A stretch of DNA of 38,671 nucleotides from Actinomycetes bacterium (GTDB taxonomy: Bacteria > Actinomycetota > Acidimicrobiia > Acidimicrobiales > RAAP-2). Below the pieces are notes generated by a model that saw nothing but the letters and a program-made list of their open reading frames with translations, searched no databases and had not been told where the DNA came from. The translations under genes were made by a program, and so were the position numbers. This document shows, in pieces, positions 1 through 38,671 of the stretch. The stretch spans positions 1 through 38,671 of the forward strand of contig JAJZEN010000048.1 in assembly GCA_021828545.1 (NCBI GenBank). Direction: 5' to 3'. Each line of letters opens with the position of its first letter. The first letter of the stretch is position 1.

Positions 1-343
1 AGGCCTCGAGCTCGTCGCGAGATTTGACGTCACCGGTGCCCACCGCGGCGATGACCCGGCCCGGCGCGAGCTCGTGCAGTGAACGAAACTGCGTGATGAG
101 GTGATCCCTTCCGACCATTCCCACGCGCGCCACCAGGGGCCCGACGCTCAGGGCGCGATGACGATGGGCGACGGCGGCCAGTACCGCGAAGGGGGCGAGG
201 GAGGGTCGCGTCGGCGAACCCATGGGCCACAGATGGTCGTAGGCAAATACGCCGTCGACCCCAAGGTCCTCACTACGCCGCGCGGCCGCGAGCGCGTCGC
301 GAGCGTTGTCGCGAAACGTAGGGAGCAGAACACCGACCTTCAC
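1..343 (-). CDS. LLM-class (luciferase-like, probably F420-dependent) oxidoreductase, N-terminal 114 residues
   Basis: The frame opens at a GTG (343-341) that overlaps the ROK kinase stop in a GTGA junction and runs open to the window edge, so the C-terminus is missing. The start reads MKVGVLLPTFRDNARDAL. It is followed by SEDLGVDGVFAYDHLWPMG (about residues 26-44), which matches the first strands and the D-H-L-W region of luciferase-like monooxygenase barrels. Further on are LSVGPLVARVGMVGRDHLI and GRVIAAVGTGD, also typical of the family. Such proteins in actinobacteria usually use reduced F420 or FMN to oxidise or reduce small substrates. The cofactor and substrate cannot be told from this fragment. 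The 4-base overlap implies translational coupling with the kinase. Confidence 0.85.
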   Translation of the reverse strand, partial: MKVGVLLPTFRDNARDALAAARRSEDLGVDGVFAYDHLWPMGSPTRPSLAPFAVLAAVAHRHRALSVGPLVARVGMVGRDHLITQFRSLHELAPGRVIAAVGTGDVKSRDELEA

Positions 344-1311
344 GACTGTCGGTCGAAAGCGACCTTGGCCGCACCCAACGCACCAGCGTGAACAGTAAGG
401 TCCGAGGGAGCGACGACGACGGGCGGGCGTTTGTCGTAGCCGAAGGTGAGGTCCACCAGAAACTCACGCGCACTGGGCAACAATTGGTCCGCCGCCACTG
501 AGAGGCCACCACCAATAACGAAGTTCCCCGTGTCGAGGATCGCCACGAGATTGGCCAGGCCGCGCGCCAGCCACCAGGCCACGTCCCTCATTAGGGCGAC
601 CGCCTCTTCGACGCCCTCGCGGGCCGCGCGCGTCACGTCCTCGCCCGTAACCCCATCGGCCCCCCCGCGCAGACGGACAAGCGTGGGGAGTCGACCCTCG
701 GCAGCCCACTCCGAGGTGAGGCGCGCCAATCCCCCACCCGAGGCGTAGCGCTCCCAGCAGCCGTAGCCACCACAACCACAGAGCGCCCCACGCGCCTGCA
801 CCGCCATGTGACCGATCTCGCCGCCGAAACCGCTCTGACCTCGCACCAGGGCACCGTTGGCGATGATGCCACCACCGATGCCCGTACCCAACGTGACCAT
901 GACGAAGTTGTCGATGCCGCGCCCCGCGCCCCAGGCGTATTCACCCAATGCCGCACAATTGCCGTCATTCTCCATGTAGACACGCTCGGCGCCCAAGGAC
1001 TCCCTCAGTAAATCCGGAAACGACGCCCCCGAGACAGTCTGTAGGTTCGGTGCGAAGGCGAGACGACCATCACGCCGTACCATACCGGGCATGCCGATGC
1101 CGATGGGCAGATCGACCGGATCGAGTCGGTGGCGTTGCGCGAAGGTTGCGACCTGCTCAGCGAGCACCTTGGCGGTTGCGGCACCGGCGCCTCCCTGAGC
1201 GTCGTGGGGCGTGAAGGTACGAATCTCGTCGAGGACTTCGCCCTCACGAGTAACGAGGACGGCCAACGCCTTGGTGCCGCCGACGTCCAGACCGACCGCC
1301 ACGTCACTCAC
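340..1311 (-). CDS. ROK-family sugar kinase (glucokinase-like), 323 aa
   Basis: Cytoplasmic ATP-dependent sugar kinase of the ROK family, most often glucose or N-acetylhexosamine kinases. Visible motifs are the phosphate-binding DVGGTK at residues 9-14, catalytic ENDGN at 114-118 (Asp116), LGTGIGGG at 141-148, GEIGHM at 164-169, and the zinc-binding cluster CGCGGYGC at 178-185. Length is normal for the family (about 300-330). The GTG start (1311-1309) overlaps the stop of the SRPBCC gene in a GTGA junction, and its own stop overlaps the start of the LLM gene the same way. The three are therefore almost certainly co-translated. There is no DNA-binding helix-turn-helix at the N-terminus, so it is a kinase rather than a ROK repressor. 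Exact sugar specificity is not visible. Confidence 0.93.
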   Translation of the reverse strand: MSDVAVGLDVGGTKALAVLVTREGEVLDEIRTFTPHDAQGGAGAATAKVLAEQVATFAQRHRLDPVDLPIGIGMPGMVRRDGRLAFAPNLQTVSGASFPDLLRESLGAERVYMENDGNCAALGEYAWGAGRGIDNFVMVTLGTGIGGGIIANGALVRGQSGFGGEIGHMAVQARGALCGCGGYGCWERYASGGGLARLTSEWAAEGRLPTLVRLRGGADGVTGEDVTRAAREGVEEAVALMRDVAWWLARGLANLVAILDTGNFVIGGGLSVAADQLLPSAREFLVDLTFGYDKRPPVVVAPSDLTVHAGALGAAKVAFDRQS

Positions 1312-1757
1312 GACAGTTCCTCGACGCGATGCTTAAGTTCACTGAGCGCCTGACGCTGAATGCGGTACGTCGCGCGCGACTGTATGAACTGGGGGACCGG
1401 TACCGCGAGTTCGACCTCGAGTTCGTAGGTCACGGTCGTCTCGGTGTCATGCGCGTCGCGAGAAAGAAACGAGTAAGACCCATGCAGTTCTCGTGTCACG
1501 TCGCCCGACGATTGGTACCAACTCAGGGCGTCGGGAGCACGAGAGTAGTCGTAACGCAGCGAGTACTTGGTCGAACGACCAAATGCAGCCGCGCGAAAGG
1601 CGACTTCGAGGGCGCGGCCGTCGGCGTCACACTCGAGGACGTCGATGCTCTTGAGATCCGCCACCCACTCGAAATAACGGTCAAAGTCGACGACGACGGA
1701 ATAGACCGCGGACGGCGCGGCCGCTACGACTATTGACTGCGTCGTACGCTGAACCAC
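1308..1757 (-). CDS. SRPBCC-family (polyketide cyclase/START-like) protein, 149 aa
   Basis: A single START/SRPBCC-type helix-grip domain covers the whole protein. It begins with TTQSIVVAAAPSAVYSVVVDFDRYFEWV, the usual first strand plus 'Y.vv.DfdrY..W' helix, then alternating strands and a C-terminal amphipathic helix (RIQRQALSELKHRVEELS). The family binds hydrophobic ligands or lipids, and no catalytic residues can be assigned. The GTG start at 1757 is preceded by a strong AGGAGG ribosome-binding site about 5 bases upstream, making this the likely lead gene of the SRPBCC-ROK-LLM unit. Related SRPBCC proteins often sit beside a PimB-type glycosyltransferase in actinobacteria, as here (22 bases downstream of its stop). 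Function is otherwise unassigned. Confidence 0.85.
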   Translation of the reverse strand: MVQRTTQSIVVAAAPSAVYSVVVDFDRYFEWVADLKSIDVLECDADGRALEVAFRAAAFGRSTKYSLRYDYSRAPDALSWYQSSGDVTRELHGSYSFLSRDAHDTETTVTYELEVELAVPVPQFIQSRATYRIQRQALSELKHRVEELS

Positions 1758-1778
1758 GACACCTCCTCGACCTCTACT

Positions 1779-2936
1779 TTAGACAGGACGACGGACGCCC
1801 CAGTTGTCGAAGGGTGCGAGGGCCGAACCGAGACGCTCGGCCAACACCCGCCAGTCGAACTCCCGACAAGCGAGTTCGCGAGCATTATGCGCGAACTGGG
1901 ATCGGAGTTCGTCGTCGTCGAATAAAGCGACCATCGCGTCGGCCAACGCGTTGTCGTGACGGGCCTGGTCCACCACTAGGCCCGTCACGCCGTGGCGCAC
2001 GGCCTCGTGGCTCCCTCCGGAACGTCCCGCCACTTGAGCCACGCCACTGGCCCCCGCCTCGACGAAGACGATGCCAAATCCCTCTTGCTCCAGACCCATC
2101 CACCGGCTACGGCACGCCATGACCATTAGATCGCTCGTCCCGAGCCACGGTGAGAGTTCGTCGTCATTCACTCGACCCAGAAAAACGACGGGCGCCGAAT
2201 GGCGACGCGCCAGTTTCTCCAGTCGGGCCCGGTCACGGCCCGCGCCGCCAATGGCTACCTGCAGGTGGGGATAGCGCGAGTGCAGCGACGCGCTCGCACG
2301 AATCAAAGTGTCCATCCCTTTGCGCGGGACCAAACGTGAATATGAACTGACCAGCAGCGCGTCCGGGTCGAGACCGAGACGTCGACGTACCTGGGCGCGA
2401 CCCGAGGGGTCCGAGGGTGTGAATCGTTGGGTATCGACGCCGGGCGGAACTTGGATGACTGGGGGCATCCATTCCGCCGCAATGCGCCGCGCCTCACTCT
2501 CCGGATAGGTCCCGGCACAGACCGCCACGCTCGCGTGACGAAGAACGTAGCGCATGCTCGAAGCCACCAGGGGAAGTCGCCCCGGGATGGTCACTTCCGC
2601 ACCGTGCAGGACGACGCCGTAGGGACGAGAGAGACGAGGCCCTAACAGCCCGAGGGGCCAAGCGGGATCGAGCAGGACGAGGTCGGGCTGGTGGCGTTCG
2701 ATTGCTGACTCAATCACCCGCAACGTGCGCGGCAAGGGCAAGAAGAGAGTCGACGCCGTCACTCGTTCGATCACGAGTTCACTACGAGCGTCGAACGCCT
2801 CGGCATCTGGATGCGACGACGCCGTCACCACAACCGCGCGACCCGGTTCCAGACGACTCCAGAGTTCGTAGAGGTAGACCTGAATACCACCGGTCTTGGG
2901 TGGGTAATCGTTGGTCACCAAGAGGTGGCGGGCCAT
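1779..2936 (-). CDS. GT4-family glycosyltransferase, PimB-like, 385 aa
   Basis: GT-B fold retaining glycosyltransferase. The N-terminal acceptor domain carries NDYPPKTGGIQVYLYEL (residues 9-25) with the typical GG-I loop. The C-terminal nucleotide-sugar domain shows SRLVPRKGMDTLI (200-212, Arg202 and Lys206) and the E-x7-E motif (Glu285 and Glu293 in EQEGFGIVFVEA). The order and spacing match GT4 mannosyltransferases such as PimB, which add mannose from a GDP or polyprenyl donor to phosphatidylinositol mannosides at the inner membrane face. Length also fits. The donor and acceptor are inference. ATG start at 2936. A TAACGT hexamer 6 bases upstream could be a -10 for a leaderless message, but an AGGA immediately upstream would also serve as a ribosome site. 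Confidence 0.88.
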   Translation of the reverse strand: MARHLLVTNDYPPKTGGIQVYLYELWSRLEPGRAVVVTASSHPDAEAFDARSELVIERVTASTLFLPLPRTLRVIESAIERHQPDLVLLDPAWPLGLLGPRLSRPYGVVLHGAEVTIPGRLPLVASSMRYVLRHASVAVCAGTYPESEARRIAAEWMPPVIQVPPGVDTQRFTPSDPSGRAQVRRRLGLDPDALLVSSYSRLVPRKGMDTLIRASASLHSRYPHLQVAIGGAGRDRARLEKLARRHSAPVVFLGRVNDDELSPWLGTSDLMVMACRSRWMGLEQEGFGIVFVEAGASGVAQVAGRSGGSHEAVRHGVTGLVVDQARHDNALADAMVALFDDDELRSQFAHNARELACREFDWRVLAERLGSALAPFDNWGVRRPV

Positions 2937-2960
2937 CGTCCTACGTTAGTAGCCGTCCAC

Positions 2961-3167
2961 TCACGCGTCGGGGGCCACTCGGTGGAACTTCAATCGAGGA
3001 ATCATCCCTTGACTCGACAAGAGTCCTGCCGCATCGGCGAACTCCGAACTCATCGTTAGTTTCTCTGGTAGGTCACCCAGCACGAACGTCACGAGACAGT
3101 CCTCGCAGTCAGGAGTGGAACGCCGCACGCAATCGGTACAACTAATGGATAATTCACTACCGGACAT
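2961..3167 (-). CDS. Small cysteine-motif protein of unknown function, 68 aa
   Basis: Short protein with an N-terminal CTDCVRR and, nine residues on, CEDCLVTFVLG. The pair of C-x2-C motifs (residues about 10-13 and 21-24) suggests a small metal-binding knuckle. The rest is hydrophilic with no membrane segment. The ATG at 3167 is preceded by AAAGGGG at good spacing, supporting translation. It lies 39 bases after the thioredoxin-like gene and 24 bases before the glycosyltransferase start, on the same strand. The cysteine pattern resembles short uncharacterised proteins found widely in actinobacteria. I cannot name a function. Confidence 0.65.
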   Translation of the reverse strand: MSGSELSISCTDCVRRSTPDCEDCLVTFVLGDLPEKLTMSSEFADAAGLLSSQGMIPRLKFHRVAPDA

Positions 3168-3206
3168 GATGCCCCTTTCGGTCCGTCACATTCTCCTCGT
3201 CGCCTG

Positions 3207-3548
3207 TTACACGAGATACGGGGCAATCTCCTCGCGGACCTGTTCGGAACCGAATATGACCCCCTCGGTCACGACGCGACCCACCACCGGATCGACGAGG
3301 ACGTAGAACGGAGGCCAGCGGACGTCAAGCGCCATTAGGAGTGGCGCTGAGATCACGACACGATGCGGCGACGTCGACCACCAGGGTTCGGAGGGCATCG
3401 CGCTCGCCACGATCAACACCGCAACCTCGCCAAAGGAGTTCGCCGGTGCCTCGATCACGTTGCGACAACCCATGCACTCCTCCTTGACGGCGAGTACGAG
3501 CGTCAGTGCATCGAGGTCGCACTCAAGTGGTTCGCCCGAGAGCGACAT
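3207..3548 (-). CDS. Thioredoxin-like protein with CMGC motif, about 113 aa
   Basis: From the chosen ATG (3548) the protein reads MSLSGEPLEC, then LTLVLAVKEECMGCRNVIEAP, a beta strand followed by a redox-type C-x2-C (CMGC, about residues 25-28) at the start of a helix. Near the C-terminus VRWPPFYVLVDP supplies a cis-proline-like position before a strand, as in thioredoxin folds. It therefore looks like a cytoplasmic thiol-disulfide or TlpA-like protein without an export signal. The frame stays open about 37 codons upstream, but that stretch (Arg/Ser/Asp-rich) looks non-coding, and the zinc-ribbon gene ends 56 bases before this start. The ribosome site is weak (GCGGGG). Substrate unknown. Confidence 0.6.
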   Translation of the reverse strand: MSLSGEPLECDLDALTLVLAVKEECMGCRNVIEAPANSFGEVAVLIVASAMPSEPWWSTSPHRVVISAPLLMALDVRWPPFYVLVDPVVGRVVTEGVIFGSEQVREEIAPYLV

Positions 3549-3604
3549 CCCCGCAAAGTGCGACGGTGCGGACCGATCTCGAGGTGAGTCGATTGAGCGC
3601 ACCC

Positions 3605-3811
3605 TTACTCGCCCTCGGCGAGTACCTCCACGCCGCGACCGTGCCCGCACCAGCGACACGACACGGAGTCCACGACGCGTGAAATCACCTCGGGTTCCTC
3701 AATCGTCAACTCACCGCCCACGGTGAAGTGGTGAAACGAACGGACCGTCGTGGTTTCGACCACGTCGAAGCGTGTCAAGTTCCCACACGCGGTGCACCGA
3801 TATTTATTCAT
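3605..3811 (-). CDS. Zinc-ribbon protein, 68 aa
   Basis: Small protein starting MNKYRCTACGNLTRFDVVET, with a second C-x2-C near residue 52-55 (SCRWCGHGRGVEVL). Two knuckles separated by about 43 residues are typical of a zinc ribbon. Short zinc-ribbon proteins beginning 'KYRC.ACGN.TRFDV' are common in actinobacteria and have no established function. It stands between a PH-domain membrane protein and the thioredoxin-like gene, all on the minus strand with short gaps, so co-transcription is plausible. No enzyme motif is visible. Confidence 0.75.
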   Translation of the reverse strand: MNKYRCTACGNLTRFDVVETTTVRSFHHFTVGGELTIEEPEVISRVVDSVSCRWCGHGRGVEVLAEGE

Positions 3812-3844
3812 ACCCCCACGGTAATGGACGCGCGGGAACTGATT

Positions 3845-4387
3845 TCACTCAAATGAGTCGTCCCCAAAATTATCGGTGGAGGGATCGTGCAGCCATTGCT
3901 CCCAGTCCCGCGACGCCGAGGAGGCGTCGCGCCGAGTGCGGTCGATAAGTCGTCGTAGCGCCGCAGGTTGACGCACAGGGGGTAGCGCTACGGTGCCCGA
4001 CGGGAGGTCGAGTAGCACGGTGCCACGACGACGCACGCGCTCACGCCACGACTGCGTTGCGTGGGTGGCGACAATCTCGCGAAAATCGATCTCAGTCGAA
4101 TATCGACTAAGGACGCCGCCGTACATCACGACGCGTCGCGTCGTCACGATCACTTTGTGCGATCGCCAACGCCACGACCGCCCCACGATCACGAGGGCCG
4201 GCACAAATCCGACCACGAGGATCACGAATGCCTCGTAGTGATGTAGCAACGACCATTTGGGGGCGAAAGCGATGATTACCCCCTCAAGAAGAACGAAAAC
4301 GATAAGAGGCCCCAGGAGCCCCTCGGCGACGGGCGTGACGCTGATGACCGTTGCTTCACCCTCCTCGAGGCGCAGACGTGGGCTCAC
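3845..4387 (-). CDS. Bacterial PH-domain membrane protein, 180 aa
   Basis: Residues about 25-66 contain two hydrophobic segments (LLGPLIVFVLLEGVIIAF and AFVILVVGFVPALVIVG). They are followed by a soluble domain with KVIVTTRRVVMYGGVLSRYSTEIDFREI, the hallmark 'vT..Rv....G...r....i.l..I' of bacterial PH (YdbS/DUF304-like) domains. The C-terminal tail is charged and acidic. It is probably anchored in the inner membrane with the PH domain in the cytoplasm; the family's biochemical role is largely unknown. The start is taken as GTG at 4387. Its neighbours are globin (42 bases upstream) and the zinc-ribbon gene (33 bases downstream). Confidence 0.8.
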   Translation of the reverse strand: MSPRLRLEEGEATVISVTPVAEGLLGPLIVFVLLEGVIIAFAPKWSLLHHYEAFVILVVGFVPALVIVGRSWRWRSHKVIVTTRRVVMYGGVLSRYSTEIDFREIVATHATQSWRERVRRRGTVLLDLPSGTVALPPVRQPAALRRLIDRTRRDASSASRDWEQWLHDPSTDNFGDDSFE

Positions 4388-4429
4388 CTCAGCACCCGAA
4401 GAAGGTGCTCGTATGGCGCTTGGACCACG

Positions 4430-4804
4430 TCACACGTTACGCATTTGATTGGCCGCCATAGTGAAATAGGCCATCATCTCCTCGTACTGCTCGTCGTTGA
4501 GTTGGTCCCGCACACCATCAAGGGCGCACGTCATGGCGTGAATCCACCCGTCGCGCGCTTTCTTCGTTATACGGAATGGGGCATGGCGCATGCGCAGTCG
4601 CGGATGCCCTCGCTCATCCATGTACGTGGTGGGGCCCCCCCAGTACTGACATAAGAAAAGGACCAGATGGCGCCTGGACTCGGTGAGATCCTCGGGATAC
4701 ATGGGGCGTAGCAGTTCGTCGGTGGCGACCACATCGTAGAAACCATCCACCAATTGTTCGAAAAAGGCGAGACCACCCACCTGCTCGTAGAGCGTGTCTT
4801 CCAC
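4430..4804 (-). CDS. glbO: Truncated haemoglobin, group II (GlbO type), 124 aa
   Basis: Cytoplasmic 2-on-2 haem globin. Signature segments are YEQVGGLAFFEQLVDGFY (residues 6-23, Tyr23 at B10), LLRPMYPEDL (31-40, Tyr36 at CD1), QYWGGPTTY (53-61), and HPRLRMRHAPFRI (67-79, His74 as proximal haem ligand), then Trp87 at the G8 position. This residue set is that of mycobacterial trHbO, which binds O2 with high affinity and is proposed to help deliver oxygen or detoxify NO and peroxide. Length (124) matches the family. It begins at an ATG (4804) transcribed away from the tRNA. Assignment to GlbO is confident; the physiological role is inherited from the family. Confidence 0.95.
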   Translation of the reverse strand: MEDTLYEQVGGLAFFEQLVDGFYDVVATDELLRPMYPEDLTESRRHLVLFLCQYWGGPTTYMDERGHPRLRMRHAPFRITKKARDGWIHAMTCALDGVRDQLNDEQYEEMMAYFTMAANQMRNV

Positions 4805-4856
4805 GTCACCAGCCTATGCCTCGTGTTCTAGACTCCATGAGGTCTGAATACAGACG

Positions 4857-4928
<72 letters not shown>

Positions 4929-5596
4929 CCGACGAATTTCCTAGGAAAGTCCAACGTGTTAAAGAATTCTTTGGATCCATGTGAGCACTGGAAATCCGGC
5001 CACGACGATTGACGGTTCTTCGGATTCTGGCGGCTCGGTCGAACCGACCGGGACGCGTGCCGATCGTCCACCATCGAGGGAACATGTCGGACTCCTCGTG
5101 GGCCTTCGGGCAGCGAGGGTGCTCGCGGAGGGACTTACGGCCCGGATCAACCCGAACGACAAGGATTGCCATCTATCACCCCTGGGCGGTTGTGGGTTTG
5201 GACGGAGACAGTGGATGGAGGGTGACCTCGGAATCTCGTGCACGACCGACTCATCTGGAGGCGATACCGTTCCACGTCCGCTCTTGACGCGATAGGTGAA
5301 ATATTGTGGGTGCCCCCCTAAGATGCCCGCATCGTCGCGATCATGTTGGCGCAGAATCTGGGCGGCCGACTACGTCAGCGGGTTTTTTCCATCATCGAAT
5401 CGTCGACGACTCCCCCCGACGTCGAAGGTCATCTAAATTCGTCGCGACGAGATGCAAAGATTGCGCGCGCCGCGGCGTGTACGCTCGCTTACTGAATGGC
5501 GATCGGTACGACTCTGTAGCGCCGACGAGACGCCGCCCGGTTCCTCGAAATCGTCACCCGAACGGGAGCGATGACGTCTCGGTGCACCTTCGAGCG
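4929..5596. other. Non-coding stretch of about 670 bases after tRNA-Gly
   Basis: No convincing gene in any frame: the open frames here lack ribosome sites, conserved motifs and plausible composition. Visible structure is limited to palindromes just after the tRNA (listed separately) and, around 5365-5388, a weak stem GCCGAC/GTCAGC (one mismatch, 3-base loop) followed by GGG and six T residues. That could be a plus-strand intrinsic terminator, although no plus-strand gene ends nearby. It may be decayed DNA like the pseudogene region further right, but I recognise no remnant. Confidence 0.5.
4937..4979. repeat. Three consecutive perfect palindromes downstream of tRNA-Gly
   Basis: TTTCCTAGGAAA (4937-4948) and AAAGAATTCTTT (4961-4972) are perfect 12-base palindromes separated by 12 bases, followed directly by TGGATCCA (4972-4979). 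They start 8 bases after the tRNA. They could be hairpins that end or process the tRNA transcript, or protein-binding sites; the sequence alone does not decide. Confidence 0.5.
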
Positions 5597-6829
5597 TTAC
5601 TTCGCGATTACCCGCCACGAATGTCCGCCGTCGAGCGTCTCGATCGCTTCCGCCGCGGTGCCGTAGCCTCCCGCGAAGCCGAATCCGAATCCGAAAGTAG
5701 GCGACAGGAAAGTCAGCGAGATGATGTCCCCGTGTAACACCCGGATCCAATGGCGACCCCCATCGAAAGTCGCCGTCAATGACGTGGGCGCGCTCGAAGC
5801 GGCGGCGAAGAAGTGTGTGGCTGAGGGCGCTGCCAAGATCAACGCACTGTCGGCGTACGTTGCGCCGATCTGAGGACCCCAGTGGAAGGCCGCTCCACCA
5901 TTGGTCGAAATGCGCAGCCACGTTGACCCTACCTTCGCGCCCAGTGGTCCCCCGACGACCGGGCTCTGCCCGTACCCCCCTAACTGACACGCTACCGTCA
6001 GACGCGAGGGCGACGACGCCTCGGGGAACGCCATCGAGTACCCCACGGAGGCGCACGGGGCTGTCCACGGTACCCACTGACCTTTCGCGTTGAGCTCGGC
6101 ACTGCCCGTGACCCCGCGATCGTTGCCTTCGGCCAACCAACCATGTGCATCCGAAAGTGTCATCGCTCCATAGGGCTGACTGCCGCCCGCGGGGAGCGAT
6201 AGGGGTGCCACAGAAGCACGCGTCCAATGATCCATTCCGACGGGTGAGGAATCAACGACCGCATTAGTGTTCGATGCTTCGGCGCCCAGGACGTAGACCT
6301 TCGTCGCGGAGGATTCCAAGTCGAAGTACGAGCTCGCGCCCCCAAGACTGGGCGGTGTGGCGGCGCTCCAGGACGCTCCACCGTTGTGGGTCGACCAGAC
6401 GACGAGGTCCGAGATTCCGTTGGAGAAGCCCGGCGCCACGACCCTCCCGGTCATCGAACCCGAGATCCATCCATCGAACGGATTCGCGAACCGAACGGAA
6501 AGTCCGCCTACCGCGGCCGGGGACGCGTATCCCATTCTGATCTGGAAATTTGCATTCGAGCGCAGTCGCGCGGGGAGCGGCACTCGCGCCCAACTCGTTC
6601 CGCCGTTCGTCGTGTGGTCGAGGAGGAGACAACGCGAGGTCAGTCCGCAGGGGCCCGTTCCCAGTATCCATCCGTCCGCCGTGGAGGAGAAATCATCGGA
6701 GAGTACACCCACCTGCAGCGGACGTGCACGGAGCGTCAACGCCGATGTCGTCGCCGTCGTGACGGTCCCACTGAGGAGGCTCACGAATATCCCCACCACG
6801 ACAAGTAGCGCGACTCGGCGGTTGGCCAT
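5597..6829 (-). CDS. Secreted Asp-box (BNR-repeat) beta-propeller protein, 410 aa
   Basis: The N-terminus MANRRVALLVVVGIFVSLLSG followed by an Ala/Thr-rich stretch is a probable signal peptide or anchor, so the product is likely exported. The body repeats the Asp-box signature (S/T-x-D/N-x-G-x-x-W) at least five times: TTNGGTSW, STHNGGASW, STNGGAAF, TFDGGRHW and TLDGGHSW. Each is preceded by phrases such as DGWILG or DGWISG. Asp boxes sit at beta-hairpin turns of propellers found in sialidases, Ycf48-like and other extracellular proteins. No sialidase arginine triad is evident, so an enzymatic role is not supported. No ribosome site precedes the ATG; a -10-like TACACT six bases upstream suggests a leaderless message. 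Confidence 0.85.
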   Translation of the reverse strand: MANRRVALLVVVGIFVSLLSGTVTTATTSALTLRARPLQVGVLSDDFSSTADGWILGTGPCGLTSRCLLLDHTTNGGTSWARVPLPARLRSNANFQIRMGYASPAAVGGLSVRFANPFDGWISGSMTGRVVAPGFSNGISDLVVWSTHNGGASWSAATPPSLGGASSYFDLESSATKVYVLGAEASNTNAVVDSSPVGMDHWTRASVAPLSLPAGGSQPYGAMTLSDAHGWLAEGNDRGVTGSAELNAKGQWVPWTAPCASVGYSMAFPEASSPSRLTVACQLGGYGQSPVVGGPLGAKVGSTWLRISTNGGAAFHWGPQIGATYADSALILAAPSATHFFAAASSAPTSLTATFDGGRHWIRVLHGDIISLTFLSPTFGFGFGFAGGYGTAAEAIETLDGGHSWRVIAK

Positions 6830-6835
6830 TGGACC

Positions 6836-6866
6836 AGTGTAGGAGGGATCAAGTCGAAATCCCTCC
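6836..6866 (-). promoter_or_regulatory. Probable leaderless promoter with operator-like inverted repeat
   Basis: On the minus strand TACACT (6841-6836) lies six bases before the ATG of the Asp-box gene, placing the transcription start at the ATG itself. Directly upstream is a perfect 8-base inverted repeat, GGAGGGAT (6842-6849) and ATCCCTCC (6859-6866), with a 9-base spacer. It occupies the region between the -10 and the expected -35. No good -35 is seen. The repeat looks more like a protein-binding site than an RNA hairpin, because it would lie outside a leaderless transcript. Confidence 0.45.
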
Positions 6867-7130
6867 CCTGGTCGCTTCGAGGAAGCGAGATGAACCTCGA
6901 AGGAAAAGTCCGTAGGAATCCGCGTGGGTCGCAGGAATCACCAGGGAATGTCGAGTCTGATTACTGCGCCAGGACGATAGTGCCGCGCCCGGTCTGCGCC
7001 AGTTGGCACTTCGTTGGTTCGCGACCGGCGACGCGAGACGTGACGTGGCGTGGTGTCGAGGGATTCGGGAGTTTCCTTTCGATACCGTGGGGGCAGTTGT
7101 CCACCACAAAGGGTCGCCGACGGGCGTGAC

Positions 7131-8198
7131 GTGCCGCACATTGATCGAGTGACCCTCCACTATCGTTGTGTCGCCTTGCGGCGACCATTCGTGACCACGG
7201 CGCGCACGGCCCGCGTTGTCGACGCGCTTATCGGGGAGGTGATGGACGGCGATGGGGGATCGCGTTGGGGCGGGACTTCGACGATTTGGCGCGTCGCCGA
7301 CGAGAGCACCGCGAGCGTTGCAGTGGCCGTCGGGGGTCCCCTTCGAGAGGCGAAGATCGGTCGAGGAGTGGATGATCCGGGCGCGCTCAGCGACGCACCC
7401 ACGTGCGACCATGGGAAACTCGTCGACACACACCTCTCTCGACTGCGCGATCCACGAACTCACCGCGCGCCACGACGGCGATCCCCTGTTTCATCCCTCG
7501 GTGGGCCCGACGAAGAAGTACGTACCGACATGACGTCGTGGGCGACGATCGTGGACGAAAGCCCTAACATCGTTCTCGCGACGGCCCTCGAGCACGCCAA
7601 GGAGGATTTCGCACCCCCAAGATCAAAGTGGGTGCGCGAGGCGACGACCGGACGACCATCATCAAGATTCGTGAGATTGTCGGACACAACATCCCACCAC
7701 GCGTCGACGTGTCAACACGAATCTTCACGACGCCGCGGTCGATATCGAATTGATCGAGCAGCGGGTGGAATGCGCCGACATCGAATAGTTCGCTTTTCTC
7801 ACCAACCACACCCCAACGCCGATCGTGGCTGACGAGGCCGTATGGACGCGCCGGTAATGACGCGAATTACTCCGACGACGCGCCGTGGAGATGGTCAACG
7901 TCAAACTGGCGACGAGCGGTGGTCTCCGTGAGGCCCTCGCGACGGCCCAGGTGGCGCGCGAGAACGAGGTTGACCTCGTCGTCGGTTACATGCCCACGAC
8001 TCCCGCCATCGCAGCCGCGCCGGCCCGGCCTCGGCGGCGGATGAGCGAGCGATCCGAATCGGCCCAGCGCCCGATCTCGATGGAGGCCTATGGCGGACGA
8101 ACAGTCCCGTCGAGGGCGGTCCGACCTACGACGTACAGCTCCTTCGCCTGTCCCCGGAGCCGGGCGCGGGGATCATCCGTCTCGTGGACGACGCCTGA
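7131..8198 (+). pseudogene. Decayed enolase-superfamily gene (dipeptide epimerase / muconate cycloisomerase-like)
   Basis: Family-like segments appear in the right order but in changing frames. From 7131: VPHIDRVTLHYRCVALRRPF and WRVADESTASV (frame 1). From 7411: MGNSSTHTSLDCAIHELTARHDG (frame 2). From 7515: EVRTDMT (frame 1). From 7622: IKVGARGDDRTTIIKIREIVG and RVDV (frame 3). From 7738: VDIELIEQRVECADIE, then FAFLTNHTPTPIVADEAVW, then MVNVKLATSGGLREAL (frame 2). From 8061: GPAPDLDGGLWRTNSPVEGG to a stop at 8196-8198 (frame 1). That is at least five frame changes plus in-frame stops TAG (7786-7788) and TAA (7855-7857). The KxK, RVD, EQ, ADE and NVK elements are the usual catalytic and metal sites of the superfamily. 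The original enzyme probably epimerised dipeptides or cycloisomerised an acid; it cannot be made now. Confidence 0.85.
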
Positions 8199-8287
8199 GA
8201 CTCGCGCCGATCGACGCAGCGAGTTCGAACTACCCGCTGAGCCGGGGGGACCTCCTGCCCACTCGAACGTCGCCGAGGCCCTCCTCA

Positions 8288-8308
8288 TATACTCCCTAGG
8301 GGTATAAT
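8288..8308 (+). promoter_or_regulatory. CsoR-type operator overlapping a consensus -10 box
   Basis: An imperfect 19-base inverted repeat, TATACTCCCTAGGGGTATA (8288-8306), has TATAC/GTATA arms and CC/GG inner pairs about a centre at 8297. It closely follows the A-T-flanked, C/G-cored layout of known CsoR sites. Its right arm runs into TATAAT (8303-8308), a perfect -10 hexamer, 21 bases before the csoR GTG start. No clear -35 is seen. Binding of apo-CsoR here would block RNA polymerase, giving autoregulation of the csoR-permease pair. Confidence 0.75.
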
Positions 8309-8329
8309 TATCATGAGAGGCGGACCGAG

Positions 8330-8620
8330 GTGAGCACGACTCGCGGCTACGACGACGCCAAGGTCAACGTCCTCGCACGCCTCAAGCGCATCGAAGGTCA
8401 GGTACGCGGTGTCACCAAGATGGTCGAGGACGACCGATACTGCATCGACGTCCTCCAGCAGATTTCCGCGGTGACGCGCGCGCTTCAGGGTGTGGCCCTG
8501 CACCTGCTCGACGAGCACATGGAGCACTGCGTCGTCGACGCGGTCACGATGGGAGGTGCCGAAAAGGACCTCAAACTCAAAGAGGCGTCCCGGGCGATCG
8601 CTCGACTGGTGAAGTCGTGA
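8330..8620 (+). CDS. csoR: CsoR/RcnR-family metal-sensing repressor, 96 aa
   Basis: All-helical DUF156 repressor with the motif order of Cu(I)-sensing CsoR. A Cys in DDRYCIDVLQQ is followed by His and Cys in LLDEHMEHCVV with H-x3-C spacing, the Cys-His-Cys ligand set. The C-terminal EKDLKLKEASRAIARL carries the conserved Glu and basic residues. The N-terminal helix LARLKRIEGQVRGVTKM is the family signature for DNA binding. Metal binding releases the operator. A matching palindrome overlaps the -10 box just upstream. Its TGA overlaps the GTG of the downstream permease, so the regulated target is almost certainly that permease. Cu(I) is the likely inducer; Ni, Co, or sulfur species are possible for other family members. 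Confidence 0.9.
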   Translation: MSTTRGYDDAKVNVLARLKRIEGQVRGVTKMVEDDRYCIDVLQQISAVTRALQGVALHLLDEHMEHCVVDAVTMGGAEKDLKLKEASRAIARLVKS

Positions 8621-10302
8621 CCGGGGTCGTCGCCATCGCGACGTCGCTCGTGGATCTGGGCCACGGTCTGCGCGAAGGATTCTTCATGTTCTGGGAGACC
8701 CTCTGGGCACTCGTGCTGGGCTTCACCCTCTCGGGCGTGGTGCAGGCCTTCGTCTCGAAGGAGCAAATGCGCGCGAAACTCGGAGATCATCGACCACGAG
8801 CGGTCGTGCGCGCCTCGTGGTACGGCATGGTGTCCTCGAGTTGCTCCTACGCCGCCTCGGCCATGGCGAAGTCACTCTTCGCCAAAGGCGCCGACTTCAC
8901 CTCCGCGATGATCTTCATGATCGCCTCCACCAATCTGGTCGTCGAACTCGGCATCGTGATGCTGATTCTGCTCGGGTGGCAATTCGCGGTGGCGGAGTTC
9001 GTGGGCGGACCCGTCATGATCGTCCTACTCGCGCTCAGCGGCGCGATGGTCTTCAGCGCGCCAGTGGTGCGTCGCGCCCTCGAACGGATTCGGGGCGAAA
9101 GTCACGACGCGAACTCGCCCGTGGCACCAGGTAACCCCGGTCACGGGAGTGCGCACGACCACACCGCCATGACCGGCGTAAGCGAAGAGCGACAAGTCGA
9201 ACTCGAAGCCCTCCCCCTCGCGGCGAAGTTCCGCTCGTCCGCCGCCTGGTCCGACGCATCAAGTTACGCCGTGGCCGACGCCACCATGCTGCGACGTGAG
9301 CTACTCATCGGCTACGTCATCGCTGGCTTTCTCGCGGTGCTCGTCCCCTCGCACGCGTGGAGCGACGTCTTCCTCCACGGCCATGGATTCTGGACGGACG
9401 TCGAGAACGCCGCGGTGGGGCCGCTCATCGCGGTCGTCAGTTGGGTCTGTTCGATCGGCAACGTTCCGCTCGCCGCCGCCTTGTGGTCCGGGGGCATCTC
9501 CTTTGGCGGAGTCATCGCCTTCATTTTCGCCGACCTCATCGCGATGCCGTTAATCCTGATCTATCGCAAACTCTACGGAGGGCAACTCACCCTTCGCCTC
9601 ATCGGCCTCTTCTACGTGATCATGGTGGTGGCGGGTCTGATCACCCAGCTGATCTTCGCGGGGCTCGGCGCGGTCCCCTCGCGGCGAATATTCCACGTTG
9701 CCGGCGCTCACTTCGAGTGGAACTACACCACCTATCTCAACCTCGTCTTCCTCGTCCTCGCCGGAGGCGTGTGGTGGATGGCGAAGAATCGACGACGCTT
9801 CGGTGGGGGCGTGGGGTACGCCATCGACCCGGTGTGTGGGATGCAGGTGCGCACCGGCGACGCACCCGCTCGAGTTCACCACGACGGTCACGTCGTGTAC
9901 TTCTGTTCCGACCACTGCCGCGAGAAGTTCGAGCGCGATCCCGCCCGCTTCGCCTCGGGCCCATCGCCGTCGGATACGACAATGACCACCAGTGGCGAAT
10001 CCGCGTCGAACATCCTCGACCCCGTGTGTGGCATGAACGTCGATCCGGCCACGGCGTCCGCTCATCGTCGCTACCGCGACCTCGACGTGTGGTTTTGTTC
10101 GACCAACTGCGCGGCGCGCTTCGACGCCGACCCCGAGCGATTTCTCGCGCCCGGCGCGATGCCCGAGGGCATGACCCCTTCACCCGTTGGTGTCAATCTC
10201 ACCCGGAAACCCCGTCCTCGCGCGACTCCGGCGTCTAATTCCTCCCGGCCCGATTCCCCTCAGCCTGAGCCCTCCGCGAGGGACACCCCGCCCGCCCAGT
10301 AG
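8617..10302 (+). CDS. DUF318/ArsP-like permease with two C-terminal YHS metal-binding domains, 561 aa
   Basis: The membrane part has two related halves. The first (about 25-150) contains WYGMVSSSCSYAASAMAKSLF with Cys76. The second (about 228-385) contains VVSWVCSIGNVPLAAALW with Cys278, like the paired Cys-containing helices of DUF318 permeases. Between them is a His/Met-containing loop (GHGSAHDHTAM, 175-185). The C-terminus holds two YHS domains: DPVCGM at 404-409 with YFCSDHC (Cys430, Cys434), and DPVCGM at 468-473 with WFCSTNC (Cys494, Cys498). YHS domains are found on copper and heavy-metal handling proteins. It probably exports a soft metal or metalloid across the inner membrane, with the tandem domains as metal receivers. 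The GTG start overlaps the csoR stop. A Pro/Ser-rich tail ends the protein. Confidence 0.88.
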   Translation: MTGVVAIATSLVDLGHGLREGFFMFWETLWALVLGFTLSGVVQAFVSKEQMRAKLGDHRPRAVVRASWYGMVSSSCSYAASAMAKSLFAKGADFTSAMIFMIASTNLVVELGIVMLILLGWQFAVAEFVGGPVMIVLLALSGAMVFSAPVVRRALERIRGESHDANSPVAPGNPGHGSAHDHTAMTGVSEERQVELEALPLAAKFRSSAAWSDASSYAVADATMLRRELLIGYVIAGFLAVLVPSHAWSDVFLHGHGFWTDVENAAVGPLIAVVSWVCSIGNVPLAAALWSGGISFGGVIAFIFADLIAMPLILIYRKLYGGQLTLRLIGLFYVIMVVAGLITQLIFAGLGAVPSRRIFHVAGAHFEWNYTTYLNLVFLVLAGGVWWMAKNRRRFGGGVGYAIDPVCGMQVRTGDAPARVHHDGHVVYFCSDHCREKFERDPARFASGPSPSDTTMTTSGESASNILDPVCGMNVDPATASAHRRYRDLDVWFCSTNCAARFDADPERFLAPGAMPEGMTPSPVGVNLTRKPRPRATPASNSSRPDSPQPEPSARDTPPAQ

Positions 10303-10323
10303 TCACGCCCAGCCAGAGCGTGA
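10303..10323 (+). terminator. Possible weak terminator after the permease gene
   Basis: TCACGC (10303-10308) pairs with GCGTGA (10318-10323) around a 9-base loop immediately after the permease stop codon. It is followed only by GCGCGTTT, so the T-tract is poor. Actinobacterial terminators often lack a long T run. Confidence 0.35.
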
Positions 10324-10419
10324 GCGCGTTTCACCGGTTTGATGAAGTCCGCCGGGTACGTTGTCGCCGAAAACGAGGAGAAACCCCGCGAAATCGACGG
10401 TCCTCAGGGTTTTCCCCTA

Positions 10420-10479
10420 TGGACGTCCGCGACATCCCTGCCTAGTATCAACCTCGTGTCCCGCCCGCCGCGACACGAG
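10420..10479 (+). promoter_or_regulatory. Predicted promoter and 5'-leader inverted repeat of the ABC exporter
   Basis: TGGACG (10420-10425, four of six matches to TTGACA) and TAGTAT (10443-10448) are 17 bases apart. Just downstream, CTCGTGTC (10453-10460) and GACACGAG (10472-10479) form a perfect 8-base inverted repeat with an 11-base G/C loop. Its right arm touches the GAGGGAAGGA ribosome site of the ATPase gene. It could be a repressor operator at the transcription start or a hairpin limiting ribosome access. Confidence 0.5.
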
Positions 10480-10490
10480 GGAAGGACGCG

Positions 10491-11465
10491 ATGACCAATA
10501 CGGTGACCACTTTGACGCCTGCAGTCACCGCCCAGAGCCCCTGGGCCGTGGAGACCCACGGTCTCACCAAGAAGTTCGGAGGACGTACCGCGGTCAACGG
10601 TGTCGACCTCTTAGTACCGCGCGGCTGCGCCTTCGGTTACCTCGGACCCAACGGCGCGGGTAAGACCACTTTGATCCGCGTCTTGCTCGGGCTCACCCAC
10701 GCCGACGCGGGAACTATGCGACTTCTCGGCCACGATGTTCCCGCCCAACGTGACATTGCGTTGGCGCGAGTGGGCGCCATCGTCGACGAGCCACGATTCC
10801 ACCAGCACCTCACGGGCCGTCAAAACCTGGAGATTCTCGCCGCCGCCCGAGAACCCGCGGCGACGCAGAGGATCGACGGCGCACTTGATCGCGTAGGCAT
10901 CTTGCACCGCGACAACGACAGGGTCTCGAAGTATTCCATGGGGATGCGCCAACGCCTGGGCGTCGCCGCGTGTCTGTTGGGCGACCCGCATCTCCTGATC
11001 CTCGACGAGCCCATGAACGGCCTGGATCCCGGTGGCATGGTCGACATGCGCGAGATGATCACCTCCTTGGTCGCCGAGGGTCGAACAGTCGTTCTCTCGT
11101 CGCACCTCCTCGACGAGATCGAACGTACGTGCGACGCGGTCGCCATCGTCGATCAAGGGAGAATCATCCGCCAGGGTCCCATCACCGAACTCTTGGCGGG
11201 CTCCTCGCTCGAGGTCGAGATCGAATGCGATGCGCCCGAGCGAGCCCTCTTTCTGCTCACGTCGGGACCTCTCGGCGCCAAAGCGAGTGTCATCGACGAC
11301 CACCTTCTGGTCACGCTGGCGGCGGACACTTCGCGCGACGCGGTCGCCGAGATCAACCGGATCCTCGTCACCGGCGACGTGGCGGTGTACCGCCTCCAGG
11401 AGAATCACGCGTCGCTCGAGAAGTGGTTCCTCGAGGTCACCAGTCGATTAGGGGACCAACAATGA
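10491..11465 (+). CDS. ABC transporter ATP-binding protein (BcrA/DrrA-like exporter type), 324 aa
   Basis: Cytoplasmic ATPase of a two-gene exporter. Visible elements are Walker A GPNGAGKTT (52-60), the signature KYSMGMRQRLG (148-157 region, degenerate as in this subfamily), Walker B LLILDEPMNGLD (168-179), and the switch His205 in VLSSHLLDE. A roughly 100-residue C-terminal extension (EVEIECDAPERALFLL onward) is typical of the multidrug/bacitracin/daunorubicin ATPases. The ATG has a strong GGAAGGA ribosome site. Its TGA overlaps the ATG of the permease in an ATGA junction, so the two are co-translated. The exported substrate is unknown. It has its own probable promoter and is separate from the csoR unit. 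Confidence 0.92.
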   Translation: MTNTVTTLTPAVTAQSPWAVETHGLTKKFGGRTAVNGVDLLVPRGCAFGYLGPNGAGKTTLIRVLLGLTHADAGTMRLLGHDVPAQRDIALARVGAIVDEPRFHQHLTGRQNLEILAAAREPAATQRIDGALDRVGILHRDNDRVSKYSMGMRQRLGVAACLLGDPHLLILDEPMNGLDPGGMVDMREMITSLVAEGRTVVLSSHLLDEIERTCDAVAIVDQGRIIRQGPITELLAGSSLEVEIECDAPERALFLLTSGPLGAKASVIDDHLLVTLAADTSRDAVAEINRILVTGDVAVYRLQENHASLEKWFLEVTSRLGDQQ

Positions 11466-12616
11466 CCTCATCTCCCATTCCCATAACGCCGGAGAACTCG
11501 TCGGCACGCGTACTCAGCGAGTTTCCGGTTGACCATCGCGGGAGCCCGGTCCCGACCCTCGCAATGATCCGAACACGCGTCATGGAACTTCGCAAACGCC
11601 GCGGGCTGACGATTGCCCTCGTGGTCGTCAACATCGGGATTCCCGCGATCTTCTTGGCCGTACGCCTGATCATTCACGTGGTCGACCCCAAGTCCTACGG
11701 ACCCGCGGGGGGGTACGGGATCTTCACCAATTTGGTCACCGGGGTCATGTTCATCTTTGGGTTCATCGTGGCGGCGACGCTGGGCTGCACCGCTGGCTCG
11801 GTCGACCTCTCCGAAGGCGTCTTTCGCCACCTGGTCGTGACGGGGCGTTCACGACTGGCCCTCTACTTCGCGCGCATTCCCGCCGGTCTGACCATCCTGG
11901 TGCCCATCGTCGCCGTCGGCTTCGCCACCGTGTGCGCGGTGTGCGTCTTGGCCGCGCCCACCCAACTCCACTTCGACGGTGCGGTCGTGCCCCAGGGTCT
12001 CTCCGAAGGTGGACTCGTCAGCTGGGCCAAGGCCAACCCCCAAGAGGTGATCTGCAACTTCAACTACCGGGGTCCGATCAACGTCCCCGTGCGCTGCGGC
12101 CCCAATGGCCCGGTCGCCATCAATCCCCAGACCGGACCGCCCGCCTCGACCGCGGTCTCCACCTCGCAACTCGCGACGCTCGCCGCCGCCATCGCCGTGC
12201 AGGACTACTCGAGCTATCACCAGACCTTCCTGAAGCCCCCCTACTCGTTGATGGCCCAATCGCTCCTCTGGCTCGAACTCGAAACCGCCATCGGTTTCAT
12301 CGTCGGACTGGGTCTGGCCTCCTTGATGGGCCAGCGCACGGTGCCGGTCGTGTTGATGATCATCCTCGAGATTGTCCTCACCCCACTCTTCGCGACGGTG
12401 AACATTCCCCACCTGATCGATCTGCAACGCGCGATCGTCGGTGTCGCGACCGTGCACGTCGAACCCCTCGGGTTGCCGTCGGCTTTTTCGGGCCACGGTA
12501 ATGGTGGTCCGACTCTCGTCCCCGAATCAACCAGCACCGCCATCGTCGTGATTGTCGGCTGGCTCGTGGTGTGGACCGGTTTGGGCGCGTGGCGAATGGC
12601 GCGACGAGACGTGTAG
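11462..12616 (+). CDS. ABC transporter permease of the exporter, 384 aa
   Basis: Partner membrane subunit of the upstream ATPase. I start it at the ATG (11462) inside the ATGA overlap, although the frame is open further upstream. After a hydrophilic N-terminus come hydrophobic segments at GLTIALVVVNIGIPAIFLAVRL, GIFTNLVTGVMFIFGFIVAATLG and LTILVPIVAVGFATVCAVCVL. A long external loop follows with two Cys (EVICNFNY and PVRCGPNG). The last helices lie around GFIVGLGLASLMG, VPVVLMIILEIVLTPLF and IVVIVGWLVVWTGLGAW. Six or so helices and this size suit ABC-2-like exporters. The paired cysteines in the loop could form a disulfide. Substrate unknown. Confidence 0.85.
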   Translation: MTSSPIPITPENSSARVLSEFPVDHRGSPVPTLAMIRTRVMELRKRRGLTIALVVVNIGIPAIFLAVRLIIHVVDPKSYGPAGGYGIFTNLVTGVMFIFGFIVAATLGCTAGSVDLSEGVFRHLVVTGRSRLALYFARIPAGLTILVPIVAVGFATVCAVCVLAAPTQLHFDGAVVPQGLSEGGLVSWAKANPQEVICNFNYRGPINVPVRCGPNGPVAINPQTGPPASTAVSTSQLATLAAAIAVQDYSSYHQTFLKPPYSLMAQSLLWLELETAIGFIVGLGLASLMGQRTVPVVLMIILEIVLTPLFATVNIPHLIDLQRAIVGVATVHVEPLGLPSAFSGHGNGGPTLVPESTSTAIVVIVGWLVVWTGLGAWRMARRDV

Positions 12617-12636
12617 CCGCGGGCGAAGGTCGCCAC

Positions 12637-12656
12637 GCCACGCGATCTAGCGTGGC
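12637..12656. terminator. Hairpin between convergent ABC permease and prpB genes
   Basis: GCCACGC (12637-12643) and GCGTGGC (12650-12656) form a perfect 7-pair stem with loop GATCTA. It lies 20 bases after the permease stop on the plus strand and overlaps the TAG stop of the lyase gene on the minus strand. Its position between convergent genes suits a bidirectional terminator. No T-tract follows on either side. Confidence 0.45.
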
Positions 12657-13546
12657 ACGTCGAAGGTGAAGACGTCCGCGTCGTAGGCCTGGTAGGCCTG
12701 GTAGTCGAGCAGGTCGTAGAGGGCCACGCGATGTTGCATCTCGCCCAGCACCGACGTGAGATGGCCCTCGTCGCGCAGGGTGTCGAGTGCTCGCGAGGCC
12801 GCCCCCATCGCCACGCGCAGCAGTGAGACCGGGAAGATGACGATGTTGACGCCCACGTCAGCGAGCTGAGTAGTGGTGAAGAGTTCGCTCTTACCGAATT
12901 CGGTCATGTTGGCCAAGATGGGCACGTCGACCGCGGCGCGCACCGCGGCGAACTCGCTCAGGCTCAGCATCGCCTCGGGGAAGAGGGCGTCCGCCCCGGC
13001 GTCGACCAACGACTTCGCGCGATCGATGGCGGCGTCCAGTCCCGCGAGCGCGCGAAGATCGGTGCGGGCCATGATCAACAGATTCTCATCACGACGCGCC
13101 CGGACCGCCGCGCGGATCCGCTGGGTCGCGGTGGCGTCGTCGACCACTTGCTTACCGTCGAGGTGGCCGCAACGCTTCGGGTTGACTTGATCCTCGATGT
13201 GTAGTCCAGCCACACCGGCGTCCTCGAGGGTCTGAACGGTGCGTGCGACGTTCATCGGTTCGCCGAATCCGGTATCGGCGTCCACGAGGGTGGGCAGACT
13301 CGTCACCCGCGATATCTGTCCACTGCGTGTCGCCACTTCGGTGAGGGTCGTCAGTCCAATGTCGGGCAATCCCAAATCGGCGGCCACGACGGCACCAGAG
13401 ACGTAGACGCCGTCGAAACCCTTGGTCTCGATCAACTTGGCCGACAGGGGGTTGAACGCGCCCGGCAGTAACTGGAGTTCGCCCGTCGCCAGACGCGCAC
13501 GAAACGCTCGACGTTTCTCACTCGCGCTCTCGGTGGCGTAGAGCAT
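12647..13546 (-). CDS. prpB: Isocitrate lyase/PEP-mutase family lyase, methylisocitrate-lyase-like (PrpB), 299 aa
   Basis: Mg-dependent TIM-barrel lyase. The active-site loop KRCGH (residues 124-128, catalytic Cys126), the metal-site motif DADTGFG (89-95) and GLHIEDQVNPK (114-124, Glu118) are those of 2-methylisocitrate lyase. That enzyme splits 2-methylisocitrate to pyruvate and succinate. Close relatives cleave 2,3-dimethylmalate or oxaloacetate, so the substrate here is inference. ATG at 13546 overlaps the stop of the PrpD gene by one base (TGATG), so the two are coupled. No methylcitrate synthase (prpC) lies in the window, which weakens a simple methylcitrate-cycle reading. The hairpin at its 3' end may terminate the iclR-prpD-prpB transcript. 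Confidence 0.85.
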   Translation of the reverse strand: MLYATESASEKRRAFRARLATGELQLLPGAFNPLSAKLIETKGFDGVYVSGAVVAADLGLPDIGLTTLTEVATRSGQISRVTSLPTLVDADTGFGEPMNVARTVQTLEDAGVAGLHIEDQVNPKRCGHLDGKQVVDDATATQRIRAAVRARRDENLLIMARTDLRALAGLDAAIDRAKSLVDAGADALFPEAMLSLSEFAAVRAAVDVPILANMTEFGKSELFTTTQLADVGVNIVIFPVSLLRVAMGAASRALDTLRDEGHLTSVLGEMQHRVALYDLLDYQAYQAYDADVFTFDVPR

Positions 13547-15072
13547 CAGATCAGCCCCTCCGGCTCGACCACGGACTCGAGCACGCCCTCGCGGGCGCAG
13601 AAGCCGAGGTGGCCGAATTGGTCGGGCGACAGTGTGGCGAGGGACTGAGCGACGTCGAGGAAGCGTTCTATCTCGACGTTCTCGACCACCGGGGTCGCGA
13701 GGGCCCGGAACTTGGCCACGTAGTTCTCCCGAGCGAAGGGTCGCGCCCCGTTCGGGTGCGCGTCGGGTACCTCGATCGAGTCGACGAACGTCGTTCCGTC
13801 ATTGAGCACGACCTCCACCCAACCGCCAAAGGCCTTGTCGGCGGGGTCGGGGGCCAAGTAGCGCTGGCTCCACACGGGGTCCTCGACCGTGCTGATCTTG
13901 CGCCAGAGGCGGAGCGTGTCGGGTCGGCGTGCGCGCTCGGACGAATACGAGTCCTCGTGGTGCCAGCGACCGTCTTGGAGGGCGACGGCGAAGATGTAGG
14001 GCAAGGAATGATCCAGTGTCTCGCGCGTGGCGGAGGGCTCGTACTTCTGGGGATCGTTCGCTCCAGAACCGATGACGAAGTGAGTGTGGTAGGACGAGTG
14101 GATCACGATGCGGTCAATCAACAGCCCGTCGATGAACTCGGGGTGCTCGCGGTGGAGTCGGCGAGCCAGATCGATCCACGCCTGGGCCTGATACTCCGCC
14201 GAGTGCTCCTTGGTGAAACTATCGAGGATCGATCGCTTGGCTTCGCCGGGACCGGGCAGCGCCACCGTGTAGCGAGCGTCGGGGCCGCCCAGCAACCACG
14301 CGATCACGCCGTCCTCCCCCTCGTAGATGGGCGTCGGCGACGTCTGAGCGCGCATCGCGCGGTCCACCGCCTCGATCGCCGCCTTGCCGGCGAAGGCGGG
14401 GGCGTACGCCTTCCAGGTAGAGATCTCCCCCTTGCGCGACTGGCGCGTCGCCGTGGTGGTGTGCAGGGACTGACCCACGGCTTGGTAGATGGTCGCGGGA
14501 TCGAGACCGAGCAGAGTGCCCAGGCCCGCCGCGACGCTCGGACCAAGGTGCGCCACGTGATCGATCTTGTGCTCGTGCAGGGAGATCGAGCGAACGAGGG
14601 AGATCTGGATCTCGTAGCCCGTGGCGATCGCCCGCACCAGGTCACGACCATTGAGCCCCCGGACGTCGGCCACGTGCTGGGCCACCGCCACTAGCGGCGG
14701 AATGTTGTCGCCGGGGTGAGAATACTCCGCGGCCAAGAACGTGTCGTGGAAATCCAACTCACGCACCGCCACGCCGTTGGCCCACGCCGCCCACTCGGGC
14801 GAGACCCGCAACTCCGGCGACGCGCCCACCACCGTCGCGCCGGGCGTGAGGAGGTGTCGGCGCGCCTGGGCGCGCGCCGCCACGACGGGAGCGCGAGTCA
14901 GCGACGCGGCGGCGACCGACGCGTTGTCGATCACTCGATTGATGACCATGTCAATCACGTCCTCGCTCACGTCGACGGGGTCGGCGGCGACCCGGGCGAT
15001 CTTCCAGGCGAGTTGCTCCTCGCGAGGAAGTTCTTCGTCACTGCGGTGGACTCGGACCTCGTGCTCAATCAT
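13546..15072 (-). CDS. prpD: MmgE/PrpD-family dehydratase (2-methylcitrate dehydratase-like), 508 aa
   Basis: Full-length MmgE/PrpD protein. Recognisable regions are [29 protein letters not shown] (about 115-143), with the conserved 'D.hD' and 'H.gD' clusters, [10 protein letters not shown], and [21 protein letters not shown]-terminal domain carries [18 protein letters not shown] and PFAREN. The family dehydrates 2-methylcitrate, and members also act on related tricarboxylates and as cis-aconitate decarboxylase. I chose the ATG at 15072 (AAGAGG ribosome site, ATGA overlap with the IclR stop) over an upstream start in the same frame that falls inside the iclR gene. It is coupled to the PrpB-like lyase downstream. 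Substrate is uncertain because prpC is absent. Confidence 0.85.
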
Positions 15073-15836
15073 GGCAACCTCTTGGAGATAGCGGTACTGG
15101 CACGTTTGAGTTCGACCACGCACCACTCGGCCTTGCTCTCATCGAGGTCCGCGGCACGCCCCGACACTTGTAGCGACGCCACGACCTCACCCTCGCGGCT
15201 CACCACCGGCACGGCCACCGACGCGGACCCGAGTTCTCGCTCCGAAACGCTGTAGACGTACCCTTGTTGGCGGATCGCCTCGAGCGTCTTGACGAATTTT
15301 GGCCGGGTGACGATGTCGCCGCTGGCCAATCGAAATTCGGGGAGGTCCTTCGTGAGCTCCTTGATGTCCTCTCTGGTCAACGCCGCCGCCAAGACGCGCG
15401 CACCGCCCAAATGAAGGGGCGTGAGTTCACCCAGGGGCAAGAGGTAACGCGCCGGCTCGTTGCCTTCGACGCGCAGGATCATCACCCGAGCCATGTCCAC
15501 TCGCACCGACAGGGCCGACATGAACCCACTCGCCCCGGCGAGCTCTTGGAGGACCGGCAAGGTGATTTGGCTAAGGGAATTGGTCATGTGAAAGGCGAAA
15601 GCATTGATCATGGACGTCACGCCCACCGTGTAGCCGTAGCGCTCCTGACTCACGTAACCGTAGTGCTGCATGACGCTCAAGATGCGCTGCGTGGTGGCCA
15701 GGTGAATACCCGACTCAATGGAGATGTCGGTCAAGCGCATGGGGACCCGACTACGCCGCAGGATGTCGAGAATCTCGAATGATCGCTCCAGCGAACGCAT
15801 CGACGTCGTATTGGCGATATCCTTTACCGTCGCCAT
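15069..15836 (-). CDS. IclR-family transcriptional regulator, 255 aa
   Basis: N-terminal winged helix-turn-helix: [25 protein letters not shown] then [19 protein letters not shown] (about residues 15-62). A C-terminal IclR effector domain follows ([60 protein letters not shown]). IclR proteins sense small organic acids and control the adjacent catabolic genes. It is first in a unit with the PrpD-like and PrpB-like genes, joined by an ATGA overlap, so it is probably co-expressed with its own targets. It may also act on the importer/CoA-transferase unit upstream. ATG at 15836 has a GAGG ribosome site. Confidence 0.92.
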
Positions 15837-15920
15837 AGAAACCTCGTGGGGCGCCGCATCCCCCCTAACGCCACCTGTGGTCGTCGACCTCGACGCTCCG
15901 CCACCTCGGTCGGCGAACCA

Positions 15921-15944
15921 CCCGCCGCGTACGTCGCCGACGGG
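15921..15944 (-). terminator. Candidate terminator after the HMG-CoA-lyase-like gene
   Basis: CCCGCCG (15921-15927) and CGACGGG (15938-15944) form a 7-pair stem including one G-T wobble, with a 10-base loop, starting 3 bases after the stop at 15948. There is no T-tract. It would separate the importer/CoA-transferase/lyase transcript from iclR. Confidence 0.35.
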
Positions 15945-15947
15945 ACC

Positions 15948-17093
15948 CTACTGGTCATCGGCAGATTCCCTCAGAAGGGCGTGGAGCTGATCGCGGGCCG
16001 GTGAGGAGATGGGGTGCGGCCACGGCGAAAGTGCACCCTGGTACGCGGTGGGTCCGAGTCGAAAGTGTTGGGCCTGTTCCTCGGTCTCGATAAAGGGCAG
16101 GTCCATCGGGAAGAGTTCCGCGCCACGAGGTCGCGGCCCCGCCTTGGCGACGTGACTCCACAGCGGGTGGCCCACGACACGCTCCGCCAACAGGGACGCT
16201 TCGATCAGCCGCGAAAGATCGACACCGGTCGAGATACCGAGTTCGTGCAACAGGTCCACCAGGTCCTCGGTGGCGATCATGCGCGTCATCCGACCGTGAC
16301 CACCGTAGGGGCAGCCACCCATGCCGCCGATGGACGAGTCGAGGATCAAGGTGTGGTCGGGTCCGAGCACTTTGAGCGCCTCGTAGGCCGACAACAACGC
16401 CGTCCCGCGCGCGTCGTGCAAGTGCAGATGGAAAGTTCGAATCTCGGGCCACGTGGCGACAATCGTGCGCAACTGCGACGACACTTGGTCGGGCATGTTC
16501 CACGCCATGGGGTCGCCCATCCAGACCCGGTCGACCACCACGTCGGCCGCACGCCAGAGGGAGTATTGGCGTTCGAGGTGCGCCATTCGTTGCGCCTCAC
16601 TGAAGGGTCCGAGCCAGTTCGACCCCCACGCGGCGTTGATGGCGATGCCCGCGTGGGAGTGACCTTGGTCGCGGGCGCTCTGAATGATCGATGGCCACGC
16701 CGCGATTTCTTCCGCCTGGGAACGATTGGTGTTGCGACGCACGAAGACGTCGCAAAGGTGCACCAACGTTCGAGGGTATTCCACCGACTCCACCAGGGGG
16801 GGCATGTGGCGCCGCGCGCGCTCGCGCCCGCGCTCGTTGAGCGCGAGGGCGGTGTAGCGCACTCCCGGTGCCGGGGTGAAGCGCGAGATCAATTCCTCGA
16901 CGTGGGCCATTTGTGGCGTCCACTTCGGACTCACGAACGACCCGACGACGATGGTGCCGAGACCCGTCCGCGAGAGAGCGTCGAGCAACTCGACCTTGCC
17001 GTCGACGCTGATATCCGCGCTTTCGATCTGCATGCCCTCGCGCATGCCTTCCTCGATGATGACGACTTCGGGATACTGGTTCGATCCTCCCAT
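15948..17093 (-). CDS. HMG-CoA-lyase-like (HMGL) TIM-barrel C-C lyase, 381 aa
   Basis: Hydroxymethylglutaryl-CoA lyase family: divalent-metal retro-Claisen cleavage of a 3-hydroxyacyl-CoA. Conserved features are the N-terminal EEGMREGMQ (14-22), where the family consensus is EVGPRDGLQ, the metal histidines in FHLHLHDARG (His225, His227, Asp228), and the mobile catalytic loop GGMGGCPYGG (257-266, Cys262). ATEDLVDLLHELGISTGVDL (275-294) follows. The normally invariant Asp of RDG is Glu19 here. ATG at 17093 overlaps the CoA-transferase stop by one base (TAATG), so the two are coupled: the transferase would make the CoA ester and this enzyme would split it. HMG-CoA, citramalyl-CoA or a methylated analogue are candidate substrates. 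This is inference. Confidence 0.85.
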   Translation of the reverse strand: MGGSNQYPEVVIIEEGMREGMQIESADISVDGKVELLDALSRTGLGTIVVGSFVSPKWTPQMAHVEELISRFTPAPGVRYTALALNERGRERARRHMPPLVESVEYPRTLVHLCDVFVRRNTNRSQAEEIAAWPSIIQSARDQGHSHAGIAINAAWGSNWLGPFSEAQRMAHLERQYSLWRAADVVVDRVWMGDPMAWNMPDQVSSQLRTIVATWPEIRTFHLHLHDARGTALLSAYEALKVLGPDHTLILDSSIGGMGGCPYGGHGRMTRMIATEDLVDLLHELGISTGVDLSRLIEASLLAERVVGHPLWSHVAKAGPRPRGAELFPMDLPFIETEEQAQHFRLGPTAYQGALSPWPHPISSPARDQLHALLRESADDQ

Positions 17094-18295
17094 TAGACGG
17101 CCCCCCGAGCGCGGAATCCCTCGACGTCGACATCGAGGTAACCGAGCTCGCTCAGGATCTCCTCAGTGTGTTGACCCAGTAGCGGGGGCGGGAGGGTTGG
17201 TCTGAGCGGAGCGCCGTCCACGTGCACCCCAGAACCCAGAACTCGTACGGAGGTCCGAGCAGGTAGATGAACGTCAATCTCGTGGACGAGACCTCGTACG
17301 CGAATTTGTTCCTGCTCCAGGGCGTCGTTCACGCTGAGGAGTTGGCCGACGGGAACGCTCACGGCGGCCAGCAGCAACTCCCACTCCCGCGCGGCCTTGA
17401 CTGAGAGGGCCTCTTCGAGTTCTCGGGTGAGTTCGTGTCGGTGTAGTTTTCGGTCCGAGCGGCTGGTGAAACGTTCGTCCCCCACGAGGTCCGTGCGTCC
17501 AATGACCTCACACAACGCCTCGAACTGCAATTGCGTATTGGTCGCGATATTGATGGGTCCATCACCGGTCATGAACGTGCCCGACGGGGATGACGCCGCG
17601 TTGTCGTTGCCGTAGCGTCGTGCGGGGCGGCCACTCATCAACTCCTCCGAGACCACCCAACTCATCGCCGTGAGGGCGGATTCGAGCATCGAGACGTCGA
17701 GATAGCTACCCTGACCGGTACGCACACTCTTCACCAGGGCGGCCGAGGTAGCCATGGCCGCGACGTAGCCACCCAGTGCGTCGCACACCGGGAACCCCAC
17801 GCGCACGGGATCACCTTCCGCGAAACCCGTGACCGAGGCCATCCCCGCAAATCCCTGAATGATCTGGTCGTACGCCGTGCGGTCCGCGAGCGGTCCCGTC
17901 TGCCCGAAACCCGACAGTGCGCAATACACCAGGGACGGATTAATCATGGCGATCCGCTCCGGGGGAAAACCCAGACGCGCCAGTACCCCGGGTCGCATAT
18001 TCTCCACCAACGCGTCGGCGGACTCGAGAAGTCTCTGAAAAATCTGCGATCCGTCGTCGTTCTTGAGATTAACGGTTATCGAACGCTTCCCCGCGTTCTG
18101 GGCCACGAAGGACGGCCCGAGGCCGGCGGAACGAAGTTGTTCGTTCTCCCCGAAATCACGGGCGACGTCGCCCGCGCCGGGCACCTCGATCTTGATGACG
18201 TCGGCGCCCATCAAGCCCAGGTGGTACGAGGTAAAGGGTCCCGCGAGCACGGTAGTCAAGTCGAGTACTCGAATCCCACCCAACATTTTCGTCAC
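17093..18295 (-). CDS. Family III (CaiB/BaiF) acyl-CoA transferase, 400 aa
   Basis: Transfers CoA between carboxylic acids through an enzyme-bound aspartyl anhydride. Start region GIRVLDLTTVLAGPFTSYHLGLMGADVIKIE and SITVNLKNDDG are typical. The catalytic Asp is Asp143 in RTAYDQIIQGFAG. DVSMLESALTAM and GDERF further on are also family hallmarks, and the length of 400 is normal. GTG at 18295 has GAGGAA 8 bases upstream; an internal ATG three codons later is an alternative. It is the gene next to livK and is coupled to the HMGL-type lyase, so it probably activates the imported acid using succinyl-CoA or acetyl-CoA. Exact donor and acceptor are unknown. Confidence 0.92.
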   Translation of the reverse strand: MTKMLGGIRVLDLTTVLAGPFTSYHLGLMGADVIKIEVPGAGDVARDFGENEQLRSAGLGPSFVAQNAGKRSITVNLKNDDGSQIFQRLLESADALVENMRPGVLARLGFPPERIAMINPSLVYCALSGFGQTGPLADRTAYDQIIQGFAGMASVTGFAEGDPVRVGFPVCDALGGYVAAMATSAALVKSVRTGQGSYLDVSMLESALTAMSWVVSEELMSGRPARRYGNDNAASSPSGTFMTGDGPINIATNTQLQFEALCEVIGRTDLVGDERFTSRSDRKLHRHELTRELEEALSVKAAREWELLLAAVSVPVGQLLSVNDALEQEQIRVRGLVHEIDVHLPARTSVRVLGSGVHVDGAPLRPTLPPPLLGQHTEEILSELGYLDVDVEGFRARGAV

Positions 18296-18311
18296 AATTC
18301 GTTCCTCACGA

Positions 18312-18333
18312 CAAGTCCGACCTCAAGTCCGAC
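18312..18333. repeat. Tandem CAAGTCCGAC repeats upstream of the CoA-transferase gene
   Basis: CAAGTCCGAC occurs at 18312-18321 and again at 18324-18333 (12-base period). The second copy sits in the small palindrome AAGTCCGACTT (18325-18335). A partial third copy, CAAGTCG, is at 18375-18381. They lie 17-86 bases upstream of the GTG start and could be regulator-binding sites controlling the transferase-lyase pair. Confidence 0.45.
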
Positions 18334-18409
18334 TTGGACATTGCGGGCCTTTTACTCCTGGCGACCCACACCTTCAAGTCGCGGCGCGCGAATCGCGCGG
18401 GTCACGACA

Positions 18410-18459
18410 CCCGCGTGGGGATCGTCGGCGAGATAGTCTGCCGTCGATCCCCACGCGGG
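18410..18459 (-). other. Very strong hairpin just after the livK stop codon
   Basis: A perfect 15-base inverted repeat: arms at 18410-18424 and 18445-18459, with cores CGTGGGGATCG and CGATCCCCACG. An inner CGGC/GCCG pair (18426-18429 and 18440-18443) sits after one T-T mismatch, and outer CACGAC/GTCGTG pairing is possible with a bulge. It lies 25 bases after the livK stop and 115 bases before the CoA-transferase start. No T-tract follows on the minus strand. It may be a terminator, or a partial-termination or mRNA-protecting element. Confidence 0.7.
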
Positions 18460-18483
18460 GACGTCGTGGTGCACTTCAGTACA

Positions 18484-19773
18484 TCAACCGCCCTTGGCAA
18501 CCACCGCAGCCAATTGGGCCGGGGTGATGTAAGCGCGGCTCACGTTATCGAGCTTGGTGTTGAAACCCACCATGTCAATACCGCTAAAGACGTTGTGATA
18601 CTTGTTGAAGTCGTCATTTCCGCCCGCACCGTTGTAATTGATCTTCTTCCCGTGCTTGATCAAGGCGACGCAGGTGGCGTAGTTGCCACAGGCGATGCCC
18701 GGTGGGTCCGAGACCTTCATCACGTCGTTGACCCAGACACTCGGGTTCGTCGAGTTAGCCAAGGTCATGGCCAACGAGGCGATCACGATGGAGTCGTAGA
18801 AGTTGTACGTGGTGGGTAGTACTGACGTCGTGTGGTACACCGCTTTGTAATCGGCCAAGAAGTGACTGTAGGCGCCATTGGCCGCCGAGGGCGTGGACGG
18901 CAGTGCCGCGACCAAGTCCTTGTATGCGGTGGGACCGAAGGCCTTGGCGTACGCACCTTGCGGCGCGGACTGCAGGTCGTCACCGATCCAAGGAATGTTC
19001 ATGTCACCCAATTGCTGACCGTCCGCGAACAGCGTCGCGGCACTCTGGGTGTCCATCGAGTCAAAAATGACCTGAGGGTGGCCCGCAAATGCCTGGGTCA
19101 ACTCCGAACTGTACGAGGACTGGTCCGGCGTCAGAGTGATGTTGGTCAGAATCTTTCCGCCCAAGGCCTTGAACGCCTTCTCCAGTGGCGGCACGAATCC
19201 CTGGGAGTTAGCCGAGTTGTCAAAGATCAACGACGCCGTCTTGAGCCCCTTCGAAATGGCGTACTGCGCCATCGCCAGCGATTCGCCCGAGTCCGACAAC
19301 GTGGTGCGGAAGACGTACTTCTGGGTCATATGATCCAGGGACGCGAGTCCTCCCACCATGAAGTCAACGACGTTGTTGGGCTGGAATTGGTTAATTACGC
19401 CCTCGATGGTTGGCGAGAACGGCCCCACGATGAACGTGGGGTGACTCAACATCACCTTTCGAAAAGCGGGTAGGACGTCCACCGAGTCCGCAGAATCGTC
19501 CGCGTACGCCGTCGTGAGCATGTGACCGAGAACGCCCCCATTGTGGTTCACCTCGTAGATTCCCACCGAGGTACCGTGCGTACCCCAAGCCGACAAAATC
19601 GACTTGGTACCAGTGAAGGGCAGAATTGCTCCCACCACGAGTGGTGGCAACTTCTTCGGGGCGGCACTGGCGACCCCGGCTGAAACGCCCACCCCCGCCA
19701 TTGCGGTCACCAAAGCGAGTGACACTACAACTCTGCTCCTCTGGCGACCGCCAATTTTCCTAATAACTTTCAT
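18484..19773 (-). CDS. livK: Branched-chain-amino-acid-type ABC transporter substrate-binding protein, 429 aa (island 1)
   Basis: Exported periplasmic-type binding protein (LivK/Peripla_BP_6 fold). The signal peptide covers about residues 1-38 (basic N-terminus, hydrophobic core VVVSLALVTAMAGVGVSAG, cleavage near ASAAPKK). The mature start PPLVVGAILPFTGTKSILSAWG, then GTSVGIYEVNHNGGVLG and ADDSADSVDVLPAFRKVML, is standard for the family. So is FIVGPFSPTIEGVINQFQ. A late Cys pair (IACGNYATCVAL) may form a disulfide. Family members bind amino acids, amides, aromatic acids and other small acids, so the name does not fix the ligand. It is last in the import cluster, 57 bases after livF, and is flanked by hairpins. 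ATG at 19773 has a GGGGG ribosome site. Confidence 0.9.
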   Translation of the reverse strand: MKVIRKIGGRQRSRVVVSLALVTAMAGVGVSAGVASAAPKKLPPLVVGAILPFTGTKSILSAWGTHGTSVGIYEVNHNGGVLGHMLTTAYADDSADSVDVLPAFRKVMLSHPTFIVGPFSPTIEGVINQFQPNNVVDFMVGGLASLDHMTQKYVFRTTLSDSGESLAMAQYAISKGLKTASLIFDNSANSQGFVPPLEKAFKALGGKILTNITLTPDQSSYSSELTQAFAGHPQVIFDSMDTQSAATLFADGQQLGDMNIPWIGDDLQSAPQGAYAKAFGPTAYKDLVAALPSTPSAANGAYSHFLADYKAVYHTTSVLPTTYNFYDSIVIASLAMTLANSTNPSVWVNDVMKVSDPPGIACGNYATCVALIKHGKKINYNGAGGNDDFNKYHNVFSGIDMVGFNTKLDNVSRAYITPAQLAAVVAKGG

Positions 19774-19813
19774 TCGGTAATTCCCCCTTTTGCTTTCCCT
19801 TTGCTTCGTGAAC

Positions 19814-19828
19814 GTGGGGATTTCCCAC
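19814..19828 (-). other. Small hairpin at the livF-livK junction
   Basis: GTGGG (19814-19818) and CCCAC (19824-19828) form a 5-pair stem around GATTT, located 2 bases after the livF stop and about 40 bases before the livK start. It may mark an mRNA processing or stability boundary. Confidence 0.35.
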
Positions 19829-19830
19829 CC

Positions 19831-20550
19831 TTACGATTGCGCGGCTTCGGCCCGACCCAAGAAGATGGCCGCAAGATCGTGCTGGGCTATCTCTGCGGTC
19901 GTTCCGTGAAGATGATTGGTTCCGGCCACGAAGATGTGGACGAAGTCCGCGTGCTTGAGCGCGCGCTCCACATTCTGTTCGACGACGAGCACCGCCGTGC
20001 CGGTCTTGGCGATCATCTCCACTTGGTTCCACACCACGTCGGTGTAGGCCGGCGAGAGTCCCGCGGTGGGCTCGTCGAGCACAATGACCGTGGGTGACAC
20101 CATCAGGGCTCGCGCGATCGCCAACAGGTTCTGCTGACCACCCGAGAGGAATCCCGCGCGCTTGCCCACGGCCTTCTTCAAGTCGGTGAAGATGTCGAGG
20201 ATTTCCCCCATTCTCGCCGTCGAATCGCCCTTAGCGGCGAAGCCTCCGACCTCGAGGTTCTCACGCACCGTCAGGTTCACGAAGACGTTATCGTTCTGGG
20301 GAACGTAGACCATGCCGTTACGCGGAATCAAGTGACCGGGCATCTTAGTGATGTCCTTGTCATTGACCACAATGCGTCCGGTCTGCGTACGCAGGACCCC
20401 CACGAGGGTCTTAGCGAAGGTCGATTTACCCGCGCCGTTAGGACCGATGATTGTGGTGATCGTGCCGACGTCCGCCGTCAGGGAGATGCCCGAGATGATT
20501 ATGTTACGGCCGTAACCAGCCGTAATGTTCTCAGTGACCAGTGCCGGCAT
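19831..20550 (-). CDS. livF: Branched-chain-type ABC importer ATPase LivF, 239 aa (island 1)
   Basis: Short LivF-type ATPase. Walker A is IGPNGAGKSTFAK (about 34-46), and the Q-loop region includes MVYVPQNDNVFVNLTVREN. The signature is FLSGGQQNLLAIARAL, Walker B is VIVLDEPTAGLSP, and the switch region is AVLVVEQNVERALKHAD, whose 'EQN' form is typical of LivF (LivG has 'EHN'). It pairs with LivG on the cytoplasmic side of LivH/LivM to drive uptake. Its ATG lies inside the livG gene (20-base overlap), indicating tight co-expression. Confidence 0.93.
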   Translation of the reverse strand: MPALVTENITAGYGRNIIISGISLTADVGTITTIIGPNGAGKSTFAKTLVGVLRTQTGRIVVNDKDITKMPGHLIPRNGMVYVPQNDNVFVNLTVRENLEVGGFAAKGDSTARMGEILDIFTDLKKAVGKRAGFLSGGQQNLLAIARALMVSPTVIVLDEPTAGLSPAYTDVVWNQVEMIAKTGTAVLVVEQNVERALKHADFVHIFVAGTNHLHGTTAEIAQHDLAAIFLGRAEAAQS

Positions 20551-21355
20551 TGATGACCTCCCCTAGGTACGCCTGAACCACTTCTGGATTGTTACGAAGA
20601 TCGCTGAGTCGCCCCGTCGCGAGCGTGCGTCCTTCGGCCAGCACAATGACGTTGTCACAGATCTTCTCGACGATGTTGAGATTGTGTTCAATCATTAACA
20701 CAGTCACACCCTGCGCCTTCATGTCGAGGATGTACCCACCGATGCGTTCGATGAGGGCGGGATTGACCCCGGCCATGGGTTCGTCGAGCAGAAACAGACT
20801 GGGCGACGCCATGACGCCTCGCGATATCTCTAGGAGCTTCTTCTGACCGCCGGAGAGTTCGCGCGCGCGATTGTCCCGCAAGTCGTACAGTCCGTAGGTG
20901 CGCAGGATCTCCGTGGCACGCTCGATATTTTGACGTTCCTCGCGCTTGAGCAACCGAGGTCGAAAGAAGATATTGAAGAGCGATTCACCGGCCTGCACCT
21001 TGGGCGCGGCGAGCAAGTTCTCCAACACCGTCAGACCGCTCAGTTCACGCGAGAGCTGGAAGGTCCGCATGAGGCCCAGGCGCGCGATCTTGTACCGTTC
21101 CCAATTGGTGATGTCGGTCGAGCCCAGTCTCATGCTACCCGAGTCACTCTTCATGGCTCCCGACAAGATGTTCACCACGGTTGTCTTCCCCGCGCCATTA
21201 GGACCGATCAGCGCGGTGATCTTGCCCCGGGGAACGTCGAAGGTCGCGCCGTTAACGGCGTTGACCCCTCCGAAGGCCTTGGTGAGTCCCTCGCAACTGA
21301 GAATCGCCTCGTCGACACCCTGGCGAGTGATGGCCGGTTCCTCGAATGATGTCAT
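20531..21355 (-). CDS. livG: Branched-chain-type ABC importer ATPase LivG, 274 aa (island 1)
   Basis: LivG-type ATPase with Walker A IGPNGAGKTTVVNILSG (about 51-67), signature ELSGGQKKLLEISRGVM, Walker B LFLLDEPMAGVNPALIERI and switch MIEHNLNIVEKICD. The longer insert between Walker A and the signature (FQLSRELSGLTVLENLLAAPKVQ) is characteristic of LivG. ATG at 21355 overlaps the livM stop (ATGA). It works as a heterodimer with LivF. The first 17 residues are a variable N-terminal leader. Confidence 0.93.
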   Translation of the reverse strand: MTSFEEPAITRQGVDEAILSCEGLTKAFGGVNAVNGATFDVPRGKITALIGPNGAGKTTVVNILSGAMKSDSGSMRLGSTDITNWERYKIARLGLMRTFQLSRELSGLTVLENLLAAPKVQAGESLFNIFFRPRLLKREERQNIERATEILRTYGLYDLRDNRARELSGGQKKLLEISRGVMASPSLFLLDEPMAGVNPALIERIGGYILDMKAQGVTVLMIEHNLNIVEKICDNVIVLAEGRTLATGRLSDLRNNPEVVQAYLGEVINAGTGH

Positions 21356-22410
21356 TGGGCGTCCTTTGGCTCGGAATCATCGGTAGTGATGGCCGCGACG
21401 TAGTGGCTCTGCTCCGGCGGGGCCACCGAGTGCCCGTCGCGATTCGCCAATTCCCCCGCTGGCTGAGGGAAGCGTCGCAGTCGCTCGGGGACGACGCCCT
21501 GGGGCCGGAACCACAGCATCAACATCAGTACCACTCCGACGACCATCGTGTCGATGTACTCGATCAAGCCGGGGTGACCAGGGATGTTAGGTAAGAACGC
21601 GGGAAGGTGGATCAGGAGCGTCTCCACGAGTAGCGCGCCCATCAACAGCCCCACATTGTTCCCGACCCCACCGACGATGATGACCGCGAAGACCACGAAC
21701 GTCTCTCCTGGGAGCCACGCCGTGGGATTGAACGAACCACCGAACTGAATCAGCAGCCCGCCGCCCACACCGGCGTAGAACGATCCGATGAGCATCGACG
21801 TCAACTGGTAGCGAAATACTCCCTTGCCCAGGGCCGCCGCCACGTCGGGATCGTCACGAATCGCGCGGAACGTCCGTCCCAGCGGTGATCGAGTGATGCG
21901 GCTCATGACGCCCCAGAGGATCAAGGCAACCGCTCCCGTCACCAGCGCGAAGAACGGTACGAAGGCGTTGAGGGTGAGGTGAAAGACCCCGGACATCGGC
22001 TCGGGAACATTGTAGAGCCCGTCCGCCCCGTTGAAAAGTCGCACGTAGTTATTCACGATGTCGTAGAAGACAAGCGACAGCGAGATCAGGACCATCGCCA
22101 GATAGTCAGTACGTAGTCGCCGTAACGTGATGAGCGCCACCACGAACGCCAGCACCATGGCCGCGACCCCGCCCATAATCAGATTGAAGGGGAACGGGAT
22201 GCCCCACCCGAAGATGTATTGCTGACCCGTGCCCACCGAGTTGGGCATGCTCACCGCGCCCGTGACGTAGGCACCGAGTGCGACGAAAGCGATGTAGGCG
22301 AAATTCAATATTCCCGTCTCGCCGTACTGGATGTTCAGCCCCATCGCCAGGATGAAGTAGTCGAACAAGAAGAAGACGAGAGTGAAGACGTAATACCAAA
22401 AGGCGGACAT
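21352..22410 (-). CDS. livM: Branched-chain-type ABC importer permease LivM, 352 aa (island 1)
   Basis: Inner-membrane permease with about eight to nine hydrophobic segments. Family landmarks are GLNIQYGETGILNFAYIAFVALGAY near the N-terminus, LRTDYLAMVLISLSL, and the cytoplasmic coupling segment FRAIRDDPDVAAALGKGVFRYQ. VVFAVIIVGGVGNNVGLLMGALLVE follows. A hydrophilic 40-residue tail follows the last helix (LMLWFRPQGVVPERL). I place the start at the ATG at 22410, two bases after the livH stop; the open frame upstream runs through livH and is not coding. Confidence 0.92.
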   Translation of the reverse strand: MSAFWYYVFTLVFFLFDYFILAMGLNIQYGETGILNFAYIAFVALGAYVTGAVSMPNSVGTGQQYIFGWGIPFPFNLIMGGVAAMVLAFVVALITLRRLRTDYLAMVLISLSLVFYDIVNNYVRLFNGADGLYNVPEPMSGVFHLTLNAFVPFFALVTGAVALILWGVMSRITRSPLGRTFRAIRDDPDVAAALGKGVFRYQLTSMLIGSFYAGVGGGLLIQFGGSFNPTAWLPGETFVVFAVIIVGGVGNNVGLLMGALLVETLLIHLPAFLPNIPGHPGLIEYIDTMVVGVVLMLMLWFRPQGVVPERLRRFPQPAGELANRDGHSVAPPEQSHYVAAITTDDSEPKDAQ

Positions 22411-22412
22411 GG

Positions 22413-23291
22413 TTATGCCTTTCCTGGCTGGGCGAACAAGCCATTGGGCCGAAACAACAGGGTCAAGACCAAGATGACGAAGGCCACGTCCAACTTGTAC
22501 GCCGGATTGATGAACACCGCCGAGACCTCGGTGGCCAGTCCGATCAGTACCGCACCGGCCATGGCCCCGTAGATACTTCCCACGCCCCCGAGGATGACCG
22601 CGGCGAAGATGACGAAGAGGAAGAGTTCGCCCGAGCCCGGAGTGATATTGCCTTCGGTGATGCCGAGTACCGTGCCGGCCAGGCCCGCCATCGTGCCCGA
22701 GAGGAACCACGTCACGGTCGTGACACGACGAGTATCGATACCCGTGGTCATCGCCAGGGTCGTGTTGTCCGACATGGCGCGCATAGATTTACCCAAGCGG
22801 GTGGTCTTGAGCATGACGTGCACCAACAACATGAGGATGATCGAGATGGCCATCACGATGAGCTGGTTCTTGGTCAACAAGAAGGGGCCGATGTGCAGGA
22901 CTTGTTCGATTCGCATGTTGTAGGAGCGGACGTTCGAACCCCAAATCGCGTACAACAGGTTCAGCATGATCAATGAGAGGCCGAACGTGACGATCAGCAC
23001 GTAGAACGACTTGGTGAAACGTCGAGCGAAAGGGCTCAACAAGAAGTGGTTCACCCCAACGGCGAACACTCCCATGAGCAACGAACCAATGACCATCGAC
23101 ACCCAAATATCAATGTGAAAAATCTCGGCGTTGACGTAGTACGTCAAATAGGCCCCCAGGGCCATGAAGTCACCGTAGGCGAAGTTGATGTAGTTCGTAA
23201 TGCCGAACTGCAAACTTAGACCTACGGCGGCGATGGCCAGGACTGATGCAGTGACCAGTCCAAATCCGAACGACAACCAGAACTGCGACAC
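22413..23291 (-). CDS. livH: Branched-chain-type ABC importer permease LivH, 292 aa (island 1)
   Basis: Inner-membrane permease, first gene of the island-1 transcript. Landmarks are LQFGITNYINFAYGDFMALGAYLTYYV, KSFYVLIVTFGLSLIMLNLLY, KSMRAMSDNTTLAMTTGIDTRRVT (coupling loop) and GEGN-like EGNITPGSG. VIFAAVILGGVGSIYGAMAGAVLIG and FRPNGLF at the C-terminus follow. GTG at 23291 is preceded by a G-rich ribosome site. It forms the translocation pore with LivM. A good promoter lies about 66-94 bases upstream. Confidence 0.92.
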   Translation of the reverse strand: MSQFWLSFGFGLVTASVLAIAAVGLSLQFGITNYINFAYGDFMALGAYLTYYVNAEIFHIDIWVSMVIGSLLMGVFAVGVNHFLLSPFARRFTKSFYVLIVTFGLSLIMLNLLYAIWGSNVRSYNMRIEQVLHIGPFLLTKNQLIVMAISIILMLLVHVMLKTTRLGKSMRAMSDNTTLAMTTGIDTRRVTTVTWFLSGTMAGLAGTVLGITEGNITPGSGELFLFVIFAAVILGGVGSIYGAMAGAVLIGLATEVSAVFINPAYKLDVAFVILVLTLLFRPNGLFAQPGKA

Positions 23292-23356
23292 TCGTATCCC
23301 CCCCGGGTTCTGTATTGGCGTTCTCGAACCATCGAGACCAAGAACTGTTGTGAGAG

Positions 23357-23407
23357 TTTCTATCGCATTTTTACAATTAAGTCAAGTATCATGAGAATAA
23401 TTGATAC
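23357..23407 (-). promoter_or_regulatory. Promoter of the island-1 importer operon with upstream inverted repeat
   Basis: On the minus strand TTGACT (23385-23380) and TAGAAA (23362-23357) are 17 bases apart in an A/T-rich stretch, placing the transcript start near 23350, about 60 bases before livH. Abutting the -35 on its upstream side, GTATCA (23386-23391) and TGATAC (23402-23407) form a perfect 6-base inverted repeat with a 10-base spacer, a likely regulator site. Confidence 0.6.
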
Positions 23408-23605
23408 ACGCCTCGGTGCGCGCTCGCACCATGGCACATCTTCGTGGCGCCGGCTGCGGGGCTAAGTAACTGAGATGCCTACCCACTCATGACTATCAGA
23501 TTGCCGCCCTCCAATCAACGCTGTGGGCTCAATATTGACAAGAGTTACATAATCGTCACAAAGTCCACCGACGCTGAAACGATGAACTACGACACGGACT
23601 CCGAG

Positions 23606-23857
23606 TCAGCCGCGTGGATTGGGATCAGCATCATTGTCCGGCGTCGAATCCGGACTACGACGGGCGCCAGCGTCATTGTCGTGCGACGCGGGCAAATTGT
23701 TTTTCGGTAACGTGATCGGGACCGAAGGTAGGAGTTTGTCAGGCAAACCCCGCGAGTTCTGAACATTCGAGGTACAACCCGACAAAACCAGGGCGGTGAC
23801 CATGAGCGAAACGAATAGGTTCGACTTCGCCAGCACCGATCCGCCACGAAACTTCAC
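23606..23857 (-). CDS. Small predicted lipoprotein, 83 aa
   Basis: I start this at a GTG (23857) preceded by AGGGAG at good spacing. The open frame extends further upstream, but that part has no membrane or signal character. The product has a basic N-terminus, a hydrophobic core (SNLFVSLMVTALV) and a lipobox LSGC, so it is probably lipidated at that Cys and anchored outside the membrane. The mature part of about 60 residues is rich in Asn, Asp, Pro and Ser and appears disordered. No family is recognised. It lies alone between the VOC gene and the island-1 promoter, on the minus strand. The region from 23408 to 23605 holds nothing I recognise. Confidence 0.55.
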   Translation of the reverse strand: MKFRGGSVLAKSNLFVSLMVTALVLSGCTSNVQNSRGLPDKLLPSVPITLPKNNLPASHDNDAGARRSPDSTPDNDADPNPRG

Positions 23858-24189
23858 TACGTACTCCCTACGCGCTCCAGCGCTGACATCGATGTGTTTG
23901 GTCACTCCAGTGTAGGGTCCCAGACCCAAACCGACACTCTGGTCAATTGACATCACCAGCACATACTGGTGCACGGACCACCGGCCCTCAGACTCTGACC
24001 CAAATGAGTCCAGGTGGTCACCCGTGCGCGTTCGAGTGCGGTTCATCGTGGTGGCTCAAGGACACACCAACTCTCGCTCGGCGCGATATCTCGAAAATGG
24101 ATAGACGATCGCGGTTTCCTTGAGTAGCGGTGCGTTGTCCGAGTCGGGGTGCGTCACGTGCCCGAGTAGAAGGAATCGCGCCAGAGTCC

Positions 24190-24558
24190 CTACTCGGGAA
24201 TCTGCGTCGACAGGCAAAAAGGGTGCCCAGCCGGGTCCAAAAGTACCACGTACCGATCCGGGGCCGGCTGCATCTCCGCCCTCACCGCACCAAGGCTGAT
24301 GGCCTCGACTTCGCCCTGAGCGAGATCGTCGACCGCGAGGTCGAGGTGCATCTGCTTGGGAACGTCCTCGCCGGGCCAGGTGGGTGCGCAATAGTTATCC
24401 ACCTTCACGGCGGCCAACCAGACTCGATCCGTTTTTACCGCGACGAACTCTTCGCTGGAGAACGCTATTTCACCGCCCAGTAGACGTGCCCAGAACGTTC
24501 CGAGTGCCGTCGGATTAGTGCAATCCAACGCAATCGAACCTAAACGGACGTTCACCAC
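24190..24558 (-). CDS. VOC-family (glyoxalase/dioxygenase-fold) protein, 122 aa
   Basis: A single vicinal-oxygen-chelate module pair. LGSIALDCTNPTALGTFWARLLGGE (6-30) is the common start of small actinobacterial glyoxalase-like proteins. Then come PKQMHLDLAVDDLAQGEVEAISLGA and a final strand DPAGHPFCLSTQ. The pattern 'H.DL.v.D...' and 'DPaGhpFcl' is typical of this uncharacterised subgroup. Metal binding is possible through His and Asp/Glu, but the substrate is unknown. Two consecutive GTG codons (24558 and 24555) can serve as start. No strong ribosome site is visible. Confidence 0.82.
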   Translation of the reverse strand: MVNVRLGSIALDCTNPTALGTFWARLLGGEIAFSSEEFVAVKTDRVWLAAVKVDNYCAPTWPGEDVPKQMHLDLAVDDLAQGEVEAISLGAVRAEMQPAPDRYVVLLDPAGHPFCLSTQIPE

Positions 24559-24983
24559 GGTTCAGAGGCTAGTTCACTTTTGGGGGTGCGAGCGACCGAC
24601 CTCTCGCCCCTCGGACCGCGAACGATCACGCGATCAATTGAGGGCTTGGACGGGTTGTGACGTCGGCACTCACGTCGCGAATGCACTAGCTGATCGCGTT
24701 GACCACGGACGTCTGTCTCCAGATTGCGCTGACGAACGTCGCACGAATCTCGAATCACGGACCTCGTCGATCCTGGTCCACGTTCGCCCTCACGTCAACG
24801 CCAACGCTGACGTCAACGAATCCAATCCGTGCACTCTTCGCGATCCCACGAGTGTGGGTCCCTCGATTGCTGACGAAACCCTGTCGTCCTCGTCCACGTT
24901 CACGAGCGCCGGCGTCGTTCCTTACTCCGTCGGTCCGCTCCTCTACGCGACCGACACCTCGCGACACCCCGAGCCACGTCACC
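24559..24983. other. Non-coding stretch of about 425 bases between the VOC and M24 genes
   Basis: No gene is supported: open frames here have Arg/Thr/Ser-rich translations without motifs. The only structure noted is a short direct repeat ACGTCAACG at 24792-24800 and 24810-24818. Island 2 therefore ends cleanly at 24984. Confidence 0.5.
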
Positions 24984-26168
24984 CTACGCCAGGCGCGTCA
25001 CGCCGCGGGGCGCGACGTGGAGTCGACGTGGTCCACCCGGCGCGACCACGAGACACTCACCTGTTTGCACCCCCGCGCGGTAGTCCGTCGTGACCACGTT
25101 GGGCTGCACGACCAGCATCATGTCGCTCGAGAGGACGAAGTCCGAGGTGGCGCCGAGGTGGCGGCTGCTCGAGCCCAGTACTGGGGCGAGGTATCCACCA
25201 CCGTATCCGTGCACCAGATCGTCCAGCGTCGTGAATCCATTCTCCTCGATGGTGCGACTCGCGTCGACGAGTTGCGCGGCCGTGGTTCCGGGAATCAGGA
25301 GCGCCGAGATCGCGTCAAAAGCGGTTACCGCCGCGTCGTGGAGGGACTGGTAGAGCGCATCGAGATCCTCACCCACGACGAAGGTGCGCAGCACCTGTCC
25401 GCCGTACTCGAAGAAATTAGCGGTGATCTCGGTGGTGATGACGTCACCCACGCGCACGACGCGCGACGAAGGATGCTGGCGCGGGACACAATAGTGGGGG
25501 TCGTCCATAGCATTGACGCTGAAGTAATGGATGCCGTTCACTCCCCCGTGTCCAAGGTACGCCCCCTCGACGATGGCGCCGAGGTCGCGTTCGTCGAGTC
25601 CGGGAACGACCTCGTCCGTCAACGCGGCGATCGCGAGGTCGCCCAGTCGCGCCCCGAGCTCGAACCAGACGAGTTCCTCCTCGGACTTGATGAGACGGAG
25701 GCGAGCGTACCCTGGGGAGAGGTCCACCAACGGCCCGTAGTCCTGCTCCAGCACCCGCGCGTAGGTGAAGGGAAGAGGGCCCATCACCCCCACTCGGCCC
25801 CGGCGCGCCCCGCGACGACGCAACTCGTCGAGCGACGCGATAACGGTCGAAGACCCACCCCACGAAACGTTCGCCTCGCGAGCGATGTGCCGAGCGAGGG
25901 GAACGTGGTTGTAGTACTGGACGTACAGCGCGTCGCGCTCGCCTGAACTGACCACGAGGTGCGCCTCGTTCGTGACCACCCAGTGAGTGAGCCACCCCAC
26001 TGCACCACCCCGGCCCCCGATGCCGTGGACGACCAGGTGATCGACGTCACCAATGGCCATCACCTCTTCGATGGCGCGTCGTCGCCGAGTGAGTTCATCA
26101 CCGCTGAAACGCGGATACTCCGCGGCCAAAAGCGCCCGGTGTTCACTACTGAAGAGCGACGACGTCAT
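24984..26168 (-). CDS. M24-fold (creatinase/prolidase-like) protein lacking metal ligands, 394 aa
   Basis: Two-domain creatinase/aminopeptidase P-like protein: N-terminal creatinase-N-like domain (about 1-155) and C-terminal pita-bread domain (about 160-394). Aligning the 'G-Y..RT' element (EYGGQVLRTF) and HGYGGGYLAP with the family puts the five usual metal-ligand positions at Glu247, Gln258, His320, Gln355 and Gly370. Active aminopeptidases have Asp, Asp, His, Glu, Glu. Only the His is kept, so it is unlikely to be a metallopeptidase. Creatinase is a metal-free precedent for hydrolysis by this fold. ATG at 26168 has a GAGGGGG ribosome site. It follows E1-beta after a 131-base gap and may have separate expression. 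Substrate unknown. Confidence 0.8.
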   Translation of the reverse strand: MTSSLFSSEHRALLAAEYPRFSGDELTRRRRAIEEVMAIGDVDHLVVHGIGGRGGAVGWLTHWVVTNEAHLVVSSGERDALYVQYYNHVPLARHIAREANVSWGGSSTVIASLDELRRRGARRGRVGVMGPLPFTYARVLEQDYGPLVDLSPGYARLRLIKSEEELVWFELGARLGDLAIAALTDEVVPGLDERDLGAIVEGAYLGHGGVNGIHYFSVNAMDDPHYCVPRQHPSSRVVRVGDVITTEITANFFEYGGQVLRTFVVGEDLDALYQSLHDAAVTAFDAISALLIPGTTAAQLVDASRTIEENGFTTLDDLVHGYGGGYLAPVLGSSSRHLGATSDFVLSSDMMLVVQPNVVTTDYRAGVQTGECLVVAPGGPRRLHVAPRGVTRLA

Positions 26169-26299
26169 GGTGCTACCCCCTCACCGTTGCGACCCCTAAG
26201 GGCGTCAAACAACGCACCTCGCCACAGAATCGAACGACGCGACCAGCCACTAGCGCGCGCGTCGCGGTGAGCGCCCCGCGAGTGCGACCCAATACCGCG

Positions 26300-27277
26300 T
26301 TAGGCGTTCATCGAAGTGCTGACCGTCGCCACGATGCGCTCCACCGACGGAATGGCCATGTCCTCGAGAGCGTCGGCGGCCGGCAACGGAATGTGGGGCG
26401 TCGTGATGCGTACGACGGGACCGTCGAGGTCGTAGAAGATCTCCTCGGACACGATCGAACTCAGTTCCCCACCCCAACCGCACAGTCGCGGATTCTCCTC
26501 CACCGTGAACAATCGACCCGTGGCGGTAACTTCGCGAAGGATCGTCACGGTGTCGAGAGGCACGAGAGAACGCACGTCGATGACGGTGCAGTCGATACCG
26601 ACGCCGGCCAACTCCTCGGCCGCCTTGAGGGCCTTGGGCACCATGGCCCCGAGCGCCACCAGCGTGGCGTCGCCGCCACTGCGCAGAACCTTGGCCCGGC
26701 CGAGCGAGTCGACGATGTCGCCGTCGGGCACTTCCATCTTCGAGGAGTAGAGGCACTTCGCTTCGAGGAAAATCACCGGGTCGGGATCGCGTACCGCGGC
26801 CGCCATCAATCCGACCACGTCGAGCGCGTTCGAGGGCACGACGACCTTTAGGCCCGGTACCATCATCGCCCAGTTCTCGACACTCTGGGAGTGCTGCGCA
26901 CCGAAGCGCAGTCCCCCACCATTGCCCGAGCGGATCACCAGCGGGAAGGAGACTTGCCCGTTGGTCATGTAGCGCGACTTGGCGATCTGGTTGACGACGA
27001 TATCCCAGCACACCGCGAAGAAGTCCGAGAACATGATTTCGGCGATCGGTTTGAGGCCGGTCATCGCGGCGCCCATCGCCGCCCCTAAGATGGCTTGCTC
27101 CGAGATTGGCGTATCGCGCACCCTCAGCGGTCCGAACTCTTCGAAGAGGCCGACGGTGCCCTTAAAGACGCCCCCGGCGGCGCCGATGTCCTCGCCAATG
27201 GCGAGCACCGTCTCGTCGCGCCGCATTTCTTGAGCGATACCCCTCGAGATCGCTTCACGGAAAGTTAATTGCGCCAT
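26300..27277 (-). CDS. 2-oxoacid dehydrogenase E1 component, beta subunit, 325 aa
   Basis: Thiamine-diphosphate enzyme beta chain (PdhB/BkdB/AcoB type). Conserved features are the TPP-activating glutamate region VLAIGEDIGAAGGVFKGTVGLFEEFGPLRVRDTPISEQAILGAAMGAAMTG, FAVCWDIVVNQIAKSRYMTNGQ and RSGNGGGLRFGAQHSQSVENW. The C-terminal transketolase domain contains VIDVRSLVPLDTVTI and VEENPRLCGWGGELSSIVSEE. ATG at 27277 overlaps the 3' end of the alpha gene by 13 bases, so the two subunits are co-translated. With E1-alpha and the E2 encoded at 36459 it would oxidatively decarboxylate a 2-oxoacid or cleave acetoin. Which of these cannot be settled by eye. Confidence 0.92.
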   Translation of the reverse strand: MAQLTFREAISRGIAQEMRRDETVLAIGEDIGAAGGVFKGTVGLFEEFGPLRVRDTPISEQAILGAAMGAAMTGLKPIAEIMFSDFFAVCWDIVVNQIAKSRYMTNGQVSFPLVIRSGNGGGLRFGAQHSQSVENWAMMVPGLKVVVPSNALDVVGLMAAAVRDPDPVIFLEAKCLYSSKMEVPDGDIVDSLGRAKVLRSGGDATLVALGAMVPKALKAAEELAGVGIDCTVIDVRSLVPLDTVTILREVTATGRLFTVEENPRLCGWGGELSSIVSEEIFYDLDGPVVRITTPHIPLPAADALEDMAIPSVERIVATVSTSMNA

Positions 27278-28269
27278 GCGGAGCCTCCATCAGCCCAAAC
27301 GTCCTTCATTAGTAGGTCGGCCCCCGGTGTGGGACCCGCTTTCGCCTCCTCGGTCGCCACCTCGACCTCCGCGGCCACCGAGTGTTCGATCTCCACCAAC
27401 TGCGCTTCGGTCGCGCCTTCGGCGAGGAGACGGGCGTGATACATCGGGATCGGGTCCCGGGCGAGCCATTCGGCGACCTCCGCCTCGGGGCGGTATTTGC
27501 CCGGGTCGGCCCGCGAGTGTCCTCCGTGACGGTAGGTGAGGGCCTCGATCATGCTCGGGCCCCCTCCGGCACGTGCGCGCGCCATTGCGGTCGTTGCCAC
27601 TTCGTAGACCGCGTCGACGTCGTTGCCGTCGACGATGATCGACTCCAGCCCGTAGGCACTGGCGCGGTCCGCGGCCGGGTTGGGCACGGCAGTTATCTCG
27701 GTGGTGCGGGTGTATTCCATCCAGAGGTTGTTCTCGCACACGAAGACGACCGGCAATTTCCATATCGCCGCCAAGTTGAGGGCCTCGTGGAACGCACCGA
27801 TATTGGTCGAGCCGTCGCCGAAGAAGCACACCGCGACCTGCTCGGTCCCGCGGTACTGGGCGCTCCACGCCGCGCCACAGGCAATGGGCAAGTGTGCCCC
27901 GATGACGGCGTAGGAACCCAGCACCCCGTGCTCCACGCTAGTGAGGTGCATGGACCCGCCCTTACCCGCCATGAGTCCATTGGTGCGGCCCATCAATTCG
28001 GCCAGCACGGGCGTCATCGGCACCCCGCGCGCGAGGGTGTGCGCGTGACCTCGATACGTCGCGAACGTGTAGTCGTCGGGGCGCATCGCGGCGGCGAAAC
28101 CGGCGGCGATGGCCTCTTGGCCGAGCGACAGGTGGCTGGTCCCTTTGACGTAGTTCTCGAGGAAGAGGTCGTAGGCCCGGGTCTCGAACTGTCGCAGGGC
28201 AACTTGGACGCGATAGAGCTCGAGCTTGGCCTCGAGGTCAAGACCGGTGTGGGAGGTGGTGGTGGTCAT
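27265..28269 (-). CDS. 2-oxoacid dehydrogenase E1 component, alpha subunit (Pdh/AcoA-like), 334 aa
   Basis: Thiamine-diphosphate-binding alpha chain. Visible are YVKGTSHLSLGQEAIAAGF, TYRGHAHTLARGV, the GKGGSMHL loop, and the TPP motif GDGSTNIGAFHEALNLAAIWKLPVVFVCENN (about 158-188). EALTYRHGGHSRADPGKYR near residue 250 is the phosphorylation-loop region. The latter part reads like acetoin/pyruvate dehydrogenases of bacteria rather than the branched-chain type, a moderate-confidence judgement. I prefer the ATG at 28269 (TAGGAG five bases upstream, overlapping the M24 stop) to a GTG two codons earlier that would sit on the ribosome site. It is downstream of the M24 and dehydrogenase genes in one long transcript. 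Confidence 0.93.
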   Translation of the reverse strand: MTTTTSHTGLDLEAKLELYRVQVALRQFETRAYDLFLENYVKGTSHLSLGQEAIAAGFAAAMRPDDYTFATYRGHAHTLARGVPMTPVLAELMGRTNGLMAGKGGSMHLTSVEHGVLGSYAVIGAHLPIACGAAWSAQYRGTEQVAVCFFGDGSTNIGAFHEALNLAAIWKLPVVFVCENNLWMEYTRTTEITAVPNPAADRASAYGLESIIVDGNDVDAVYEVATTAMARARAGGGPSMIEALTYRHGGHSRADPGKYRPEAEVAEWLARDPIPMYHARLLAEGATEAQLVEIEHSVAAEVEVATEEAKAGPTPGADLLMKDVWADGGSAWRN

Positions 28270-28277
28270 TGTCACTC

Positions 28278-29525
28278 CTAATACTTGTTGGCAATCATGA
28301 GTTCTTGGGCGGGGAATTTGGTAAGGATCGCCGGTCCGGTCTCGGTCACGACGATCTCTTCCTCGATGCGCGCCGCCGAGATGCCGTCGGTGGCCGGGCA
28401 GTAGGTCTCCAGAGCGAAGACCATGCCCACCTGAAGTTCAATGGGGTCGCTCAGCGAGTTCAGCCGAGAGATGACGGGCCGTTCGTGCAAGCCCAGTCCT
28501 AGACCGTGGCCGAATTGCAGGCCAAAGGCGGCCATCTCATTGGGAAAGCCGAACTCCGTCGCCGCGGGCCACGACTCCGCGATCACGTCGGTGCCCACCC
28601 CGGGTCGAACGAGGTCGATGGCCCCGTCCATCCACTCGCGGGCCTTGGTGTAGGCGTCGCGTTGGACCGCCGTCGAACTACCCACCGACATCGTGCGGTA
28701 GTAGCACGTGCGATACCCGTTGAAGGAATGGATGATGTCGAAGAACGCTTGGTCCCCCGGTCGGATGATGCGGTCGGTGAAGTTATGGGGGTGGGGATTG
28801 CAACGCTCCCCCGAGACCGAGTTGATGGCCTCGACCTGATCCGAACCCATCTCGTAGAGTCGCTTGTTGGCCAACGCCACGATCTCGTTCTCGCGGACAC
28901 CGGGCTTGAGGGCCTCGAAGATGTCCTGATAGACGCCGTCGACCATGGCCGCGGCCTGGCTGAGCAGCATCAGCTCGTCCGGGTTCTTGATCACTCGCGC
29001 GTCGAGCATGGTCTGCTGCGCGTCGCGCACGTCCACGCCCGCTTTTTGTAGTTCGAAGAGGAAGGGAAGTTCGACGATATCGAGGCCAATGGGCTGGCCC
29101 AAGACCCCGGCGTCACCCAAGAGTCCCACGATCTCCTTCACCGCGGACTCGAAGAGTCCGACCCGCGGTGCAATCGCGCCGCGGAGACCCAACATCCCCG
29201 CGCGACAATTATCGGGCTCGAGCCAGGGAGCGAAGAGCTTGTGGTGGCGCGCGGCCGAGCCGAAGTCCCACACGATAGGTTCACCACCACGGGTCAACAG
29301 GCAGTACCGGGTCATCTTGTCACCCAGGGCGCCGCCCACCCACGTCCCCGACACGTAGCGAATGTTGTAGAAGTCGAAGAGCAGCAGCGCCCCGAATTCG
29401 CTGTTCTCAAGGACCTCGCGGGCTCGAGCCAAGCGGTAACGTCGCAGGCGATCGAAGTCGACGCGCATCTCGAAGTCGACCCCCATGTGGCCCGGGGTGT
29501 TCATGACGGGTCCGAAACCTTCCAT
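28278..29525 (-). CDS. M24-family (Xaa-Pro peptidase/creatinase-like) hydrolase with Asp-to-Cys ligand change, 415 aa
   Basis: Creatinase-type two-domain protein. The N-terminal domain includes ALLLFDFYNIRYVSGTW (46-62). The C-terminal pita-bread domain has GDQAFFDIIHSFNGYRTCYYRT (257-278), FGHGLGLGLHERP (338-350), FALETY (370-375) and ARIEEEIVV (385-393). The usual ligands map to Asp263, Cys274, His340, Glu373 and Glu388, so four of five are kept and the second Asp is Cys. It could bind metal in an unusual way or act like creatinase, ectoine hydrolase or the DMSP lyase DddP, all members of this fold. I start it at ATG 29525, two bases after the dehydrogenase stop; a longer in-frame opening is inside that gene. 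Confidence 0.85.
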   Translation of the reverse strand: MEGFGPVMNTPGHMGVDFEMRVDFDRLRRYRLARAREVLENSEFGALLLFDFYNIRYVSGTWVGGALGDKMTRYCLLTRGGEPIVWDFGSAARHHKLFAPWLEPDNCRAGMLGLRGAIAPRVGLFESAVKEIVGLLGDAGVLGQPIGLDIVELPFLFELQKAGVDVRDAQQTMLDARVIKNPDELMLLSQAAAMVDGVYQDIFEALKPGVRENEIVALANKRLYEMGSDQVEAINSVSGERCNPHPHNFTDRIIRPGDQAFFDIIHSFNGYRTCYYRTMSVGSSTAVQRDAYTKAREWMDGAIDLVRPGVGTDVIAESWPAATEFGFPNEMAAFGLQFGHGLGLGLHERPVISRLNSLSDPIELQVGMVFALETYCPATDGISAARIEEEIVVTETGPAILTKFPAQELMIANKY

Positions 29526-29527
29526 CG

Positions 29528-30451
29528 TCAGCCCCCCAGTCCGTCGTCGACTGCGATGTTCTCGGGCACCATCTCCAGACCCGAGGCCCGCGCGGCCTCG
29601 AGCAGCAGGACCGCGAAGTCGTCCGTAACGTGCCCCGCCCCGGCCGACGCCTTGACGAGTTCCGTGCACAACGCCGACAAGGGCATCGACACGTCGTGTT
29701 CGTACGCGGCGTGCATGCCCAGGTCGAAGTCCTTGCGCAGGAGCACCGGCGTGAAGGTCGGCGTGAAGTCGAGGTTCACGAACGCCGGCGTCTTGTAGCG
29801 CGTGAATCGCGATCCCATCACCGAATCGTTGAGGAAGTTCAGCCACGCCGAACGCTTGACCCCGCCCTTCTCGGCCAGGACCGTGATCTCCGCCATGGCC
29901 TGGGTCACGATGCCCAACATCATGTTGTGACAGATCTTCACCAGTCGCGCGACTTCGTCGTCGCCCACGTAGGTGACGCCCTTGCAGATCTGGTTCATGT
30001 AGTGCTCGGCGACCGCGAAGGCCTCGGGCGTGCCCGAGACGGCCATCGTAAGGCCCCCGGACTTCACGACCTTGGGATTACCACTCACCGGTGCGGCGAG
30101 GAACGACGTCCCGCGTAGTGCGGCGGCGGCGCGCACCGCCGCCGACGTCTCGGTCGACACCGTCGAACAATCCACCAGGATGCGCGGCGCGGACCCCGGG
30201 TCCGACAAGACGCCTCGCGGACCCGTCGTCACTTCGAGCAGGTCTTCATTGGCCGACACCATGACGAACACGATGTCGCGGTCCGCGAGGTCGACGGGCG
30301 CATCGACGACCTTCGTTCCCAGTTCCTCGGCCTTGGCGCGCGTACGGTTCGTTACCGTGACGTCATTACCGGCCGCGATGAGACGTGACGCCATCGCCGC
30401 GCCCATCCGTCCCGCACCGATCCAACCGAGTGTGGACGTTGTATCTTTCAT
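29528..30451 (-). CDS. NAD(P)-dependent beta-hydroxyacid dehydrogenase (3-hydroxyisobutyrate dehydrogenase family), 307 aa
   Basis: The Rossmann motif GWIGAGRMGAAMASRLIAAG lies near the N-terminus. The substrate-binding loop region is LVDCSTVSTETSAAVRAAA then FLAAPVSGNPKVVKSGGLTMAVSG. The catalytic Lys lies in RLVKICHNMMLG, and the C-terminal helical domain follows. The family oxidises 3-hydroxyisobutyrate, tartronate semialdehyde, 2-hydroxymethylglutarate and similar acids. The ATG at 30451 has AGGAG 6 bases upstream; a TTG directly before it is less likely. It sits 32 bases after livF and 2 bases before the M24 gene, so the imported compound or its product is probably its substrate. Confidence 0.9.
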   Translation of the reverse strand: MKDTTSTLGWIGAGRMGAAMASRLIAAGNDVTVTNRTRAKAEELGTKVVDAPVDLADRDIVFVMVSANEDLLEVTTGPRGVLSDPGSAPRILVDCSTVSTETSAAVRAAAALRGTSFLAAPVSGNPKVVKSGGLTMAVSGTPEAFAVAEHYMNQICKGVTYVGDDEVARLVKICHNMMLGIVTQAMAEITVLAEKGGVKRSAWLNFLNDSVMGSRFTRYKTPAFVNLDFTPTFTPVLLRKDFDLGMHAAYEHDVSMPLSALCTELVKASAGAGHVTDDFAVLLLEAARASGLEMVPENIAVDDGLGG

Positions 30452-30483
30452 CAAGTGCTCCTCTTAGGGTGGTGATGCACGCG

Positions 30484-31227
30484 TCAGTGGACCGGGCGGA
30501 CCGAGACACTGCCCCCCAAGTACAGGGCGGCAATATCGGGATTATTGAGGACCTCGGTACCGGTGCCCGTGAGGCGCACCAGTCCGTTCTCCAACACCAC
30601 GCCATGGTGACTCATCTTGAGCGCCTGTCGAGCATTCTGCTCGACCAACAAGACGGTGCGCCCCAGCGAGTTCATCATCTTGATCGTGTTGAACATGACG
30701 CGCAAGGTCTTGGGATCGAGTCCCATGGAGGGTTCGTCGAGCACGACGAGCTCGGGCTCCAACATCAGACAACGCGCGAACTCGACGAGACGTTGCTGGC
30801 CGCCCGACAGTGAGCCCGCCTTGTCGTTCGCCCGTTCCGCGACGATGGGAAACGACTCACGAATCGCCCGCAGGCGTTCGGCCACGACCTTGCGGTCCTT
30901 GATCAGGAATGCACCGAGTTCGACGTTCTGCTCCACGGTCATTTCTTTGAAGAGACTGTGGTTCTGAGGCACTTGGACGACACCGAGACGCAAGATGTCT
31001 CGCGGCGACATGCCCACGAGGTTCTGACCCTTGAACGTGATCGATCCCAACCTCGGGCGCACCAACCCGCTCACCGTCTTGAGAAGCGTTGACTTCCCCG
31101 ATCCATTAGGACCCACGATGCAGGTGACGCCGCCGTACGCGACGTCGAAGGTCACGCCCTTCAAGACGTCGCCGCCGCCGTAGCCCGCCACCACTCCCTC
31201 AAAATGTACGAAGGGCGCGTCAGCCAT
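30484..31227 (-). CDS. livF: Branched-chain-type ABC importer ATPase LivF, 247 aa (island 2)
   Basis: LivF-type ATPase with Walker A VGPNGSGKSTLLKTVSGL, Q-loop VVQVPQNHSLFKEMTVEQN, signature SLSGGQQRLVEFARCL, Walker B LVVLDEPSMGLDPKTL and switch VLLVEQNARQALKMSHHG. It shares the EQN switch with the island-1 copy. Clear sequence differences make the two transporters separate paralogues, not a recent duplication. Its ATG overlaps the livG stop by 8 bases. It energises uptake with the adjacent LivG. Confidence 0.93.
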   Translation of the reverse strand: MADAPFVHFEGVVAGYGGGDVLKGVTFDVAYGGVTCIVGPNGSGKSTLLKTVSGLVRPRLGSITFKGQNLVGMSPRDILRLGVVQVPQNHSLFKEMTVEQNVELGAFLIKDRKVVAERLRAIRESFPIVAERANDKAGSLSGGQQRLVEFARCLMLEPELVVLDEPSMGLDPKTLRVMFNTIKMMNSLGRTVLLVEQNARQALKMSHHGVVLENGLVRLTGTGTEVLNNPDIAALYLGGSVSVRPVH

Positions 31228-31999
31228 TGCTCATCTCCTCGAGTTCCTCTTCGTCGTCGCCGCCGCCGAGGTAGGCGTCAAGCACGAGCGGGTTACTACG
31301 CACGTCTTCGGGATTGCCGCTAACGAGATTGCCGCCCTGGTGCATCACCGTGACCGAGCCGCAGAGATTCATCACGAACTCCATGTTGTGCTCCACGATC
31401 AAGAACGTCTTCCCCGCTTGATTGAGCGTGCGGATCTTGTCGCTGATCTCGTTAATAAGGGTCAAGTTGACGCCACCCGCTGGCTCGTCCAGCAAGATGA
31501 CGTCGGGATCGGCCACCAGGACGTAGGCCAGTTCTAGGAGTTTGCGTTGTCCGTAGGAAAGTGATCCCGCCGGGAGATCCGCGAGCCGCGAGAGTCCTAC
31601 GAAATCGAGCCACTCCATCGCGGCGGCAAGCTCACCCTTGGACGACTTCGAGCGGGTCAAGCCCCGCAGCCAACTCTCGTCGCGCTGGGTGGCGACCAAC
31701 ATGTTCTCCACCACGCTGATGCGACTGAAAATGCGAGTCATCTGGAACGTGCGGCCGACTCCCAGGGCGAAGACCGTGTTGGGTCGCGCACCCGTGATGT
31801 CCTTTCCGTCAAATTCGACACGTCCCGCATCGGGCTTGATATAACCCGTCATCACATTGAACAACGTCGTCTTACCCGAACCGTTGGGACCGATCAAACC
31901 AGTGATCGAACCGCGTTCGACGCTGAGTGAACAGCTATTGAGCGCCTGGAGGCCGCCGAAGGCCCGCGAAATACCTTTCGCTTCCAAAAGAGTCGTCAT
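31220..31999 (-). CDS. livG: Branched-chain-type ABC importer ATPase LivG, 259 aa (island 2)
   Basis: LivG-type ATPase: Walker A IGPNGSGKTTLFNVMTGYIKP, the LivG insert GVGRTFQMTRIFSRISVVENML, signature SLSYGQRKLLELAYVL (Y for the second G, a frequent LivG variant), Walker B VILLDEPAGGVNLTLINEI and switch FLIVEHNMEFVMNLCG. The C-terminus ends in an acidic tail (GGGDDEEELEEM). ATG at 31999 overlaps the livM stop (ATGA). It is the cytoplasmic partner of LivF. Confidence 0.93.
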   Translation of the reverse strand: MTTLLEAKGISRAFGGLQALNSCSLSVERGSITGLIGPNGSGKTTLFNVMTGYIKPDAGRVEFDGKDITGARPNTVFALGVGRTFQMTRIFSRISVVENMLVATQRDESWLRGLTRSKSSKGELAAAMEWLDFVGLSRLADLPAGSLSYGQRKLLELAYVLVADPDVILLDEPAGGVNLTLINEISDKIRTLNQAGKTFLIVEHNMEFVMNLCGSVTVMHQGGNLVSGNPEDVRSNPLVLDAYLGGGDDEEELEEMSNG

Positions 32000-32997
32000 A
32001 CTTTTTGACTCCCCGCGAGTGTCGAACCCTCTAACTGCGGCGTTTTGTTGAGTTGGTGCTTAGCCCACATTTCCTTGACCTTCACGACGATCCCCTGGGG
32101 CATGAAGAGCACCACCACGAGGAAGAGCGCCCCGAACAAGATGAGGTAGAGCGATCCGTTGGAGTATGTCACGGTGAGGTACTGCTGACTCGATTCCAAG
32201 ATCAGTCCACCCAGGAGTGGCCCGAGTAGGGTTCCGAACCCACCGAGGAACGCCATTAGGGCCACCGTCACGTCGAACACGGGGTCGAACACGAACTGCG
32301 GGTAAATCTGACCGATGAACATCGCGTACAGCGCGCCGCACATCCCCACGGTGAACGCCGACAACGTGTACCCCGTCAACTTCACGGCCTTCACCTTGAC
32401 GCCGAGGCCCAACGCCCGATCTTCGTCGTCGCGGATGGCGAGCAGCTGCAGACCAAAGCGCGAACGGCGCACCAAGGCCGACAGGATCACCGCGAAGACC
32501 AAGATCGCCAGCCCCACGTAGTAGAAGGGCGTGTTGAACGAATTCCCCTGCCAGGGAATAAGGGCCAGCGAGAGTCCCGCCGGACCGCCCGTGAAATTCG
32601 CGTTGATGGCGGCCAACTGAAACACGAAGAAGAAGGCAATCGTAATTACCACGAAGGTGTGGCGACGCACGCGCAGCGCCACTGCCCCTAGGGGCACGGC
32701 GATCACCATGGCCACGAGGCCGCTCAAAGGCACCAGCCAGAACTGCTCCGCGCCCCCGGGAATATGCCAGTGGATCGAGCCGAGAGCCATCGTGTACGCG
32801 CCGCAGCCGTAGAAAATGGCGGACCCCAAGGACACGTAACCCGAGTAGCCCGAGAACATGTTCCACGACGTGGCGCAACTCATGTAAATCAGGGCGAAGA
32901 TCGCAATCGTCGTCCAGAATGGATTTGTCACCACCAACGGGAAGGCGGCGAACACGACGAGGGCCGTGGCCCACCACGGAAGTTGTTTCACGTTCAT
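31996..32997 (-). CDS. livM: Branched-chain-type ABC importer permease LivM, 333 aa (island 2)
   Basis: Inner-membrane permease. SWNMFSGYSGYVSLGSAIFYGCGAYTMA marks the LivM N-terminal signature. RRHTFVVITIAFFFVFQL, the coupling segment LQLLAIRDDEDRALGLGVKVKAVKL, and ALMAFLGGFGTLLGPLLGGLILE follow, then FMPQGIVVKVKEMW near the end. The start is the ATG at 32997, sharing one base with the livH stop (TGATG). The open frame upstream overlaps livH and is not coding. It forms the pore with LivH. Confidence 0.92.
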   Translation of the reverse strand: MNVKQLPWWATALVVFAAFPLVVTNPFWTTIAIFALIYMSCATSWNMFSGYSGYVSLGSAIFYGCGAYTMALGSIHWHIPGGAEQFWLVPLSGLVAMVIAVPLGAVALRVRRHTFVVITIAFFFVFQLAAINANFTGGPAGLSLALIPWQGNSFNTPFYYVGLAILVFAVILSALVRRSRFGLQLLAIRDDEDRALGLGVKVKAVKLTGYTLSAFTVGMCGALYAMFIGQIYPQFVFDPVFDVTVALMAFLGGFGTLLGPLLGGLILESSQQYLTVTYSNGSLYLILFGALFLVVVLFMPQGIVVKVKEMWAKHQLNKTPQLEGSTLAGSQKV

Positions 32998-33881
32998 CAC
33001 GCCACCCGGGCCGAGAGTTTGCCAAAGAGCCCCTGGGGCCGCAGTGACAGGACGATAACGAGAACGACGAAGAAGGTCATCGACGACCAAACGGGTGACC
33101 ACACCACGGCGACGATGTCCTGGAGTAATACCATCATGATCCCCGCGACCAGCGCACCCCCCAAACTGCCCATGCCGCCGAGGACAATGATGGTGAGGAG
33201 GCGCGAGATAAGGTCGTAGCTCGACGACGCGTTGAACGCGTTGGTGGCGCCGTAGATCATTCCGCCCGCCGCGGTCACCGCCACCCCGATACCAAAGCAG
33301 ATCGTGGCGACGCGCTTCGTATCGATTCCCACCAGGGCCGCGGAGGTCTGGTCCGATAACGACGCACGAATGCTGGCGCCGAATCGCGTTCGATACAGCA
33401 TGAAGTACAACGCTCCCAACATGGACGCGGCGAGAATAAAGCCGAGGAGATAGATATAGGGCAAATACACCCCAAAGATCGGGAACGAACGGTCGACGTA
33501 CCACGCTTGAAGTTGCACTTGGTTCACCGAATAGACCTCGTTGAGAATGCCCTCAATCACGAGAGAAACCGCATAGGTGACCAAAATTGACATCGCCGTT
33601 CGTTCCGGACCCTTGAGTCGCGCCACGAACAAGCGCTCGATCACGATCCCCACCACGAACAGGATGGGGATCGTGAAAACCAAGCCAACAAAGAGGTCGA
33701 CACCAAAGTGCACGGACAAGGTGTAACTGAGATACGCACCGAGAATCACCAGAATTCCCTGAGCGAGGTTAATGATGTCCATGACTCCAAAAATGAGGGT
33801 CAACCCCGTTGCCATGAGGGCGTACACCGAACCGGTGAGAACACCATCAACGACGGCGTGGATGAGCGCAGAGGAATTCAT
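32997..33881 (-). CDS. livH: Branched-chain-type ABC importer permease LivH, 294 aa (island 2)
   Basis: Inner-membrane permease: ATGLTLIFGVMDIINLAQGILVILGAYLSYTL, RTAMSILVTYAVSLVIEGIL, coupling region ASIRASLSDQTSAALVGIDTKRVA, then IIVLGGMGSLGGALVAGIMMVLLQ and LRPQGLFGK at the C-terminus. ATG at 33881 is three bases after the livK stop. Order K-H-M-G-F here differs from H-M-G-F-K in island 1, another sign that the clusters have separate histories. Confidence 0.92.
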   Translation of the reverse strand: MNSSALIHAVVDGVLTGSVYALMATGLTLIFGVMDIINLAQGILVILGAYLSYTLSVHFGVDLFVGLVFTIPILFVVGIVIERLFVARLKGPERTAMSILVTYAVSLVIEGILNEVYSVNQVQLQAWYVDRSFPIFGVYLPYIYLLGFILAASMLGALYFMLYRTRFGASIRASLSDQTSAALVGIDTKRVATICFGIGVAVTAAGGMIYGATNAFNASSSYDLISRLLTIIVLGGMGSLGGALVAGIMMVLLQDIVAVVWSPVWSSMTFFVVLVIVLSLRPQGLFGKLSARVA

Positions 33882-33884
33882 TCG

Positions 33885-35129
33885 TTAGCTCTTCCACGCC
33901 GGCTTGGGGAAGAGGACGGGCTTCGACGCCGCCGACGACACCGGGTTGACCTGAACGAAGTTACTTCCCTGCCACTGGAACGTGAAGGCGGTTGCCTGGT
34001 TGTTCTCGCCCAGGGCGTCGAACTTCACCGGTCCCTGGACACTAGTGAGGACGACCCCCGAGTGCAGGTACTTGATGATCTTGGCGTTGTTGAAGCCGCC
34101 CGTTGCCTTGACGGCCTGCGCGGCAATCTGACCCACCGAGTAGGCCTCGGCCACGTCGGCGCTGACAGTCGCGGCGGTGCCCCCGTACTTCTTGACGTAC
34201 TCAGCGACCATCGCCTTGGAGCCGGGCGTCGTCGCTCCGCCGTACCACGCGTTGGGGACCATCATCCCGTTGGCGTTGCCCAGACCCACGGCCTTGGTGA
34301 ACTGAGTCCCCTGGTCCGGACCACCGGTCGCGATGAATACCTTCGGGGTGTAGTGCGCCTGCTCAAAGGCCTGCATGAAGGACGACACCGTCGGCACGTC
34401 GACGGAACCCAAAACCACTACTTGGGCCTTGGCCGCCGCGACGGCGTCGGCGATGGGCGTGTAGTCGGTCGTCTCCGAGGGAAACACTGAGTTGTACACC
34501 GTCTTAATGCCGGCCGCGTGCATGATGTTTTGCGCCACCGGTATCTGTGGCTGCGTAAAGGCGTCATTGGTCGTCACGTACGCCGCGGTCGTCGGTCGCT
34601 TACTCGCCGGCAACGCCGAGATCCACTGGGCGAATGGCAACAGGTCGTCCTTGACCGGCAGCGATACGTCAAAGAGGTTGTGCAATCCCTGTTGGAACAC
34701 CGAGGGCGCACCGCCCGCGCCTTCAATCATGGCGTAGCCGTAGCGCGCGTCGATCTTCGCGGCGGGCAAACTCAGGAGTGACGAGAATGGACCGAAGGTC
34801 AACGCCACGTGGTCGTTGGTCACCAGCTTCTGATAGTTCGTTACGACCTGGGTCGGGCTGGACGCGTCCGACACGACGTCGAGTACGACCTTGTGTCCCA
34901 GCAAGCCCCCGTGCGCGTTGACGTCCGCCGCCCACAGGTTGTAGCCCTGGTCAAAAGCCGTACCGTCCGCGGAGAAGTCTCCGGAGAGGGACAGCGAGAT
35001 TCCGATTTTGATGGGAGCCAGTGCGTGGGACTTGGCCACCGCACCAGAACTATTGGCCAGCATCAACACGGTTGATGCCGCTACCGATGTGACGCCAAGA
35101 GTACGCCACAAATTACCGTATTTCTTCAT
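33885..35129 (-). CDS. livK: Branched-chain-type ABC transporter substrate-binding protein, 414 aa (island 2)
   Basis: Exported binding protein and first gene of the island-2 transcript. The signal peptide covers about residues 1-33 (MKKYGNLWRTLGVTSVAAS, hydrophobic core, cleavage near AVAKSHA). The mature region IKIGISLSLSGDFSADGTAFDQGYNLWAADVNAHGGLLG then VVSDASSPTQVVTNYQKLVTND and FGPFSSLLSLPAAKI matches the Peripla_BP_6/LivK family. The middle of the protein (YGYAMIEGAGGAPSVF) shares the amide/urea-type binding-protein look, but the ligand is unknown. I start it at ATG 35129 with a G-rich ribosome site; the 37-codon upstream extension lacks signal-peptide character. Confidence 0.92.
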   Translation of the reverse strand: MKKYGNLWRTLGVTSVAASTVLMLANSSGAVAKSHALAPIKIGISLSLSGDFSADGTAFDQGYNLWAADVNAHGGLLGHKVVLDVVSDASSPTQVVTNYQKLVTNDHVALTFGPFSSLLSLPAAKIDARYGYAMIEGAGGAPSVFQQGLHNLFDVSLPVKDDLLPFAQWISALPASKRPTTAAYVTTNDAFTQPQIPVAQNIMHAAGIKTVYNSVFPSETTDYTPIADAVAAAKAQVVVLGSVDVPTVSSFMQAFEQAHYTPKVFIATGGPDQGTQFTKAVGLGNANGMMVPNAWYGGATTPGSKAMVAEYVKKYGGTAATVSADVAEAYSVGQIAAQAVKATGGFNNAKIIKYLHSGVVLTSVQGPVKFDALGENNQATAFTFQWQGSNFVQVNPVSSAASKPVLFPKPAWKS

Positions 35130-35211
35130 ATTTCCCCCCACTGCATGTTGAACGTCACGGCGAGCCCCCCAAGGTTCGCGCGTCGACGACCGCTCGATGA
35201 ACGATGGGCTA

Positions 35212-35240
35212 ACCATAACGATGGGTCCTGGTACCGTCAA
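35212..35240 (-). promoter_or_regulatory. Promoter of the island-2 importer operon
   Basis: On the minus strand TTGACG (35240-35235) and TATGGT (35217-35212) are 17 bases apart, a good sigma-70-like pair. The transcript would start near 35205, leaving a leader of about 76 bases before the livK ATG. Confidence 0.65.
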
Positions 35241-35241
35241 G

Positions 35242-35257
35242 TTTCAATACGGTGAAA
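35242..35257. promoter_or_regulatory. Palindrome between the divergent island-2 promoters
   Basis: TTTCAATACGGTGAAA has TTTCA/TGAAA arms with a 6-base spacer. It abuts the livK -35 box on one side and lies two bases upstream of the hydrolase -35 on the other, a suitable place for the TetR regulator to govern both directions. A second short repeat, GTTAA (35271-35275) and TTAAC (35281-35285), lies within the hydrolase promoter. Confidence 0.5.
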
Positions 35258-35259
35258 TC

Positions 35260-35287
35260 TTTACACCACTGTTAAAAGAATTAACGA
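35260..35287 (+). promoter_or_regulatory. Promoter of the hydrolase-E2-tetR operon
   Basis: TTTACA (35260-35265) and TAACGA (35282-35287) are 16 bases apart in an A/T-rich patch of an otherwise G/C-rich region. The transcript would start near 35294, about 64 bases before the hydrolase ATG. Confidence 0.45.
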
Positions 35288-35357
35288 ACGGCGTCCTCGT
35301 CGGGTGGGGAATCGACCAGTACGATTTCGTCACTTCAGCACGGACGAGGGGGGCCTC

Positions 35358-36443
35358 ATGGCTGACGTCTTACTCGAGACTGCCATCTCGCATTGGGGGC
35401 CGCGTTTCACCGCCAACGGCGTCGACGCGAGCGATTTTCAACGCATCACCTCGTCTCTCACTTCGTGGGACGACTGGTGCGCGGGTTGGTCACGCGGCGC
35501 CGAGGAGCACCTCGAACTCGCCGAGTCGGCCCAGGCACTGGGGCGTTCGCGTAGCGCGGGAGAATTCTTCGCACGCGCCGCCACGTATTTCCACTTCGCA
35601 AAATTCCTCTTCGTCCATGACCTCGATCAGGCGAAGGCGGCGCACGCGCGCGCCGTGGATGCGCTGACCCGGGCGTTGCCGTTGCTCGACCCCACGGGTC
35701 GTCGCGAAGAGATACCCTTCGACGGTTCGACCCTGGTCGGCGTCCTGCGGGTCCCCCGTGGCACGGGCCCCCATCCCACGGTGATCTTGATCCCGGGACT
35801 CGATTCGACCAAGGAGGAGTTCCGCGAGGTGGAGAGGTCCTTCCTCGATCGCGCGATGGCCACGTTCTCCCTCGACGGTCCCGGTCAGGGTGAGGTCGAA
35901 TGGAGTCTGCCGATCCGGCCCGACTGGGAAGTGGTCGGCGAAGCCGTCCTCGCGCATCTCGAGAACGTGACCGAGGTCGACGCGACGCGCGTCGGGGTGT
36001 GGGGTGTCAGCCTGGGCGGCTTCTACGCCGCGCGAATGGCGGCGGCCAATCTCCCCATCGTCGCCACGGTCGCCCTCGCGGGACCCTACGACTTCGGCGC
36101 GGCCTGGGCCAATCTGAACCCCCTCACGCGCCGGGCCTTTGAGGTGCGTTCGTACTCCTCGAGCGCTGCGCAGGCCGAACGTCGCGCGAAGGACCTCTCC
36201 CTCGAGGGTTACGCGCACCTCATTCGTCGCCCCCTCCTGGTGGTCATGGGCGCTCGCGACCGACTCTTCTCGCCCGCCGACGCACAACGTCTCGCTAGGG
36301 AGACCGCGGGACCCGCCGAGTTGCTCTTGCTGGAGCACGGCAATCACGGCTGCGCCAACGTCATCTATCGCCATCGTCCCTATAGTGCGGACTGGATGGC
36401 CCAGCACCTCCACGCGCCCGGGTCTCCCCCGGACGCTCAGTAG
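35358..36443 (+). CDS. Alpha/beta hydrolase related to 2,6-dihydroxypseudooxynicotine (C-C) hydrolase, 361 aa
   Basis: A helical N-terminal region (about 1-110: DDWCAGWSRGAEEHLELAESAQALG, AATYFHFAKFLF) precedes an alpha/beta-hydrolase core. The oxyanion loop is PGLDSTKEE (146-154), the nucleophile elbow is GVSLGG (Ser218), the acid is Asp301 in GARDRLF, and the base is His330 in EHGNHGC. This helical cap plus core matches the 2,6-dihydroxypseudooxynicotine hydrolase/FrsA-like group, which hydrolyses C-C bonds next to ketones or esters. The true substrate is not shown. ATG at 35358 follows GAGGGGG; a start 18 codons upstream lacks a good site. It leads the divergent plus-strand arm of island 2, 15 bases before the E2 gene. 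Confidence 0.85.
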   Translation: MADVLLETAISHWGPRFTANGVDASDFQRITSSLTSWDDWCAGWSRGAEEHLELAESAQALGRSRSAGEFFARAATYFHFAKFLFVHDLDQAKAAHARAVDALTRALPLLDPTGRREEIPFDGSTLVGVLRVPRGTGPHPTVILIPGLDSTKEEFREVERSFLDRAMATFSLDGPGQGEVEWSLPIRPDWEVVGEAVLAHLENVTEVDATRVGVWGVSLGGFYAARMAAANLPIVATVALAGPYDFGAAWANLNPLTRRAFEVRSYSSSAAQAERRAKDLSLEGYAHLIRRPLLVVMGARDRLFSPADAQRLARETAGPAELLLLEHGNHGCANVIYRHRPYSADWMAQHLHAPGSPPDAQ

Positions 36444-36458
36444 AGAAAGAGGGTCGAC

Positions 36459-37859
36459 ATGGCCGATGTGTTCATGCCCCAACTCGGGGAAACGGTGGCC
36501 GACGGCACCGTGACGAAATGGTTCAAGAAGGTGGGTGACGTCGTCACCCGTGGCGAGGCTCTCTTCGAGGTCTCCACCGACAAGGTCGATACCGAGATCC
36601 CCGCCCAGGCCACGGGCACCCTCGCCGAAATATTCGTCGGCGAGGGAACGACGGTCGACGTGGGGACCAAACTCGCCCTCATCGCGACCAACGACGCGCC
36701 CACCCCCGAGGACGCGACCGCCGTCAACCTATCCGGCACGCTCGCCGCAGCGGCGCCGACCAATTCGGGAACCTCGGCGCACCCCGTCCTCGCCGCAGCC
36801 AGTGCCGGTGAGCGACTCTCGCCCGTCGTTCGCCGTCTCTTGGCCGAGCACGGGCTGCGCGCCAGCGACGTCACGGGCAGTGGGCCCGGTGGTCGCGTCA
36901 CCAAGGACGACGTCCTCGCGGCGGCCACTGGTGGCGCGAATCTCGACTCAACGACGACCGCGACGGCCCGCGCCAGCGAGGTCCAGTTGTCGCCGGTGGT
37001 GCGACGACTCCTCGCCGAACACCACCTCGACGCGTCGTCGATCATCGGAACGGGTCCCGAGGGACGCGTCACTCGTCGCGACGTCGAGGCGGCGGTCGCG
37101 GCGGCATCGGCGCCGGGGACGACGAGAATCGCGACGCCGGTCTCCGACGGCGATGAGGTCATCGCCTTCACCAAGATCCGTCGACTGACGGCGGAACGCA
37201 TGGTCCACTCCAAGGCGACCTCGGCCCACACCCTCATGGTGAAGGAGATCGATTTCGAGGGGGTCGAGCGGGTACGTCGCAGTGTCGGAGTCGAGTTCAA
37301 GGCGACCGAGGGCTTCTCCCTCACCTACCTCCCCTTCATCGCGGTCGCCACCATGGCGGCGCTCCTTGACTTCCCCCACCTCAACTCGTCGGTGGGTGAC
37401 AACGAGCTCATCGTGCACCACGCGCTCAACTTGGGCATCGCGGTCGACCTCGATTCTGAGGGCCTCGTGGTTCCGGTGGTCAAACGCGCCGACGCCCTCG
37501 ACGTGCGCTCCATGGCCCGGACCATCCGAGATCTGGCCACGCGCGCGCGCAGCAAATCCCTCGACGTGGACGACATGAGCGCCGGTACCTTCACCATCAC
37601 TAATCCCGGGCCCTACGGCACGTTGCTGACCGGTGCCGTGATCAACCAACCCCAGGTGGCGATACTCTCGACCGACGGCGTCACGCGCAAACCTGTGGTC
37701 GTCACAGCGCCCGATGGCTCCGAAGCCATCGCCATCCACTCGGTGGGACTCGCCGCGTTGACATTCGACCACCGGGCCATCGACGGAGCCTACGCCGCCC
37801 GATTTCTGGCGCGCCTGGCCGAGCTCCTTCAGGAGAACGACTGGGCGACTCGTCTGTGA
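36459..37859 (+). CDS. 2-oxoacid dehydrogenase E2 (dihydrolipoamide acyltransferase) with two subunit-binding domains, 466 aa
   Basis: The lipoyl domain spans about 1-78 with the modified Lys42 in STDKVDTEIPA. After an Ala/Thr linker come two peripheral subunit-binding domains: LSPVVRRLLAEHGL...GGRVTKDDV (120-152) and LSPVVRRLLAEHHL...EGRVTRRDV (178-209). The catalytic acyltransferase domain (about 232-466) has the active-site HRAIDG (His438, Asp442). It transfers the acyl group made by E1 to CoA. E1-alpha and E1-beta are on the opposite strand about 8 kb away, in the same island. No E3 (dihydrolipoamide dehydrogenase) gene lies in the window. ATG has a GAGGG ribosome site. Confidence 0.94.
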   Translation: MADVFMPQLGETVADGTVTKWFKKVGDVVTRGEALFEVSTDKVDTEIPAQATGTLAEIFVGEGTTVDVGTKLALIATNDAPTPEDATAVNLSGTLAAAAPTNSGTSAHPVLAAASAGERLSPVVRRLLAEHGLRASDVTGSGPGGRVTKDDVLAAATGGANLDSTTTATARASEVQLSPVVRRLLAEHHLDASSIIGTGPEGRVTRRDVEAAVAAASAPGTTRIATPVSDGDEVIAFTKIRRLTAERMVHSKATSAHTLMVKEIDFEGVERVRRSVGVEFKATEGFSLTYLPFIAVATMAALLDFPHLNSSVGDNELIVHHALNLGIAVDLDSEGLVVPVVKRADALDVRSMARTIRDLATRARSKSLDVDDMSAGTFTITNPGPYGTLLTGAVINQPQVAILSTDGVTRKPVVVTAPDGSEAIAIHSVGLAALTFDHRAIDGAYAARFLARLAELLQENDWATRL

Positions 37860-38479
37860 GCATCGAAGAGGTTATCGATAGGCTAGAGGGGGTGACGACG
37901 CGGAGCCGTATTTTGGAGTCGGCGGCGCTCGAGATCGAGCGCAACGGTCTGACCCTTTTTCGGGTGAAGCGCGTCGCTTCGGAGGCCGAAATCTCGGTCG
38001 CGCTGCTGTACAGCTACTTCACCGACCGCGAAGACCTCATCGCCGCAACGATCGTCTATCGCTTCGAGCAAGTACTCCTCGGCCAGGCCGAGATATTCAC
38101 CACGCCCCTGCGCGACGTCAACACCGCCGAGGAACTTCGCACCGCCCTCAACACGATGATCGTCGACGCTCAGGACCCCGCCCGGGACGAACAGCGGCTG
38201 TTGCGCATTGACGGTATCTCTTTCGCCCATCACAACACCACCGCGTCGGAGGGTATCGCCAAGGCCAAGGCCGAGGCGAGTGAGAAGATCGTGCGCACCG
38301 TCCAACCCCTCCAGGACAGGGGACTGCTCGTCGAGGGGATGACCGCCGTGGCGTTCGCCCGTGTCTGGTACGCCTTGTTCTTCGGTCAGATCGCCCTCGA
38401 CGGCGAACACGCGCTCTCCATCAATCCCGATGCCTGGCTCACCGCACTACACGTCCTGGCGAACGCCATCGTCGCCTGA
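37856..38479 (+). CDS. TetR-family transcriptional regulator, 207 aa
   Basis: The N-terminal TetR helix-turn-helix reads TTRSRILESAALEIERNGLTLFRVKRVASEAEISVALLYSYFTDREDLIAATI (about 14-64). It is followed by an all-helical ligand domain with no recognisable signature. The GTG start overlaps the E2 stop (GTGA), so it is co-translated with E2, a usual arrangement for local control. The likely target is the divergent intergenic region containing TTTCAATACGGTGAAA. The ligand is probably the imported compound or a CoA-ester product, by inference. Confidence 0.9.
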   Translation: MSIEEVIDRLEGVTTRSRILESAALEIERNGLTLFRVKRVASEAEISVALLYSYFTDREDLIAATIVYRFEQVLLGQAEIFTTPLRDVNTAEELRTALNTMIVDAQDPARDEQRLLRIDGISFAHHNTTASEGIAKAKAEASEKIVRTVQPLQDRGLLVEGMTAVAFARVWYALFFGQIALDGEHALSINPDAWLTALHVLANAIVA

Positions 38480-38581
38480 GGGCCCCGACACCTGCATCCC
38501 GCGCCACTTCAGGACCGCGCGGTGACCGTTGGCACCGCAACCACTGGGGGGTCTCCCGCACCGGTACGCTCCGCGGACGTC

Positions 38582-38671
38582 CTAGAGGCGCGTTTCGGGA
38601 TCCGGGGCCTCCAACAAGGCCAGGGACTCACGATCCCCCAAACAGATCGCCACGGCGAGTCCTCCCCCCGT
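38582..38671 (-). CDS. C-terminal 29 residues of a minus-strand gene, possibly thiolase-like
   Basis: An open frame enters from the right edge and stops at TAG (38584-38582), reading TGGGLAVAICLGDRESLALL and then EAPDPETRL. The GGG-x-A-V-A-I-C stretch recalls the glycine-rich C-terminal loop of thiolases, but the fragment is too short to be sure. It converges with tetR, leaving a 102-base gap in which I see no clear terminator. Confidence 0.4.
   Translation of the reverse strand, partial: TGGGLAVAICLGDRESLALLEAPDPETRL

Follow-up and report, generated by a model that had tools for sequence, protein, structure and literature searches.

Among the described systems that come closest to the locus reported here is the permease SO_0444 of Shewanella oneidensis, whose mutant is impaired under copper and zinc stress and whose operon includes a ZntR-like regulator (PMC3219624); a relative from Nitratiruptor is induced by cadmium and copper (PMC10092412). 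The repressor CsoR of S. lividans acts at sites of the TAC-N9-GTA type (type 2 operators), e.g. TACCCCCTAGGGGTA at copZA1 (PMC3902906, Table 1). YHS domains have also been connected with copper: one is required for the copper activation of an adenylyl cyclase of M. phlei (PMC4626032), and a tandem YHS pair is found at the N-terminus of some rhizobial Cu-ATPases (PMC5552934). Furthermore, the Halovivax ruber permease AGB15007.1 is included in the YHS alignment of PMC4626032, so that a permease-YHS fusion was visible in print by 2015. For these papers, as for PMC4531530 and PMC7176098 below, all statements refer to the accessible portions of their text.

The window analysed here, a stretch of 38,671 nucleotides from an actinobacterial genome assembly, encodes a Cu(I)-type copper-sensing repressor (csoR, 8330-8620, + strand, GTG start, 96 aa) and, directly after it, a permease fused to two YHS domains (8617-10302, + strand, GTG start, 561 aa). 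The reading frames overlap by four bases (GTGA, 8617-8620), which bears out the coupling of the permease gene to csoR proposed in the first-pass annotation. Its description of the gene products also holds: the permease is of the DUF318/ArsP type according to Pfam (ArsP_1) and has two YHS stretches at its C-terminus, the His/Met loop is present (four His and one Met in residues 146-207), and CsoR carries the intact YC...HxxxC ligand set expected of the Cu(I) type, namely Y37-C38, H63 and C67, in the Y-C...H-x3-C arrangement given in PMC4531530. The CsoR assignment rests on PF02583 (E 1.2e-29; 102.9 bits vs a cut-off of 22.8), and the best match among PDB entries is S. lividans CsoR (4adz, E 3.7e-29); the RicR model NF052430 scores 136.8 bits, below its cut-off of 175. 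A relaxed YC...HxxxC pattern was found in 56 of the 57 CsoRs of related loci, and a stricter ligand pattern in 42/57. Another CsoR-family gene is present elsewhere in the genome to which the window belongs.

Several other features flank the two genes. The ORF immediately 5' of csoR (7885-8307) weakly resembles the C-terminal domain of enolase (PF13378, below cut-off at E 9e-4) and is perhaps a gene remnant. On the same strand, 188 bases 3' of the permease, an ABC transporter ATPase and its membrane partner are encoded (10491-12616), a pair not obviously related to metals; the minus strand then carries PEP mutase/isocitrate-lyase-type and MmgE/PrpD genes (12647-15126), which presumably resemble those of the methylcitrate pathway. 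Further upstream lie a tRNA-Gly (tcc) at 4858-4930 and a gene for a 410-aa protein with weak Ycf48-like/BNR repeats (5597-6829; PF14870, E 5e-4, below cut-off).

A putative CsoR operator, TACTCCCTAGGGGTA, is located at 8290-8304 (+ strand); it matches the TAC-N9-GTA type exactly, ends 25 bases 5' of the csoR start and overlaps a TATAAT at 8303-8308. It is the single match within the window when up to one mismatch is allowed, with 0.09 expected. Our scan of 8100-10560 returned no conserved sigma-70 promoter. In related loci the operator pattern occurs upstream in 22/56 (1.8 kb scanned; 0.18 expected from block-shuffled sequence) and downstream in 0/56. It was not found in the 1.8 kb scan upstream of the other 34, three of which had less than 100 bases of upstream sequence, and a narrower scan of 150 bases upstream returned it for 9/57 loci. 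Terminator-like sites at 9478-9897 fall inside the permease gene and are in little excess (3 vs 1.3 in shuffled sequences).

The core of the permease comprises residues 8-358 (8638-9690, + strand), as delimited by Pfam, invariant residues, an AlphaFold model and fold comparison; ArsP_1 (PF03773) itself spans residues 24-344 (E 7.4e-63; 212.9 bits vs a cut-off of 32.3). An alignment of 58 sequences reveals the invariant motifs SSCSY (74-78), STN (104-106) and CSIGNVP (278-284), the latter preceded by V277, together with four invariant methionines (M24, M134, M224 and M336). The AlphaFold model of the core (8617-9804; pLDDT 88.9, pTM 0.87; full-length protein 81.7 and 0.75) consists of two similar, pseudo-symmetric halves containing broken helices, with C76 and C278 at break points. 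When this model was compared with known structures using VIA-align, the top row was ArsB (10tp, Z 14.7, 293 residues, 4.3 A, ~9% identity), and the rows down to Z 8.0, 34 in all, comprised ArsB, INDY-type, TRAP, AbgT-type, CNT and similar carriers, the next row dropping to Z 3.9; helical models can, however, reach Z 13 by chance in such comparisons. Foldseek alone gave 0 matches for the permease models at E 0.001 (the MFS rows listed are meaningless), and a profile of the 58 sequences gave 0 matches to PDB sequences at E 0.1, so that homology to ArsB or INDY is unsupported by sequence. Judged from the model, the permease is likely an elevator-type carrier. A sequence study has placed ArsP in the TOG superfamily (PMC7176098). 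This placement and a fold resembling ArsB/INDY cannot both be correct, and the predicted core fold does not support the TOG assignment.

The two YHS domains (PF04945, two stretches, 72.1 bits vs a cut-off of 30.3) cover residues 402-448 (9820-9960, + strand; ligands D404, C407, C430 and C434) and 466-512 (10012-10152, + strand; ligands D468, C471, C494 and C498). All four ligands of the first domain are invariant across the 58 sequences, the cysteines of the second are conserved at 0.92, 1.0 and 1.0 among the sequences possessing it, and the pattern of one Asp and three Cys is kept in 118/118 YHS domains of complete homologues. The modelled YHS resembles that of the toluene/o-xylene monooxygenase hydroxylase (3rnb, Z 6.5); a search of PDB sequences with the permease gave only weak L24e matches, to YHS. 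Between the halves of the core lies the His-rich loop (residues 160-190, 9094-9186, + strand; GESHDANSPVAPGNPGHGSAHDHTAMTGVSE), in which, among sequences having the respective position, H180 is conserved in 78% and H182 in 85%; its middle part (residues 173-189) is modelled with low confidence. On account of the positive charge at the flanking helix ends, both the loop and the YHS domains probably face the cytoplasm.

The genome survey of this fusion proposed in the first-pass annotation has now been carried out and reveals an arrangement that recurs beyond chance: 96 stretches in genome_contigs encode relatives of the permease, and 80 loci were kept. The records holding them are nearly all actinobacterial MAGs. 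A csoR gene stands directly upstream of the permease in 56/80 loci, and in 36 of these 56 the spacing is exactly -4. Eight incomplete or misread loci were dropped from the count of YHS domains; among the remaining 73 complete homologues (72 loci plus the window's copy) we found one domain in 34, two in 34, three in four and four in one. The set leans towards YHS-bearing members, since the query held YHS domains and one of the six search peptides lay in YHS2. In three relatives from the window's own family (L086, L087 and L088, from genomes G074, G110 and G022) the permease has two or three YHS domains and no csoR was found adjoining, i.e. the regulation of the permease differs among close relatives of the window. 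For the loci of the third order described below, a csoR beside the permease was not found by BLAST.

As to further operon partners, a gene for a SHOCT membrane protein precedes csoR in 19/80 loci and a cupredoxin-like gene in 17/80. The latter call lies below the Pfam cut-offs (SoxE 18.7 vs 21 bits, Copper-bind 18.5 vs 21.2) but is consistent with the way Cys, His and Met are spaced at the C-terminus and with weak hits among blue copper proteins (E 0.08); no such gene lies upstream in the window, and a single search of the window's genome did not find one. Of 25 plasmid records listed, six were inspected: copper genes adjoin the permease in Mycolicibacterium aubagnense and Paraburkholderia fungorum, an HMA-domain gene does so in one record, two have no copper-named neighbour and one is unannotated. 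Three permeases without YHS domains were also inspected; a His-containing tail is strong in L089 (G069), weaker in L099 (G078) and not seen in L098, as if a His-rich tail replaced YHS as the metal-binding tail in some permeases.

Our main observation is that the presence of the permease and that of the copper ATPase CopA are, in three orders, largely mutually exclusive. We scored CopA as a TIGR01511 match above the curated cut-off, and in the window's order a genome was counted as permease-positive if its match to the membrane core reached at least 43% identity (27 of 118 genomes). CopA is present in only 6/27 of these compared to 79/91 permease-negative genomes (P 5e-10). The same holds for a second order, to which the Thermoleophilia MAG behind L058 belongs (8/35 vs 72/94, P 3.7e-8; three fragments were left out or counted negative), and for a third, represented by the small-genome actinobacterium behind L069 (2/33 vs 107/118, P 1.2e-20), probably of the freshwater Nanopelagicales; the statistics for these two orders are raw genome counts unadjusted for relatedness and carry no completeness or family labels. 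Pooled over the three orders, CopA occurs in 16/95 permease-positive and 258/303 permease-negative genomes.

Under other scorings, the result in the window's order is 6/27 vs 83/91 (P 8e-12) if any P1B-like match with E<1e-60 is accepted, 8/30 vs 81/88 if three weak permeases are added, 5/27 vs 69/91 (P 1e-7) if only single-segment CopA matches with E<1e-118 are counted, and 4/21 vs 73/75 (P 3e-13) for genomes at least 90% complete at a looser CopA threshold. When a single genome was drawn from each of the 61 families, 1000 such draws gave a median P of 1e-5 and a 95th percentile of 3.6e-4. For 50 of the 80 related loci the genome of origin was searched as well, and CopA is above cut-off in 10/50; in the window's own genome (91% complete) the best TIGR01511 match (E 1.1e-33) lies below the cut-off. 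As a control we used the arsenite pump Acr3, which shows no link with the permease in the window's order (7/27 permease-positive vs 14/91 permease-negative genomes, P 0.25). Eight of the 91 permease-negative genomes of this order also lack a CopA-like ATPase; seven of them (G025, G026, G047, G062, G065, G076 and G112), some incomplete, have neither protein, and the eighth (G037) has a weak permease match.

Of the 21 permease-positive genomes of the window's order without CopA, 14 carry csoR no more than 330 bp from the permease; in the other seven, three of them from the window's own family, csoR does not adjoin it. Four families (f9, f16, f21 and f31) hold both states. In their six CopA-positive genomes csoR and copA are 87-917 bp apart; among the five permease-positive sisters, three have csoR by the permease and two (G069 and G073) have no CsoR match. 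CsoR thus changes its partner, copA or the permease, between sister genomes. HMA domains are absent in 17 of the 21 genomes, the window's own included, the other four having weak matches with E about 1e-6; among the genomes with CopA and without the permease they are absent in 5/83 and present in 78/83.

Both proteins occur together in 16 genomes, and in at least six of these (G021, G214, G256, G257, G263 and G352) their genes lie within 4 kb of each other, e.g. in the order csoR-copA-permease in G021 and copA-csoR-permease in G263 and G256. CopA accompanies 9/22 YHS-less vs 7/72 YHS-bearing permeases (P 0.0018; YHS presence was read from the matched range, and one fragment was left out). The YHS-bearing permease is hence the form that most often stands without CopA. 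The YHS-less permeases, which are found in CopA operons and coexist with CopA more often than the YHS-bearing ones do, mark the core as a protein of copper operons in general, and their occurrence there also indicates that YHS is not essential to the function of the core.

From these observations we conclude, with a probability of roughly three in four, that the locus is a copper-export operon without a P-type ATPase, in which a gradient-driven permease exports Cu(I) and the YHS domains hold or hand over copper. The first-pass annotation had suggested that, with a CsoR of the Cu(I) type in control, copper or other soft metals might be exported by a different route. The copper part of this proposal is well supported by the exclusion of CopA, the partner switch of CsoR, the cupredoxin-like and other copper-related neighbours, the metal ligands and the operator; the part on other soft metals is less favoured, on the single comparison with Acr3, in which no link was seen. 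Copper is thus well supported as the metal involved, and we infer that it is also the substrate.

An unlikely alternative is that copper is just the inducer, or one substrate among others, and that the cargo of the permease includes one or more other soft metals (Zn, Cd, Ag, Au, Hg) or a metal-thiol complex. The ArsP_1 family is broad, SO_0444 is needed under zinc as well as copper stress and is encoded with a ZntR-like regulator (PMC3219624), and the Nitratiruptor relative responds to cadmium as well as copper (PMC10092412). The exclusion of CopA in three orders nevertheless points to copper, as do the operator and the Cu(I)-type CsoR; several permease-positive genomes, moreover, still encode a further P1B-like ATPase that scores below the cut-off for CopA, and the missing link with Acr3 speaks against this alternative too. 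On the same control we rejected arsenic as the substrate. That the protein is an ordinary ArsP-type organoarsenical exporter would be suggested by its Pfam family; copper is indicated alike by the neighbouring genes, the regulator, the operator and the pattern of co-occurrence, and its NCBIfam matches, at low score, are to SO_0444 and SaoE, which makes this reading very improbable, and organoarsenical export was rejected on genomic context. Rather improbable, too, is that the exclusion of CopA merely reflects relatedness or habitat, the permease being present by coincidence in lineages that lost CopA. Permease-positive genomes do cluster in some families (f1 and f28), and the second and third orders are uncorrected for relatedness; however, the exclusion appears in three orders, survives the one-genome-per-family draws in the window's order, recurs as a contrast between sisters in f9, f16, f21 and f31, and has no counterpart for Acr3.

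The proposal that the YHS pair may act as a built-in chaperone fits the ligand pattern kept throughout the homologues and the absence of HMA from most genomes with the permease and without CopA; YHS-less relatives are found in csoR or copA operons as well. It is quite possible, if somewhat less so than not, that YHS is instead a sensor or gate that opens the permease on copper binding, or a copper buffer. The YHS domain of the M. phlei cyclase is a copper switch (PMC4626032), the number of YHS domains varies from 1 to 4, which suits buffering, the YHS-less relatives can carry His-rich tails (L089), and tandem YHS is also known from rhizobial Cu-ATPases (PMC5552934). The prevalence of YHS-bearing permeases in genomes without CopA and the frequent absence of HMA there, on the other hand, suit a chaperone-like role.

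Under the copper-export reading, rising cytosolic Cu(I) would bind CsoR, which would then leave the operator at 8290-8304, so that csoR and the coupled permease would be made together. The permease would export cytosolic Cu(I) as a secondary carrier driven by an ion gradient, probably by elevator-type movement; likely substrate ligands are Cys76 and Cys278, both invariant and situated at the helix breaks. On the cytoplasmic side the two YHS domains, each with one Asp and three Cys, and the His-rich loop may hold or hand over copper and would thereby serve the permease as CopZ and the HMA domains serve CopA. We infer the export direction, the energy source, the elevator movement and the role of YHS. 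By extension, we consider it reasonably probable that several large lineages of actinobacteria rely for their housekeeping export of Cu(I) on an elevator-type permease, driven by an ion gradient and with covalently attached YHS carriers, to which CsoR has been rewired from copZ-copA and which has cupredoxin-like partners in some of them.

To our knowledge, CopA is regarded as an almost universal copper exporter, and a genome that lacks it looks defenceless against copper. If our reading is correct, cells can detoxify copper without ATP-driven pumps or HMA chaperones, and genomes without CopA gain a candidate exporter together with its regulator and operator. A substrate is thereby predicted for a family annotated only as 'permease', and the YHS domains, whose role is mostly obscure, gain a testable job. 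Sister lineages that differ in having CopA or the permease, small-genome actinobacteria included, offer a natural experiment.

Compared with the described systems, the window's permease shares the ArsP_1 family with SO_0444 and may work like it, though it stands outside the corresponding NCBIfam family: it scores 73.2 bits with the SO_0444 model NF033936 (cut-off 300) and 61.4 bits with the SaoE model NF040736 (cut-off 325). SO_0444 is under ZntR-type control, and YHS is not mentioned in the accessible portions of its description; the window's permease, in contrast, is probably under CsoR control and has YHS domains. With csoR-copZ-copA operons the window shares CsoR, the TAC-N9-GTA operator and the combination of a cytosolic metal-binding module with a membrane exporter; those operons, however, use a P1B ATPase and HMA/CopZ, whereas here a permease and YHS domains are fused in one chain. 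The predicted core resembles ArsB and the INDY/TRAP carriers in its ion-transporter fold and belongs to a different Pfam family. As in the YHS/TRASH Cu-ATPases and the YHS adenylyl cyclase of M. phlei, YHS is found near copper-related proteins; unlike the present analysis, the accessible portions of PMC4626032 and PMC5552934 do not discuss the coupling to csoR, the operon or the replacement of CopA. Our literature search, which covered mainly open-access papers, found no published account of these three points. Taken together, the ArsP_1 family, CsoR, YHS, SO_0444 as a Cu/Zn exporter and the presence of such a permease in a YHS alignment were already known, whereas the coupling to csoR and the operon appear to be new, as does, most importantly, the systematic replacement of CopA.
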